Assembly (NCBI GenBank): GCA_021782995.1
Contig: JAJXUI010000002.1
Span: 19,074-83,073 of the forward strand
DNA from: Pseudomonadota bacterium
Lineage (GTDB): Bacteria > Pseudomonadota > Gammaproteobacteria > Burkholderiales > Gallionellaceae
Reading direction: 5' to 3'
Length of the DNA stretch: 64,000 nucleotides
A program made the position numbers and the translations under genes. The notes under the pieces are model-generated. The model searched no databases. It saw only the letters and a list, made by a program, of their open reading frames with translations, and was not told the origin of the DNA. Below, piece by piece: positions 1 through 64,000 of this stretch (positions within the stretch are counted from its first letter, which is position 1; the number at the start of each line of letters is the position of its first letter).

Positions 1-447
1 ATGTGCTGCGTAATTGGGTGTGCCAAACTGACGTGCAAACAGGCCGGTCAGTGCCTGCATCTGGTCGCGGCCGGTAAACAGTGCAAATTTTTTCGGATCT
101 GTTTTACGGATATGCTCCAGGCGGTCACTCAGCAGGCGGAATGTTTCTTCCCAGCTGATAGGCTCAAATTCGCCATCACCCCGTTTTGCTCCCGGCTTGC
201 GGCGCAGCGGTTGGGTCAGGCGCGCAGGTGAGTGTTGCTTCATGATGCCCGAGCTGCCCTTGGCGCAGATTACGCCTTTATTCAGCGGGTGATTTGGGTT
301 GCCGTCGATATAACGGATTTCTCCGCCATTGAGGTGAACGCGAATGCCGCAACGACATGCACACATATAACAGGTGGTCGTACGCACTTCCAGGTTTGCA
401 TCCGCAGATGGGGAGCCAATGGGGTCATGAACGGGGGTCGAAGCCAT
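1..447 (-). CDS. soeA: Sulfite dehydrogenase molybdopterin subunit SoeA, N-terminal part (cut by window edge)
   Basis: The reverse strand from an ATG at 445-447 is open to the window edge and gives the first 149 residues. Cys26, Cys29, Cys33 and Cys61 (CYMCACRC, then NKGVICAKG) form the N-terminal [4Fe-4S] motif of Mo-bis-MGD oxidoreductases. The stretch GIMKQHSPARLTQPLRRK followed by FALFTGRDQMQALTGLFARQ is what I recall of SoeA, the cytoplasmic subunit of SoeABC that oxidises sulfite to sulfate at the membrane. There is no clear Shine-Dalgarno sequence before the ATG. It is divergent from sat, so both sulfite-oxidation routes start from one 289-bp intergenic region. PhsA/PsrA-type enzymes are the alternative, but the motif block after the cysteines fits SoeA better. 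Confidence 0.85.
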   Translation of the reverse strand, partial: MASTPVHDPIGSPSADANLEVRTTTCYMCACRCGIRVHLNGGEIRYIDGNPNHPLNKGVICAKGSSGIMKQHSPARLTQPLRRKPGAKRGDGEFEPISWEETFRLLSDRLEHIRKTDPKKFALFTGRDQMQALTGLFARQFGTPNYAAH

Positions 448-603
448 AGCGCAACTGAAATTTGAATGTAAAAGTTGTTTGAAACTCGATGGACTGCCGG
501 GGATTTTGAGGCGGAAAATCGAAAGACAATGAGTCTAGCATAACTTCCGAATATAAGCTAAACCATTGATTAGCAAAGCCTGATATAGCTATTCGAGTTA
601 TAG

Positions 604-637
604 CCCATATGGGTCATGACCGTAGACCCTTAAGGGT
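604..637. promoter_or_regulatory. Cluster of palindromes in the soeA-sat divergent promoter
   Basis: Three perfect palindromes sit side by side: CCCATATGGG (604-613), GGTCATGACC (612-621) and ACCCTTAAGGGT (626-637). The first and third share the form CCC-N4-GGGT and their centres are 23 bp apart, about two helical turns, which suits a dimeric regulator bound to one face of the DNA. The location between soeA and sat suggests shared control of sulfite oxidation. The regulator is unknown. Confidence 0.5.
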
Positions 638-736
638 TATCGTTCATCCAGAATGAATGCACTACTATCGTTCCGCTTAAAAGGAGAGGTAAAAAAGTCT
701 ATATATTATAAGGCGTTAATATTAGAGGAGTATTAT

Positions 737-1909
737 ATGGCATTGGTAAATCCGCATGGTGGTGGTGGTCTCAAACCGTTGTTGCTTGAAGGTAGTGCAT
801 TAAAGTCCGAAATTGAACGTTCCAAAAAGCTTAAGCAAATCAAGGTGAGTTCGCGTGAAAAAGGCGACATCATCATGCTGGGTATAGGCGGATTTACCCC
901 TCTGGATGGTTTCATGACGCATGCCGATTGGTCAGGTGTATGTGATGGCATGAAACTGGCAAATGGCCTGTTCTGGCCCATTCCAATTACGATGTCTGTA
1001 GACAAGGCGACGGCAGATTCTCTGAAAACCGGTGAAGAGATAGCTCTGATTGATCCTGAAAATGGTGAAACATTGGCCACCATGATGATCAATGAAAAAT
1101 ACACTATCGATAAGGCGCATGAATGTGCGACTGTATTTACGACAACTGATCCCAAGCATCCGGGCGTAAAAATGGTGATGGAGCAGGGGGATGTCAACCT
1201 GGCCGGTCCGGTCAAGGTCCTTTCCCAGGGCGGCTTCCCGGAAAAATATCCCGAGTTGTTCAAGACGCCGGCGCAAACCCGCGAAATTTTCAGCAAGATG
1301 GGCTGGTCCAAGATCGCCTGTTTCCAGACGCGCAATCCGATGCATCGCTCGCATGAATACCTGGCAAAAATTGCAATTGAGGTCTGCGATGGTGTGCTGA
1401 TCCATTCCTTGCTCGGTAATCTGAAGCCGGGCGATGTACCTGCCGAGGTGCGTGCAAAGGCTATCGGCACACTGACTGAAAAATATTTCGTGAAGAAAAC
1501 CGTGGTACAGGCAGGATATCCGCTGGACATGCGTTATGCCGGTCCGCGCGAAGCTTTGCTGCATGCCGTGTTCCGTCAGAACTACGGTTGTTCACATCAG
1601 ATTGTCGGTCGTGATCACGCGGGCGTGGGCAGTTACTATGGCCCGTTCGATGCGCATCATATTTTCGACAAGGTGCCGAAGGGGGCGCTTGAAACCGAAC
1701 CATTGAAGATCGATATCTCGTTCTGGTGCTACAAATGCGGCGGCATGGCTTCTGCCAGGACTTGTCCTCACGATGATGCGGATCGCTTGCAGGTGTCCGG
1801 AACGCAGTTGCGCAAGTCGCTTTCCGAGGGTGCGGAAGTGCCGGCAGAATTCAGCCGTCCTGAAGTGTTGCAGATTCTCAAGGAATACTACGCCACGCTG
1901 GACAAATAA
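737..1909 (+). CDS. sat: ATP sulfurylase (sulfate adenylyltransferase), dissimilatory type
   Basis: The 390-residue protein converts APS plus pyrophosphate to ATP and sulfate, the energy-yielding last step of APS-dependent sulfite oxidation. The HxxH-type nucleotide motif [10 protein letters not shown] begins at residue 197 and GRDHAGVG follows. A zinc-type cluster (Cys331, Cys334, Cys343, His345) lies near the C-terminus, as in homo-oligomeric bacterial and archaeal Sat. The ATG at 737 is chosen because AGAGGAG lies just upstream and the protein then starts [11 protein letters not shown]; an in-frame extension back to 653 has no ribosome site. It heads the sat-aprM-aprBA cluster. Confidence 0.97.
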
Positions 1910-2012
1910 TCGTTCGACTTTCCACGACATGAGTGATGGGGCATGTCTGGAAAATTTGCTGTCAGAAAATTTGGTGGTTTGTTCTTAATGTGATCTTAAC
2001 GGGGGTAAAGCA

Positions 2013-2084
2013 ATGCCAACTTTTGTCCGTACTGATGAATGCGATGGGTTAATGATCCATGGCATGCACCTGAAGGATAACTAA
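2013..2084 (+). pseudogene. Relic of an aprB 5' end (23 codons)
   Basis: This short frame begins MPTFVRTDECDG and then diverges, stopping after 23 codons. The real aprB 1 kb downstream begins MPTFVYMTRCDG, so 8 of 12 residues match, including the position of the first cluster cysteine (residue 10). A purine-rich GGGGGTAA precedes the ATG. The residues RTDE, where the intact gene has YMTR, make it look more like an AprB of another lineage than a copy of its neighbour. I read it as the remnant of a replaced or rearranged aprB between sat and aprM. A short translated leader is the alternative. Confidence 0.5.
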
Positions 2085-2127
2085 GTAAAAAAATAATTTT
2101 GAATTCAATAAATTTGAGGAAAATTTT

Positions 2128-2967
2128 ATGTTTGTGACTAATCTTTTTGCAGGACTTTCGGCAGATATCTCTCCCAGCATCATGCAGGGCTACATCATTT
2201 TGATGATTGTGCTGGTCATGGGGGGAACCATTCTGGACATGATTCACAAGAAAAGCGCCAAATACTTTTTCGCAAATGCTGAAAAAGCCAAGAAAAGCGC
2301 CAAGCGCGAGGTGGGTGGCGGTGAAAAAGTCGCAATCGCCACTTCAGTCCTGGTAAAAGAGGTATTGACCTCTGGCGAATTTGACAATCCCAGGCGCCGT
2401 CTTTCCCATTTGTTGACCATGTGGGGCACGGTCATCTTCATTGTGACTACTGTCATCATGATTTTTGGCTACCCTACTACTGAAACGCCTACGCCGGCGA
2501 TTATTCCCCAGTTATGGCATGTCGGGGCGTTGATGCTGGCTGTCGGCGGATACTGGTTCTGGTTTGCGATTCGCGTTGATGTTTCGGCTGAGGGATTGCC
2601 CTGGTTCCGTGTAGAGCGTGCAGACCTGTTCATCCTGTCCTTGCTGGCAACTTCAACATTCGCCTTGCTCTGGTCGTACATGGGGGGTGGCGCCAAGAAC
2701 GTCTACTTTGTGCTGTTCGTCCTGTCCAACACCGTACTTTTTGGCGGTGTTTACTGGTCCAAGTTTGCACACATGTTCTTCAAACCGGCAGCCGCCTTTC
2801 AGAAGAAAATTACCCGTGCCGATGGTTCACGTGAAAACCTGCCTCCTGAATATGATCTGACCGATCCGGAAGTGCAGCGCAAATTCCCCGACATCCCGAT
2901 GTACATGGGCAAAAATCCGCCAAACATGGGGCTCTGCATCAAGGCGGAAAGAGCAAAACACTACTGA
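2128..2967 (+). CDS. aprM: AprM, putative membrane anchor of APS reductase
   Basis: This 279-residue integral membrane protein lies directly upstream of aprBA, the arrangement known for AprM in sulfur oxidisers that lack QmoABC. Hydrophobic segments occur at about residues 19-39, 93-113, 128-148, 166-186 and 190-210, with a basic cytoplasmic loop after the first. Histidines in or near membrane segments (for example in QLWHVG and KFAHMF) could bind heme or quinone-site groups. Its presumed job is to pass electrons from AprBA to the quinone pool. Function is inferred from family context. Confidence 0.88.
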   Translation: MFVTNLFAGLSADISPSIMQGYIILMIVLVMGGTILDMIHKKSAKYFFANAEKAKKSAKREVGGGEKVAIATSVLVKEVLTSGEFDNPRRRLSHLLTMWGTVIFIVTTVIMIFGYPTTETPTPAIIPQLWHVGALMLAVGGYWFWFAIRVDVSAEGLPWFRVERADLFILSLLATSTFALLWSYMGGGAKNVYFVLFVLSNTVLFGGVYWSKFAHMFFKPAAAFQKKITRADGSRENLPPEYDLTDPEVQRKFPDIPMYMGKNPPNMGLCIKAERAKHY

Positions 2968-3016
2968 ATTCAGACTTGATTTATTGAGATTAACAAGAAA
3001 TTAAGAGGAGTATTTC

Positions 3017-3499
3017 ATGCCAACATTTGTATATATGACACGTTGTGATGGTTGTGGTGAATGCGTTGACATTTGCCCATCTGACATCATGCACATTGAT
3101 AAAACACTGCGTCGCGCATACAACATCGAACCCAGCATGTGCTGGGAGTGCTATTCCTGCGTAAAAGCATGCCCACATCATGCGATTGATGTGCGTGGTT
3201 ATGCCGATTTTGCACCGCTAGGCCACAGCGTCCGGGTGGATCGGGATGAAAACAAAGGCACGATCGCATGGCGCATCAAGTTCCGTAACGGCAAGAAGGA
3301 TATGGAACTGCTGGCACCCATCACAACTAAACCCTGGGGCAAGCATATTCCCAAGCTGGCAGATCAGCCCGCTCCAAGCAAGGAAATGCGCGACAGCCAG
3401 CTGTTGTTTAATGAGCCTAAATACATCCGTATGGACGATGGTGGATTGCATACGCTGCAATCAAATGGCCTGGAAATCAAAAAAGGGGTGCAATACTGA
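3017..3499 (+). CDS. aprB: Adenylylsulfate reductase beta subunit
   Basis: The 160-residue iron-sulfur subunit carries two [4Fe-4S] motifs: Cys10, 13, 16, 20 (CDGCGECVDICP) and Cys42, 45, 48, 52 (CWECYSCVKACP). It conducts electrons between the FAD of AprA and the membrane partner. A good ribosome site (AAGAGGAG) precedes the ATG. Its stop codon overlaps the aprA start by one base (TGATG), indicating translational coupling and matched subunit amounts. Confidence 0.97.
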   Translation: MPTFVYMTRCDGCGECVDICPSDIMHIDKTLRRAYNIEPSMCWECYSCVKACPHHAIDVRGYADFAPLGHSVRVDRDENKGTIAWRIKFRNGKKDMELLAPITTKPWGKHIPKLADQPAPSKEMRDSQLLFNEPKYIRMDDGGLHTLQSNGLEIKKGVQY

Positions 3500-5406
3500 T
3501 GAGTTACTCAACAATTATTGAAGACAATATCGACATTCTGGTGGTAGGTGCTGGCCTGGGCGGAACCGGTGCAGCATTTGAAGCGAGATATTGGGGGCGT
3601 GACAAGAAAATCGTCATTGCCGAAAAAGCGAACATCATGCGTTCCGGCGCGGTAGCCCAGGGTCTGTATGCGATCAACTGCTACATGGGTACCCGCTTCG
3701 GCGAGAACAACCCTGAAGATCATGTACGCTATGCGCGTATCGACCTGATGGGCATGGTGCGTGAAGACCTGCTGTTTGACATGGCGCGTCACGTGGACTC
3801 GACCGTACATAATTTTGAAGAGTGGGGCCTGCCCATCATGCGCAACGAGAAAAAGGGCTCGTTCCTGCGTGAAGGCCGCTGGCAGATCATGATTCATGGT
3901 GAATCCTACAAACCTATCGTTGCTGAAGCTGCCAAGAAATCGGCTGACAAGGTATTTAACCGTATCTGCGTGACACATCTGCTGATGGATGAATCCAAGG
4001 AAAATCGTGTTGCCGGTGCTGTAGGCTTTAACGTGCGTACAGGCAACTACCATGTATTCAAGTCCAAAGCTGTCATTTGCGGTGCGGGTGGTGCTTCCAA
4101 CATATTCAAGCCACGCTCTGTTGGCGAAGGCGCGGGACGCGTCTGGTATGCGCCCTGGTCTTCAGGTTCTGCATATGGTCTGATGATCGAAGCTGGTGCC
4201 AAGATGACGCAAATGGAAAACCGTATCGTGCTGGCACGCTTCAAGGATGGCTACGGTCCGGTCGGTGCTTACTTCCTGCACCTGAAAACCTATACTCAGA
4301 ATGCCTATGGTGAAGAGTACGAGTCCAAGTGGTTCCCTGACCTGCAGAAAATGGTGGGCAAAGAGTATCTGGATCCGGAAGTTTCTCACAGAACACACCG
4401 CCCGATTCCGACCTGTCTGCGTAACCACGCGATCATCAACGAGGTGAATGCCGGTCGTGGCCCGATTCACATGGTAACAATGGAGGCCTTCCAGGATCCG
4501 CATCTGGAAGAAATCGGCTGGCATAACTTCCTTGGCATGACTGTAGGTCAGGCCGTGCTGTGGGCTGCGACTGACGTAGATCCAAAGTACGAAAACCCAG
4601 AACTGACTACATCTGAGCCTTATGTGATGGGTTCGCACGCTACCGGTTGCGGCGCATGGTGTTCCGGTCCGGAAGATATCTCTCCAGAAGAGTACTTCTG
4701 GGGTTATAACCGGATGACTACCATTGAAGGTCTGTTCGGTGCAGGTGATGCGGTAGGTGGTACACCACATGCCTTCTCGTCAGGATCATTCACTGAAGGT
4801 CGTCTGGCGGCCAAAGCTGCGTGCAAATACATCGATGATGGCAAGGCAGAAGGCATCCGCGTTTCTGATGCGCAGATCGAGCGTCGTCGCGAGCAGATCT
4901 TCAGGCCGCTGGAAACCTATCGCGTGTACAGCAACGAGGTGGTTGCCGGCAGCGTCAACCCCAACTTCATCAATCCAAGGCAGGGTCTGGATCGTCTGCA
5001 GAAGCTGATGGATGAGTATTGTGGTGGCTTTGGTGTGAACTACATGACCAACGACAAACTCCTGAACATCGGTTTGAAGAAAATGTCGATCCTGGGTGAG
5101 GATCTGGAAAAAGTTGCTGCCTCTGATATCCATGAACTTCTGCGTGCGTGGGAACTGAAGCATCGCTTCCTGACCTCCGAAAGTGTGTTCCATCACACGC
5201 TGTTCCGCAAGGAAACACGTTGGCCGGGTTACTACTACCGTGGCGATGTGATGAAGCTGGATGATGAAAACTGGCACGTGCTGACAGTCTCCCGTCGCGA
5301 TCCCAAGACAGGAGAGTACACGATGGAAAAAGCACCGTTGTACCACCTGGTTGGTGACATCGAAGACAAGGCACTGGCAGCAATGAAAGCGTCAGGGCAG
5401 CACTAA
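3499..5406 (+). CDS. aprA: Adenylylsulfate reductase alpha subunit
   Basis: The 635-residue flavoprotein interconverts sulfite plus AMP and APS; in this setting it runs in the oxidative direction. The N-terminal dinucleotide motif VVGAGLGGTGAAFEA lies near residues 16-30, and the FAD domain of the fumarate-reductase/AprA family continues with GLFGAGDAVGG near residue 412. Length matches the family. It is the last gene of sat-aprM-aprBA and is followed by two hairpins, the second a clear terminator. Confidence 0.97.
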   Translation: MSYSTIIEDNIDILVVGAGLGGTGAAFEARYWGRDKKIVIAEKANIMRSGAVAQGLYAINCYMGTRFGENNPEDHVRYARIDLMGMVREDLLFDMARHVDSTVHNFEEWGLPIMRNEKKGSFLREGRWQIMIHGESYKPIVAEAAKKSADKVFNRICVTHLLMDESKENRVAGAVGFNVRTGNYHVFKSKAVICGAGGASNIFKPRSVGEGAGRVWYAPWSSGSAYGLMIEAGAKMTQMENRIVLARFKDGYGPVGAYFLHLKTYTQNAYGEEYESKWFPDLQKMVGKEYLDPEVSHRTHRPIPTCLRNHAIINEVNAGRGPIHMVTMEAFQDPHLEEIGWHNFLGMTVGQAVLWAATDVDPKYENPELTTSEPYVMGSHATGCGAWCSGPEDISPEEYFWGYNRMTTIEGLFGAGDAVGGTPHAFSSGSFTEGRLAAKAACKYIDDGKAEGIRVSDAQIERRREQIFRPLETYRVYSNEVVAGSVNPNFINPRQGLDRLQKLMDEYCGGFGVNYMTNDKLLNIGLKKMSILGEDLEKVAASDIHELLRAWELKHRFLTSESVFHHTLFRKETRWPGYYYRGDVMKLDDENWHVLTVSRRDPKTGEYTMEKAPLYHLVGDIEDKALAAMKASGQH

Positions 5407-5415
5407 GCAAATGCA

Positions 5416-5447
5416 GGCCTGATTTTCCGGTATTGTGAAATCAGGCC
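5416..5447 (+). other. Stem-loop after aprA
   Basis: A perfect 10-bp stem (GGCCTGATTT at 5416-5425 with AAATCAGGCC at 5438-5447) encloses a 12-nt loop. There is no T-run after it, so it probably stabilises the 3' end of the apr transcript rather than terminating it. Confidence 0.6.
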
Positions 5448-5483
5448 GATTCAATATTTGCTACGGTAATTTGTTGATGTATC

Positions 5484-5520
5484 AAAAAGGACCGGCATCT
5501 CGATTGTTGGTCCTTTTTTT
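5484..5520 (+). terminator. Intrinsic terminator of the sat-apr cluster
   Basis: AAAAAGGACC (5484-5493) pairs with GGTCCTTTTT (5509-5518) and runs into seven Ts. It separates the apr genes from the small gene that starts about 50 bp later. Confidence 0.85.
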
Positions 5521-5571
5521 GTCTGTGTGGCTAGAAGTGATGAGCATCAATCGATAGAATGGAGCTTTAAA

Positions 5572-5940
5572 GTGCAAGTTGATAGTTTGATGAATATTCT
5601 TGAAAAAACTGATGCAGAAATATTGGAGCTGGCCAATCCTATGTGGGCAGATCTGATTAAATATTCCAATGAGGGAAATTACGGCGCGTTTACGCGCAAT
5701 TTTTCTTCTACATTCATACAGGGTGCGAATGAAATTGAAATGGGCAAGCAGTTTGCCAGGAGCGATCTTGCGAAAAACCTTTCAGATGATTACTCGTACC
5801 TGGGCATGATACGTCGCGGTGAATATGTCACTGTGCTGTACAAGGTCATCAACAAGAAAAACAAAGGGGAGTGGCTGGGCAGGCTGGTGTTGGGGTATGA
5901 GGGCGATAACATAAAGATTTTTGGTGCCACATTGTTTTAA
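5572..5940 (+). CDS. Hypothetical protein, about 122 residues
   Basis: I do not recognise this protein. The GTG at 5572 is preferred because GGAG lies seven bases upstream; an earlier GTG at 5527 would start almost on the terminator. The protein is soluble, with an alpha-helical first half and a beta-rich end (YVTVLYKVINKK, EWLGRLVLGYEGDNIKIFGATLF split over strands), a pattern that could be an NTF2-like fold. It precedes a SlyD-like isomerase and a TPR protein on the same strand. Confidence 0.7.
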   Translation: MQVDSLMNILEKTDAEILELANPMWADLIKYSNEGNYGAFTRNFSSTFIQGANEIEMGKQFARSDLAKNLSDDYSYLGMIRRGEYVTVLYKVINKKNKGEWLGRLVLGYEGDNIKIFGATLF

Positions 5941-5963
5941 ACGTTGCAAAAAATAAACTGGAT

Positions 5964-6473
5964 ATGTCAGATACGATAGAAGACGAAAAATTTGTCGAAT
6001 TAAACTACAGGGTTATCGACAAAAAGACGGGTGATATCCTGGTTACGGTTGAGTATCCGCTGGGTTATGTTCATGGTGTTAATGATGTGATGTCAGAGGA
6101 TGTCACCAAGGCACTATATGGAAAAAAAGTCGGTGATGTGATTGAGCTCCAGATAGACACCCGAAAGCTGTACGGTGAGCGGGATGAGTCTTTAGTCTTT
6201 ACTGATCGCATCGAAAATGTACCGGAGGAGTACCGTGAAATTGGCATGACCATCACCATGGAGAATGCCAAAGGTGAACCTCGGACTTTCATCGTGACTC
6301 GGATGGATGACAAAACTTTGACGGTAGATGGCAACAACCCGCTATGCGGGAGGGAGGTCATCTTCGTGCTGGAAGTACTTTCCATACGCGAAGCAACCGA
6401 TGAAGAAATCGATCTGGGTGGTGCTGTTGGTGCTGATCCGGAATTAAATGAAATACTCGAGCGCGCCCAATGA
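5964..6473 (+). CDS. FKBP-type peptidyl-prolyl isomerase, SlyD-like
   Basis: The 169-residue protein has the FKBP core split by an insert-in-flap domain. LGYVHGVNDVMSEDVTKAL and the C-terminal VDGNNPLCGREVIFVLEV match SlyD-type FKBPs, in which the second motif normally reads GNHPLAG. It should act as a prolyl isomerase and chaperone in the cytoplasm. It lacks the His/Cys-rich nickel-binding tail of E. coli SlyD. The stop codon overlaps the start of the next gene (ATGA), so the two are coupled. Confidence 0.85.
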   Translation: MSDTIEDEKFVELNYRVIDKKTGDILVTVEYPLGYVHGVNDVMSEDVTKALYGKKVGDVIELQIDTRKLYGERDESLVFTDRIENVPEEYREIGMTITMENAKGEPRTFIVTRMDDKTLTVDGNNPLCGREVIFVLEVLSIREATDEEIDLGGAVGADPELNEILERAQ

Positions 6474-7516
6474 AATTCTCAACTGTATATTTGATTTACC
6501 CTGAGAACCGAGCAATGGAGCGCTCAATCGCAGGGACTGTCAGCCTGTTTGATGAAGAGATGGCCGCGGCAGGTGAGCCCGATACAAGAATTGCCGTTGC
6601 AGATAATTTTCTCTTTACGCGTGGGAATTTTGAGCCACACCGTTTTAGTTCCAAAATATTTGAAAACATGAGTGAGGCACTTGAGGCGGCGCTGGCAGGT
6701 GCTCCAGATGCAGATATAGATCGTACTCGCGAACCCGCAATCTGGGCTGACACACAGAACAAACTGGGCAATATCCTGGCGGCGATGGGTCAGCAGCGCT
6801 GGGATGAGGCATTATTTGAACGTGCCATTCATTGTTTTGAAAAGGCGCTGGAAGTATATAGCCAGGAAAGTACGCCGCAGGAATGGGCGATTACACAATT
6901 TAACCTGGCCACAGCAAACCAGGCCTTGGGGGGGTTGCAGGAATCAGCGAGGCCATTTAAAGACGCCATTGATGCATATACAAATGCCTTGATGGTCTGG
7001 ACCAAAGAGGCTGCGACCGAGAGCTGGATGCTGACGATGCATCAGCTGGGAAATACATTACATGCTCATGGCAAGCTGCTTAAAGGCAATCGCCAATTCC
7101 AGAAGTCAGTGGTTGCTTATAAAAATGCCCTCTCCGTACTGGATGCTGACAACTATGCATTGGAGCTGACCGCCACACATAACAATCGAGCCGTTGTTTT
7201 GCATCACGAAGCTGAGTCTGAAGACAATCCGGAGCGCCTGGAAGAAGCGATCAGGTCATATGAAAAGGCGCTAACGGTCAGCATGGAGCAGCAACTGCCC
7301 ATTCATCTGGCTGTGTTGTGCCGGGTGAACAAAGCGACCGCACAATTGGCACTAGCAGAACTGACAAAAAACATCGGGCTTGCCGAAGAGATGGTTGATG
7401 AATTCGAGGTGATTATCGAATGCTTCTCGCATGCATTGCAGCCGCTCTGCTTGAGACATTGTCAGGAGCAAATGAAAAAGGCTAAAACGATGACGCTCGT
7501 GAGTAGCGAAAGCTGA
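6470..7516 (+). CDS. Tetratricopeptide-repeat protein
   Basis: The 348-residue protein is mostly helical. From about residue 85 it shows TPR-like repeats with W-N-LG-A and A--F-KALEVY patterns (for example WADTQNKLGNILAAMG and FNLATANQALGG). The first 80 residues show no repeat and no signal peptide. It is probably a protein-interaction scaffold; the partner is unknown. Overlap with the SlyD-like gene suggests a chaperone-related role, which is inference only. Confidence 0.8.
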   Translation: MKFSTVYLIYPENRAMERSIAGTVSLFDEEMAAAGEPDTRIAVADNFLFTRGNFEPHRFSSKIFENMSEALEAALAGAPDADIDRTREPAIWADTQNKLGNILAAMGQQRWDEALFERAIHCFEKALEVYSQESTPQEWAITQFNLATANQALGGLQESARPFKDAIDAYTNALMVWTKEAATESWMLTMHQLGNTLHAHGKLLKGNRQFQKSVVAYKNALSVLDADNYALELTATHNNRAVVLHHEAESEDNPERLEEAIRSYEKALTVSMEQQLPIHLAVLCRVNKATAQLALAELTKNIGLAEEMVDEFEVIIECFSHALQPLCLRHCQEQMKKAKTMTLVSSES

Positions 7517-7533
7517 AAGATGAGGGGATAGTT

Positions 7534-7947
7534 TTGTCAGTTCTGGAAAAACCAGCACAAAAGCGTGACCCGAACAACCCATGCCTATTTTGCACGGATC
7601 CGCAAGGTGTTTCATTGGAGGGTGAACTTGCATTCAGTGCACGTGACACCTATCCGGCTAGTCCGGGACATACATTGGTAATGCCGCGTCGTCACGTGGC
7701 CAGTTTTTTTGAGCTTACAACAGAAGAAGTCAGTGCATGCATGTCACTCCTCGCGGAGGAACGCGCGCTGCTGGACAAGGAATTCAAGCCGGATGGATAC
7801 AACATCGGTGTAAACGTGGGGCAGTCCGCCGGACAGAGTATATTCCATGTGCATATCCACCTCATCCCCCGCTACAAGGGGGATGTGGAAAATCCTCAGG
7901 GCGGGGTGCGGCATGTCATACCTAAAAAGGGACATTACACACGGTAA
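7534..7947 (+). CDS. HIT family protein (nucleotide hydrolase/transferase)
   Basis: The 137-residue protein carries the histidine triad HVHIHLIP at residues 105-112 and a CLFC pair at residues 17-20, as in zinc-containing HIT proteins. Family members hydrolyse or transfer nucleoside monophosphates, including Ap4A- and AMP-lysine-type substrates. The start is a TTG at 7534 supported by GAGGGG upstream. An APS- or ADP-sulfurylase-like activity is conceivable beside the apr cluster, but nothing in the sequence proves it. Confidence 0.9.
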   Translation: MSVLEKPAQKRDPNNPCLFCTDPQGVSLEGELAFSARDTYPASPGHTLVMPRRHVASFFELTTEEVSACMSLLAEERALLDKEFKPDGYNIGVNVGQSAGQSIFHVHIHLIPRYKGDVENPQGGVRHVIPKKGHYTR

Positions 7948-8031
7948 TTTGTAGTTTGTTGCCAATTGTTTAGGGAGCAGCTGGCAAACATGTTAAATAC
8001 TCCCGATTTCAACCAGCAAGGAGAAGTTGTT

Positions 8032-8199
8032 ATGAGTGATGCGAAACCTTTTACACGACCCAAAATTCCTGATGGCCACGCATTCCGTGTTACGACACGC
8101 CAGAAAGAGATTACACCAGGGAAATTTTTTGTTGGTTATGAAACTACCTGGGAGCCCATCCAGAAAGAAGTTCCATACAAGACGCCAAAGCGCCCCTGA
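8032..8199 (+). CDS. Small hypothetical protein, 55 residues
   Basis: I do not recognise this protein. AAGGAG at 8018-8023 fixes the ATG at 8032. It is basic and proline-rich at the end (YKTPKRP), with one short beta-rich core (FRVTTRQKEITPGKFFVGYETTWEPI). There is no signal peptide. It is followed by a strong terminator at 8259, which supports a transcribed unit. Confidence 0.6.
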   Translation: MSDAKPFTRPKIPDGHAFRVTTRQKEITPGKFFVGYETTWEPIQKEVPYKTPKRP

Positions 8200-8258
8200 T
8201 CTTTTCTGACACGCAGTGACAGGCTTTGCAGCCTGCGATACTGGTGTTGTGAAAGATG

Positions 8259-8287
8259 AAAAGCACGCCTGCAGCGTGCTTTTTTTT
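8259..8287 (+). terminator. Intrinsic terminator
   Basis: AAAAGCACGC pairs with GCGTGCTTTT around a 5-nt loop and continues into a T-run. It ends the rightward genes before the leftward DUF4279 gene. The rest of 8200-8441 holds no gene. Confidence 0.85.
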
Positions 8288-8441
8288 CGCATTGGCTGTC
8301 AAGGCAAGCGCGCTTGCAGTGACGCCAGATTTGTTTTGCTCCGGTTGCAAGCCTGTTCATCGACCGTGTCGTCATTTTTCCGACTGCTTGTCCTGAGTGA
8401 GGCCTCGGATACCAGTGTTTGCTGCGCATGTCTGCGCCAGC

Positions 8442-8864
8442 TTATGCGGGTGCCAGCTCAGCGGTGCGGTAGTCAATATTGATAAATGCGCCAATCTCTG
8501 CAAGAAAGCGTACGGTTCTTGCGCCAAAACCGAAATCGGGAACTGCTTCATTCTGTTTGCTGGATATCGACATGACCAGACCGATTCTGGGGGACAGGTT
8601 GTGGCTCTTGATGACTTGCAGGATTTTTTCCTTTGCAGGTTCAATCTGCTTGATCAGGGCGTCTGTCAATTTATAGATATCGACATTGTCAGTCTGCGTG
8701 TCGGTGGAAAGCTCCCAGGAGCTGATCACGGGCTTGTCCAGTGGGCTGCGCGCGCCGGAGGCATCAATTGAGGTGGGTGTCAGGCCGATCAGGCGGGTGA
8801 TGTCATCGGGATTGAAATGGTAGCCACTGAGCGCGAAGTAAACGCGGACCTTGTTTGATGCCAT
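8442..8864 (-). CDS. DUF4279 domain protein
   Basis: The 140-residue protein begins with the YFALSGYHFNPDDITRLIGL signature typical of DUF4279, a soluble family of unknown function. The protein spans little more than that domain. It stands alone between two units and is divergent from trpG across 170 bp. No function can be assigned. Confidence 0.75.
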   Translation of the reverse strand: MASNKVRVYFALSGYHFNPDDITRLIGLTPTSIDASGARSPLDKPVISSWELSTDTQTDNVDIYKLTDALIKQIEPAKEKILQVIKSHNLSPRIGLVMSISSKQNEAVPDFGFGARTVRFLAEIGAFINIDYRTAELAPA

Positions 8865-9034
8865 GAGTGTTTCCTCGGTTAGGTATTAATGCGAAGGACG
8901 ATTATAATGTATCGGGTTTAAGCAAGGGCGCACAAACGCCGCGCGAAGCCGCCGCTTGTGTGGCGATGCAAGCTATTTAAGTATAATAAATTCAATCAGT
9001 TGATTGTTGTCTGAATACAATTGGGTAATGTGAA

Positions 9035-9604
9035 ATGTTGTTAATGATCGACAACTATGATTCGTTCACTTACAACCTCGTGCAGTATTTTGCCGAGCTT
9101 GGGGCGGATGTCGTGGTGCATCGTAATGATGGCATCACGCTTGAGGAAATCGAAAAACTGAACCCGGCGCAGATCGTGATTTCTCCCGGGCCATGCACGC
9201 CTAATGAGGCGGGCATTTCCGTGCCGGCCATCCGGCATTTTTCAGGCAAGATTCCGTTGCTGGGTGTATGCCTCGGGCACCAGAGCATCGGCCAGGCGTT
9301 TGGCGGAAAGATCATTCATGCCAAACAGCTGATGCATGGCAAAACTTCACCGATATTCCATCATTCCAGCAGCGTGTTTACCGGCCTGCCCAGTCCGTTT
9401 ACTGCAACACGTTATCACTCGCTGGTGATCGAGCGTGAAACGCTGCCGGATTGCCTGGAGATGACTGCGTGGACCGAGGACGGCGAAATCATGGGCGTGC
9501 GCCACAAAACCATGCCGGTGCATGGCGTGCAGTTCCATCCGGAGTCCATCCTCACCGAGCACGGGCACGCCATGCTGAAGAATTTTCTGGAGGGCAAGCC
9601 ATGA
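9035..9604 (+). CDS. trpG: Anthranilate synthase glutamine amidotransferase subunit
   Basis: The 189-residue class I glutaminase has catalytic Cys79 in LLGVCLGHQ and the His-Glu pair in VQFHPES near residue 170. With TrpE (outside the window) it supplies ammonia for anthranilate; in many bacteria the same protein also serves p-aminobenzoate synthesis. The stop overlaps trpD by four bases (ATGA). Confidence 0.95.
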
Positions 9605-10617
9605 AGCCGCAAGACGCACTGAAACGCATCATCGAGCACCGGGAGATATTCCATGACGAGATGGTGTCCCTGATGCAGCAGATCATGAGTGGCGAAGTGA
9701 CACCTGTCATGATCGCTGCGATCATCACCGGATTGCGCGTAAAAAAGGAAACCATCGGTGAAATTTCCGGTGCCGCAAAAGTCATGCGCGACCTTTCCAT
9801 CAAGGTTGTTGTGCATGACGATGAACGCCTGGTGGACACCTGCGGCACAGGCGGTGACGGCGCACACAGTTTCAATGTCTCCACCGCTTCTGCGTTTGTG
9901 GCAGCCGCCGCAGGCGCAAAGATAGCGAAGCATGGCGGGCGCTCGGTATCCTCGCAGTCGGGCAGTGCGGATGTGCTGGAAGCGCTGGGCGTCAATATCA
10001 ACCTCACGCCGGAACAGGCTGCGCGCTGCATCAATGAGGCCGGTTTCGGTTTCATGTTTGCGCCGAATTACCACAGCGCCATGAAACATGCGGCTCCGGT
10101 AAGAAAAGAACTGGGAGTGCGCACCCTATTCAACATCCTGGGGCCGCTCACCAATCCTGCAGGTGCGAAGCAGCAACTGATGGGGGTGTTTCATGCGGAT
10201 CTGGTAGGCATACAGGCACGTGTGCTGCAACGGCTGGGCAGCAGGCGGGTGATGGTGGTGCACGGATCGGATGGCATGGATGAAATCACCATATCCGGCA
10301 ATACCCTGATCGCTGAACTGAAAGCGGGGGAAGTGCGGGAGTACACCGTGCATCCATCACAGTTTGGTCTTGCTACATCGTCCTTGCAGGAAATCAGCGT
10401 AGCCAATGTGCACGAGTCACGCGATATGGTGCTGGGAGTACTGGACAACCAGCCTGGTCCGGCACGGGATATCGTGACGATGAATGCCGGTGCGGCCATT
10501 TATCTGGCGGGGCTCAGCGACAGCTTGCCGGATGGCGTGAAAAAAGCCGCGCATTTGCTGGAAAGCGGTGCGGCAAGACAGAAGCTGGAGCAGCTGCGGC
10601 AGATCAGTAACAACTGA
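9601..10617 (+). CDS. trpD: Anthranilate phosphoribosyltransferase
   Basis: The 338-residue enzyme joins anthranilate to PRPP in tryptophan synthesis. The PRPP-binding motif DTCGTGGDG lies at residues 79-87, followed by [18 protein letters not shown]. The ATG at 9601 is chosen over a much longer in-frame opening because it overlaps the trpG stop. trpC, often next in betaproteobacteria, is absent here; an ion-transporter gene follows instead. Confidence 0.96.
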
Positions 10618-10669
10618 TCGCGGGTAATATATAACTATCTGATTTAATTATTATATTTTGGGTGGAGTT

Positions 10670-12010
10670 ATGCGGAAATTGCTGATCCCCGGGCTGCTGT
10701 TTTCGGTGCCTGTCTATGCTGCAGATACCCCTGCCATCGCCGGTATCCAGATTGAATTCATCCTGTTTGCGTTGACCCTGCTGGGGGTGGCGTTGTTTCA
10801 CCACCGCACATTCCAGGTTGCACTCACTGGCCTGATCAGCGTGGTTGCGTACAAGCTGGTTTTTACCGGTTTTCATGCGGGGCCGGGTTTGCATGGCTTG
10901 CTGGGCCATCTGGCACATGAATGGGTGACGCTGGCCAACCTGTTTTGCCTGCTGATGGGGTTCGGCATCCTGTCGCGGCATTTCGAGAAAAGCCATGTGC
11001 CGGTAATCCTGCCCAAATACCTGCCAGATGACTGGAAGGGGGCATTTGGCGTGCTGGTGATCGTCTGGGTGATGTCCAGTTTTCTCGATAACATTGCCGC
11101 AGCGATGATAGGCGGGGCGATGGCCCATCAGCTGTTCCGCACCAGGGTGCATATCGGCTATCTCGCCGCGATCGTGGCGGCGTCAAATGCAGGTGGCGCA
11201 TTTTCGGTGGTCGGCGACACGACGACAACCATGATGTGGATCGCCGGCGTCAGCCCGGTCGATGTATTCCACGCGATTACCGCATCTGCGGTTGCACTGG
11301 CGATATTCGGCTATATTGCTTCACGGCAACAGCATGCCTATTCGCCCATCATCAAGAATGCGCATCAGCATACCCAGGTGGAGTGGCACCGGATCGGAAT
11401 CGTGATCACGATACTGGTGTTTGCCATGGTCACCAATATTGTGGTCAACCTGAAATTTGCCGCGATCAGCGGCAGCTTCCCTTTCATCGGCGTGGCCGTG
11501 GTGACAGCCATACTGGTGACGTCTCCGGTCCGGCGTCACGACTGGGAGGTGATTCCGGAAAACCTGAAAGGGACATTGTTCCTGCTGTTCCTCGTCACTA
11601 CCGCGTCAATGATGCCGGTCGAAAATCTGCCTCATGCGTCATGGCATACCGCGATGGGGCTGGGATTCGTGTCATCGATGTTCGACAATATTCCACTGAC
11701 TGCGCTGGCCATCCGCCAGGACGGTTATGACTGGGGCATACTGGCATTCGCGGTCGGATTCGGGGGCTCCATGGTATGGTTTGGTTCGTCGGCTGGCGTT
11801 GCATTGTCCAACCAGTTTCCCGAAGCCAGGTCGGTCGGCATGTGGTTGCGCCATGGCTGGCATGTTGCGCTGGCTTATGTGGCAGCATTTCTCGTCATGA
11901 TACTGGTGCATGGCTGGGATCCGCAGCCGATCAACAAGCCTGCAACTGCAGCCGTTATTGAGCAGGTGGAAACATCTCCAGCTGCGCAGACGCAGGCTGC
12001 GCAGCACTGA
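10670..12010 (+). CDS. NhaD-like sodium/proton antiporter family membrane protein
   Basis: The 446-residue protein has an N-terminal cleavable-looking hydrophobic segment (LLIPGLLFSVPVYA) and about ten further membrane spans. The block SNAGGAFSVVGDTTTTMMWI corresponds to the NhaD signature of the ion-transporter superfamily, and SSFLDNIAAAMIGG and SSMFDNIPLTALAI are the two inverted-repeat helices. Na+/H+ exchange is the family function; the cation here is inferred. GGTGGAG before the ATG decides the start. The last 56 bases overlap the convergent SDR gene. Confidence 0.85.
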   Translation: MRKLLIPGLLFSVPVYAADTPAIAGIQIEFILFALTLLGVALFHHRTFQVALTGLISVVAYKLVFTGFHAGPGLHGLLGHLAHEWVTLANLFCLLMGFGILSRHFEKSHVPVILPKYLPDDWKGAFGVLVIVWVMSSFLDNIAAAMIGGAMAHQLFRTRVHIGYLAAIVAASNAGGAFSVVGDTTTTMMWIAGVSPVDVFHAITASAVALAIFGYIASRQQHAYSPIIKNAHQHTQVEWHRIGIVITILVFAMVTNIVVNLKFAAISGSFPFIGVAVVTAILVTSPVRRHDWEVIPENLKGTLFLLFLVTTASMMPVENLPHASWHTAMGLGFVSSMFDNIPLTALAIRQDGYDWGILAFAVGFGGSMVWFGSSAGVALSNQFPEARSVGMWLRHGWHVALAYVAAFLVMILVHGWDPQPINKPATAAVIEQVETSPAAQTQAAQH

Positions 12011-12926
12011 CTTCCCGCCTGGGCACAGGCGGGCGCAAAGTCGCAAGCAAATCGCCCACCGTAGGATGCAGCAAGCTGACTTTCAGCTCCTGCTTCATGC
12101 GGCGGTTATCCAGCTGACGTGATTCATTCATGAACGACAGCAACATGGGGGAGAGGACCTGCTGTGCTTCTGCGCGTGAGATGCGGGGTGGCCGCGGTAA
12201 CAGGAAGCTGTCTGCAACCGCATCGAAATACTCCCCCATCCTGAGGTTGCTATCGTCGACTGTATGATAAATGCGGCCTGTCCTGCCATGCCTTAACGCT
12301 GCAAGTACGCATCTGGCCAGGTCGTCCGCATGGATATGGTTGGTGTAGCCATCCTCGCTGGCAATGATCGCTGGTGTGCCCTTTTTCAGCCTGTCCAGCG
12401 GGAGCCGGTCTTCTGCATATATGCCGGGGACGCGCAGAATGCGCGCGCTTACTTTATTGCGTCTCGCCCAGCGACGTATCTGCCGCTCTGCATCCAGCCT
12501 GAGTTTTGCCCTCGAGTTCAATGGCGATGCCGGATGCGTTTCATCGACACGTGCGCCCTTGCAGTCGCCATATACCCCGCTGGTGCTGATGTATATCAAA
12601 GTCCTGGGGCGTTTGCCGCGGGACAGGGCTGCGAGCAAGTGTCGCGTGCGTGTGTCGGCCGGTGTGCGTCCGTCATGTTGTTCATGCGCGGTTCTATCTA
12701 CAGGGGGAGGCGGTGCCAGATGGATGACGGTATCGGCGAGCCCGGCTAGACGGTGCAGAGTATCTGGTTTGTCGAGATCGCCGGGAATGGGGGTAATGCC
12801 GGCAGCACGTAGCGCTGGAAATTTTTCCGGGCTGCGCGATAGTCCGTATATTATTGATTTATTATCTATAATTTTGGATATGCGACGGGCGATATCGCCG
12901 CAGCCTATAAGTACAGTTTTATGCAT
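11955..12926 (-). CDS. SDR-family NAD(P)-dependent epimerase/dehydratase-like protein
   Basis: The 323-residue protein starts with a dinucleotide-binding strand (TVLIGCGDIARRI) and has STSGVYGD with a serine but no clear YxxxK; the expected Tyr-Lys pair is absent (NSRAKLRLDAERQI instead). It therefore resembles atypical SDR proteins of the YeeZ type, whose substrates are unknown. The start lies 52 bp from the divergent ferredoxin-reductase gene. Confidence 0.8.
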   Translation of the reverse strand: MHKTVLIGCGDIARRISKIIDNKSIIYGLSRSPEKFPALRAAGITPIPGDLDKPDTLHRLAGLADTVIHLAPPPPVDRTAHEQHDGRTPADTRTRHLLAALSRGKRPRTLIYISTSGVYGDCKGARVDETHPASPLNSRAKLRLDAERQIRRWARRNKVSARILRVPGIYAEDRLPLDRLKKGTPAIIASEDGYTNHIHADDLARCVLAALRHGRTGRIYHTVDDSNLRMGEYFDAVADSFLLPRPPRISRAEAQQVLSPMLLSFMNESRQLDNRRMKQELKVSLLHPTVGDLLATLRPPVPRREVSAAQPASAQLEMFPPAQ

Positions 12927-12978
12927 GCGAGGATTATGTATTAATATTGATATTTTTCAATAGAAGCGAATATTTGTC

Positions 12979-13992
12979 ATGACGTTTACAACAACCATCA
13001 TGCCCAGCAAACACGCATTTCAAGTGGACGCGGGCGAAACGGTACTGGAAGCCGCGTTGCGGCAGGGCATCATCCTGCCATACAGCTGCCGCGATGGGGT
13101 ATGCGGGGCGTGCAAGGGCAAGATTGTGCAAGGCCAGGTGGATTACGGCAAATACCAGGCAAGCACGCTGACTCCCGCAGAGAAATCAACCGGCATGGCA
13201 TTGTTCTGCTGCGCAAAACCACAGTCAGATCTGGTGATTGAGTGCAAAGAGGTCAGCACCATCAAGGACATTCCGGTCAAGCTTTTGCCAACACGGGTGC
13301 ATCAGATGGAAAGACCGGCGCATGACGTGATGGTGATCAAGCTTCGATTGCCGGCCAGCGAGCGCATGCAATACCTGGCAGGCCAGTATATTGATATCCT
13401 GCAGAAATCCGGCAAGCCGCGCAGCTTCTCACTTGCCAATGCGCCGCATGATGATGCGTTCCTGGAGTTGCATATCCGGAATATCGCTGGCGGCGGCTTT
13501 ACCAGTCATGTGTTCAATGAAATGAAGGTCAAGGACATCCTGCGCATCAAGGGGCCGCTGGGTACGTTTTACCTGCGCGAAGATACCGACAGGCCTATCA
13601 TTTTCGTCGCCAGTGGTACCGGATTTGCTCCGATCAAGGCCATGATAGAACATGCACTGCATGTCGGCCTGCAGCGGCCCATGCATTTCTACTGGGGTGC
13701 ACGCAGGCCGCATGACCTATACATGCTGGACAAGGCCAGGGAGTGGGAGGCCAGGGGAGTCAAATTTACCCCTGTGCTTTCGGATGCCTTGCCTGAAGAC
13801 AAGTGGAGCGGACGGACCGGCTATGTGCATCTTGCCGTGATGGAAGACTATGCCGACCTGTCCGCCTACCAGGTGTATGCCTGTGGCGCACCAGTGGTGG
13901 TGGAAGCGGCACATCGCGACTATACGACGAAACGCAACCTGCCGGCCGACGAATTCTATTCTGATGCCTTTACCTTTGCCCCTGCGGCCTGA
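12979..13992 (+). CDS. Ferredoxin-fused NAD(P)H:flavin reductase (CDP-6-deoxy-glucoseen reductase-like)
   Basis: The 337-residue protein has three modules. A plant-type [2Fe-2S] ferredoxin has Cys37, Cys42, Cys45 (CRDGVCGAC) and Cys77 or 78. An FAD domain follows (RSFSLANAP), then an NAD domain (VASGTGFAPIKAM). Such proteins reduce oxygenases or CDP-sugar dehydratases. Sugar genes are absent here, so I do not assign AscD; it is more likely a general electron-transfer reductase, as found near ubiquinone or oxygenase genes in related bacteria. Confidence 0.85.
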   Translation: MTFTTTIMPSKHAFQVDAGETVLEAALRQGIILPYSCRDGVCGACKGKIVQGQVDYGKYQASTLTPAEKSTGMALFCCAKPQSDLVIECKEVSTIKDIPVKLLPTRVHQMERPAHDVMVIKLRLPASERMQYLAGQYIDILQKSGKPRSFSLANAPHDDAFLELHIRNIAGGGFTSHVFNEMKVKDILRIKGPLGTFYLREDTDRPIIFVASGTGFAPIKAMIEHALHVGLQRPMHFYWGARRPHDLYMLDKAREWEARGVKFTPVLSDALPEDKWSGRTGYVHLAVMEDYADLSAYQVYACGAPVVVEAAHRDYTTKRNLPADEFYSDAFTFAPAA

Positions 13993-14033
13993 AGGTCAGG
14001 AATGACCTGATGTAAGGGGCTTGCAGGAATGGA

Positions 14034-14582
14034 TTAATAGGATTTTGTCAGTTTCAACTGGCTGCCATTCTGCTCCATCTGGAATCGTTTCAGCACATTC
14101 ATGCCCATCAGCGGCTGGCTGAGGTTGGGCACCAGCAGTACCTCCACATCATATAATGTGAAGGTACCGAATTTGAGCTGTTGCACAATTGATTTGCAGA
14201 CAATATTGTCGCCATTGGCGGTGTTCAGCACGCCCGTCTTGAGGCATTTCAGTTTTGCGCTGTCGCCATACCCTTGTGGCAGCGAAACCATGCTGGCGCC
14301 GGTATCAATCACAAAATTGAGGAACTGACCGTTGACTGCGCCGTCTACAAAGTAGTGGCCATTCATGCCCTGTGTAAGAACCATGCTGACAGCACCACCA
14401 CTTTCATTTTCTGCTGTGGTGGAGCCATTCCAGGCGTTCACTGCCTGGCTGGCTTCGGGGCAGGGGTGCTCCTGGTAAAGCAGTTTGCCATCAGTGTTCC
14501 TGCATTTGTAGATCATTCCTGCACATGCAGGCTGAGAACTCAGGACAAGGAGCATGAACATGCATATTTTCCATGCTCGCAA
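14034..14582 (-). CDS. Periplasmic retropepsin-like aspartic protease
   Basis: The protein has a signal peptide (MLLVLSSQPACA), a short DUF4124-like segment (GMIYKCRNTDGKLLYQEHPC) and a single-lobe aspartic protease domain with NFVIDTGASMVSLP and a C-terminal GMNVLKRF. Such proteins act as dimers in the envelope. The start is uncertain: a TTG at 14582, one base after the hemY stop, gives about 182 residues; an ATG at 14561 gives a shorter signal peptide. An in-frame ATG at 14660 would overlap hemY and is unlikely. Confidence 0.75.
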   Translation of the reverse strand: MRAWKICMFMLLVLSSQPACAGMIYKCRNTDGKLLYQEHPCPEASQAVNAWNGSTTAENESGGAVSMVLTQGMNGHYFVDGAVNGQFLNFVIDTGASMVSLPQGYGDSAKLKCLKTGVLNTANGDNIVCKSIVQQLKFGTFTLYDVEVLLVPNLSQPLMGMNVLKRFQMEQNGSQLKLTKSY

Positions 14583-14583
14583 T

Positions 14584-15753
14584 TCAGGTGATCTCCTGGG
14601 CGAGTTGATGATAATGCGTCGCCTCTTCATGTTTTTCCAGCCTTTCGGAGAGCCTGGCAAGCGCGTGATATGCAGCAGCGCTTGGCGACAGGCTTACGCT
14701 GGCTTGCAGGTAGCCCTGTGATTTGCCCCATAATCCGTGGTGCAGGCAGAGTTTGCCCAGTGCGAGCAGCAGGCCGGCATCCTCCGGATGCTCCTTCAGC
14801 CATGCTTCTGCCTGTTCGATCTGTCCTATGTTGTTTTCAATCTGGCAGTCACCATACAATGCAACCAGCTCACTGTCCCATTGCTTGTTCAGGCTTGCGG
14901 TTAGCAATTGCTGCGCGTTGCGGCAATCCCGCAGCCTGATGAAGCTGGCGGCGGCCAGCGCCGCCAATTTCGGGCGTAACTTGAATGTGCCGGGAATGGT
15001 TTTCCACAGCGCCTGCAGTGTCGGCAAGTCCTGCTGGTTTTCGCGCAGTTTTTCCATCCATGCCTGCAGGCGCAGCTGGGTGGCGACCACCTCGGCGATG
15101 GCAGAGCGCTTTTCCAGCTGCGCGATGACACTCAGCACGCCATCCCAGTTGTGCGCCTGCTGCTGGGCTTTCAGTTCAAGCTGAAGTGCACCGATATGCT
15201 TGTGCATGCCGGCCACGCTCAGCTCCTTCAGGGTATCCAGGGCCAATTGGGGTTGTTTCTGGTCCAGCATGAACTCTGTGCGTGCAATCAGCCGCATGGT
15301 GGATTCGCCCACCGCTTTGCCCGAAGCATTTGCAAGGTATTGGTCGCGTTTGTCGAATTCCCGCAACTCATGGGCCGCACGGGCTGCAATGATGGAGTTG
15401 ATGCCAGAGTTGTCGCCTGAATCCATTGCGCGCACTGCGGCCCGTTCAGCTGCTGCATAGCGCCCTTCGAAAAATGCGGTCAAGGCTTCAGTCATGGCTT
15501 CACGGCTCTTGAGCGTGGCCTTGACTTCCCGGTGTCGCCTGACCTGTTCTGGCAAGCGCAGGATGACCAAGACGAGATGCAATGTCGCATAGGCTGCCAG
15601 CAGCAATACGAACAGCGCGGCCATGAACAGGGTCAGTGACAGTTCGATGCGCCAGGGCGGGTAGACGACCAGCACATATCCCGGATTATTGGCAGTCATC
15701 GCGACAATGACGGCGGCACTAAACAGGCCCAGCAACCATATCAGCCACTTCAT
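14584..15753 (-). CDS. hemY: HemY, TPR-containing heme-biosynthesis-associated membrane protein
   Basis: The 389-residue protein has two N-terminal membrane spans (about residues 3-20 and 40-60) and a helical TPR region after about residue 110. This is the proteobacterial HemY encoded at the end of hemCDXY, not the protoporphyrinogen oxidase of the same name in Bacillus. Its biochemical role is not settled. The start overlaps the hemX stop (ATGA). Confidence 0.92.
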   Translation of the reverse strand: MKWLIWLLGLFSAAVIVAMTANNPGYVLVVYPPWRIELSLTLFMAALFVLLLAAYATLHLVLVILRLPEQVRRHREVKATLKSREAMTEALTAFFEGRYAAAERAAVRAMDSGDNSGINSIIAARAAHELREFDKRDQYLANASGKAVGESTMRLIARTEFMLDQKQPQLALDTLKELSVAGMHKHIGALQLELKAQQQAHNWDGVLSVIAQLEKRSAIAEVVATQLRLQAWMEKLRENQQDLPTLQALWKTIPGTFKLRPKLAALAAASFIRLRDCRNAQQLLTASLNKQWDSELVALYGDCQIENNIGQIEQAEAWLKEHPEDAGLLLALGKLCLHHGLWGKSQGYLQASVSLSPSAAAYHALARLSERLEKHEEATHYHQLAQEIT

Positions 15754-16820
15754 CTTGCTTCCTTTTCACGCGATGCGCGGTACTGCCTGACGGCTTCCAG
15801 GCTGTTGCTGATGTCCGGCATCTCTATCCTGATTGTCGAATTGACCAGTTTCTGCAAGGTTGACACGGCTTGGGCTCCCTCTGGAGATTTCGTGTCAAAA
15901 TATTCCTTAAGCCATTGCTGTGCAATGCGGATATCGCGCTTGAAGCTGGCTTCGTCACGAGACAATAATTCCAGCCGGGCGGACAGCAGGCGTAGTTTAA
16001 GGTTTTCCCGCAGGAAAAATGCCTGGGTGGGGGCAAGCAGGGGAATGTCATTCTGCTCGATGTTTTCAATGCGCACCATCTGGCGCAGGTCCTGCCAGAT
16101 ATCCTGCAGCAGTTTTGCCCACGTGCTGTCGGCAACCTGGGCGGCGGGGGGCAGATCTTTCTGCTCGATGCGGATTTCCTGCAGCAGCATCAACCTGTCT
16201 GTGTTGTCGATCAGGTATTCAATGCGCCCATTGATGACAGAAAGATCTGTGCTTGGCACACTGCGCAATTTGTCCATGTCGCGGTTGAGCGTGTTGCGCA
16301 AGCCGGAAAGTGCATGTCGATTCAGCCGTTGCAGCCTGGCATCGGCTTGTTGCATTGCAATCAGGGCGGCCTTTACGTTGGCAGAAAGCTGAAGTTGCTG
16401 ATTGGCAACCAGCAATAGCTGCTCCACTTCGGCAAGCACCATCTGGTCATGGCTGCTGGATAGGTCATGATAGAGGGATTCAAGTGCACTGCGCTGGCTT
16501 TGCGTCTCTGCATATTTGCTTTCCAGCAGGCTCAGCTTGCCTCCCAGCTCGCGTACCAGCTCCTGATTCTGCTGGGTGAGCAACTGGGTCGCCTTGTTAT
16601 TGCCGTCAAACTCAGCCAGTTTCTGTGCAAGCGTTTGCTGCATCTGCGCGAACTGTTGTTTGCTGTCCAGCCATTGCCAGGCAAAAAGCACAATGACGAC
16701 GATCAGCGTAAGCTGGGTCAGGTTGAGGTGGGCGATCGCCGCCGAAACGGGATTTTTGTGTTCGATGCCGACTGCAGCAGGCGCAGCGGGTTCGGCTGGA
16801 ATGGTATCGGGTTCACTCAT
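15750..16820 (-). CDS. hemX: HemX-like membrane protein
   Basis: The 356-residue protein has one membrane span at about residues 37-55 (LTLIVVIVLFAWQWL), a long coiled coil rich in Gln and Leu (LAQKLAEFDGNNKATQLLTQ and following), and a helical C-terminal domain. This is the proteobacterial HemX annotated as uroporphyrinogen-III C-methyltransferase in many genomes, but it lacks a methyltransferase domain. It overlaps hemD by eight bases and hemY by four. Confidence 0.9.
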   Translation of the reverse strand: MSEPDTIPAEPAAPAAVGIEHKNPVSAAIAHLNLTQLTLIVVIVLFAWQWLDSKQQFAQMQQTLAQKLAEFDGNNKATQLLTQQNQELVRELGGKLSLLESKYAETQSQRSALESLYHDLSSSHDQMVLAEVEQLLLVANQQLQLSANVKAALIAMQQADARLQRLNRHALSGLRNTLNRDMDKLRSVPSTDLSVINGRIEYLIDNTDRLMLLQEIRIEQKDLPPAAQVADSTWAKLLQDIWQDLRQMVRIENIEQNDIPLLAPTQAFFLRENLKLRLLSARLELLSRDEASFKRDIRIAQQWLKEYFDTKSPEGAQAVSTLQKLVNSTIRIEMPDISNSLEAVRQYRASREKEAR

Positions 16821-17595
16821 GTTTTTCCTTATGCTCTATGGCCCATCTGGCAAGGGCGGCCAGCAGGCCCGGATCACCTCCGCTGGCTGTAATGACATTT
16901 TGCCAGCCCAGCGTCCTCGCCGCTACAGTAATCCTTGAGTGAATGGTGAACAGAGGCAAATGCTGCATCCAGTTTCGCTGCTCCCGGGGCACGATGTCCC
17001 ACAAATTTTGCAGGGCCTCACTGCTGCTGACGGTCAGCAGTGAGGGGTGGGCGTCAAGTAACTGCGCAATATCATTTTGCGGGGCCTTGCGCTGGTAGCA
17101 CGGAGCATATTCCACGGTGGCACCTCGGCGGACAAGGGTGTCGGCCAGCAGTGACCGGCCGTGCTCGCCGCGAAAAATCAGCACGTGCCGGCCTGGCAGG
17201 TGCTGCAGCTCGTCCAGCTGCAGCAAGGCTTCGCTGTCAGCGCCTGATTCGGGTGTGCGTGCGTGCAGAACCCCCTGTTTGCGCAGGACAGCGGCCGTGC
17301 CCTGGCCGATGGCAAATACCTGCTGCCGGTGATCAAGCGCCAGGTTGGCGGCGCGCAGTGCCTGCATGCCGTATCTAGCTGCATTGGGACTGATGAAAAT
17401 TGTGGTATCAAACGCCTGCAGCCGCTTCAATTGTGCGAGAAGCTGGGGGTTGTCCAGGAGGGGGGTGATTTCCAGCAAGGGAAAGCGAATAGCTGTGCCG
17501 CCCAGTTTGGCGATGCCTGCCGCCAGTGTTTCGGCCTGGTCATGCGGCCGGGTAACCGCAATTTTCAGTCCGGACAGGGGCAGGTTTTCACTCAT
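16813..17595 (-). CDS. hemD: Uroporphyrinogen-III synthase
   Basis: The 260-residue enzyme closes hydroxymethylbilane to uroporphyrinogen III with inversion of ring D. The two-domain layout shows in the N-terminal [18 protein letters not shown], the mid segment [14 protein letters not shown] and [11 protein letters not shown]. It overlaps hemC by four bases, so the operon is translationally coupled throughout. Confidence 0.93.
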
Positions 17596-18542
17596 TCAAG
17601 TGATGCCAGGATGTCATCGGCGCCCTGTGATCGCAAAGCAGCCGCAATGGCATTCCCCAGTTCTTCTGCGGCTTCGAGGGCACCACTCTGTTCGGCGCGC
17701 ACCATGCGTTTGCCATCCGGAGTCGAGACAAATCCGCGCATGAAGAGCTTGCCGTCGCGGATTTCGGCAAATCCGCCCAAGGGAACCTGGCAGCTGCCGG
17801 CAAGTGCGCGGCTCATGGCACGTTCGGCGGTGACGCAGGCAGCCGTATCGCTGTCATGCAGCGGTTGCAGCAGGGCAACCAGATCTTGCCGGTCGGTGCG
17901 GCATTCGATGCCGAGTGCGCCCTGTCCTACGGCGGGCAGGCTGTCACCAGTCGGGATGAAGTTGCGGATGCGTTCACCCAGTCCAAGCCGGATCAGGCCG
18001 GCGGCGGCAAGAATGATGGCGGAATATTGTCCTTCATCCAGCTTGCGCAAGCGGGTTTGCACATTGCCGCGCAAGGGCTCGATCTTGAGGTGCGGGAAGC
18101 GGGCGCGCAGCTGGCTTTCGCGGCGCAGGCTGGAGGTGCCAACCACGCTGCCCTGCGGCAATTCGTCCAGGCTGGAATATTGATTGGAAACAAAGGCATC
18201 GCGAGGATCCTCGCGCTTGCCGATGCAGCACAGCATGAAGCCGTCGGGCATATGCATCGGCACATCCTTCAGGGAATGCACCGCAATATCGGCGCGGCCA
18301 TCCGCCAGGGCTGTCTCAAGTTCTTTTACAAACAAACCCTTGCCGCCAATTTTGGACAGGGTGACATCGAGGATCTGGTCACCCTGTGTGGTCATGCCCA
18401 GAATGCTGATGGTGGTTTTCGGGTATAATCGGGCAAGGTGATCACGGATATGCTCAGCCTGCCACATCGCCAGCGCGCTTTCGCGCGATGCGATTACCAG
18501 TTTTTCGGGGGCGGCGGCTTGCGATTGAGAAGCGTGATTCAT
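17592..18542 (-). CDS. hemC: Hydroxymethylbilane synthase (porphobilinogen deaminase)
   Basis: The 316-residue enzyme polymerises four porphobilinogens. RESALAMWQ, the catalytic-loop DIAVHSLKD and the cofactor-anchoring cysteine in [10 protein letters not shown] are all present. The ATG at 18542 follows AGGAAA; an upstream in-frame start at 18569 lacks such a site. It is the promoter-proximal gene of hemCDXY and diverges from ppc across 285 bp without other genes. Confidence 0.95.
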
Positions 18543-18827
18543 TGGTTTTCCTGTGTCTTGAAAGAGCACCTCCAGAAATCCAGATACCAGGCGGAAAATT
18601 GCGCGAGATGAATGTCGAGCGGTACTTGGCTTTTGCCACGTAGCCGGGACAGGACTCCTGCAGATATTTCCTGAGCCTGATTTCTGTAACCGGAGGCAGG
18701 CAGCTTGCGGGTTGAAACAGCGGCCATTCTAGCATGAGGCCAGGTTCCGGTTAATCCGGACCTGCATGCATGGCGGCAATGCTGCAGGCCTGCAGGAAAG
18801 TTCGGCTTACTGCAGAAGAAGAATGAA

Positions 18828-21605
18828 ATGAACTTGTTACCCACATCTACCAATATTTCCAGCAAGGACGTGCCCTTGCGCGAAGACATCCGGCTGCTTG
18901 GCCGCATCCTTGGCGATACCCTGCGCGAGCAGGAGGGGGAGGCGACCTTCGAGCTGGTGGAAAATGTGCGCCGTGCTGCGGTCATGTTCCGCAAGACGCA
19001 GGAAGATGCCGACCGCATGGTGCTGGAAAACCTGCTGGACAACCTGGCTCCGCCCAATACACTGGCTGTGGTACGCGGTTTCAGTTATTTTTCACAGCTG
19101 TCCAATATCGCCGAAGACCTGCATCACAACCGCCGTCGCCGCGCGCACCTGAAGACAGGTTCCAAGCCGCAGGAGGGTAGCATCCAGCTCGCCCTTGAGC
19201 GATTGATCGACAAGGGCGTCAGTGCCGAGGCATTGCAGGCATTCCTGAGCAATGCACTGATATCTCCGGTACTGACAGCCCACCCCACCGAGGTGCAACG
19301 CAAAAGTATGCTGGATTGCCAGCTGATCATTTCCAGCCTGCTGTCAGATCGCGACCGCATCGACATGACGCCGGAAGAACTGGCGGAGAACGAGGAGGCA
19401 TTACGCCGCTTCATCCTGATCCTGTGGGAAACGCGCATGCTGCGCTATACCAAGCTGACCGTGCAGGATGAAATCAAGAATGGGCTGACCTTCTACGGCC
19501 ATACTTTCCTCACCGAAATTCCACAGCTGTATGCCAACCTTGAGAGTCAGCTTGAACGGACTTATGGCAAATCGTTTGAAATTTCCCCGCTGCTGCGCGT
19601 CGGCAGCTGGATCGGAGGAGACCGCGACGGCAATCCATTTGTGACCGCGGATGTGATGCTGGATGCAGCAGGCCGGCATTCTGCAGTGGCGCTGGAATTC
19701 TATCTTGCCGAGACGAATTTGCTGGGCGTGCGGCTAAGCCTGTCATCACGGGTGGTGGGAATCAGCGACGAGTTGAAAAAATTCGTCGCGAATTCGCCGG
19801 ACAAATCGCCTGCACGTGATGACGAACCTTATCGGCGTGCGCTGATCGCAATTTATTCGCGCCTGGTGGCCACGGCAGAAAAGCTGGGGCAGCGCGTCGA
19901 GCACCTGCGTCAGGTGGATGAAAATGCGGTTGCCTACTCCAATCCGCAGGCATATATCGCCGATCTGGATATCCTGATCAACTCGCTTGAGCAGAATCAC
20001 GGCAGCATGCTGGCGCGAGGGCGGCTGGGAAAATTGCGGCGCGCGGTGGAAGTATTCGGCTTCCACCTGGCGCCCCTGGACATGCGTCAGCATAGCGGGG
20101 TACACGAGCAGGTGGTGAGCGAGCTGATGGCAGTTGCCGGTGTTGCGGACTACAAGGCGCTGGATGAATCTGCGCGCATTCAGGCGCTGCTCAAGGTATT
20201 GCAGCAAGGCGGGCAGCTGGCGGGTGATGATCTGGGCGGATTTTCGGAGATGGTGCAAGGGGAGCTGCGCATCATGCAGGCTGCAGCGGAAATTCATCGC
20301 TCCTTTGGCCGCAATGCCCTGCCCAATTACATTATCTCGATGACCAAGGGGGTCAGCGACTTGCTGGAAGTGGGGCTGATGCTGCAGCAGGCAGGCTTGC
20401 TGGACATCACTGGCAAGTTGCCAGATTTGCATATCAACATCATCCCGCTGTTTGAAACCATCGACGATCTGCGTGGCAGCAGCCAGATCATGGATGCGCT
20501 GTTCTCCATTCCGTTCTATCGTGCGTTACTGAAAAGCCGTGGCGATACGCAGGAAGTGATGTTGGGTTATTCTGACAGCAACAAGGATGGCGGCTACCTC
20601 ACCGCGAACTGGGAGTTGTACAAGGCGGAAATCGATCTGGTCAGCATATTTGCGAAGCACGGAATTAACATGCGACTGTTCCATGGCCGTGGCGGAAGTG
20701 TTGGTCGTGGTGGTGGTCCAAGCTATCAGGCTATCCGTGCACAGCCGCCCGGCAGTGTGAACGGACAGATCCGCATCACCGAGCAGGGCGAGGTGATCAC
20801 CAGCAAATATTCAAACGCTGAAATCGGACGTCGCAACCTGGAAACCTTGCTTGCTGCGACGATGGAAGCCACCCTGCTGCATCAACATGGTGATGACAGC
20901 ACGATGCCGGAATTCCACCGCATCATGGAAGAGTTGAGCCTGGATGCGATTGACGCCTATCGCCAGCTGGTGTTCGAGACTCCGGGTTTCAGCGACTATT
21001 TCTTTGCGGCGACACCGATCCGGGAAATTGCCGAACTCAACATTGGCAGCCGGCCTTCTTCACGCAAGCCAAGTAGCCGTATTGAAGACTTGCGTGCGAT
21101 CCCATGGGTGTTCAGCTGGAGCAACAGCCGCGTGATCCTTCCAGGCTGGTACGGGTTCGGCAGCGCAGTGGAAAAATTCCTCGAGCGGCATGGTCATGCG
21201 GGGCTCCTGCAACTGCAGCTGATGTACAAGAGCTGGGCATTCTTCCGTGGCTTGCTCTCCAATATGGATATGGTGCTGTCGAAGACAGACATGGGCATTG
21301 CTTCACGTTATGCAGAACTGGTGGCAGATGTGAAATTGCGTGAGCAGGTCTTTGGCATGATTGAAACCGAGTGGGAACGCACCACCCGCCTGCTGCTGAA
21401 AATCAACAGTAGTGACACTTTGCTCGCTGACAATCCGACCATGGCGCGCAGCCTGAATACACGATTGCCTTACATAGATCCGCTGAACCACTTGCAGGTC
21501 ATGTTGCTGAGACGCACCCGCGCCGGGGAAGCCGACGAAAAGTTGCGTCGTGCCTTGCAAATCACCATCAATGGGATTGCGGCAGGTTTGCGCAATAGCG
21601 GATAA
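18828..21605 (+). CDS. ppc: Phosphoenolpyruvate carboxylase
   Basis: The 925-residue enzyme makes oxaloacetate from phosphoenolpyruvate and bicarbonate, an anaplerotic need in an autotroph. The catalytic histidine is in LTAHPTEVQRKSM (His152), GGDRDGNPFV follows, and the glycine loop FHGRGGSVGRGGGP lies near residues 617-630. Full length and intact. Divergence from hemC is common in betaproteobacteria. Confidence 0.98.
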   Translation: MNLLPTSTNISSKDVPLREDIRLLGRILGDTLREQEGEATFELVENVRRAAVMFRKTQEDADRMVLENLLDNLAPPNTLAVVRGFSYFSQLSNIAEDLHHNRRRRAHLKTGSKPQEGSIQLALERLIDKGVSAEALQAFLSNALISPVLTAHPTEVQRKSMLDCQLIISSLLSDRDRIDMTPEELAENEEALRRFILILWETRMLRYTKLTVQDEIKNGLTFYGHTFLTEIPQLYANLESQLERTYGKSFEISPLLRVGSWIGGDRDGNPFVTADVMLDAAGRHSAVALEFYLAETNLLGVRLSLSSRVVGISDELKKFVANSPDKSPARDDEPYRRALIAIYSRLVATAEKLGQRVEHLRQVDENAVAYSNPQAYIADLDILINSLEQNHGSMLARGRLGKLRRAVEVFGFHLAPLDMRQHSGVHEQVVSELMAVAGVADYKALDESARIQALLKVLQQGGQLAGDDLGGFSEMVQGELRIMQAAAEIHRSFGRNALPNYIISMTKGVSDLLEVGLMLQQAGLLDITGKLPDLHINIIPLFETIDDLRGSSQIMDALFSIPFYRALLKSRGDTQEVMLGYSDSNKDGGYLTANWELYKAEIDLVSIFAKHGINMRLFHGRGGSVGRGGGPSYQAIRAQPPGSVNGQIRITEQGEVITSKYSNAEIGRRNLETLLAATMEATLLHQHGDDSTMPEFHRIMEELSLDAIDAYRQLVFETPGFSDYFFAATPIREIAELNIGSRPSSRKPSSRIEDLRAIPWVFSWSNSRVILPGWYGFGSAVEKFLERHGHAGLLQLQLMYKSWAFFRGLLSNMDMVLSKTDMGIASRYAELVADVKLREQVFGMIETEWERTTRLLLKINSSDTLLADNPTMARSLNTRLPYIDPLNHLQVMLLRRTRAGEADEKLRRALQITINGIAAGLRNSG

Positions 21606-21639
21606 ATATTAATTAAATCATATAGTTAATATATATCAC

Positions 21640-24141
21640 TTATGCAGATCGCTGTTCCCGGGTGAGCTTGAAAGTTTCACAAAACTGCCGAATGCTGTCT
21701 TCTGGCATTGGCTTGCTCAGGAAGTATCCCTGTATCAGGTCGCATTCGTGTGCGCGCAGGAAGGCAAGCTGCTCAGCGGTTTCCACCCCCTCCGCAACCA
21801 CTTCCAGTCCCAGTTTGTGACCCAGCGATATGCTGGCTTCAACGATGGCCCTGACATCGGCATCGCTTTCCACATCCCGGATAAACATCTGGTCTATCTT
21901 CAGGACATCCAGCGGAAAACGCTTCAAGTACGCCAGCGATGAATAGCCTGTACCGAAATCGTCTATCGCCAGGCGCACGCCCAGCTTGTGCAGCGACTTC
22001 AGTATGGTTTCGACAATTTTGACATCCTGCATCAGCGTGCTTTCGGTGATTTCCAGTTCCAGATGGCTGGGTGGGATATCGTATTCGCGCAGGATATCGC
22101 GCACCATATTGACGAATTCAAGATCATTGAACTGGCGGGCCGAGACGTTGACGGATAGCCGGTCTGGCGGGTGGGTTGACTCGCGCAATTTGTGAAACTG
22201 GCGGCATGCATCCTGCAAAACCCAGTTGCCTACGGGCAGGATGAGGCCGGTATCTTCAAGCATAGGTATGAAGTCTGCCGGGGCTATCATGCCGCGCTCC
22301 GGATGGTTCCAGCGGATCAGGGTTTCAAATCCGGCAATCCGGTTGTCATGCAGAGACATCTGCGGTTGCAGGAACAGGCAAAATTCCCTGCGCGCCAGAG
22401 CCCGTCGCAGATCGGTTTCCATTGCCAGCAGTTCCTGCCCGCGCGCATTCATTTCAGGGTTATAAAACTGGAAATGATTGCGCCCATTTTTCTTGGCGCG
22501 ATACATTGCCGTATCGGCGTTTTTCAGCAGCACTTCCGTATTGCTGCCATTGCCGGGGTAGACGGAAATTCCCATGCTTAAAGCAACAAACACTTCCTGG
22601 CCCGGTAGTGAGAATGGAAAGGAAATGGCTTCAAACAGCTTGTTGGCAATGATGAAAATGTCGTCGGTGGATGACAGCCCTCCGGACACGATAGTGAATT
22701 CGTCACCGCCATAACGTGCAATCAGGTCGGATGGCCTGAGACAGTTCTGCAGTCGCTCGGCGACCTGGCACAGCAGGTCGTCACCAGCCGCATGCCCCAG
22801 ACTGTCATTGATGCGCTTGAAGTTGTCGAGATCCAGGAAACAGACTGCAATGCTGGTCGCATCCCGAATGGATCGTGAAATTTCCATATCGAGGTGGTTC
22901 TGCAGCATAACGCGGTTGGGTAATCCCGTCAGTGCGTCGTGGGTAGCCTGCTTCTGCAGTTCCTGTTCGAACAATCTGAGTTCGGTAATGTCTCGCATGA
23001 TGGTCGAGTAATGCTGGATATTCCCGCTTTCATTCTTATGCGCGACAAGAACGCAAGAAACCGGGATCTCGTCGTTGTAACCCCTTTTCAGCGCAACTTC
23101 GCCTTTCCAGTTGCCCTGGCTGGCAGCTTCAGGAATGGCTTCATTCAGCAGCTTGGTGGCAGCCCACTCCGGCATCAGGTCACTGATGTCCAGTTCTGCA
23201 ATGCTGGCCGGGGGTTGCATGTCAAGCTGGCGGAAACCTGCATTATTGAGATATTGCAGGTTACCTGCGCTGTCCATGATGGCGATGATGTCGGATGCGG
23301 CATCCAGTATGGTTATCAGCTGGGCTCTGGCCCGGTCTGATTTGATGCGGCCGGTTATATCGCGGCCGGTATATACAAAATGGGTGATCCGCTGCAGATC
23401 GTCCTTGAGCGGAGAAATCACTTTCTCTTCAAAATATATTTCGCCGCTTTTCCTGCGATTCAGCATCACATCCTGGTAAGGATGCCCTGCTTTCAGGGAT
23501 TCCTGCAAGTGCCGGTAGTAGTTGTCATCATAGAGATCCGACCTGAGCTGATCGGCGCTCTTGCCGAGCAACTCGGCTGCTGCATAACCTGTAAGACGCT
23601 CAAAGGACGGGTTGACGTATTCGATTTTTCCGCTGACATCGGTAATGCAGATACTTTCGGCAGCCTGTTCCACCGCCAGCGACAGCTTGCGCAGGGCCTG
23701 TGCGGAATCGCGCCGCTCCCTTCGCAGTTGTGCTTCTGCCAGTTCGCGCAGGATGGCAGGTACCAGTCGGGTAAAATGACCCTTCATCACATAATCCTGT
23801 GCACCGGCTTTCATGCCTTCCACTGCGACATCCTCCCCGATTGTGCCAGAGACGAAAATGAATGGAATGTCCGGGTCGGACTTGCGCACAATTTCGAGTG
23901 CCCGCTTGCCGTTAAAGCGTGGCATGGAGTAATCCGAAAAAATGATGTCCCAGTGCTGCGCAAGTTCGGCCAGCAGGGCAGCTTCATTTTCCACCCTGCG
24001 CCAGGACACATTGAAGCCGGCTGACTGCAAGTGATCAATCAGCAGCAGCGCATCATTTTCAGTATCTTCGATCAGCAGTGCGCGAAGGTTGCGGGAAGTT
24101 ATGCTTGCCTGCTCGCGGGGGGCGTTCTCATCCGGTTTCAT
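21640..24141 (-). CDS. Receiver-PAS-PAS-GGDEF-EAL protein
   Basis: The 833-residue protein begins with a receiver domain (phospho-acceptor Asp70 in IIFSDYSMPRF), followed by two PAS domains (about residues 150-270 and 280-395), a GGDEF domain with intact GGDEF near residue 478, and an EAL-type domain. The EAL signature reads ETL near residue 604, but the glutamate, DDFGTGYSS near residue 728 and EGVET remain, so phosphodiesterase activity is likely. It is the last gene of a three-gene signalling unit and should turn a phosphorylation signal into a change of cyclic di-GMP. Confidence 0.92.
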   Translation of the reverse strand: MKPDENAPREQASITSRNLRALLIEDTENDALLLIDHLQSAGFNVSWRRVENEAALLAELAQHWDIIFSDYSMPRFNGKRALEIVRKSDPDIPFIFVSGTIGEDVAVEGMKAGAQDYVMKGHFTRLVPAILRELAEAQLRRERRDSAQALRKLSLAVEQAAESICITDVSGKIEYVNPSFERLTGYAAAELLGKSADQLRSDLYDDNYYRHLQESLKAGHPYQDVMLNRRKSGEIYFEEKVISPLKDDLQRITHFVYTGRDITGRIKSDRARAQLITILDAASDIIAIMDSAGNLQYLNNAGFRQLDMQPPASIAELDISDLMPEWAATKLLNEAIPEAASQGNWKGEVALKRGYNDEIPVSCVLVAHKNESGNIQHYSTIMRDITELRLFEQELQKQATHDALTGLPNRVMLQNHLDMEISRSIRDATSIAVCFLDLDNFKRINDSLGHAAGDDLLCQVAERLQNCLRPSDLIARYGGDEFTIVSGGLSSTDDIFIIANKLFEAISFPFSLPGQEVFVALSMGISVYPGNGSNTEVLLKNADTAMYRAKKNGRNHFQFYNPEMNARGQELLAMETDLRRALARREFCLFLQPQMSLHDNRIAGFETLIRWNHPERGMIAPADFIPMLEDTGLILPVGNWVLQDACRQFHKLRESTHPPDRLSVNVSARQFNDLEFVNMVRDILREYDIPPSHLELEITESTLMQDVKIVETILKSLHKLGVRLAIDDFGTGYSSLAYLKRFPLDVLKIDQMFIRDVESDADVRAIVEASISLGHKLGLEVVAEGVETAEQLAFLRAHECDLIQGYFLSKPMPEDSIRQFCETFKLTREQRSA

Positions 24142-24171
24142 GTAGTCACTCCTTGATCAATGCAGTCAGTG

Positions 24172-24612
24172 TCAATCTGAAAACGGCGGCCGGTTAATCA
24201 GGAGCCAGTACAGGCCCAGTTGACCGGCTGCGGCAACAAATTCGTCGAAATCGACCGGCTTTCTGACGTAACTGTTCACACCCAGGGAATATCCCTTTAT
24301 GCGGTCAATATCTTCATTGGATGAAGTCAGGATAACAATGGGCAGCAGGCGGGTAGATTCGTTGCTGCGTATCTGTCTCAGCACTTCGAAGCCATCTATT
24401 TTCGGCAGCTTGAGGTCCAGCAGTACGACTGCCGGCAGGTCGGAAATGTCGCGGCCGGCATGTGCGCCCCTGCAGAACAGGTAATCCAGTGCCTCCAGTC
24501 CATTGCGGGCAACAACGACCTGGTTGGCAAAATTATGCTTTTCCATGGCATGCAGGGTAAGTGCTTCGTCATCCGGATTGTCTTCTACCAGCAGTATTGA
24601 TTTCATGTTCAT
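24172..24612 (-). CDS. Single-domain response regulator (Rcp1-like)
   Basis: The 146-residue protein is a lone receiver with the acidic pocket ED at residues 10-11, phospho-acceptor Asp66 in VVLLDLKLPK and the lysine of YVRKP near residue 118. It resembles receivers paired with phytochrome-type kinases. Its start overlaps the stop of the sensor kinase (ATGA), so it is the probable direct phosphate acceptor, perhaps relaying to the GGDEF-EAL protein 30 bp downstream. Confidence 0.92.
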   Translation of the reverse strand: MNMKSILLVEDNPDDEALTLHAMEKHNFANQVVVARNGLEALDYLFCRGAHAGRDISDLPAVVLLDLKLPKIDGFEVLRQIRSNESTRLLPIVILTSSNEDIDRIKGYSLGVNSYVRKPVDFDEFVAAAGQLGLYWLLINRPPFSD

Positions 24613-27188
24613 GCTTGCCCGTCCTCGCCCAGAGTGAAATAGAAAGTGGCCCCGTGATTAACTTTGCTATCGGCCCATATCGTGCCACCGTGTTTATGGA
24701 TGATGCGTTGCACGGTCGCGAGTCCTATACCGGTGCCGGGGAACTCGCTGGTTTCATGCAGCCGCTGGAAGACACCAAACAGCTTGTCTGCATATGCACT
24801 GTCGAAGCCTGCACCGTTGTCCCTGACAAAATAGACGGTAAGCCCATCCTTGCTGGTTGCTCCGACTTCAATCTCGGCGTTGCACAGCTTGCCGCTGAAT
24901 TTAACCGCATTGTTCAGGAGGTTGGTCAGCACGATATGCAGCAAGCGTCTGTCACACGAGGCATTGATATCGGGTGCGATGACGGTCACGATCTGATGGT
25001 CAGCTTCTTGTTTGTCAAGTTCGCTCATGATAGATAGCGCCATCTCGCTGAGATTGACACATTCCCTGCTCAGCTCCGCACGGCTTACGCGGGAAAGTTT
25101 AAGCAGGTCGTCGATCAGTTGCCCCATGTGCTGTGCTGCCTTGCGTATCCTTTCGAGGAAGTTCAGGCCCTTGCTGTCGAGAGCGTCTGAATACTCCCTG
25201 AGCAGGATATTGCTGAAACCGTCGATCGCCCTGAGCGGGGCACGCAAATCGTGGGAGACCGAGTAACTGAAGGCTTCAAGTTCGCGATTTGAAACTTCAA
25301 GTTCTTTTGTGCGCTCTCTGAGGCTGTTGTTTAGCTGCTGCAACTGTTGCTGTGTACGTTTGCGGTCACTGATGTCTTCAATGATGCCATCGAAATAGAT
25401 ATTCCCCTGCCCGTCGAATTTTTTGACAGCTGTAATGTTGGCGAGAAATTTCTTCCCCTTCAGGGTTATGAATTCGACCTCTTCATTATTGACAGCGCCA
25501 TTCTGCATTATCTTGTTGGAAATGATTTGGCGCATTTCGGGTTTGGCGTAGAAATCGCTTACTGAATGCACCTGGAGCTGCTCGAATGAATCTGCTTCAA
25601 GAATGTCTATGAGTGCAGGGTTGGCTTCCAGATACTTGCCGCGTGGTCCGGGCGTCTTGCGATAAATGCCAATGGGCAGGTTGTGGACAAGGTCACGAAA
25701 GCGCTCCTGTGATTCGTGATGCAGCTGTTCAGCCCTTATTCTGGTGGAAATGTCGCGGATGATGGCGGTTGCTACCCGGCCATTCGTTGAATCAAGCGGG
25801 CTCAGGCTGATCTCGATGGGAAAGCGCGAACCATCCTTGCGCCTGGCATGCAGTTCAAGGCCTTCTCCCATGGCACGCACGCGTGGATCCCTGAAATAGC
25901 CCTGACTGTGAGAGTGGTGTGCAGAACGAAGCTCTTCCGGTATCAGCATTTCTACCGGGCGCGCCAGCAATTCATTTCTCCGGTAGCCAAACATATTTTC
26001 GGCCTGATTGTTCACCAGCTCGATTTTCCCTTCCTGATTGACAATGATGATTGCATCGGGTGCGGAATCCAGCAGGCTGCGGTAGCGGTACTCGCTGGCC
26101 TTGACGGCTGCTTCGGCAAACTTCTTGCGTAAGCTCAGGTGTGCAATCAGGTAGGCAAAAGCTGACAGGACAATTTCGAGGCAGATGAACACCCACCAGA
26201 ATTCTCGGGCCAGTCTGTTGTTGGTTGCAGCGAGGCTTGCTTCAGGTATATGGGAAACCAGGAACCATTCATCGTCCAGGATGACTTCGGTGCTGTTGGC
26301 AAATGTATTTTCAAACGGACTCAGCCTGGCAAATGTGTAAAGTCCTCCGCTGCTCCGGAACTGGCCTTCCCTTGCCCCGTTACTGATCAGGCGCCATGCT
26401 TCTGCATCTCTGGATTCGAGTCGATTTTGCAGCTTGTCCGGAAACATGAAAGCCCAGGCATCGCCGGGATTGCCCCCCATCAGCCAGTAGCCTTGCCCGT
26501 TCAGCAGCCAGGTCTGGGCAAGCCTGGATGTGGTGCTGGCAGAGATAAGGATGCGATCGAGCAGTTTTTGCCCGAGGTAGTTGAACACAAGCAAGCCCTG
26601 CATATGTCCATGCTGGCTGAATACCGGAGTGCAGTAACGCAGTGCTGGCTTGTAAGGCAGTTCGATGCTGTCGTGTTCCATATTGAGGTCAAGGCGGGAG
26701 ATGTAGACCTCGCCCTGTTTCAGCTGCATGCAGTTCTTCCTGTAATAACTGAGCGACTTGTCCTGCAGCAATTCGCGCTTGACGGCGAACGCCTTGCCGC
26801 TGCTCCAGTTGATGCGAATCTCTTCCTTGCCATTCACGCCAAGCAGGCGGATCTGGTCATAGCTCCCCTTGCGCACGGCAAAATTCAGGAACATGTCCTG
26901 CAGCGCAGCATTTCGCGCTGTTGCCGGTCGCTGCAGCAGGGTTTCAGCCTGATCGGCGAGAAACAGCAGGTCAGTACGCACATTACTCAAGCCGGAGGAA
27001 GAGAGTTTCTGTCCGAGCTTGACGGCTTGAGATGCCTCCGTTTTCAGTTGGTAGAAGCGGTGATTGGCGTTAAACAGGTAAACAAGCAGTAAGGACAGGG
27101 CAAGCAGCAGGGTCAGCGGCAACCAGACCCAAAGAAAGCGGGATAAGTAATGACGATTGCGCTGAATACGGGCAAACAGTTCATTCAT
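24609..27188 (-). CDS. Membrane sensor histidine kinase with periplasmic sensor and two PAS domains
   Basis: The protein (about 859 residues) has a first membrane span near residue 25 (LTLLLALSLLLVYLF), a large periplasmic Cache-like domain, a second span near residue 320 (FWWVFICLEIVLSAFAYLI), two PAS domains (NNQAENMFGYRRNELL and a later DILEADSFEQL segment), HisKA with the histidine of SVSHDLRAPLRAIDGF near residue 646, and an ATPase domain (DNGAGFD, GTGIGLATVQRI). An ATG at 27188 has GGAG upstream; 27215 is an alternative. The ligand is unknown. Confidence 0.92.
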   Translation of the reverse strand: MNELFARIQRNRHYLSRFLWVWLPLTLLLALSLLLVYLFNANHRFYQLKTEASQAVKLGQKLSSSGLSNVRTDLLFLADQAETLLQRPATARNAALQDMFLNFAVRKGSYDQIRLLGVNGKEEIRINWSSGKAFAVKRELLQDKSLSYYRKNCMQLKQGEVYISRLDLNMEHDSIELPYKPALRYCTPVFSQHGHMQGLLVFNYLGQKLLDRILISASTTSRLAQTWLLNGQGYWLMGGNPGDAWAFMFPDKLQNRLESRDAEAWRLISNGAREGQFRSSGGLYTFARLSPFENTFANSTEVILDDEWFLVSHIPEASLAATNNRLAREFWWVFICLEIVLSAFAYLIAHLSLRKKFAEAAVKASEYRYRSLLDSAPDAIIIVNQEGKIELVNNQAENMFGYRRNELLARPVEMLIPEELRSAHHSHSQGYFRDPRVRAMGEGLELHARRKDGSRFPIEISLSPLDSTNGRVATAIIRDISTRIRAEQLHHESQERFRDLVHNLPIGIYRKTPGPRGKYLEANPALIDILEADSFEQLQVHSVSDFYAKPEMRQIISNKIMQNGAVNNEEVEFITLKGKKFLANITAVKKFDGQGNIYFDGIIEDISDRKRTQQQLQQLNNSLRERTKELEVSNRELEAFSYSVSHDLRAPLRAIDGFSNILLREYSDALDSKGLNFLERIRKAAQHMGQLIDDLLKLSRVSRAELSRECVNLSEMALSIMSELDKQEADHQIVTVIAPDINASCDRRLLHIVLTNLLNNAVKFSGKLCNAEIEVGATSKDGLTVYFVRDNGAGFDSAYADKLFGVFQRLHETSEFPGTGIGLATVQRIIHKHGGTIWADSKVNHGATFYFTLGEDGQA

Positions 27189-27215
27189 ATTTCCCATCTC
27201 CATAGGTTGAGTCAT

Positions 27216-27719
27216 GGGCTAGCCGTCCGGCTATTGATGTCGCGAATTCTCAAGAGTAGCCGACTGAAAAACTAGGTTTTTAGTTGATCATAAAGACATA
27301 ATTTTTTGATTACAACCTATAGCCCATTATATTTGGATGGCCAAAGTGTCTGGGTAACTGGATTTTAAAAAGTTGAATTTGACTTAAGCTATTGAATATA
27401 TTAAAATAAGAAAGTTTTATCTAAGCCTTTGATAAAAAATGGCCTAACTCTTCAGGGCGGGGTCATTTATTTGAGCAATTTGAAGTGATCAGTGATGCTA
27501 AGTGCGGATGCCTTCAGCCTGACCGAGCGGGTACGAATTTCGATATTAAATATAATTGCTTGATTTTATTATATTTATTTTTGAAAGGCGTATCTGGACT
27601 TGTTAAATGAAATGCGGGGCATCGGTTGGAGTCAGCTGCTTCAGGCTATCAACGACACTGCCGGCAATGTAACCCGTATTGAATTGCGGGAGTGCATTTG
27701 GCAAATGCATCGCTAGTTC
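27216..27719. other. Gene-free AT-rich region upstream of the sensor kinase
   Basis: About 500 bp without a convincing gene. It is markedly AT-rich at 27285-27440 and 27540-27600. It must hold the promoter of the leftward signalling unit. A 34-codon frame at 27612-27716 has no ribosome site and I do not call it. Confidence 0.6.
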
Positions 27720-27810
27720 TGGCGGAGAAGGAGGGATTCGAACCCTCGATAGGCTATTCACCTATGCCTGATTTCGAGTCAGGTACATTCAACCACTCTG
27801 CCACTTCTCC
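27720..27810 (-). tRNA. tRNA-Ser (anticodon CGA)
   Basis: The reverse strand starts GGAGAAG (27810-27804), which pairs with CTTCTCC (27730-27724) as acceptor stem, followed by G and an encoded CCA. The anticodon stem CCTGA/TCAGG encloses CTCGAAA, giving anticodon CGA for UCG codons. The long variable arm and the GGTTCGAATCC T-arm are typical of a serine tRNA. Confidence 0.97.
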
Positions 27811-28043
27811 AGAATCTGCTGTCTCTATCATGCTGGATGAAAGACCGGAATTTTCCAGTAGCCAGTTCATTGATCATGTATTGATCTGGATGATGCTTGC
27901 CTCCAGGTAAAACATGAGTTTCATGAAAAGCAAAACGGCTTCAGGAAAATTTGCCATTACATTACATGTACCAAGGTACAAGAGAATGTCACGCAAGGCC
28001 GGACATTCTACATTAAAGACTGAATATCAGACAAAATCTTTAC

Positions 28044-29414
28044 ATGCGTCACCTGTTACCCATCAAAATCGCTACGCTGGTCCTGCTCTGCATCGTGCTG
28101 GTGCTGAGCTTCAGTGTGCGCGAACCGGCAGAAGACTGGCGCAAGGGTGAGCTGGTTGTCATCCTGCCGCAGTCGGACAGCATGGATTACCAGTTTGACC
28201 GCCAGCTTGCGGAACTGTTTGCCAATGAGCTTGGTGTTCGGCTGCGGACTTCAGAGTTTTAACCTCAAAAGCTCGAGAATGCGCTGGCGGAAAAACTGGC
28301 ACATTTTTCTGCGATTGGCTTCCGTTCGAACGAATCTGGTTCGCAGTTCCGCTTTGGTGTGCCTTACCAGGTGGTCAATGAATCGGTGGTCTGCAGTGGT
28401 GAGCAGCCGCGCACATTCGAAGAGCTGGAGGAACGGGAGATTACGGTAATCCGTGATTCCTCCGAAGAGCAGGTATTGCGGACCCTGAAACCTGATTATC
28501 CCTGGCTGAAATGGAGTGCGGTAGATAAATCCATTCCCGGTGACCTGCTGGAAGATGTGAGCAGTGGCGAAATTGACTGTACCATTGCCAATGAAGAGCA
28601 GGTTGCCTTCATGCGCAACTTCTATCCCGACATGGAGTCTGCACTCGATATAGGCACGCCATCGCAGCTGTCATGGACATTTGCGAAAGATGTTGATGCG
28701 GAGCTCTACACAAAGATGCAGGCGTTCTTCGCGCGCATTGAAAAGGACGGTACGCTGGATCTGCTGCTGGACCGCTATTACGGGCATGCAGACCGGCTTG
28801 AGCCATTTGATGCGGCAGATTTCCTCTCCAAGGCCAACACCATATTGCCGCGTTACCGCCAGATTTTTGAAGAAGCGGGCAGCCTGTCCGGTATCGAGTG
28901 GCAACTGGTTGCTGCCATTGCCTATCGGGAATCGCACTGGAATCCGCTCGCCACTTCCTATACCAAAGTGCGCGGCATGATGATGCTGACAGAAGATACG
29001 GCGGACCGCATGAAAGTCACGAACCGGCTGGACGCGCGGGAAAGCATCATGGCGGGTGCACGTTACCTGCAATTGCTGAAGGAGCAACTGCCATTGCGTA
29101 TCGATGAGCCTGAGCGCACCTGGCTTGCGCTGGCCGCCTACAACCAGGGCATGGGCCATCTGGAGGATGCGCGCATCCTGGCGCAACGCTATGGCTGGAA
29201 TCCGGACCTGTGGGTGGATGTGCAGAAGGCCATGGTGAAGCTGCGCAACCCGAACATCGCGAAAACACTGAAGCATGGCTATGCGCGGGGCGGCGAGGCG
29301 GTGGTGTATGTGGAAACGGTGCGTTTGTACTACGACATGCTCAGGCGCATTACGCGCGACGAATACAAGCAGCTATTGCCGCCCGATTATCAGATCAAGC
29401 TGAATGCCTGGTAA
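28044..29414 (+). pseudogene. mltF: Lytic transglycosylase MltF, interrupted by an in-frame stop
   Basis: The coding frame runs 456 codons, close to the family length, but contains one TAA at 28260-28262 after RLRTSEF. The frame is unchanged on both sides: PQKLENALAEKLAHFSAIGF continues the solute-binding-like domain, then the SLT domain follows with the catalytic Glu in AIAYRESHWNPLA and the AYNQGMGH motif. The N-terminus has a membrane or signal segment (IKIATLVLLCIVLVLSF). A single C-to-T change from CAA would explain the stop. Either the gene is recently inactivated, or a truncated SLT protein is made by restart, or the base is a sequencing error. Confidence 0.8.
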
Positions 29415-29425
29415 CCGGCATTGCG

Positions 29426-32072
<2,647 letters not shown>

Positions 32073-32083
32073 GGTGTAGTGGA

Positions 32084-32710
32084 TTACTCAGACAAAACAT
32101 CCGCGCCTTTGGGCGGAACAAACTTGAACAGGCTGGTGGGCAATTGCGGATTGCGTTGCATACCGCTGAATTGCAGTTCGGTTTTCATCCCGAAGCTGTC
32201 ATGCAGTTCCATCGTGGCGAGATCGCCCTTGTCGTTGAAACCCATGGTAATCCGGGTGAAGCCGGTATCGGATTTTTTGGCGGTCGCATCCAGCCATTCC
32301 AGCCCGTCATGAGTACCGGTGTCCTGCAGGGTAAAGGCATTTTCAATTTCGTTATTGCCGGAAAGCAGCGCGGCAGGACTGCTGCCAAGCGCGGCATCGA
32401 GCTTGCGTACGGTGACTTGTTCCAGGTCTGCGTCATACAGCCAGAATTTGGCGCCGTCACCGACGATCAGTTGCTGATAGGGTTTCTGGTATTCCCAGCG
32501 GAATTTTCCGGGGCGCATGAATTGCATGACGCCGCTGGCAGACTGGATTTTCTTGCCTTTCTTGTCGGTGACCACCTGCGTGAAGCTGGCTTTGCCGGAA
32601 TGGCTGCCGTTGATGAAAGCGCGCAGTTTATCGCTGGCCCCGGCATGGGCGACCTGGTTGGCGAGTACCAGCATCAGGCTGGCGAGCAAGGCAAATGATT
32701 TTCTTAACAT
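32084..32710 (-). CDS. lolA: Outer-membrane lipoprotein carrier protein LolA
   Basis: The 208-residue periplasmic chaperone has a signal peptide (LLASLMLVLANQVAHA) and the LolA core, including GVMQFMRPGKFRWEYQKPYQQ split across strands. It carries lipoproteins from LolCDE to LolB. It sits eleven bases before rarA in the same operon. Confidence 0.95.
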   Translation of the reverse strand: MLRKSFALLASLMLVLANQVAHAGASDKLRAFINGSHSGKASFTQVVTDKKGKKIQSASGVMQFMRPGKFRWEYQKPYQQLIVGDGAKFWLYDADLEQVTVRKLDAALGSSPAALLSGNNEIENAFTLQDTGTHDGLEWLDATAKKSDTGFTRITMGFNDKGDLATMELHDSFGMKTELQFSGMQRNPQLPTSLFKFVPPKGADVLSE

Positions 32711-32808
32711 ATTGATTTAATTAATATATTTAAAATAATGCGGGGTGATGATAATGGGCTGTCAGCGGTTATTTTACCTTGCTCGCAGCCCATGCCAGGT
32801 GTATGTGC

Positions 32809-35103
32809 TTATTCCTGACGCGCCGGAGTCAGTACTTCGCGATTGCCGTTATGGGATTGCGGCGAAACGATGCCGGCCTTTTCCATTTGTTCGATCAGGC
32901 GCGCAGCGCGGTTGTAGCCGATGCGCAGGTGACGCTGCACCAGCGAAATCGAAGGGCGGCGTGACTTGACGACAATTTCCACTGCCTGGTCATACAGCGG
33001 ATCAGCTTCGGCATCGCCACCGCCCAAAATCTCGCCATTGGCTTCGGCGTCTTCGGGTGAGTCCAGCACGCCTTCAATATAGCGTGGTTCACCCCGGGAC
33101 TTGAGATATTCGATCACGCGATGCACTTCCTGATCGGAGACAAACGCGCCATGCACGCGCTGCGGATAACCGCTGCCCGGCGGCAGGTACAGCATGTCGC
33201 CCTGTCCCAATAGTGCTTCGGCACCCATCTGGTCCAGGATGGTACGCGAGTCGATTTTGCTCGATACCTGGAAAGAGATGCGTGTCGGCACGTTGGCCTT
33301 GATCAGGCCGGTGATCACATCCACTGACGGGCGTTGGGTCGCCAGTACCAGGTGGATGCCGGCGGCGCGCGCCTTTTGCGCGAGGCGTGCGATCAGTTCT
33401 TCCACCTTCTTGCCGACCACCATCATCAGGTCGGCCAGCTCATCGATGAACACCACGAGGTGGTACATCTCTTCCAGCGCTTCGGGATTGTCAGGTGTCA
33501 GTGAGAAAGGGTTCGTCAGCGGCTTTTCATCCTTGATGGCATCGCGGATTTTCTGGTTGTAACCGGCCATATTGCGCACACCGAGTGCCGACATCAGGCG
33601 GTAGCGCTTGTCCATTTCCTGCACGCACCAGTTGAGGCCGGCCGCAGCCTGGCGCATGTCGGTCACGACCGGTGCGATCAGGTGCGGGATGCCTTCGTAT
33701 ACGGAAAGCTCCAGCATCTTGGGGTCGATCAGCATCAGCCGCACTTCGTCCGGCGTGGCTTTGTAGACCAGACTCAGGATCATCGCGTTGATGCCTACCG
33801 ACTTGCCGGAACCGGTGGTGCCTGCCACCAGCAGATGGGGCATTTTGGCCAGGTCTGCCACTACAGGCAGGCCGGAAATATCCTTGCCCAATACCAGGGT
33901 GAGTGGCGATTTCATGTCGGCGTAATCCTGCGAGCAGAGAATCTCCGACAGGCGCACGGTCTGCCGCTTCGGGTTGGGCAGTTCCAGCGCCATGTAATGC
34001 TTGCCAGGAATGGTTTCAACTACTCTAAGGCTGACCACTGAAAGTGCCCTGGCCAGATCCTTCACCAGATTGGTGATCTGGTTGCCTTTCACGCCGGTGG
34101 CAGGTTCGATTTCATAGCGCGTGATCACCGGACCCGGCAGTGCGGCCATCACTTGTACTTCGACGCCGAAGTCTTTCAGTTTGCGCTCAATCAAGCGCGA
34201 AGTGAATTCCAGCGTATCGCTGGAAACCGGCTCCACATCCCCGCTGGCTTCGTCCAGCAGGTGCAGTGGCGGCAGGTCGGTATCGGCAAGATCCGTGAAA
34301 AGGACGCTCTGTTTTTCTTTTTCTACACGTCTTGAGGGCGCGATTTCTGCCACTGCCTGCTGGATGATGATGGGCTGGTGTTCTTCCACGCGTCTTTTTT
34401 CCTCGCGAACGGTCGTGTCGCGCTGGAGTTTGGCGATTTCGCCGATTCGTTTGTCCTGCCGGGTGGCCCAGGCGTCACGTGCACGTTGCCAGACAGTTTC
34501 CAGTGCAAGGCCGATCAGGTCGATCAGGCGCAGCCAGGACAGGCCGGAAAACAGGCTGAAGCCGGTAGCGATCAATACCAGCAGAATCAATGTGGAGCCG
34601 GTGTAGCCCAGCATATGAACGAACAGGTTGCCGAGTATGGTGCCGAGCATTCCGCCCGGCGCCAGTGGCAGTTGCACGTGCAGGCTGTACATGCGGGTGG
34701 TTTCCAGCGCGCTGCTGGCAAGCAGCAGCACCGCAAAACCTGTCAGGCGCAACCACAGCGCGCGATTGTCAAACAGGCCGCCGCCGGATTCGCTGTCAGG
34801 ATGAAGGTGCTTGTAGCTGGCACGCACCCGGTACAGGATGAAGGGCACCCACCACCATGCGGAAAATCCGAATACATACAGGAAAATATCTGCCAGCCAT
34901 GCACCGATTACACCGCCCGGGTTGTGTGTGGGAATGCCGCTGGCACTGTGAGACCATGCGGGATCGTTGCGGTCATATCCATACAGTACCAGGATGAGGT
35001 ATAGCGCCAGCGCTACCAGCAGGAACCAGCGTGACTCATTCAGCAAGGCAGCCAGTTTGGCGGGTAAGGGCGTGGAGGAGCGGGGAGGGCGCAACGGATT
35101 CAT
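32809..35103 (-). CDS. ftsK: DNA translocase FtsK
   Basis: The 764-residue translocase has four N-terminal membrane spans within about residues 25-200, a modest linker, and the RecA-like motor with Walker [16 protein letters not shown] and Walker [14 protein letters not shown]. The C-terminal gamma winged-helix domain ([20 protein letters not shown]) reads KOPS sites. It moves chromosome termini through the septum and activates XerCD. The linker is short compared with the 1,300-residue E. coli protein. Confidence 0.97.
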
Positions 35104-35139
35104 CGGAAACGGATGGATGGTGCCTGAAGGTAAGGGCGC

Positions 35140-35826
35140 TCAAAAGACATTGCGTCCCTCGCGCACAGGGGCGATCAGGCCGAGCTGTTGTGCCTTGCGC
35201 ACCGCATCCATGCGGCTGTTGACCTGCAGTGCCTGGTAGGTGGCGGCAACATGCACCTTGATGGTGCCTTCAGCCAGATTCATCTTCAGTGCGATTTCCT
35301 TGTTGGACAGGCCTTCCGCGAGGAATTGCAAGGCTTCCAGCTGGCGCTTGGTCAGTCCGAACTTGTTGCCGTTATTCTGGGCATTGCGTTCTTCTGTCCG
35401 CGGCTCTGACTTGAGCACAGGCGACCGGCTCATCAATTCCGGCGGGAAGAAAATACCGCCATCCAGCACTTCACGCAGGGCATTGACCATGGCCTTGCCG
35501 GAAGACATTTTGGAGATGAAGCCCATCGCACCATATTCCATTGCCCACTCGATTTCAGATCGCTGGTCGGTGCCGGAAACCACTACCAGGGGGATGGCGG
35601 GGAAGCGGTTGTGGAAAATCCGGATTGCCGTTACACCCTCGCTGCCGGGCATGTGCAGGTCCAAGAGGGCAAGATCAAGTGCCGGATTGTTCTCGGCCAT
35701 TTGCATGGCTTCATCGAAACTGCCGGCACAGATGATGTCTACCTGTTCACTGAGTTGCTGCAATACATAGCGCATGCCGTCACGGAACAAGGCATGGTCG
35801 TCGGCCAGCAGAACCTGCAATTTCAT
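35140..35826 (-). CDS. NarL/FixJ-family response regulator
   Basis: The 228-residue protein has a receiver with phospho-acceptor Asp56 (LALLDLHMPG) and a LuxR-type HTH (LTKRQLEALQFLAEGLSNKE and following). It follows a hybrid histidine kinase by 67 bp and is its likely partner. Targets are unknown. It lies 36 bp before ftsK on the same strand, so some read-through into ftsK is possible. Confidence 0.92.
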   Translation of the reverse strand: MKLQVLLADDHALFRDGMRYVLQQLSEQVDIICAGSFDEAMQMAENNPALDLALLDLHMPGSEGVTAIRIFHNRFPAIPLVVVSGTDQRSEIEWAMEYGAMGFISKMSSGKAMVNALREVLDGGIFFPPELMSRSPVLKSEPRTEERNAQNNGNKFGLTKRQLEALQFLAEGLSNKEIALKMNLAEGTIKVHVAATYQALQVNSRMDAVRKAQQLGLIAPVREGRNVF

Positions 35827-35893
35827 TTCTCCCCCTGCAAAGCGGTATCCGGATGATATGGCTTGAATAATACCATTTCAGTGTGGCCTGGTG

Positions 35894-37696
35894 TCATTGT
35901 GGGATTTCCGGGAAGGTTTCATTGTGCAGCGCGAAATAGATGATGGAACGCAGGCGCGCTGGTGCGATCGGCTTGTGCAACAGCAGGGCGCCGCTGGCCT
36001 GGATTTCCTGCAAGGTCTGCGGGGCTGTGTCGCCGGTCAGTACGATGGTCGGGATGTTGCCTGCCCAGTGTTCGCGTAGCTGGCGGATTCCGTCCAGTGC
36101 CGTGGTCTCATTAGGCAGGCGGTAATCGCAGATCAGCAGGTCCGGGCGCACGCCGGCAGTCGCCATGGCCTCCATAACGTCCTGCGGCAGCTCGCCTTCA
36201 TAAACTGTGCATCCCCACTGGCGCATGAGTTTGCTGGCCATGGTGCGGATGTCGAGATTGTCATCGACCAGCGCGACGATGATGCCGCTGACATCATGGC
36301 GCGATGGCAATTTCGTATCTGCATGGCTGGGCTGGATGACCTCTCCCTGCGGGAGGCAGAAGGTAAAGCTTGAGCCCAGTGCGGGACGGGATTCGACATG
36401 GATTCGAGTACTGATCAGGGATTCGATGCGTCGTACGATGGCCAGCCCCAGCCCCAGGCCCTTCTGGCGGTCACGGTGCTGGTTGTCCACCTGGTAATAT
36501 TCGTCAAAGATATGTGGCAGGCTTTTGGCGCGGATGCCGATGCCGGTGTCATTGACTGTGAATTGCAATTCGCCTTCAGCAAGTGTGCAGCAGACCCTGA
36601 CTTTGCCAAAATCCGTGTAGCGGATCGCATTGGACAGCAGGTTGCGCAAGATGCGCTCAACCAGCATCGGATCGCTGAAGCAGATCAGTTCGGAGCCTGG
36701 CATTTCAAGGGTAATGCCCTTGCTCAGTGACAGCGGCAGGAACTCCGATTGCAGCCGGTCCAGCAGGGGCTGCACCGGGAAGTTCTGCATTTTGGGTTTG
36801 ATCACGCCGGCATCCAGTTTGGAGATGTCCAGCAGCTCGTCAAACATGTCCACCAGGGCTCCCACAGATTTACTGATCTGTCCGGCGAGGTGCCTTGCTT
36901 CTTCCTGATGCGAGATTTCCTGCAGAGATTCGCTGAACAAAACCAGTGCCTGCAGCGGTTGGCGCAGGTCATGGCTGGCCGAGGCCAGGAAGCGCGACTT
37001 GTCACGGTTGGCGAGCTCGGCGATGACTTTCTGCCGGGTCAGTTCTTCGATCAGGTAGTCATTTTCGTGCCGCTGCAGCAGGGATTTGATAAATGTCCTG
37101 CTGAGTTCGCGACCGGCGCTGAAAGAGCCAATCAGGAACAGCAAGATCATCGCCACGAGTATCCAGTGGGTGGAGTCATTGGCCAGCATCAGCCGGCCGA
37201 GCAGCGGCACAGTTACGCCCAGGACATAAAGATACAATGCAGGCGGATAGGCGGAATCCAGCGTCACAGCGCCCGCAACCAGGCCGAGTGCGATGCAGAT
37301 CATGATCGCTTCGTATACCAGGTCAGTCGGATAGAACCATAGCGCCACGCTGCCCCATAGCAGCGCGGTCAGCAGGGTGAAGATGTTGAAGTTTGTGCTC
37401 CAGCGCCGGCATTCTTCCACGGTATTGAGTTTGTCGCGCTGGCGCAGCCACAACAGGCCATCGCCGGCATGGACAGAGTAAATGCATAACAGCCACACAA
37501 GCAGCGGGATATGTTCGGTGCGGTCCCAGAACATGTATACGAACAAGGGCTCGACTGCCATTTGCAGCAGTATCATGACTGGGTATAGCCGCAGCCGGGC
37601 ACGTAATTGTTCGGCACGAACCTGCAGGTTGCCTTCATCGATATTGAAGATCAATTCGCGCTTCAGGGCTCTGGATATCTTGGTAAGCATATTCAA
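35894..37696 (-). CDS. Membrane hybrid histidine kinase
   Basis: The 600-residue protein has about five to six membrane spans between residues 35 and 200, a HisKA domain (FLASASHDLRQPLQALVLF), an ATPase domain (DTGIGIRAKSLP, GLGLGLAIVRRI) and a C-terminal receiver (LVDDNLDIR, LLICDYRLP). There is no periplasmic sensor domain, so the membrane region itself may sense. The five-base gap to bioD upstream suggests co-transcription with it. Confidence 0.92.
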   Translation of the reverse strand: MNMLTKISRALKRELIFNIDEGNLQVRAEQLRARLRLYPVMILLQMAVEPLFVYMFWDRTEHIPLLVWLLCIYSVHAGDGLLWLRQRDKLNTVEECRRWSTNFNIFTLLTALLWGSVALWFYPTDLVYEAIMICIALGLVAGAVTLDSAYPPALYLYVLGVTVPLLGRLMLANDSTHWILVAMILLFLIGSFSAGRELSRTFIKSLLQRHENDYLIEELTRQKVIAELANRDKSRFLASASHDLRQPLQALVLFSESLQEISHQEEARHLAGQISKSVGALVDMFDELLDISKLDAGVIKPKMQNFPVQPLLDRLQSEFLPLSLSKGITLEMPGSELICFSDPMLVERILRNLLSNAIRYTDFGKVRVCCTLAEGELQFTVNDTGIGIRAKSLPHIFDEYYQVDNQHRDRQKGLGLGLAIVRRIESLISTRIHVESRPALGSSFTFCLPQGEVIQPSHADTKLPSRHDVSGIIVALVDDNLDIRTMASKLMRQWGCTVYEGELPQDVMEAMATAGVRPDLLICDYRLPNETTALDGIRQLREHWAGNIPTIVLTGDTAPQTLQEIQASGALLLHKPIAPARLRSIIYFALHNETFPEIPQ

Positions 37697-37701
37697 TTAA
37701 C

Positions 37702-38373
37702 TCAGCGCAGCAGGCTGATGTCGAGATGGGGAGCGGCTAGCTTCGCATCCGGATTGTCCTGGTGTGGAACGATACCAAGCAAAGGCGAGTGCAGGCGTAA
37801 CTTGAGTGATTCGATGTTTTCCTGCAGGAATGGCTGTTGCGGGTCCATGATGTTGGCTACCCAGCCGGCGCAATGCAGGCCGCGAGAGCGGATTGCGCTG
37901 AGGGTAAGCAGCGCATGATTGAGGCAGCCCAGCCGCATGCCAACCACCAGGATGACAGGCAGTTCCAGTCTGGCGGCGAGATCGGCCATGTCGGTATTTT
38001 CACCGAGCGGTACCAGCAGGCCACCTGCCCCTTCCACGATGACAATGTCTGCCAGGGTGGATAATTCCTTGTAGGATTCGACGATGCGTTCAAAGTTGAT
38101 GGGGACGCCAGCATGGCTGGCGGCAATGTGTGGCGCAACAGGCTGCAGAAAGCTGTATGGGTTGATCTGGCCCAGTGTGGCCAGTACATTGCTGGCGGCC
38201 CGTAACGCCTGGACATCTTCATTGGGTTTGTCATCATCGCAACCGGCTGCGACGGGTTTCATGCCGACTACACGCTTGTCGCGCGCGGCAAAGGCGTATA
38301 GCAGGGCGCAACTGACCAGCGTCTTGCCGACGCCGGTATCCGTTCCGGTCACGAAATAGCCTGCTGCGCTCAA
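37702..38373 (-). CDS. bioD: Dethiobiotin synthetase
   Basis: The 223-residue enzyme forms the ureido ring of dethiobiotin with ATP and CO2. Walker A GTDTGVGKT is at residues 10-18, followed by GMKPVAAGC and VEGAGGLLVPL. The start is TTG at 38373, which fits the family N-terminus. Other bio genes are not in the window. The 268 bp upstream hold no convincing gene. Confidence 0.93.
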   Translation of the reverse strand: MSAAGYFVTGTDTGVGKTLVSCALLYAFAARDKRVVGMKPVAAGCDDDKPNEDVQALRAASNVLATLGQINPYSFLQPVAPHIAASHAGVPINFERIVESYKELSTLADIVIVEGAGGLLVPLGENTDMADLAARLELPVILVVGMRLGCLNHALLTLSAIRSRGLHCAGWVANIMDPQQPFLQENIESLKLRLHSPLLGIVPHQDNPDAKLAAPHLDISLLR

Positions 38374-38641
38374 TTTTTGTCGCGAGTCCCGTGAGAAGTG
38401 AAATATGTGCTGTGCATGTCCTGGAAAATTACATCCAGGCTGTTCGGTACATCAGACTCGCTATTGAGCGGCGTGTCATGACGCTGTATTGACGTAGTCG
38501 CTGCATATTCCATTTGGCGCTGGGTAAAACACTTGATGGTGACAGGCATCACAGGCTCGCTCAATCAAAGGCAGTATTCTATGTCAGTGTGTGTCTTGCG
38601 TATACCATGCTGAAGCCTGGGGGCAGCAGATGCTGTTGGCA

Positions 38642-39028
38642 TCAGGTCTGTGCCCAGGGCAAGCCGTCATGACGCCAGCCGTTGCAGGCATTCCGGTGGT
38701 GGTGGTCATCCAGGTCGCCTTCGAAACCATTCAGCACATTGTAGACGTCGGTGAGCCCCGCCTTTTCCAGGGCAATGCCGGCGTCTGCCGAACGCCGGCC
38801 TGAACGGCAGATCAGTACAACCGGGCGGTTCATGCTGGCGGCTTTTTTGACGTGGCTGACGAAATCGGGATTGATATCCCAGTCCGGGCCATCAATCCAC
38901 GGGATGTGGATGGAACCTTGCGGGTGGCCGACAAACAGGTGCTCCATCTCGCTGCGCACATCAATGAACACTGCCTCGGTATTGGTCTGCAGGAATTCGT
39001 ATGCCTGCTGTGGTGTCAGGTGCTGCAT
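38642..39028 (-). CDS. Single-domain rhodanese-like sulfurtransferase
   Basis: The 128-residue protein is one rhodanese domain with Cys74 in the six-residue active loop CRSGRRS and the DVRSEMEH substrate-side motif. It should carry a persulfide; in a sulfur oxidiser it may pass sulfane sulfur, but it stands alone here. The C-terminal tail is rich in His and Asp (DDHHHRNACNG). AGGAGA precedes the ATG. Confidence 0.9.
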   Translation of the reverse strand: MQHLTPQQAYEFLQTNTEAVFIDVRSEMEHLFVGHPQGSIHIPWIDGPDWDINPDFVSHVKKAASMNRPVVLICRSGRRSADAGIALEKAGLTDVYNVLNGFEGDLDDHHHRNACNGWRHDGLPWAQT

Positions 39029-39150
39029 GATTGCTCTCCTGATTCATGCAAGGAAATCCATCATACCCTTGCCGAACAAAAAAGTTGGCGGGAATGCCTT
39101 AATCTGCCGGTTAAGGTTGAACCTGGACATGCTGCATGCGTGGTTGTGTG

Positions 39151-39681
39151 TCAGGTTTGCGGCAGTTCGTGCAGTTGGAATGTCATTTTTTCCAGATCAC
39201 CCAGTATCCATGTCCAGGGTGTGATGATGCCCGGTGCATGGATGCCGGCGACCGTGCCGGGATTGACCAGTGTGGTGAGCCCTCCTTTTACATTGGAGAG
39301 CGTCAGGATTTCAGCGACGTGGCTATGTCCGCAGCACACCAGGTCATAATCACCAGTACATGCCATGCCTCGGCCATAATGCGGATAGTGCGTGACAAAA
39401 ACCTTCCGGCCACCCAGCTCCAGTGCGGCATCCATGCCGTGATACGTCAGCAGGCCGTTCGATTTCTTCACCAGATTGCTGATTGCCATCATGTCGCCCA
39501 GGTTGTTGCCATGTACGGCATGGATGGGGATGCCCAGCTTTAGCGAGGCGCGCAGGGTATTGGCACCTATCAGGTCGCCGCAATGAATGACAGTTTCGGC
39601 ACCGGCAGACTGGGCGGCGGTGATGGCTGCGGCCAGTGGTTCGGAGCGGTCGTGGCTGTCTGAAACGATGCAGACTTTCAA
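39151..39681 (-). CDS. YfcE/MJ0936-family metallophosphoesterase
   Basis: The 176-residue protein has the dimetal motifs CIVSDSHD near the N-terminus, IHCGDL, HGNN, THYPH and CGHSHV. It should be a small phosphodiesterase of unknown physiological substrate. A TTG at 39681 with GGAAA upstream gives the family N-terminus; a longer in-frame start at 39759 adds a tail without family likeness. Confidence 0.88.
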   Translation of the reverse strand: MKVCIVSDSHDRSEPLAAAITAAQSAGAETVIHCGDLIGANTLRASLKLGIPIHAVHGNNLGDMMAISNLVKKSNGLLTYHGMDAALELGGRKVFVTHYPHYGRGMACTGDYDLVCCGHSHVAEILTLSNVKGGLTTLVNPGTVAGIHAPGIITPWTWILGDLEKMTFQLHELPQT

Positions 39682-40107
39682 TTGGTTTTCCGTACTTGAG
39701 TTATCAATTTCCTGCACTGTATCGCAAATCAGTGCAGTCCGTATTTTGATGCAAAGCATGGTGAAACTAGCCAGAATGGGACTGTCTGGTGGCGATAGGT
39801 AATCCAGGGCGGGGAAATATGTGCAAATTGGAGTGCTGTATGTATCCGCTACTGATTGAATTTACAAGAAAAAAAGTCGATATTTGCCGGATAAAACATT
39901 AATTTTGTTATGGGTAATTAGATGCTTGCCCAAACAGTTGCAATTTGTTACCTTTGTCGGCATAACTATCTCAGGGGGTGGGAATATAACCCGGTTGGGG
40001 GGGGTATCCTCCTGGCAGGAATGATACGTATACGTCCCGGGACGTCGATGTACATGGCGGCCTCGCTTGTCAGCGGCCGTCATCAATGCATCAGTTAGAG
40101 GTAGGTG
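39682..40107. other. Intergenic region with promoter elements for the GAF-kinase operon
   Basis: 426 bp without a gene. It contains a run of eight Gs at 39997-40004, further G-tracts at 39974-39982, and two abutting palindromes at 40024-40045. It should hold the divergent promoters of the phosphoesterase and the kinase operon. Confidence 0.6.
40024..40045. promoter_or_regulatory. Two abutting palindromes before the GAF-kinase gene
   Basis: ATACGTAT (40024-40031) is followed without a gap by the perfect 14-bp palindrome ACGTCCCGGGACGT (40032-40045). They lie 63 bp before the start codon, a place suited to an operator. The binding protein is unknown; NarL-type autoregulation is one option, but neither site fits the NarL heptamer well. 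Confidence 0.45.
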
Positions 40108-41307
40108 ATGAAACCCAAAATCAAGTTAGTCGGTGGTTGCACTGCTGCTGTGCTGAATGCCGTGCATGCTGGCCAGACAAATGAATCCGGCAATGATGAA
40201 TCTGTGCACCCGTCAAGCGCTGTTGCTGGTGCATTGATGGCGCCCTTTCTCGAGATCATCATCCACGCAACAGGTGCAAGTGCAGGCCTGGTCAGGGTGC
40301 TGTCCCCTGATGGCCAGCTGCTGCGTACGGCTGGCCGTACCGGAATGCCGGCTGACACAGCTTCTTGCTGTGAAGCGGCGGTGGATACGGCATGCGGGGT
40401 CTGTGGCAAAAGCGCCAGCAACAAATCGGTTGAAGCGGCTGATTCCGAGTTTTGCATGAATCGCTATGGCGCGGGATTTTTTGGGGACGCCTGCAATTAT
40501 GTAGTCTCCACACCGCTTGATGAAAATGCCGGTCAGTCTGCATTGCGCGGAGTGTTGACCCTGTTTTTTGCCAAGCCATTGCAGGTGGGGGATGCGATGA
40601 AGCAGCAACTGCATGTCTATGCCGGGCTGGTGCGTATAGCATTGCAAAATGTCTGGCAACGGGAAGACCATCACCAGCAGGACCTGCTTGCCGAGCGGCA
40701 ATCCATCGCCAACGAGATCCATGACTCGCTTGCCCAGACGCTGTATTTCGCCAAAATGCGTTCGAGCCTGTTGCAGGAGGCGCTGAAAAAGAAAAATGAC
40801 TTGCTTGCCTATAAATGTGCTCAGGATGTTGAAGATGCCTTGAGCAGCAGCCAGAAAACCGTGCGTGAACTGGTGACACATTTCCGCTGCCAGATGGATC
40901 CGCGCGGGTTGAAATTTGCGCTGGATAAACTGGTGGGCGAGTTCATAGCGCGCTCCGGCATTCAGCTTGAATACGAAAACCGGATAGGCAATTTTGATTT
41001 GCCGAAAGAGCATGAGTTGCAGGTGTTCCTGATCGTGCGTGAAGCCTTTGTGAATATCGCCACGCATTCTGGTGCTAATATTGCAAAGTTGACCGTCTGG
41101 CGGGAGGATGGTCGCTATCATTTTGAAGTGCGCGACAATGGCAGTGGCGTATCCGGTGAAGCGCCGCCGCAAGGCCATTATGGATTGACCATCATGCGTG
41201 AACGTGCGTTGCGCATTGGGGGTGAAGTGTTTGTGGAAAGCCTGCAGGGGGAAGGCGCCAGGGTAAATCTGGAGTTTGCAGCCCCAGTGGCGGAGCCTGG
41301 AGAATGA
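40108..41307 (+). CDS. Soluble GAF-domain sensor kinase, NarX/HisKA_3 type
   Basis: The 399-residue protein has no membrane span. An N-terminal GAF-like domain (about residues 30-180) is followed by HisKA_3 with the phosphorylated His205 in NEIHDSLAQTLYF and an ATPase domain (REAFVNIATHSGA, DNGSGVSG). Several cysteines in the GAF region (around residues 90-115) could bind a cofactor or sense redox. GAGGTAG supports the ATG at 40108. It is co-transcribed with a NarL-type regulator and moeA. Confidence 0.88.
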   Translation: MKPKIKLVGGCTAAVLNAVHAGQTNESGNDESVHPSSAVAGALMAPFLEIIIHATGASAGLVRVLSPDGQLLRTAGRTGMPADTASCCEAAVDTACGVCGKSASNKSVEAADSEFCMNRYGAGFFGDACNYVVSTPLDENAGQSALRGVLTLFFAKPLQVGDAMKQQLHVYAGLVRIALQNVWQREDHHQQDLLAERQSIANEIHDSLAQTLYFAKMRSSLLQEALKKKNDLLAYKCAQDVEDALSSSQKTVRELVTHFRCQMDPRGLKFALDKLVGEFIARSGIQLEYENRIGNFDLPKEHELQVFLIVREAFVNIATHSGANIAKLTVWREDGRYHFEVRDNGSGVSGEAPPQGHYGLTIMRERALRIGGEVFVESLQGEGARVNLEFAAPVAEPGE

Positions 41308-41340
41308 CAGCATTGTGCCCGGGCTGAATGGAGAAACTGG

Positions 41341-42003
41341 ATGAGTGAACAGATCAAGGTGGTTCTGGTTGATGATCACAGTCTGTGCAGGCGTGGACTG
41401 ACTGAACTGCTGACCCTGCGTTACGACATGAACGTGGTGGGAGCGACCTCCCAGGTTCAGGAGTTGAGCCAGTTGCTGATGGCGCATGAACCCGACCTGC
41501 TGGTGATGGACCTGCGAATGGAGCCAATGGACGGATTTGCCATCCTGGGGCAGATTCGCAAGGAAGGTTTCGAGACGCCGGTCGTTATCCTGACGATGAG
41601 CGATTCCGAGGCGGATCTGGCCACCGCCCTGCGAGCAGGTGTGCGTGGATACCTGTTGAAGGATATGGCGCCGGATGATGTGGCTGATGCGATACGTCGT
41701 GTGGTCGGTGGAGAAATGGTAGTGGCGCCGGCAATGACAGTGAAGATGATCGGCATCCTGCAGCATGGTCAGCGCACCAAGGAAAACAAGTCATCCCTTT
41801 CCCTGCTTACTGAGCGCGAACGAGAAATCCTGCAATTGTTGTCACGCGCAGAAAGCAACAAGGCGATCGCGCAGGCGCTTGGAATCAGCAATGACACCGT
41901 CAAGCAGCATGTGCGTCACATCCTCACCAAGCTGCACCTCACTTCCCGCGTGGAAGCAGCTGTTCTGTACGCGGTAGAGCAGAAAAGCGGCGAAAGTCGC
42001 TGA
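41341..42003 (+). CDS. NarL-type response regulator
   Basis: The 220-residue protein has phospho-acceptor Asp57 (LLVMDLRMEPMDG) and a LuxR-type HTH (LTEREREILQLL, NKAIAQALGISNDTVKQHVR). It is 33 bp downstream of its probable kinase. NarL-type control of nitrate respiration would fit the neighbouring moeA, but the target genes are outside the window. Confidence 0.92.
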   Translation: MSEQIKVVLVDDHSLCRRGLTELLTLRYDMNVVGATSQVQELSQLLMAHEPDLLVMDLRMEPMDGFAILGQIRKEGFETPVVILTMSDSEADLATALRAGVRGYLLKDMAPDDVADAIRRVVGGEMVVAPAMTVKMIGILQHGQRTKENKSSLSLLTEREREILQLLSRAESNKAIAQALGISNDTVKQHVRHILTKLHLTSRVEAAVLYAVEQKSGESR

Positions 42004-42046
42004 AATTGGTAATATATTGATTTTATGAATTTTAAGGACATAATGA

Positions 42047-43303
42047 ATGGCCTATGAAGCCCTTTCACTTTCCACATTGTCGCAAATGGAAGATTACGAT
42101 CCCAATTCCATGCCGGTGGAACAGGCCCAACAGCTGATCAGGCAGTTTTTGCATCCTGTCACCGAAACTGAAGAGATCGACATCCTTCATGCATTTCAAC
42201 GCACTTTGGCAGAAGACGTGCGTTCACCATTGAATGTGCCGCCCCATGATTATTCATCCATGGATGGATATGCTGTGAGGCATGAGGATCTTGCCACTGG
42301 CGGCATCGCGTTGAAGAAAGTCGGAACGGCTTTTGCGGGCAATGCATACACCGGCAGCATGGGGAAGCGTGAATGCGTGCGCATCATGACGGGCGCGATG
42401 ATCCCGCAGGGTGCGGATGCAGTAGTGATGCAGGAACATGTCAGGGTGGACGGCGATAGCATCGTTTTTGCCAATCCAGCCAAAAAAATGCAGAACATCC
42501 GCCTCATGGGGGAGGACATCCGTCAGGATGCGGTGGTGCTGGTAAAGGGCAAACGCATTGGCCCGGCAGAAATGGGCTTGCTGGCTTCGCTCGGTTTCGC
42601 AAAAGTCCGGGTGATGCGCAAACTGAGAGTGGCCATTTTTTCCACCGGGGATGAACTGGTACAGCCTGGTCATGCACTGGGCAGTGGGCAGATATACGAC
42701 AGCAATCGTTACAGCCTGACCGGCCTGCTGACCGAGCTTGGTGCAGATGTCCTTGATATGGGGGCGATCCGTGATGAAAAGGAAACCTTGCGCGCCGCAT
42801 TTCATGCGGCAGCGGAGAAGGCGGATGTCATTATCACCAGTGGCGGAGCCTCCGTGGGCGATGCGGATTATGTGAAGCAGCTGCTGGATGAAATTGGTGA
42901 GGTCGTATTCTGGAAAATTGCGATGAAACCCGGTAAACCGCTTGCTTATGGAAAGATAGGAAAGGCGCATTTCTTTGGGCTGCCAGGCAATCCGGTGTCG
43001 GCGATGGTCACCTTCCAGCAGTTTGTACGCAATGCGTTATGGGTGGTGATGGGACAGGAGGCTAAGCAGGTGTTCACCTTCAAGGCCAGACTCGCCAACC
43101 AGATCAAGAAGGCACCCGGCCGGACCGAATTCCAGCGTGGCATCCTGAGCCAGGATGCCGAGGGCAGCTGGGAAGTGAAAACGACAGGAGACCAGGGGTC
43201 GGGTATTTTAAGTTCGATGAGCCGCGCGAACAGTTACATCATCTTGCCGACCGGGCAGGGCAACGTGGAGCCCGGGGCCAAGGTGGATGTGCAGCTGTTC
43301 TGA
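42047..43303 (+). CDS. moeA: Molybdopterin molybdenumtransferase MoeA
   Basis: The 418-residue enzyme inserts molybdate into adenylated molybdopterin. DYSSMDGYAVR, GDELVQPG and the catalytic TSGGASVGDADYVK with FFGLPGNPVSAM are present. It should supply cofactor to molybdoenzymes such as SoeA at the left edge or a nitrate reductase. It lies 43 bp after the NarL-type gene, suggesting joint expression. Confidence 0.96.
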   Translation: MAYEALSLSTLSQMEDYDPNSMPVEQAQQLIRQFLHPVTETEEIDILHAFQRTLAEDVRSPLNVPPHDYSSMDGYAVRHEDLATGGIALKKVGTAFAGNAYTGSMGKRECVRIMTGAMIPQGADAVVMQEHVRVDGDSIVFANPAKKMQNIRLMGEDIRQDAVVLVKGKRIGPAEMGLLASLGFAKVRVMRKLRVAIFSTGDELVQPGHALGSGQIYDSNRYSLTGLLTELGADVLDMGAIRDEKETLRAAFHAAAEKADVIITSGGASVGDADYVKQLLDEIGEVVFWKIAMKPGKPLAYGKIGKAHFFGLPGNPVSAMVTFQQFVRNALWVVMGQEAKQVFTFKARLANQIKKAPGRTEFQRGILSQDAEGSWEVKTTGDQGSGILSSMSRANSYIILPTGQGNVEPGAKVDVQLF

Positions 43304-43462
43304 GCGCGCAACAAACATTTCAATTATGCAAGGTTAGGTTTAGATGGAGATAATATTGACTGTGATGACTTGAATTTTTGCAATTGGCTTTGCATTGGAG
43401 GGTGCGCTCCGTATTGCAAAGTCAATTAATTGCTGGACGGATAATAACGGAATCTACAAATT

Positions 43463-44437
43463 ATGAAATATATCAAATACTGGATCGGGCTATGCCTGAT
43501 GCTGCTGGCCATACAGGCTGGCGCAAACGAAATCACCATCAAGGACGTCTGGGTACGACCTGCCCAGAGTGGCAAAGACAGCATGATGGTGGGCATGGTT
43601 GTCGAAAGCGAACAGCATGCACGCATTACCTCAATCATCAGCCCCGCCTATTCATCGGTCGTCATGTGGGGGCCCGGAAGAGGCGATGGCAAGAAAGCGC
43701 AAGAGCTGGAATATATCGAGTTGCCTGCACAGAAACAGATTGAGCTGAATGAACATGGCGCGCACCTGGTACTGTCGGGCAATCATTTCAAAAGCTTCAG
43801 CAACAAAATTACCCTGATCATTAGCGCCCAGCTGGATGATGGCAGCATAAAGAACGTTACGACTGTTGCCTATATCGACGGCAAGAAACCGGAAGCCGTG
43901 CCTGCGAAGGCGAGCCCGGCAGCTGCTGAAGGGGCAAGCGTGGAGGCAAAGCCCGCCGCTGTGGTTGCAGTACCTGAAGGTCACGCCGAAAAAGCTGCCA
44001 ATCCGTCAGCCAATGCCAAGCAGGCTGAAGCTGAATCTTCTGCAGAGTCGAAGCATGCTGTGCCTTCGAAGAAGATTGTAAAAAATGTGCCTGCGCCCAA
44101 GCCCGCGCCTATCCACCACCCTGCACCAGTCAAAGCAGCGCCTGTTCCTGTGGCTGTAGCGCCTGCTCCAGTGCTGGCACCACCGCCGGTACCCGCTCCG
44201 CCTCAGTTATCTGCGGCTGAGGTGGCAGCTGCCGAGGCCAAAAAGGAACTTGAAGCCAAAATGGCTGAAAAGGCAAAGCAGGAAGAAGCAGCAGTCAGGG
44301 CCGAATGCGTCGAACTGGCAAGGGCGGTCAGGGAGTGCAACAAGGAAAACGACATGATGCAGGATATGTGCGTCAATAATGCGCGATCGGATTCCGCTTG
44401 CAATCTTCCCCTGGACCAAGTCAGGAAATTGCGCTGA
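43463..44437 (+). CDS. Secreted PCuAC-domain protein with degenerate copper site and Ala/Pro-rich tail
   Basis: The 324-residue protein has a signal peptide (WIGLCLMLLAIQAGA) and a PCu(A)C-like domain at residues 22-135. The family copper motif H(M)-X10-M-X21-H-X-M aligns as Met68, Ala79, His101 and Val103, so two of four ligands are missing. Residues 140-250 are rich in Ala, Pro and Lys and probably form an extended linker. A charged helix and a four-cysteine tail (AECVELARAVRECNKEN, MCVNNARSDSACNLP) follow. It may have a structural or different metal role. It ends at a strong terminator. Confidence 0.75.
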   Translation: MKYIKYWIGLCLMLLAIQAGANEITIKDVWVRPAQSGKDSMMVGMVVESEQHARITSIISPAYSSVVMWGPGRGDGKKAQELEYIELPAQKQIELNEHGAHLVLSGNHFKSFSNKITLIISAQLDDGSIKNVTTVAYIDGKKPEAVPAKASPAAAEGASVEAKPAAVVAVPEGHAEKAANPSANAKQAEAESSAESKHAVPSKKIVKNVPAPKPAPIHHPAPVKAAPVPVAVAPAPVLAPPPVPAPPQLSAAEVAAAEAKKELEAKMAEKAKQEEAAVRAECVELARAVRECNKENDMMQDMCVNNARSDSACNLPLDQVRKLR

Positions 44438-44510
44438 CGCCAGGGGCATGATTTGTCCCGGGTGACTCAAGTGGCCGGGATATACCTCTTTAACGTTTGT
44501 GTTTGACTGG

Positions 44511-44543
44511 AAAAACCGTCAGGTAAAGCTGGCGGTTTTTTTT
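44511..44543 (+). terminator. Intrinsic terminator after the PCuAC gene
   Basis: AAAAACCGTCAG pairs with CTGGCGGTTTTT (one G-T pair) around a 6-nt loop, followed by Ts. It ends the rightward unit before the convergent purK. Confidence 0.88.
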
Positions 44544-44646
44544 CGCCCGGGGTCGGCTGGTATGGCAGGGATGACGGTGACGGTGAATCGGGCTGCGTGC
44601 TTGGCCGTGTTTGTAAATCAGAGAATCGTTGCAGGGCGAGGGGATG

Positions 44647-45822
44647 TTATCTGGTCACGTGTGGTTGCAACTTGCGTTGCAGTGACAGCGCAAGTTCCGC
44701 TGCAACGCTGGCGGAACTGCCGAGGCATGTAAAGTGGCCCATCTTTCGTCCCGTTCGGGCTTCCTTTTTGCCATACAGGTGCAGCTTGGCCCGTGATTCA
44801 TTCAGGATGGCTTCCCATGGCGGATTGCCGGTGACGGGCCATGCATTGCCAAGGATATTTACCATTGCTACAGGGGAAAGCAGGCGGGGATCGCCGAGCG
44901 GCAGGCCGCACATCGCTCGCACTTGCTGGTCGAACTGCGAAGTCAGGCAGGCGTCCATAGTGTAATGGCCGCTGTTATGTGGCCGGGGTGCGATTTCATT
45001 GACCAGCAACTGGTCGCCTTCGACAACAAAAAACTCCACCGCCATCACGCCGCAGTAATCCAGTTTCTTTGCCACTTCCTGGGCGACAAGATTTGCCTGC
45101 TGCGACAGCGCCGAACTGATCCGTGCCGGTACGATGCTGATATCGAGTATGCCATTGACATGCGAATTTTCGGCGGCGGGATACGCAACGGTATTGCCGT
45201 GGATGTCGCGAGCCACCACGACAGAAATTTCTGTTTTCAGTTGCAATCGCTGTTCCAGCACGCAGGGCTTGCCGCCCATCTGTTCGAAGGCAGTCATGGC
45301 ATCCTGCAGTGAGTTGATCGTGGCCTGGCCTTTCCCGTCATAGCCGAACTGGCTGGTTTTCAACAATGCCGGGGTGCCTATCATCCTGATTGCCTGTCCC
45401 AGGTCTTCCTTGCTGTGGATTGCAGCAAAGGGTGCGGTACCAAGACCATTGTCGCGCAGGAAGGATTTTTCGCGGATGCGGTTCTGTGCGATGGCAACAG
45501 ACTTACCGGATGGGCGCACCGGGCAAAGTTGCGCGAGAAATTCCATACTGCCGGCATCGACGTTTTCAAATTCGGTGGTGATGGCCGCACATTTTTTGCC
45601 CAGCGTCTCCAGCGCTGTACGGTCGGTAAACGATGCGCAGATATGTTCGTTGGCAAAATCGGCAGCAGGGCTATGCGGATCGGGATCAAGCACAATCACG
45701 TTATAACCCATGGTGCGTGCGGCAGTAGTGAACATGCGGCCGAGCTGGCCGCCACCGAGCATGCCCAAGGTTGCGGGTGGCAAAAGCGGTGTGGCGGGAG
45801 GCAGGATGGGGGATGTGCTCAT
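44647..45822 (-). CDS. purK: N5-carboxyaminoimidazole ribonucleotide synthase
   Basis: The 391-residue ATP-grasp enzyme carboxylates [15 protein letters not shown] opens the N-terminal domain, and [31 protein letters not shown] (in two blocks) mark the ATP-grasp core. The ATG at 45822 overlaps the purE stop (ATGA); the longer frame upstream runs antiphase through purE. Confidence 0.96.
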
Positions 45823-46316
45823 TCCACCTCCGGCAGTTTCATCTCCAGCACGGTCTGTTTCTGTCTGTCCCGGAAGTCCTGCAGCTTGTGGAACAGCGCA
45901 GGGTTGGCATTGGCCAGCATCGCCGCGGCAAACAGCGCGGCATTGGCAGCACCGGCTTCGCCTATGGCAAAAGTGGCCACCGGGATGCCCTTGGGCATCT
46001 GCACGATCGACAATAAGGAGTCCATGCCCTTCAGGTATTTTGAGGGAACTGGCACGCCAAGCACCGGCACGGTAGTTTTGGCTGCAAGCATGCCAGGTAG
46101 ATGGGCTGCGCCACCGGCACCGGCAATGATGCACTGGATGCCGCGTTCACCGGCGCCTGCAGCATATTCAAACAGCAGTTCAGGGGTGCGGTGCGCAGAC
46201 ACCACCTGGTGCTCAAAGGGAATGTCGAAAGATTTCAGCATCTCTGCCGCATTTTTCATCACGTCCCAGTCGCTGGAACTGCCCATCACGATCCCTACAA
46301 GTGGTTTGCTCATCAT
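45819..46316 (-). CDS. purE: N5-carboxyaminoimidazole ribonucleotide mutase
   Basis: The 165-residue class I PurE moves the carboxyl group to give [29 protein letters not shown] and [11 protein letters not shown] are the substrate-binding motifs. It is coupled to purK by a four-base overlap. Confidence 0.96.
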
Positions 46317-46331
46317 CAGATTCCCGAAAAA

Positions 46332-47324
46332 TTAATCCTTGTGGCTGGCCCGCTTGAGGCGGTCTGCCACGGCCAGCCATTCCTGTGTCTGCGGTGGCGC
46401 TTCTGCCAGCAGATAATCATAGCCACCCTGATCCAGCGTGCGCAGCGTCGCATATAGCAGGTGGCCATATACGGCTGCATTGGCGGGCATGCTGATGCGA
46501 TCTTTCTCCGGCATGCCGGAGTGTGCCTCATCAGGTTTTGACCACTCCATCGTGGCGAAGCGCTTGCCTGCAGTTTTCAGTTCGCCTGCCCGTTGCCACA
46601 GCTGTTCTTGTGGCAGCAGCTCAAGCGGCGTGGAAGGAGAATAGTGGGAGAGCGTGCTGCCGGACACGCGCACTTTTGCGGAGCTGCCATCCACCATGCT
46701 GACTTTGCGCTGCAATGCGTTTTCGATAGCCGAAACCGGGATGCCACCCGGCCGCAGGATACAGACGTCGTCACCTGCAAAGCTGACGATGGTGCTTTCG
46801 AGTCCGACATTGCAGGCACCGCCATCGAGAATCAGGTCGACATTGTTTCCCAGCTCTTCACGCACATGTTCGGCGGTGGTCGGGCTGATGCGGCCGTAAC
46901 GGTTCGCCGATGGCGCAGCCACGGCTGCATGCGGGCCCATTTCGTGCAGCACGGAAAGTGTCAGCGGGTGATCGGGAATTCGCAAGCCTACAGTATCCTG
47001 CCCGCCGGTTATGAGGTCTGATACCTTTTCACTGCGCGGCAGGATCAAGGTCAGCGGTCCTGGCCAGAACTGCCGTGCCAGCAGCCTGGCAGCTTCTGGA
47101 ACCGATTTTGCCCAATAGTCCAGCTGTGATTCATCTGCAATATGCAGGATCAGTGGATGGTCTGCCGGCCGTCCCTTGATGGCAAAAATCCTTTTCACCG
47201 CCTCTGTATTTGAAGCATCTGCGGCCAAGCCATAAACCGTTTCCGTAGGCAGGGCGACGACGCCACCCTTGAGTAAAAGGCTGGCGGCTTCGGCAATGGC
47301 AGAATGCTGGTTGGGCGTTGTCAT
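46332..47324 (-). CDS. L-threonylcarbamoyladenylate synthase, Sua5 type
   Basis: The 330-residue protein makes threonylcarbamoyl-AMP for the t6A modification of tRNA. The YrdC-like domain shows LPTETVYGLAADA, KGRPADHPL and SANRYGRISPTTAEHV. The length and C-terminal extension after about residue 210 are those of two-domain Sua5/YwlC rather than the short TsaC. It is 15 bp before purE. Confidence 0.92.
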   Translation of the reverse strand: MTTPNQHSAIAEAASLLLKGGVVALPTETVYGLAADASNTEAVKRIFAIKGRPADHPLILHIADESQLDYWAKSVPEAARLLARQFWPGPLTLILPRSEKVSDLITGGQDTVGLRIPDHPLTLSVLHEMGPHAAVAAPSANRYGRISPTTAEHVREELGNNVDLILDGGACNVGLESTIVSFAGDDVCILRPGGIPVSAIENALQRKVSMVDGSSAKVRVSGSTLSHYSPSTPLELLPQEQLWQRAGELKTAGKRFATMEWSKPDEAHSGMPEKDRISMPANAAVYGHLLYATLRTLDQGGYDYLLAEAPPQTQEWLAVADRLKRASHKD

Positions 47325-47659
47325 GGAGGCGGGGATGAAAAATCAGGTGCTGAGCGTAAAGGTGTGCCGGTTCAACGTGCTTGTTGGAAAGCGGCCTATT
47401 TTACTCTTTTTTGCCGCTACGCTCCATGAAATGAATGCCGGGTCGTTCAGAGTGCCTGATTGCATAAAATTATATAACACTATGAATATATTATATTAAT
47501 ATAATTCCATTGCGCGAGCCGGGTGGCCCGCAGGGTGGCACAGTGCATAACTGAAGCGCAAGCGAAATGCCGGTTTGCCAACAGCATAAGGGAACGATAT
47601 AGTTTTGCCATGGCTGCATTGCAAACGTTCCATATTAACCAGGCTTCCTTAGAAAATTC
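47325..47659. other. Gene-free divergent promoter region
   Basis: 335 bp with no convincing frame. The segment 47466-47506 is almost pure A/T. It should contain promoters for the leftward Sua5-purEK unit and the rightward receiver gene. Confidence 0.55.
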
Positions 47660-48799
47660 ATGAGTGACTCCAAACTGAAACTGCTGGTTGTAGATGATGA
47701 TGAAATGCTCAGGGCGTTTTACAGCGCTGTGCTCTCTTTCGGTTATGAAGTGTTTACTGCTGCGTCGGGCGAAGAGGCGATCGATACGTTTTCGATGATT
47801 CAGCCGGAAATCATTCTGCTGGATATTGAAATGGGGGGCATGGATGGTTATACCACCTGCGAGAAGTTACGTGAATTCACGGATGTCCCCATTATTTTCG
47901 CCACTGCGCTAACGACAATGGAAGAGCATCTCAGGGCATATGAGGCGGGCGGTGACGACCTGATGACCAAACCGCTCGCACCCGATATTGTGCTGTGCAA
48001 GGTGGCTTTGGCCATTTCAAAAAGGCATGAAAGGAACAGTCTGCAGCAGGAAAAGGATTCCATGCAGAAGATGGCGATGAACTTCCTGTCGACGATGGGG
48101 GAAGGCGGCATCCTGCTGAATTTTGTGCGCTCCAGCCTGAGCTGCAGAAGCTTTGATGAGCTTGCTGACAAGCTTGTGATTGCGTTGCAGGAGTTTGGCC
48201 TGCAGGGCAGCTTCATCATCCGTTTTGACAATCTGGACTTGTTCCGCACCACGCATGGTGAAGCGACAGGTCTGGAGCGTTCCATTCTGGACAAAAGCAG
48301 AGATATGGGCCGTATCTTCCAGTTCAGGCAAAACATGGTGGTGAATTACGAGCAGATATCCATCGTGGTCACGGGTTTACCTCTGGCAGAGGAAGACAGG
48401 GTCGGGCGTGTGAGGGATAACCTCGCGATACTGGCAGAGACGGCCGAGGCCTTTTGCGAAAACGTGGAAATGCGCAAGGCATCCGTTGCGCGCGCGGAAA
48501 ACATGCAGGTCGCGCTGTATGAGGCCAGTAAAACCATTGCCGTGGTGAAAGGCCGCCAGCAGCAGTTGTTGATGGATGTGCGGGTGTTATTGAACGAACT
48601 CACCGGAAAGATCGAAGACTCCTATTCCTGGTTGGGAACCTCCAAAGTTCAGGAAGATGCAATCAGCGAATCGATGAATGGCTCAGTACAGAAAATCATT
48701 GATGTGCTGGCGACCGGCAGTCAGACAAATATACTGCTGGAAAATATCATCAAGGTACTGACCGAGAGTGAAAAAGGCAAAGAAGTGGAGCTGTTTTAG
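47660..48799 (+). CDS. Receiver-domain protein with coiled-coil and undefined output
   Basis: The 379-residue protein has an N-terminal receiver with acidic DDD at residues 12-14, phospho-acceptor Asp55 (IILLDIEMGGMDG) and lysine in MTKPLAP. A coiled coil follows at about residues 125-150. The remainder has no output domain that I recognise: a middle segment (FDELADKLVIALQEFGLQGS) reminiscent of GAF-like folds, then a long C-terminal helix. It is nine bases upstream of a small gene of unknown function. Confidence 0.8.
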   Translation: MSDSKLKLLVVDDDEMLRAFYSAVLSFGYEVFTAASGEEAIDTFSMIQPEIILLDIEMGGMDGYTTCEKLREFTDVPIIFATALTTMEEHLRAYEAGGDDLMTKPLAPDIVLCKVALAISKRHERNSLQQEKDSMQKMAMNFLSTMGEGGILLNFVRSSLSCRSFDELADKLVIALQEFGLQGSFIIRFDNLDLFRTTHGEATGLERSILDKSRDMGRIFQFRQNMVVNYEQISIVVTGLPLAEEDRVGRVRDNLAILAETAEAFCENVEMRKASVARAENMQVALYEASKTIAVVKGRQQQLLMDVRVLLNELTGKIEDSYSWLGTSKVQEDAISESMNGSVQKIIDVLATGSQTNILLENIIKVLTESEKGKEVELF

Positions 48800-48807
48800 G
48801 GGCTGCT

Positions 48808-49212
48808 ATGGAAATAAGCTGTTACCGTGATCGGGAAATCGCAAGGGAAATAAGACACTTGCCTGCTGCAACATACAATCTTGCAATTCAGTTACTGGCG
48901 CGCAGCAAAACCGGTAATGTTTTCCTGCCCATACGCGCAATGCAATATCTGGCGATCCTTGACGACAGGGAGTTCATCTTTATCGATGGCCATAGCAAGA
49001 GCCTGATCGATATAGCCTGGCAGCATTTTCATCCGCAGAAACGGGAAACACTGGAGGAGCCGGTAGAGTATGAAGCTGCCTATTACTTCGAACACAGCAA
49101 GGACCTGATGAACCGATTGCAGGGCGAGTTCCACAAAGCGCTGCTGGCTGTGTCTGAAAAAGACAAGATTGAAGCGCCGGCCAAGGTGCTGAAATTCGAG
49201 ATCAAGCGCTAG
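48808..49212 (+). CDS. Hypothetical protein, 134 residues
   Basis: I do not recognise this family. The protein is soluble and mixed alpha/beta; the first half contains AIQLLARSKTGNVFLPIRAMQYLAI and DREFIFIDGH in separate blocks, the second half is charged and helical. It is translated with the receiver gene (nine-base gap), so it may be its partner or output. A weak hairpin at 49239-49254 follows. Confidence 0.7.
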   Translation: MEISCYRDREIAREIRHLPAATYNLAIQLLARSKTGNVFLPIRAMQYLAILDDREFIFIDGHSKSLIDIAWQHFHPQKRETLEEPVEYEAAYYFEHSKDLMNRLQGEFHKALLAVSEKDKIEAPAKVLKFEIKR

Positions 49213-49262
49213 CCGGCAGTCAAAACACGATCCGCCTTGAGGCTTGGGTGCCTCTCTGAGTT

Positions 49263-51524
49263 TTATTTCACCAGCGACATGAACAGTTGCGGCAGGCGTT
49301 CCGGCAGCCGCGCAATGTTGTCGATCACCGCGTAATGCTTGCCGAAGATGTCGGCGACATAGTCATCCGCCCCGGGATCGAGATTGATGCAGTAAGTGTA
49401 AATGCCCTGCTGGTCCATTTCCTGCACGGCCTTGTGCGCATCTTCAATCAGCAGGCGCGCATCGCTGACATCGATATCGGCCGGTTCGCCGTCGGTCAGG
49501 ATCAGCAGCAATTTCTTGTCCGCCTGCTGGTGCGCCAGATAGTGCCCGGCATGCCGTATCGCAGCGCCCATGCGCGTGGAATATTCGGCGCGCATATTGG
49601 CCAGCCGCGCTTTCACCTCATTGCCCCAGTGTTCCCTGTAGCCCTTGAAGTGCCAGTAGCGCACGTTGTGCCGGGTGTCCGAATGGAAACCGCCGATGGC
49701 CAGCGGGTCGCCCATTTGCTCTACCGCCCAGGCCAGCAGCGATACGGCTTCCTGGCTGAGCTCCAGTTTGCTCTGGCTGCAGCCTTCCGGCACATCGCCC
49801 AGCGAAGCAGAGAGATCGAGCAGCAATGACACTGCCACGCTGCGGCCGTCGTGGCGGTGGCTCATGTTGATGCGCGGATCGGGCTGCGCGCCGCTCTTGA
49901 GATCAATCAATGAGCGCAGCGCAACATCCAGATCCAGTTCGGCACCTTCTTCCTGGTAGCGGATGCGCACCTTGTTCTGCGGCTTCAGCAGGTCGATGAT
50001 TTTCTGCAGGCGCTTGGCCAGCGCCTTGTGCTTGTCCAGCAGGCGATCGATCTCGCTGCCATTGCCTTGCGGGTGCAAGTGCTCATACACGCTGACCCAG
50101 TCCGGCCGGTAGTGCTCGGCGCCGTAATCCCATTCCGGATACAGGCGCGGCGGCACCGTGAATTCATCTTCCTGTTCTTCTGGCGGGCGCTGCCGTTCTT
50201 CGAAAACTTCCTCATCACCTGCTTCGATGAACTGCCACAGCAGGCGATTGTCATCGCGGTAATCGACCACGGTATCTTCAAAATGCACCTTGCTGGAGGA
50301 GTCGCTGGCCTGCCGCGTTTCGGCGATGAATTGCACACCCAGCGTCTGCATGTCTTTTGTGGTGGTGTTGCCTCCGGCCATCAGCGCGTGGAAGCGGGCG
50401 ACATAGTTGAGGATGACGGGGTGCGTATATTTATGCTGCGGATCGAGCAGCGCGCGCGACAGCATCGCCAGGCGCTGGCGGATATACGAAACTCCATCAA
50501 TATATTCAATATAATCAATTGGTTCTGGATGCAGCTTGCACCACAGCGCGCGCAGGCCGGGCAGCCTTTGCATGGCCAGCCATTCCACGCGCGAATCTTC
50601 GAATACTTCCACCGACATGCGCTGGAACGGACTCAGGTTGTCCGCAACCAGCTTGGTCGTCCACAGACGATGAGCGCTGATGTGTGCAAGCAGTGCGCGG
50701 TAGCGGTCGATACCGCGCACGCCGCCAGTACCATTCTCCTGCTTGGGCAGGTCATCATAGACATCCGGCAGGTGGATGCCCTGCTGGTTGAGATAGGGCA
50801 CGGGCTTGCGCAATTCATCGAAGGCGAGCGAGTAGGGGTACAGGTTTACATCGTCCTGCCACAGCGCACGCAGATACATGCCCAGTTTGCGTTCGTGTTC
50901 GACAAACAGCGTGCCGTGGCGTTCGCGCTGCAGCACGGCATGACTGTCCGGAGTCTTCAGGCGGAAATATTCCTGTTGCCGCTCGGGATCATTGGGGTAA
51001 GCAGCAACTCCGTAGTCCACCCAGTTGCGTATGCCTGCGAGCGATAGCTGGCCAAACAGATGTGCCGTGCTGTCGAGAAAATCCGGCAGGCACGGGCTGG
51101 TGTACATCGCATCGATGCCGTGCACTTTCGGGCTGGTACGCACGGCAGTATCCACCACCAGCTGCAGGTATTCGCGGAACAGCTCGATGCTTTCCAGCGC
51201 GCGTGCCGCCGAGGCCAGTGTTTGCAGGAAGTTGGGCACTGCCTTGCTGTTCGGCGATTTGGCCAGTGTACGCGTGAAGGTCACCACTTCCTCAATGACA
51301 CTCTCACCAAGCAGTCCGGCCACCTGCGGCATCTCCTCGAGATACACCAGCACGGGTTCTTCACCGCGCCCGGTGCGGTTGATGGCATTGGCGCCTTCAA
51401 TGTAGGAACGTATGCCCGCATCGCTCATATAGCGTCGCGCATTCGCGATGCAATCATCGAATACGGATTGCACGCGACTGAATTTGCATTGCAGGAGCTG
51501 GCGTTCTTCGCTGGGGGCTGTCAT
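49263..51524 (-). CDS. cbbO: CbbO, RuBisCO activase adaptor of the form II module
   Basis: The 753-residue protein ends in a von Willebrand factor A domain with the MIDAS start DLSASLGD near residue 569 and LTDGEPADIDV, as in CbbO and NorD. It joins the CbbQ hexamer to form the activase that removes inhibitory sugar phosphates from RuBisCO. Position after cbbM and cbbQ assigns it to form II. It is a clear paralogue of the 790-residue CbbO at 56459. Confidence 0.95.
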   Translation of the reverse strand: MTAPSEERQLLQCKFSRVQSVFDDCIANARRYMSDAGIRSYIEGANAINRTGRGEEPVLVYLEEMPQVAGLLGESVIEEVVTFTRTLAKSPNSKAVPNFLQTLASAARALESIELFREYLQLVVDTAVRTSPKVHGIDAMYTSPCLPDFLDSTAHLFGQLSLAGIRNWVDYGVAAYPNDPERQQEYFRLKTPDSHAVLQRERHGTLFVEHERKLGMYLRALWQDDVNLYPYSLAFDELRKPVPYLNQQGIHLPDVYDDLPKQENGTGGVRGIDRYRALLAHISAHRLWTTKLVADNLSPFQRMSVEVFEDSRVEWLAMQRLPGLRALWCKLHPEPIDYIEYIDGVSYIRQRLAMLSRALLDPQHKYTHPVILNYVARFHALMAGGNTTTKDMQTLGVQFIAETRQASDSSSKVHFEDTVVDYRDDNRLLWQFIEAGDEEVFEERQRPPEEQEDEFTVPPRLYPEWDYGAEHYRPDWVSVYEHLHPQGNGSEIDRLLDKHKALAKRLQKIIDLLKPQNKVRIRYQEEGAELDLDVALRSLIDLKSGAQPDPRINMSHRHDGRSVAVSLLLDLSASLGDVPEGCSQSKLELSQEAVSLLAWAVEQMGDPLAIGGFHSDTRHNVRYWHFKGYREHWGNEVKARLANMRAEYSTRMGAAIRHAGHYLAHQQADKKLLLILTDGEPADIDVSDARLLIEDAHKAVQEMDQQGIYTYCINLDPGADDYVADIFGKHYAVIDNIARLPERLPQLFMSLVK

Positions 51525-51544
51525 GGGCAGCCCTTATAACTTGG

Positions 51545-51605
51545 AATTCGCGAAGCGAAACGCTTGTTCCCTCTCCCTCCTGGGGAGGGGTAGGGAGGGG
51601 GTTCG
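51545..51605. repeat. Palindromic C/G-tract repeat between cbbQ and cbbO
   Basis: AAGCGAAACGCTT (51553-51565) is followed by a pyrimidine tract CCCTCTCCCTCC and its imperfect inverted copy GGGGAGGGGTAGGGAGGGGG. Such C-tract/G-tract palindromes recur between genes in many proteobacteria. It could shape the end of the cbbQ message. Confidence 0.5.
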
Positions 51606-51650
51606 AAGCATATCTGGCGCACTGATTGTAGTCGGAGAAATTGTCATGAT

Positions 51651-52469
51651 TCAGTCCGCAAACACCGCGTCGATCGCGTGTTCCAATGTATCGCGAATAT
51701 CCGCATCATCGGTGATCGGGCACACCAGCGCCATGCGGCAGGCATCCGTCGTCTCGATGCCCTGCTGGATCAATGTCGCTGCATACACCAGCAAACGCGT
51801 GGAGATGCCTTCGTCCAGGCCGTGGCCCTTCAGCTTGCGCGCGGCTTCGCCGATCTGCACCAGCTTGGCCGCCACCTCCGTGCTGATGCCGGTTTCCTTG
51901 CTGACGATGCCGGTTTCCACTTCAGCTTTCGCATAGTCGAACTCCAGACCGGCAAAGCGTTGTTTGGTGGATTGCTTCAGGTCTTTCATCAGGTTCTGGT
52001 AGCCGGGGTTGTAGGAAATCACCAGCTGGAAATCCTTGTGTGCCTGTACCAGCTCGCCCTTTTTGTCGAGCGGCAGGGTGCGTCTATGGTCGGTCAGCGG
52101 ATGGATGACGACGGTCGTATCCTGGCGTGCTTCCACCACTTCATCCAGATAGCAGATTGCCCCATGGCGTGCAGCCAGTGTCAGCGGGCCGTCGATCCAG
52201 GTGGTGCCGTTTGCATCCAGCAGGTAGCGGCCCACCAGATCGGAGGCGGTCATGTCTTCGTTGCAGGCCACCGTGATTAGCGGCTTTTGCAGGCGCCAGG
52301 CCATGTATTCGACGAAGCGCGATTTGCCGCAACCGGTGGGGCCCTTCAGCAGCACGGGAAGTCGGGCATTATAGGCAGCTTCGTAGAGCGCGATTTCCTT
52401 GCCTTGCGCCTGGTAGAAGGGCTCTTTTGCCACTTCATATTGTTTGATGTCAAAGTGATTGCTCATCAT
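51651..52469 (-). CDS. cbbQ: CbbQ, AAA+ activase motor of the form II module
   Basis: The 272-residue MoxR-type AAA+ ATPase has Walker A GPTGCGKS at residues 43-50, Walker [13 protein letters not shown] and the sensor region [15 protein letters not shown]. With CbbO it remodels RuBisCO. Two adjacent ATGs (52469 and 52466) both fit the AAGGA site. An intrinsic terminator separates it from cbbM, so its expression depends on read-through. Confidence 0.96.
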   Translation of the reverse strand: MMSNHFDIKQYEVAKEPFYQAQGKEIALYEAAYNARLPVLLKGPTGCGKSRFVEYMAWRLQKPLITVACNEDMTASDLVGRYLLDANGTTWIDGPLTLAARHGAICYLDEVVEARQDTTVVIHPLTDHRRTLPLDKKGELVQAHKDFQLVISYNPGYQNLMKDLKQSTKQRFAGLEFDYAKAEVETGIVSKETGISTEVAAKLVQIGEAARKLKGHGLDEGISTRLLVYAATLIQQGIETTDACRMALVCPITDDADIRDTLEHAIDAVFAD

Positions 52470-52489
52470 ATTTCCTTGCGTGTGAAAAA

Positions 52490-52523
52490 GGAAAAAAGCC
52501 CCTGCAGAAAATTCGGCAGGGGC
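52490..52523 (-). terminator. Intrinsic terminator between cbbM and cbbQ
   Basis: On the reverse strand GCCCCTGC (52523-52516) pairs with GCAGGGGC (52505-52498) around ten bases and is followed by six Ts. It should make most transcripts end after cbbM and leave cbbQO at a lower level. Confidence 0.85.
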
Positions 52524-52548
52524 CAGGGTTGTGCTTCAGGCGATCAGA

Positions 52549-53928
52549 TTACTTGTGTACGCCCAGTTTCTGTCTCCAGCCCGGATAGATCTTGTCCGCA
52601 TCTTTCGGGAAGGACTCGAAGGCACGGGCGAATTCCTTGTGGGATTTCGCAAACTCGATCGGGTCTGCACCGGATTTCCAGCACTCGTAAGACTGACGCA
52701 GGGAGATCGCGCCGGCAGCCGGGCTGTCGATATGGCCGTAAGAACCACCACCTGCGGTATTGATCACGTTGCCGTGGCCCAGATTCTCGAAGAAGCCTGG
52801 CAGGCGCAGCGCGTTCATGCCGCCGGAGATGATCGGCGTGGTCGGTTTCATGCAGTACCATTTCTGGAAGTAAACCGGACCCTGGCACTCGTCGCGCTCG
52901 ATCATGTAGGCGATGTTCTTGTCATCCGCTTCGCCTTCCATCTTGCCGTAGCCCATGGTGCCGACGTGGATGCCGGAAGCACCCTGCAGGCGGGAGATCT
53001 TCGCCAGCACGAAAGCGGTGTAACCGCGCTTGGCGCTGGGGGAGGTGATCATGCCGTGGCCGGCGCGATGGTAGTGCAGGTACTGGTTGGGATACTGGCG
53101 GCGTGCAGTGGTGATCATGCCGGGACCGCCGACGAAACCGTCAACCAGGAAGGCAACCTTGTCTGCGTCCGGGCCGAAAGTTTCGAGAATGAAGTCGGCG
53201 CGTGCGCACATTTCAAAGTGGTCATCGGCAGTGATGTTGGCGGAGAACAGTTTGGCCTGGCCGGTTTCGTCCTGCGCGCGCTTGAGTGCATCGGCCACCA
53301 GCGGAATGGTTTTCTTCAGTGGAGAGAAAACCTGGTTGCCCTGGGGTTCATCGTTCTTGATGAAGTCACCCCCCAGCCAGAACTGGTAAGCAGCGTGGGC
53401 AAACGGCTCCGGACGCAGACCGAGCTTGGGCTTGATGATGGTGCCGGAGATATAGCCGCCGTCCTTGACCGGGCGGCCGAGAATGCGCCACAGGTCGCTG
53501 ATGTCCTTGCTTGGACCATCGAACAGCTGGATCGCGCGCTCGGGGAAGAAGATGTCGATCATCTTCGCATGCTCGATGTCGCCCATGCCCTGGTTGTTAC
53601 CGATGGCCAGGGTCAGGAAGGAAACGATCATCATGCGGCCGTCGGTGATGTTGCGGTCGAACAGGTCCAGCGGATAGGCAATGCGCATGTCTTCGCTGGC
53701 TTCGTCGATGTAATACACCAGTGCGTCCACCCCCTTGGTGAATTCGTCGGTGGTGGAAACTTCCACGTTGGTGCCGGTGGAAGATTCTGCCGCAAAGTGG
53801 GCGGCGGCTTCGAGGTAGCCGTGGCCAGCCTTGGGCTTCATCTTGTAGGCAACCAGGATGTGTTTGCCGTCCTTGATAAGGTCGGCTTCCTTCAGGTCGA
53901 GGTTCGAATATCGTGCTGACTGATCCAT
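52549..53928 (-). CDS. cbbM: Form II ribulose-bisphosphate carboxylase
   Basis: The 459-residue enzyme matches form II: Lys166 in [12 protein letters not shown], the carbamylated Lys191 in [19 protein letters not shown] and loop-6 lysine in [11 protein letters not shown]. Numbering agrees with the Rhodospirillum enzyme. Form II tolerates high CO2 and low O2. It is divergent from its own cbbR. Confidence 0.98.
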
Positions 53929-54057
53929 GTTGTTACTCCAGAACTAGGTTATTAAATTGTGTTGTAAAGCAGGTGGTGTTGAACGCGGATGGCACTATAT
54001 TTGATAAGGTCTATAAAAAATATTCAAAAATAATGATAGAATCTCAAAGAAATATTT
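53929..54057. promoter_or_regulatory. cbbM-cbbR divergent promoter
   Basis: 129 bp between the two start codons. The right half is A/T-rich, with a GATAAG half-site near 54002-54008 like the one in the cbbL promoter and several T-N11-A arrangements expected of LysR-type operators. The exact CbbR sites cannot be set by eye. Confidence 0.5.
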
Positions 54058-54966
54058 ATGAATAGAATAACGTTACGCCAACTCGATATTCTGGAAGCCG
54101 TTGCCCGGTGCGGCAGTTTTTCGCGCGCCAGTGCGGAAATGCATCTCACCCAGCCGGCGGTTTCCATGCAAATCAAGCAGTTGGAGGATGCGCTGGGAAT
54201 ACCGCTGTTCGAGCATATCGGTAAGCGCATCTACCTGACCGAGGCGGGGCAGGAAACGCTGGCAGCGAGCCGCGCAGTCAGCCGGGAGTTGGCAAACCTG
54301 GAGCATGCGCTGGCCGAGCTGCAAGGTTTAAAAGGTGGCAGCCTGGCGGTATCGGTGGCCAGTTCGGCAAGCTACCTTGCCGCGCGGCTGATTGCGGCGT
54401 TTCGTCAGTCACATCCGGAGGTGCATGTCAGCCTCAACGCGGTCAATCGTGAAACCCTGCTGCTGCATCTGGCGGAAAACAGCGTAGACCTGGTATTGAT
54501 GGGACGGCCGCCGGAAGGGCATGACCTGCAGTCCCAGCCATTCCTCGATAACCCGCTGGTGGTGATCGCCTCAACCGATCATCCGCTCGCAGGCATGAAA
54601 AACATTTCACTGCAGCGTCTGGCCGAGGAAACATTTCTCGGCCGGGAGCCCGGCTCGGGTACGCGCATTGCCGTGGAAAAATTCTTCGAGGCAAACGGGC
54701 TGACACTGAAGGTCGCGATGGAGATGAACAAGAATGAGGCGATCAAGCAGGCGGTGGAGGCCGGGCTGGGAGTCGGTGTGGTTTCGAAGCATGGAGAAAT
54801 GGCGAAACGTAACCTGTGTGTGCTGGATGTTCAGGGCTTCCCGTTGTGGCGGCAATGGCATCTGGTCCAGCGCCAGGGCAAGCGGCTGAGTCCTGCGGCA
54901 CAGGCGTTTGCCGAGTTTGTGCTGCGCGAGGCTGAAAAGGTTGCGCGTAATGAGGATTTTGAATGA
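54058..54966 (+). CDS. cbbR: LysR-type regulator CbbR of the form II operon
   Basis: The 302-residue regulator has an N-terminal winged HTH (RQLDILEAVARCGSFSRASA, then LTQPAVSMQIKQLE) and a periplasmic-binding-like effector domain. Divergence from cbbM across 129 bp marks it as the operon's activator. It is a paralogue of the CbbR at 61956; both keep the LGVGVVSKH or LGLSVVSLH segment. Confidence 0.94.
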   Translation: MNRITLRQLDILEAVARCGSFSRASAEMHLTQPAVSMQIKQLEDALGIPLFEHIGKRIYLTEAGQETLAASRAVSRELANLEHALAELQGLKGGSLAVSVASSASYLAARLIAAFRQSHPEVHVSLNAVNRETLLLHLAENSVDLVLMGRPPEGHDLQSQPFLDNPLVVIASTDHPLAGMKNISLQRLAEETFLGREPGSGTRIAVEKFFEANGLTLKVAMEMNKNEAIKQAVEAGLGVGVVSKHGEMAKRNLCVLDVQGFPLWRQWHLVQRQGKRLSPAAQAFAEFVLREAEKVARNEDFE

Positions 54967-55028
54967 ATAAGCATTGTTGAAGATGACTTTGAATGCGCCG
55001 CATTCAGTCGACAACAGCAAGTTTTGCG

Positions 55029-55676
55029 TTACTCCTGCTGATCTGAGGAATTTCCCAGAGGTTCAAAGTGGCCGCTACCTGCTTCATATATCATCAGTTT
55101 TCCTGCTTCCAGATCAAAATACCAACCATGCAGCATGATCTGTCCACGAACGGCACGGTTGCGTATCCAGGGGTAAGTCATCAGGTTTTCCAGCGAGATC
55201 AGAATGCTCGCCTGTTCGCAGGCTTTCTGCTGTTCGATCGGGTCTGCTTCAGGTAGCTCATGCAGTACGCGCTCCTTGGCCTTGTTGGCAATGCTGACCC
55301 ATTTGCCGATGAACTCTCCCTGTGCTTCGGCACCGGACATCAGCGCCTTGATGCCGCCGCAATTGGCATGGCCCAGCACGATGATGTGGGCTACATTGAG
55401 CTGGGTCACTGCAAATTCCAGTCCGGCGCGGAAGCCGGGGTAATTGCCTTCGGTGTCATACGGCTGAACCAGGTTGGCGATGTTGCGCACCACGAACAGG
55501 TCGCCGGGTGAAGCTTCCGTCAGCAAGGCCGGATCCACGCGCGAATCCGAACAGGCAATCACCAGCGCATTCGGGCGCTGGCCGGTCTTCAGTTCATTGA
55601 AAAGCGCTTCATCGCCGCCAAAGTATTTTTGCTGGAAGCGTTCGAATCCTTCGATGAATTTGGAGATGTCTTTCAT
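55029..55676 (-). CDS. Beta-class carbonic anhydrase
   Basis: The 215-residue enzyme has zinc ligands Cys42, Asp44 (ACSDSRVDP), His103 and Cys106 (LGHANCGG). It equilibrates CO2 and bicarbonate. It has no signal peptide or carboxysome-targeting feature and differs from the carboxysomal CsoSCA, so it is cytosolic. Lying between the form II and form I modules, it probably serves both RuBisCO and PEP carboxylase. Confidence 0.95.
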   Translation of the reverse strand: MKDISKFIEGFERFQQKYFGGDEALFNELKTGQRPNALVIACSDSRVDPALLTEASPGDLFVVRNIANLVQPYDTEGNYPGFRAGLEFAVTQLNVAHIIVLGHANCGGIKALMSGAEAQGEFIGKWVSIANKAKERVLHELPEADPIEQQKACEQASILISLENLMTYPWIRNRAVRGQIMLHGWYFDLEAGKLMIYEAGSGHFEPLGNSSDQQE

Positions 55677-55739
55677 GCAATTTCTAATTTCATGACGGGC
55701 TCATGCACATGCGTTGCATGCCTTGAACCATGAAGGGGC

Positions 55740-56039
55740 TTATTCATCCTCACCCAGTTCGGGGTTCCAGCCGCGGTTACGGGCATCTGCCATGGCCTTG
55801 CTGTATATCTCTACATGGCGCTGGCGCAGTTCTGCGGGCAGGCGGCTGGGCAGGTTGCCGTACTTGTCCCACTCCTTTTCCACCTGGTCCATCAGGGACT
55901 GCATGCGTCCGCTATCCCAGTCGGTGCAATCGTCGGATTCGGGCAGGAATCCGAATAGCCATGCATCGAGTACGATGCGCCCGAGTTGGGTCATGCCGTG
56001 TTTGTCATTGTGGTAGCCGCAGTAAGTTTGTGCATTCAT
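55740..56039 (-). CDS. Hypothetical protein downstream of the form I cbb module
   Basis: I do not recognise this 99-residue acidic protein (GRIVLDAWLFGFLPESDD, helical MQSLMDQVEKEWDKYG, end NPELGEDE). AGGA seven bases upstream supports ATG 56039. An in-frame ATG at 56129 would add 30 residues and begin just after the cbbO-end repeat array, with a poor ribosome site. It lies downstream of cbbLSQO on the same strand and may be a late gene of that operon. Confidence 0.65.
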   Translation of the reverse strand: MNAQTYCGYHNDKHGMTQLGRIVLDAWLFGFLPESDDCTDWDSGRMQSLMDQVEKEWDKYGNLPSRLPAELRQRHVEIYSKAMADARNRGWNPELGEDE

Positions 56040-56130
56040 GTTGTATTCCTGAGATTCGGGTGCAGGGGGTGATGAACCCCGGAAATAGCCTGCATTTTCC
56101 AGGGCGGACATTAGACTGCGAATGTTCATG

Positions 56131-56505
56131 TTGCCTGCGGTTTATCGCGTTAATCCTGCGTATGGTAAAGGCAATTTTTGGTTTTGGCCGTGGCTTGCGC
56201 CACTTAACTTGCGTTGCAAGTGAACCTCCACCGAAAGTTCCCGCGCTTTATGTTATCTGGTTAAACCCGGGTAAAGTAGCGGGAGCTTTTGGTTGCGGCC
56301 GCAGCGCTTAACTTCGCTATGCGAAGTGAGCCTTCACCGAAAGCTGCCCATGCAGGTTTAACGCGTTAAACCTGCATATAATAGGGGTAGCTTTTGGTTT
56401 CGGCCGCCACTCTGTGGCTTAACTTGCTTCGCAAGTTAGCCTTCACCGAAAGCTTCCACTATCTTGTTAATCCTGCATATAGAAGTGGGAGCTTTTCCGG
56501 CAACC
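56131..56505. repeat. Tandem array of cbbO 3'-end copies alternating with branched hairpins
   Basis: Read on the minus strand, the last eleven codons plus stop of cbbO (56494-56459, peptide KLPLLYAGLTR) recur at 56393-56358 (KLPLLYAGLTR), 56288-56253 (KLPLLYPGLTR) and 56177-56142 (KLPLPYAGLTR), each followed by TAA. Unit spacings are 101, 105 and 111 bp. Most codons differ but almost only synonymously. Each copy sits in a palindrome; the one at 56350-56377 is a perfect 28-bp palindrome. Between copies lies a second element closed by ACCGAAAGCT/AGCTTTTGGT-type arms (56389/56445, 56284/56336, 56173/56230) and containing one or two inner hairpins (such as AACTTGC-TTC-GCAAGTT at 56421-56437). Its nature is unknown. 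Confidence 0.85.
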
Positions 56506-58831
56506 GTTCTACCTGATCCACCACCATGTAGTTCTTTGCACCGAAAATGCGTGAAACATACTGATCGGCACGCGGATCCAGGCTCATGCAGTAAGTGATA
56601 ATACCCGAGCGGCCGGCTTCTTCCACGGCTTTTTTCGTGTCCTGGCGCAGGTATTGCGGATCACGTACGTCGATATCGGCCGGCTCGCCGTCAGTAATGA
56701 CCAGCATCAGCTTTTTGGCCGAGCGCTGGTTCTTCAGGTAATGCGAGGCATGGCGTATCGCCGCGCCCATACGGGTGGACAGCTGTCCGCTCATGCCGGC
56801 GAGGCGTGACTTGGGCACATCGTCGTATGGCTGGTCGAAATCCTTGTAGCGGTAATATTCCACATCGTGGCGCCCATCGGAGCAGAAGCCGTGGATCGCA
56901 AACGGGTCGCCGATCTTGCTGATCGCATCAGCCAGCAGTACGCAAGCCTGGCGAGTCAGGTCGAGCACGGTATGGTCCTGTCCTGCGACTTTATCGTTCG
57001 TTGATTCTGAAAGATCAATCAGTACCATCACGGAAATGTCGCGCGTCTTGCGTACCGAACGCATCATGATGCGCGGGTCGGGTTGCTGACCCATGCGTAT
57101 GTCTATCATCGCGCGGATCGCCGCATTGATATCCACTTCATCGCCATCTTCCAGCTTGCGGATGCGCTGCACGCCCTGCGGCTGCATCGCATCGAGCAGG
57201 AATTTCATGCGCTGGATTTCGCGTTTGTACTGTCCGGCGATGTTCTCGATGATTTCCAGTTCGCCGGTCTTGGGGCGCTTCTCCATCACGGTGGTCCAGG
57301 TGGGGCGTTCCAGTTGTATTTGATAGTCCCACTCGGAATAGTGATAGGGTGCGGACAGCGGTTCCTTGCCTTCCATTTCATTGAAAGACTTGCCGTTGCT
57401 TTCATCACCAATGTTTTCGTAAGGATAGAGTTCGGTCGGCAGCACCCAGATTTCCTGGGCATCATCGCCAGCCAGCTCGGTGTCGATTTCATTGACCATC
57501 TCCATTACGCTGACATACTTGCGTACCTGCTGGATGGATTCATAACCTGCGGTGGCTGCTTTTTCGAAATCGAACTCTTCGAATTCCCAGAAGTAACGGT
57601 TGTCGTCGAGATAAGGCGCGCGCAGGGTATCAGTGCGCGGCGCAAAACCCAGCTTCAGCTGGTAGAGCTCGTGTGCGAGCTGTACGCCAATGTCCCACGA
57701 TAGCTGGTTGTCACTCAGGCGATGCTGTTCTGCCGCAAACAGTTCGCGTGCCTTGACGATGATCGGGTGATCATCCTGGTAAGCAGGATCCAGCAGCGCG
57801 CGGGCGATACGGTTGAGGTAATCGCCTATGCTCTTGTTCTGATCCGGTGTCGCGATATGCAGCCTGGACCACAGCTGGGCGAGGCCGGGGAATTTGTTGA
57901 TTGCGATCCGTTCGACGCGCGCATCTTCGATGGCGCCGATGATGGTCATCTGGAACGTGTTGAGGTTTTCACCGGAAATCGGCGAGTTGGTATAGGCAAT
58001 GTGTGCGGCACAGTGTGCTGTTGCAGCGCGGTACATCTCCAGGCCATCCACGCGCAGGGTTTCATTCCCTTCTGCATCCTTCACCACGAAATCATCGTAG
58101 GCATCCGGGATATGCAGCAGATAGTTCTCGATATACGGCTTGTAGCCTTCACGCTTTTCAAAATCGCCTGAAGTCGGGCGCATGAAGAAATCGCGCGCCC
58201 ATAATGCGCGCAGGTACATGTTGATGCGGCGCTGTACGTCGACAAACAGTGTGCCCTTGCGTTCCTGCTGCAGCACGGCCAGTGATTCCGGAGTCTGCAG
58301 GCCGAAATACTTGACCTGTTCTTCATAATTGGTGCGGTGTGCCTGCGCGCCCCAGGTGGCCCAGCGGCGCAGGCCGCCCAGTGTGAGCTGCGAGAACAGG
58401 GTTTCCAGGTTGTCCAGCATCGGCTTTACACCGCGCGGCGCACTGGCCAGCAGGTTGTTGATCAGCTGCAGGTATTTCTTGAACAGGTCGGCATCACCCA
58501 GACGTTCGGCGGCAAACGGAGCGGTGGAAAGCATCAGGTCGATCACGGTGCCGCTGGTTTTGGACGCCATCATCATGGCCCCATAAACCAGGTCGGGCAC
58601 GACATCCTCACCTACGGTGCGGGCGATGGGGGGGGCGTTTTCAATATAGGTGGTAACCAGTTCATTGCCGCGTCCCAGGTTTTTCAGGGAAATTGCGCCG
58701 TCGAGGTAGAACTGCAGTCCGCGCGGGCTGAAAATGCGTGCGGCATCCTGCCAGGTAGACTGCAAGATCTCGCGTGAGTGATCGGATAGATCACCGAGTA
58801 TTTCCTGATAATCTTCGAGATTGATAGACAT
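56459..58831 (-). CDS. cbbO: CbbO, RuBisCO activase adaptor of the form I module
   Basis: The 790-residue protein has the C-terminal VWA domain with DLSESTND near residue 605 and ITDGEPADIDV. It pairs with the adjacent CbbQ to reactivate form I RuBisCO. The C-terminal peptide KLPLLYAGLTR and its TAG stop are part of the repeated element at 56131-56505, so the gene's present 3' end may be an acquired copy. Confidence 0.95.
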   Translation of the reverse strand: MSINLEDYQEILGDLSDHSREILQSTWQDAARIFSPRGLQFYLDGAISLKNLGRGNELVTTYIENAPPIARTVGEDVVPDLVYGAMMMASKTSGTVIDLMLSTAPFAAERLGDADLFKKYLQLINNLLASAPRGVKPMLDNLETLFSQLTLGGLRRWATWGAQAHRTNYEEQVKYFGLQTPESLAVLQQERKGTLFVDVQRRINMYLRALWARDFFMRPTSGDFEKREGYKPYIENYLLHIPDAYDDFVVKDAEGNETLRVDGLEMYRAATAHCAAHIAYTNSPISGENLNTFQMTIIGAIEDARVERIAINKFPGLAQLWSRLHIATPDQNKSIGDYLNRIARALLDPAYQDDHPIIVKARELFAAEQHRLSDNQLSWDIGVQLAHELYQLKLGFAPRTDTLRAPYLDDNRYFWEFEEFDFEKAATAGYESIQQVRKYVSVMEMVNEIDTELAGDDAQEIWVLPTELYPYENIGDESNGKSFNEMEGKEPLSAPYHYSEWDYQIQLERPTWTTVMEKRPKTGELEIIENIAGQYKREIQRMKFLLDAMQPQGVQRIRKLEDGDEVDINAAIRAMIDIRMGQQPDPRIMMRSVRKTRDISVMVLIDLSESTNDKVAGQDHTVLDLTRQACVLLADAISKIGDPFAIHGFCSDGRHDVEYYRYKDFDQPYDDVPKSRLAGMSGQLSTRMGAAIRHASHYLKNQRSAKKLMLVITDGEPADIDVRDPQYLRQDTKKAVEEAGRSGIITYCMSLDPRADQYVSRIFGAKNYMVVDQVERLPEKLPLLYAGLTR

Positions 58832-58948
58832 GGCTCAGCTGGAACCCCGGTACCGCCAGCATGCAAGCTGGCCGTGACGGGATTCACCCTCCTGTTTTTC
58901 CAAACCTTGTAAATGACACTGCATCATTGCAGTGCCCGTACCCAATAA
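58832..58948. other. cbbQ-cbbO intercistronic hairpins
   Basis: Two small perfect stems, GCCAGC/GCTGGC (58855-58872) and CACTGC/GCAGTG (58917-58934), lie in the 117 bp between cbbQ and cbbO of the form I module. Neither is followed by a T-run; they may protect or process the message. Confidence 0.5.
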
Positions 58949-59752
58949 TCAGAAGAATGTTCCGACTGCGGCATCCAGTGCATCGCGCATGTCTGGATCG
59001 TCCGTGATCGGGCGGACCAGCGCAACACGGCATGCATTCTTCGGCTCTACGCCCTTGGAAATCAGGCTGCCTGCGTACACCAGCATACGGGTGGAGATGC
59101 CTTCATCGAGGCCGTGGCCTTTCAGGTTACGTGCACGCTCTGCAATCGATACCAGTTTGTCGGCCACTTCCGAATCCACCTTGCCTTCGTGGGAAACGAT
59201 TTCGGTTTCTACCGCATGATCCGGATAGTTGAAGTCCAGCGCGCCGAAACGCTGCTTGGTGGACTGTTTCAGGTCTTTCATCAGCGACTGGTAGCCGGGG
59301 TTGTAGGAAATCACCAGCTGGAAGTCAGGATGCGCATCAATCAGTTCACCTTTCTTTTCCAGCGGCAACTGGCGGCGTGCATCAGTCAGCGGGTGGATCA
59401 CCACGGTGGTGTCCTGACGGGCTTCTACAACCTCATCCAGGTAGCAGATCGCGCCGTAACGTGCGGCGATGGCCAAGGGGCCATCCTGCCAGCGCGTGCC
59501 CTGTGCATCGAGCAGGAATCGGCCCACGAGGTCGGAGGCGGTCATGTCTTCGTTACAGGCGACAGTAATCAATGGCTTCTGCAGTTTCCACGCCATGTAT
59601 TCGACAAAGCGGGTTTTACCGCAGCCAGTCGGGCCTTTCAGCATCATCGGCATGCGCACGGAATAGGCCGCTTCATACATTTCCACCTCGTCAGAGACGG
59701 CGCGATAGTAAGGTTCCTTGGTAACCACGTACTGCTTGATAATGTCATTCAT
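58949..59752 (-). CDS. cbbQ: CbbQ, AAA+ activase motor of the form I module
   Basis: The 267-residue MoxR-type ATPase has Walker A GPTGCGKT at residues 40-47 and Walker [13 protein letters not shown]. It is closely related to the form II CbbQ at 51651. A terminator between cbbS and this gene should lower its transcript level relative to RuBisCO. Confidence 0.96.
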
Positions 59753-59831
59753 GTCAGTTCCTTTTGGTTCAGCATTCAGCTATTTGCTCTTGAAAAATAC
59801 AATAAAAACAGATAGTTGAAAGCTAAATTTT

Positions 59832-59867
59832 AAACAAAAATCCCCGTCACCTCGCGGCAACGGGGAT
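59832..59867 (-). terminator. Intrinsic terminator between cbbS and cbbQ
   Basis: On the reverse strand ATCCCCGT (59867-59860) pairs with ACGGGGAT (59847-59840) around 12 bases, followed by TTTTTG. It lies just after cbbS. Confidence 0.82.
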
Positions 59868-59897
59868 CTTGGTCAGTCAAATTCCGGTGCGATGGAA

Positions 59898-60254
59898 TTA
59901 AACAGTCTTGCCGCGGTAGATAACCATCGATGCGCCCTGGCTTTGAGCAAAGTTGTCATAGCCAATCAGACGTACGTGGTTGTTCGGGTTGGCTTTCTTG
60001 CAAGCTTCTGCTTCGGCCAGTACTTTTTCTACATCAGTTTCGCCGAACATCGGCAGTTTCCACATGTACCAGTAGGAGTCCATCAGGTGCTCAGGCTCTG
60101 TGTGCTCAATCGCCGGGTTCCAGCCCTTGCTTACCAGATACTGAACCTGCTTCTTGATTTCGTCAGCAGACATTGCTGGCAAGTAGGAGAAGGTTTCGAA
60201 TTTACGGCTGGCTGGATCAGACAGGCGTGATTTGTAGTCCATTACTTCGCTCAT
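59898..60254 (-). CDS. cbbS: Form I RuBisCO small subunit
   Basis: The 118-residue small subunit contains [14 protein letters not shown] and [16 protein letters not shown]. Its N-terminus has an extra stretch ([17 protein letters not shown]) compared with carboxysomal small subunits; as I recall, a short insert here marks form IAq, the non-carboxysomal type that pairs with CbbQO. Ribosome site AGGAAG precedes the ATG. Confidence 0.96.
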
Positions 60255-60293
60255 GATTCTTCCTTTAATTTATGCGTTAGCGTTCAGATCGCA

Positions 60294-60316
60294 GGGCGGC
60301 GATTGCTCGCCTGCCC
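60294..60316 (-). other. cbbL-cbbS intercistronic hairpin
   Basis: GGGC-A-GGCGA pairs with TCGCC-GCCC around a GCAA tetraloop (GNRA type) on the reverse strand. There is no T-run. It probably stabilises the cbbL or cbbS message. Confidence 0.6.
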
Positions 60317-60327
60317 ATATACGGTTC

Positions 60328-61749
60328 TTACTTGTGTGATACGTCCAGCTTGTCCACAGTGTCGAACTCGAACTTGATTTCTTTCCATGTTTCCATGGCG
60401 ATCTTCAGTTCCGGGCTGCTCTTGGCTGCGTTGGTCAGCACTTCCTTGCCTTCCTTCTCGATGGCAACACCCTGGTTACGTGCGGCTACGCAAGCTTCCA
60501 GCGCGACGCGGTTCGCGGCGGCACCCGCGGCGTTACCCCATGGGTGACCCAATGTACCACCACCGAATTGCAGAACGGAGTCGTCGCCGAAGATGGTTAC
60601 CAGTGCTGGCATGTGCCATACGTGAATACCACCGGATGCAACTGGCAGTACGCCAGGCATGGAGCCGAAGTCCTGGTCAAAGAAGATACCGCGGCTGCGG
60701 TCTTCCTTGATGAAGCTGTCACGCATCAGGTCGATCCAGCCCAGGGTTGCTTCGCGGTCGCCTTCCAGCTTGCCCACAACGGTACCGGAGTGCAGGTGGT
60801 CACCGCCGGACAGACGCAGAACTTTGGTCAGCACGCGGAAGTGGATACCGTGGTGCGGGTTACGGTCCAGCACGGCGTGCATCGCGCGGTGGATGTGCAG
60901 CAGAACGCCGTTGTTACGGCACCAGTTGGCCAGACCTGTGTTGGCTGTCAAACCGCCAGTCAGGTAGTCATGCATGATGATCGGAGAACCGAGTTCCTTC
61001 GCGTATTCAGCGCGCTTGTACATTTCTTCAGGTGTCGGAGCAGTCACGTTCAGGTAGTGACCCTTGCGCTCGCCTGTCTCACGCTCAGCTTTTTCAATCG
61101 CTTCCTGGCAGAAGTCAAAACGCTGTTTCCAGCGCATGAATGGCTGGCTGTTGATGTTCTCGTCGTCCTTGGTGAAGTCCAGACCGCCGCGCAGGCACTC
61201 ATAAACAGCGCGACCGTAGTTTTTGCCGGACAGACCCAGTTTTGGCTTGATGGTGCAACCCAGCAGCGGACGACCATACTTGTTCATCATGTCGCGCTCA
61301 ACCTGGATACCGTGAGGAGGACCGCCGCAGGTCTTGACATAGGCGATCGGGAAGCGTACGTCTTCCAGACGCAGTGCGCGCAGGGCCTTGAAGCCGAACA
61401 CGTTACCAACCAGAGAGGTCAGTACGTTAACCATGGAGCCTTCTTCGAACAGGTCGATAGGGTAGGCTACGAAAGCGTAGAAGCAGGTGTCGTCGCCAGG
61501 CACGTCTTCGATTGCATAGGCGCGACCTTTGTAATAGTCCAGGTCGGTCAGCAGGTCTGTCCACACTGTGGTCCATGTACCTGTCGAAGATTCAGCAGCA
61601 ACAGCAGCTGCAACTTCTTCACGATCCACGCCAGGCTGAGGAGTGATCTTGAAGCAAGCAAGAATGTCGGTGTCGAGCGGTGTATATTCCGGCATCCAGT
61701 AAGTTTGCCGGTACTCTTTTACACCGGCGCTATATTTTTTGACTGCCAT
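60328..61749 (-). CDS. cbbL: Form I RuBisCO large subunit
   Basis: The 473-residue subunit has Lys168 in [13 protein letters not shown], the carbamylated Lys194 in [13 protein letters not shown], and loop 6 [16 protein letters not shown] before ATG 61749 fixes the start four codons inside the longer frame. With the CbbS insert and cbbQO downstream it is a cytosolic form I (IAq) enzyme; a carboxysomal form I copy would be expected beyond the right edge. Confidence 0.98.
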
Positions 61750-61866
61750 AACAACCTCCATTTAATTAACAAAAATAATCGATCAAGCAATGTCAGCAAA
61801 ACGACATGACGCGGCACTATACACACACAAGCCTATAAGCAACATTAAATAATATTGATTGTTATG

Positions 61867-61882
61867 ATAAGATATTCCTTAT
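61867..61882. promoter_or_regulatory. Probable CbbR operator in the cbbL promoter
   Basis: ATAAG-N6-CTTAT is an interrupted palindrome of LysR type, placed 74 bp before the cbbR start and about 120 bp before cbbL in the 206-bp divergent region. The surroundings are A/T-rich. Confidence 0.5.
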
Positions 61883-61955
61883 GATTTTTGAGATGCCAGC
61901 CGTGAAGTGCATTTTTCATTATATTGAAGTAACCTGAAATTTCCAGTCGGTATTC

Positions 61956-62873
61956 ATGCTTCACTTAACCTTTAGACAATTAAGCGTTTTTGCATCGGTA
62001 GCCAAAAACCTCAGCTATACCCGGGCAGCGGAAGAACTGCATTTGTCGCAGCCCGCAGTCTCCATGCAAATACGCCAGCTGGAGGAAAATGTCGGCATGC
62101 TGCTGTTCGAGCAAATGGGCAAAAAAATCTTCCTGACCGAGGCGGGGCAGGAGCTTTATCACTATAGCCGCTCCATTTCCGAGTTGCTGACCGAGGCCGA
62201 GTCCGTCTTGTCCGAGTTGAAAGGCCTGCAGCGCGGCAAACTGAAAATCGCCGTGGCCAGTACCGCCAACTATGTTGCCCCCCAGCTGCTGGCGGCGTTC
62301 AGCCAGCGATACCCTACATTGACAGTAAGCCTGGATGTGACCAACCGCCAGGCATTGCTGCAACAGCTGGAGCACAATGAAATCGAACTGGCCATCATGG
62401 GTCAGCCGCCGGAAGGTCTGGACCTGGTAGCTGAGTCCTTCGTCGAAAACCCGCTGGTGGTCATTGCGCCGCTGAACCATCCACTGGTCGCCGAACACGA
62501 TATTCCGTTAAACCGCCTCGAAAAGGAAATTTTCCTGATGAGGGAGGCGGGTTCGGGCACCCGCATTGCGATGGAGCGGTATTTCAACAAGCACCAGCTC
62601 AAGCTGCAGACCGGCATGGAGATGAACAGTAGTGAAGCCATCAAGCAGGGGGTGCAGGCTGGGCTGGGCTTGAGCGTCGTGTCATTGCATACGGTTGAGC
62701 TAGAGCTTGAAGCAAAACGATTGGCCGTGCTGGATGTGCAGGACCTGCCCATTATTCGTCACTGGTACATTGTGCATCGCCATGGCAAGCGCCTGTCCAG
62801 CGCGGCGCTGGCGTTCAAGCAGTTCATGCTCAATGAGGCCGCCAAGCTGATGGAGTCTGCTGCGGCAAAGTAA
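61956..62873 (+). CDS. cbbR: LysR-type regulator CbbR of the form I operon
   Basis: The 305-residue regulator has the HTH RQLSVFASVAKNLSYTRAAE with LSQPAVSMQIRQLEE and the effector domain. It diverges from cbbL. It is similar in length and sequence to the form II CbbR, consistent with an old duplication and split duties. It converges on the carboxysome operon tail. Confidence 0.94.
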   Translation: MLHLTFRQLSVFASVAKNLSYTRAAEELHLSQPAVSMQIRQLEENVGMLLFEQMGKKIFLTEAGQELYHYSRSISELLTEAESVLSELKGLQRGKLKIAVASTANYVAPQLLAAFSQRYPTLTVSLDVTNRQALLQQLEHNEIELAIMGQPPEGLDLVAESFVENPLVVIAPLNHPLVAEHDIPLNRLEKEIFLMREAGSGTRIAMERYFNKHQLKLQTGMEMNSSEAIKQGVQAGLGLSVVSLHTVELELEAKRLAVLDVQDLPIIRHWYIVHRHGKRLSSAALAFKQFMLNEAAKLMESAAAK

Positions 62874-62985
62874 TGCTCCGCTGCTGCTGGCTCGGGATCG
62901 TCATCAGGCTGCGACGGAATCCGTAAATCGCGTTCAGATATTGCTTCAGGACAAGCTCACGGCTGCAAGTGCTAACGATTCTCAC

Positions 62986-63420
62986 TCAGGCGGCTTTGGC
63001 TTTGCTGCTTAACGTGTCCAGCGTATTCAAATGCTCCAGCTCATCTTTCAGGATGCGTTCAAACAGGGCTTGATGCATCGTGTCGCGGCGACGGCTGCAA
63101 TATTCGGTTGCTTCTTCATACAGTCTGATCGCTTCATATTCCAGCTCGCGATCGATCTCTATCATCTGTTCCAGGCTACGCCCAAGCCTTACGGAAGGGA
63201 CGTCGGATGCCTGCGGTGTGACGCCCAGCCTGAGCAGGGCGTCCATCAGATCGCCCAGATGCCCCATTTCTTCATTGGCATCTTCGGCGAACTGCCGGCT
63301 GAATTCGGTAAGTCCCCACATTTTGCATATCCTCGATTGTGCGAGGTATTGCTGGACGGCACCCAGTTCATGTCCAGCTGCACGGTTGAGGAAGCCGATA
63401 AGTCGTGAATCCATTAACAT
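62986..63420 (-). CDS. Bacterioferritin-like diiron protein at the end of the carboxysome operon
   Basis: The 144-residue four-helix protein has a diiron set: Glu18, Glu51-x-x-His54, Glu94 and Glu127-x-x-His130. Similar genes follow csoS1 in alpha-carboxysome operons such as that of Halothiobacillus. A methionine heme ligand as in true bacterioferritin is not evident. AGGAG supports ATG 63420. Its role in carboxysomes is not known. Confidence 0.85.
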   Translation of the reverse strand: MLMDSRLIGFLNRAAGHELGAVQQYLAQSRICKMWGLTEFSRQFAEDANEEMGHLGDLMDALLRLGVTPQASDVPSVRLGRSLEQMIEIDRELEYEAIRLYEEATEYCSRRRDTMHQALFERILKDELEHLNTLDTLSSKAKAA

Positions 63421-63496
63421 GCTGGCTCCTGTGTTCTAGCGCCTCATGTCCCGATGGAGGCCGGGACATTGTTGGCGATTCATTGACGGGAATGAA

Positions 63497-63793
63497 TCAA
63501 GCGTTAGGGGTCGGCAGGATGCCTTCCACTTCATTGTGTACGCGGGCGATGATGTGCGCAGCCACCAGGCCGTCACCCACGCGCTCGCACGCGTCCGCAC
63601 CTGCGCGCACCGCAGCGTTCACTGCACCTGTTTCGCCGCGCACCAGCACAGTCACATAACCACCACCCACGAACTGACGGCCGATCAGGCGCACTTCAGC
63701 CGCCTTGGTCATGGCGTCAGCCGCCTCAATCGCAGGCACCAGGCCGCGTGTTTCGATCATGCCCAGAGCAATACCAGTAATTCCGTTAGCCAT
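63497..63793 (-). CDS. csoS1: Carboxysome shell hexamer protein CsoS1
   Basis: The 98-residue protein is a single BMC domain (GMIETRGLVPAIEAADAM, GRQFVGGGYVTVLVRG) with the FVGGG pore loop of CsoS1. It forms hexamers of the alpha-carboxysome facets. GGAG lies upstream of the ATG. It is the second of at least two tandem copies. Confidence 0.97.
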   Translation of the reverse strand: MANGITGIALGMIETRGLVPAIEAADAMTKAAEVRLIGRQFVGGGYVTVLVRGETGAVNAAVRAGADACERVGDGLVAAHIIARVHNEVEGILPTPNA

Positions 63794-63844
63794 CTTTTAA
63801 CTCCTTGTATATATTAATATAAATAAATCCGTGTCAGCGCGGGA

Positions 63845-64000
63845 TTACTTGCCTTCAGGGGTCGGCAGGATGCCTTCCACTTCATTGTGTACACGGGCGA
63901 TGATGTGTGCAGCCACCAGGCCGTCACCCACGCGCTCGCACGCATCCGCACCTGCGCGTACTGCAGCATTCACCGCACCTGTTTCGCCGCGCACCAGCAC
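63845..64000 (-). CDS. csoS1: Second carboxysome shell protein CsoS1, C-terminal part (cut by window edge)
   Basis: The last 51 residues are present, from VLVRGETGAVNAAV to GILPTPEGK. They match the neighbouring CsoS1 apart from the last residues (PEGK against PNA). The DNA of the shared part is also nearly identical, which points to recent duplication or gene conversion. The 51 bp to the next csoS1 hold only its ribosome site and an A/T-rich stretch. Confidence 0.96.
   Translation of the reverse strand: MLVRGETGAVNAAVRAGADACERVGDGLVAAHIIARVHNEVEGILPTPEGK

Follow-up and report, generated by a model that had tools for sequence, protein, structure and literature searches.

Mobile-ORF insertions, which encode homing endonucleases, have been described in fungal mitochondria, in atp6 of Allomyces and in atp6, atp9, cox2 and nad3 of Glomus (PMC3630166). 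In these insertions, the inserted C-terminal end is foreign and mostly synonymously diverged, and the native end lies downstream, where it resembles the end of a close relative (PMC3630166). Rickettsia palindromic elements are approximately 100 nt long and lie within conserved protein genes that they do not inactivate, adding an in-frame peptide (PMC2229807). The units considered here occur behind a cbbO gene in a 64-kb stretch of Gallionellaceae DNA (the window). They share with the mitochondrial elements the entry of a foreign C-terminal end and the downstream displacement of the native one (loci L085, L110 and L068; 81 loci compared), but the mitochondrial elements encode an endonuclease (PMC3630166), whereas the bacterial chromosomal units are non-coding, span 98–140 nt (18 cbbO units measured) and carry one core over at least 17 genes. 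With the Rickettsia elements they share a size of about 100 nt and a location inside conserved protein genes; the Rickettsia elements add an in-frame peptide (PMC2229807), whereas the gene-end units finish the protein with their own copy of the C-terminus and a stop. The measured lengths are too short for a homing endonuclease. The C-terminus-replacing elements of fungal mitochondria are the nearest parallel, and the bacterial units are not members of that group.

Integron gene cassettes are tandem hairpin-bearing units with the newest next to the attachment point. The present units resemble cassettes and their attC sites in both respects, but show no integrase association, possess a gene-specific arm and insert within housekeeping genes. 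REP elements are extragenic and do not replace gene ends. Like REP elements with Y1 (RAYT) transposases, the units are dispersed and fold as single-stranded DNA; they differ in lying within gene ends. In a panel of 24 genomes picked by hand, 12 with and 12 without core matches, Y1 transposase was absent at E 1e-8 from five of the 12 carriers (G064, G152, G304, G055 and G394). Group II introns or retroelements are not matched either, with no RVT_1 match in seven of the 12 carriers and no Rfam match to the core, nor are IS110 and IS1111, the DEDD transposase being absent from eight of the 12. None of the three enzymes was present in all 12 carriers, and G064, G152, G055 and G394 were without all of them at this threshold. 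A host recombinase or an unsampled helper is a possible recombining enzyme. The inverted arm and a short direct repeat at the junction might suggest a MITE, but no parent transposon came to light. Within the portions of the open-licence literature that were covered, no bacterial element of this gene-end cassette kind was found; one may still be in print elsewhere. No tested family fits the gene-end units, while the bringing of an own gene end has a mitochondrial precedent (PMC3630166).

The host gene (Table 1) encodes a von Willebrand factor A domain protein and is flanked by AAA-ATPase and RubisCO genes. The name cbbO was taken from the initial annotation and fits this context; the window gene gave no NCBIfam match at E 1e-10. 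That annotation had reported four tandem copies of the cbbO end on the minus strand, and the peptides were indeed read at all four coordinates. When 12 codons are compared, with the stop counted in, copies 1 and 2 differ at 9 bases and in no residue, copies 1 and 3 at 9 bases and in one residue, and copies 1 and 4 at 11 bases and in one residue; for the three other pairs the figures are 10, 10 and 12 bases and 1, 1 and 2 residues. The earlier counts of 8, 8 and about 11 bases were right to within one base, two of them being off by one, and the residue changes of 0, 1 and 1 stood. The copies are spaced by 101, 105 and 111 nt, and Tandem Repeats Finder reported no repeat at the array. From its position, the bare last copy is presumably the original resident cbbO end and the oldest of the array, which would comprise three successive insertions, the newest adjoining cbbO.

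Table 1 Features of the array behind cbbO in the window.
Feature	Position	Strand	Content and basis
cbbO, host gene	56459..58831	minus	ORF list and Pfam VWA match; last 12 codons belong to unit 1
Unit 1, 101 nt	56395..56495	minus	Gene end in use KLPLLYAGLTR-stop, left arm, core; model match 56385-56459, 97.4 bits
Unit 2, 105 nt	56290..56394	minus	Displaced end KLPLLYAGLTR-stop, palindrome, left arm, core; model match 56280-56350, 56.4 bits
Palindrome of unit 2	56350-56377		Inverted repeat
Unit 3, 111 nt	56179..56289	minus	Displaced end KLPLLYPGLTR-stop, left arm, core; model match 56169-56244, 86.2 bits
Displaced end, last in array, bare	56142..56178	minus	KLPLPYAGLTR-stop; sequence
cbbO-end copy 1	56459-56494	minus	KLPLLYAGLTR-stop
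cbbO-end copy 2	56358-56393	minus	KLPLLYAGLTR-stop
cbbO-end copy 3	56253-56288	minus	KLPLLYPGLTR-stop
cbbO-end copy 4	56142-56177	minus	KLPLPYAGLTR-stop
Small downstream gene	55740..56129	minus	ORF list and cbbO relatives

The window contains two RubisCO clusters (49263-53928 and 56459-61761), both of which include a cbbO-like gene and a cbbQ-like one for an AAA-ATPase; the cbbO-like gene of the first cluster (49263-51524) has a different end, RLPQLFMSLVK, and is without a core match. A further unit of the window's own genome is located at smpB (G000:C19, L144).

Within each window unit, a KLPxxYxGLTR end with its stop is followed by a folded core, and the next gene end begins directly thereafter. 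The start of the unit falls within the GAA AAG codons of the preceding gene end (GA^AAAG in unit 1); the insertion point is 34 nt upstream of the cbbO stop codon and not, as first proposed, at the stop itself. The core folds into a three-way junction of an outer stem and two inner hairpins, the outer stem being formed with an inverted copy of the gene end's first bases, the left arm. The folding energy of the unit 1 core is −32 kcal/mol (z −4.64); the cores of units 2 and 3 have z values of −2.07 and −0.99, the last of which is not significant by energy taken by itself. From covariation and from its occurrence in many other genomes, the core structure is more than chance. A model (R1) built from five cores produced 23 matches in 86 sources, every one at a cbbO 3′ end; three of these are opposite-strand images, and L015 and L108 apparently represent one genome twice. 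Across 21 distinct copies, 55 cells were changed on both sides of a pair versus 14.8 in shuffles, with none of 500 shuffles as high, and 93.8% of the cells in paired columns were paired, in an alignment that was fitted to the model and hence favours the structure. The 113 cores inspected for loops contain 214 hairpin loops, of which 152 are triloops and 97 of these C(GNA)G, presumably the very stable d(GCGNAGC) mini-hairpin of single-stranded DNA.

In four cbbO loci (L082, L087, L099 and L100) the unit reads, by eye, as one short ORF. It opens at an ATG that overlaps the stop of cbbO, crosses the core and finishes with the displaced end, the stop of which abuts or overlaps the next ATG; translation may in this way stay coupled to the next gene. 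A coding function of the core, suggested by this open frame, was rejected, as a stop interrupts the frame in window unit 1.

The end in use was compared with the displaced end in 11 genes, with 81 of 110 loci kept and the other 29 having either no ORF end in range or a gene not among the 11. The junction reads GA^[AC]AA in 80 of the 81 loci and GA^TAA in one. Offsets were derived from the best-matching register for nine genes; for proB and glmS, which gave no clear offset, they were set by hand from the junction motif, and these two genes are thus not independent support for it, the proB offset being supported by the proB arm match. Three further genes lie outside the register comparison, metK for want of a consistent offset and ccmE and nrdB because they are not among the gene patterns. 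The codon phase of the junction is fixed in 11 of 11 genes, but was discarded as a meaningful feature, since 37 of 48 GA[AC]AA sites in ten window genes share that phase.

The left arm is gene-specific. It agrees with the start of its own unit's end at 90.6% of 12 nt and with the displaced end at 65.0%; locus by locus, its own end matched better in 69 of 81 cases and the displaced end in one, with 11 ties. The window arms match their own and the next end at 10 and 9 of 11 nt in unit 1, 9 and 8 in unit 2, and 10 and 7 in unit 3, a preference in the same direction as at other loci and weak for units 1 and 2. The inverted copy extends over much of the end in window unit 2 and at several of the proB loci, which gives a palindrome.

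The initial annotation regarded the element as targeting cbbO, a view that does not hold, as the same core is present in at least 17 genes. Model searches located the core in 115 of 158 family genomes (Gallionellaceae, E 0.01), representing 14 of 15 genera with up to 20 matches per genome, and in 82 of 300 genomes sampled across the order (Burkholderiales, E 1e-4), representing 43 of 135 genera; the genome-wide counts include opposite-strand images and come from the scored part of the candidates. From the top of the family list, and so not at random, 95 strong matches were examined. An ORF stop on the same strand lies between −130 and +25 nt from the hairpin start in 88 of them, and in 45 a displaced peptide reached an automatic score of at least 25. 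A displaced end is recognisable behind cbbO, proB, ftsW, nrdA, nrdB, acs, argF, smpB, metK, dnaJ, ccmE, serS, accB, mraY, dapD and the genes for a pterin dehydratase and an ABC-transporter binding protein; at glmS the core is at a like junction and the displaced end is decayed. Gene names derive from HMM matches of one representative each, cbbO being named by context, and the match for the ABC-transporter binding protein was below every curated cut-off. Six core matches lie in a row behind an ABC-transporter binding-protein gene (G238:C67:14708-15353), and five at G055:C1:1737651-1738305. At a serS locus (L146, in G001), the end in use is GGLEIIQAS-stop, with this stop inside the left arm, and the displaced end is GGMEKISPQ-stop; the unit seems in this case to have altered the last residues.

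The cbbO 3′ regions of relatives were compared at 80 named loci, the best 80 of 252. Units occur there at 12 of the 80 loci by model match; a further locus, L101, shows by eye a relic of a displaced end only. The small downstream gene begins, in several of the empty relatives, so close to cbbO that its start overlaps or adjoins the cbbO stop. One close filled/empty comparison, the only one that polarises a cbbO event, involves the filled locus L085 and the empty loci L110 and L068, from each of which it diverges by 5.2% over the upstream 330 bases. The end in use of L085 differs from the native end of L110 at 10 of 33 bases and from that of L068 at 9, whereas the displaced end behind the core differs at only 2 and 3 bases, respectively; the two empty loci differ from each other at 1 of 33. 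The displaced end is thus near the resident one and the end in use is far from it, which argues that the unit arrived with its own end. The flanks of L085 are resident-like up to the junction, with 1 of 33 bases differing from L110 upstream and 1 of 60 downstream. This comparison supports the earlier proposal that each copy once served as a working C-terminus and that a small element inserts repeatedly with a restored end, its mobility being our interpretation of the sequences. In all divergence classes, the gene ends of filled-empty pairs differ more than those of empty-empty pairs: 0.25 (4 pairs) versus 0.16 (11) at 2-6% upstream distance, 0.20 (15) versus 0.169 (100) at 6-10%, 0.302 (44) versus 0.205 (340) at 10-15%, 0.284 (118) versus 0.228 (506) at 15-20%, and 0.299 (509) versus 0.261 (581) at 20-26%.

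A unit and its host gene seem to differ in history in the window as well. Window unit 1 shares 84.2% identity with the unit of L014 (G002) and 82.0% with that of L108 (the contig of G001); both belong to the window's genus, and their cbbO genes are 74.3% and 74.8% identical to the window cbbO over 600 nt. In contrast, its identity falls to 66.1% for the L050 unit and to 63.9% for the L034 unit, where the cbbO genes are closer, at 84.5% and 85.2%, respectively. Unit 1, near the units of genomes with distant cbbO genes and far from those with near ones, therefore has the look of a new arrival from a different lineage. Unit 2 has its nearest match in the L034 unit (76.9%), and unit 3 is without a clear nearest relative (best 72.7%, L084). 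The window units are 70-74% identical among themselves, unit 1 being 74% identical to unit 2 and 70% to unit 3. In the proposed test of whether inner units match other genomes better than each other, unit 1 does so, and unit 3, with a best outside match of 72.7% against 70% for its neighbours, does not stand out. Most units yielded no donor of their end.

A similar comparison of ftsW used 30 relatives out of 143 genomes in which a match was obtained. Over 34 nt, the end that L255 uses equals the native one of the empty locus L242 at an upstream divergence of 12.2%, and L232 and L250 show 2 differences in 34 end bases at 15%. Conversely, the pairs L249/L252 and L257/L258, now without a core, differ at 12 of 34 end bases at upstream divergences of only 3.9% and 4.2%, which indicates turnover of the end block also at loci that now have no unit; lost cores, other insertions or ordinary recombination may account for this. 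Below 8% upstream divergence, filled-empty pairs show no excess (8.0 of 34 bases, 3 pairs, versus 7.67, 6 empty-empty pairs), which counts against the cassette reading given below, and at 8-12% the values are 9.18 (11 pairs) versus 6.4 (15). In ten of the loci (L233, L234, L237, L241, L248, L249, L250, L253, L257 and L259) the ftsW-murG gap contains other hairpin-forming repeats with a sequence unlike the core, with motifs such as GCCACAGAGAACAC or GGACTGAGGA.

Taken from sequence comparison, the reading we favour with good confidence is that a non-coding unit of about 100 nt, located at GA^(A/C)AA in the final codons of cbbO and of numerous further genes, is a likely mobile cassette that supplies a protein-compatible end of foreign origin and displaces the resident one downstream. 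The most serious alternative, possible but clearly less probable, dispenses with a dedicated element: DNA of unit-carrying relatives would be taken up and pair with the same gene, and the unit would be copied in, either looped out or through slippage at its short terminal repeats. This would accommodate the recurrence of units at one site of a given gene in different species, the protein compatibility of the ends and the existence of tandem copies (L082 and the arrays of six matches on G238:C67 and five on G055:C1). On the other hand, the flanks of L085 are resident-like on both sides, such that the exchanged tract would be the unit alone; moreover, the presence of one core in at least 17 unrelated genes needs a jump between genes, and the core is conserved across genera.

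The core could also be a 3′ untranslated RNA element, acting for instance in transcript stability or termination, that is selected at gene ends and spread by inheritance and recombination, with the second end as a by-product. The strong compensatory changes, an orientation that is always relative to the gene in the examined set and the pairing of the arm with the gene end in use are compatible with such a role, which we nevertheless consider unlikely. It leaves both the displaced end and the foreign end in use unexplained, and the C(GNA)G motif of 97 of the 152 triloops is unusually stable in single-stranded DNA. No Rfam family matched the window region (E up to 1), and at 20 loci with cores the search returned two tRNAs only (E up to 0.05). 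Searches beyond RNA families gave no match of one core sequence to plasmid and phage collections and no occurrence of one exact core pattern in viral contigs.

Much less probable is an integron-like system in which the core is an attC-like site for an integron integrase and new cassettes enter on the gene-proximal side. The hairpin site, the tandem arrays and the newest unit beside the gene recall such a system, and an integron integrase exceeds the cut-off in 84 of the 158 family genomes. Its presence is not associated with the core: the mean number of matches is 4.49 in 83 genomes with the integrase (best E < 1e-80) and 4.00 in 75 without it (p 0.64), although past activity is possible. The units are furthermore scattered over housekeeping genes, and their arm is gene-specific.

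Silent and non-silent differences between the two ends were counted over the first 8 codons at most, with frame-shifted rows kept. The silent/non-silent counts are 87/34 for cbbO (17 loci), 58/44 for proB (15), 83/49 for ftsW (14), 35/61 for glmS (6), 31/56 for nrdA (9), 7/13 for acs (2), 38/10 for argF (8), 25/20 for smpB (5), 9/1 for dnaJ (2), 1/1 for serS (2) and 2/0 for accB (1 locus). The counts of glmS, nrdA and acs, with more non-silent than silent changes, thus include many decayed or shifted copies; those of glmS and nrdA weigh against the cassette reading. At least 5 silent and no non-silent differences were found at 16 of 39 loci of cbbO, ftsW and argF, and simulation of duplication followed by neutral decay at seven ages gave this outcome with a chance of at most 0.004 per locus, a value that is not an exact probability because the loci are related and the counts not independent. 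Judged on these counts, neutral decay of a duplicated resident end is a poor account of the silent-only divergence at many of the loci, as the initial annotation had argued for the window copies. Plain tandem duplication of the resident gene end and core is accordingly the least credible explanation and disfavoured for most loci, contradicted also by the displaced end of L085, which is the resident one, though it may hold for the few loci with near-identical ends (L082 and L146 with 0 differences, L099 and L144 with 1, L172 with 2 in 8 codons), where the ends may be self-derived or fresh captures.

We count the anatomy, the same-strand position, the displaced second end, the one filled/empty comparison in cbbO, the mostly silent divergence and the match of the arm to its own end as established. 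The mobile-cassette reading would assemble these as follows. A unit, built from a stop-bearing gene end, a short inverted repeat of its opening bases and the folded core, would insert at GA^(A/C)AA in the final codons, shifting the resident end downstream, and units would travel between species. The travelling form may be an excised single strand or a small circle. In an excised circle, the arm would pair with its own end beside the core, which is the basis for a proposed rod of arm, core and own end that is closed by the core. The same pairing could take place locally around the gene end and is no proof of a rod; a hairpin selected in the transcript could be another reason for it. A new target gene would be entered by capture of that gene's native end. 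In its broadest form, the proposal is that gene-end cassettes are a new class of mobile DNA, in which a conserved core of about 57 nt picks up a housekeeping gene's own 3′ end in a single-strand rod that it closes, moves between species and inserts at the GA^(A/C)AA of the orthologue, the C-terminal codons of core genes being replaced repeatedly without loss of function in many betaproteobacteria; we give this form even odds. To our knowledge, such a non-coding gene-end unit would be among the smallest systems of its type.

If this is true, a selfish element hides in essential genes by handing each of them a working replacement end, and the last codons of core genes may have a history unlike that of the rest of the gene. 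Such divergent end histories would affect phylogeny, annotation and models of bacterial recombination. The finding also opens a testable question, namely which enzyme, of the host or of a helper, recombines folded cores whose arms are specific to the gene.
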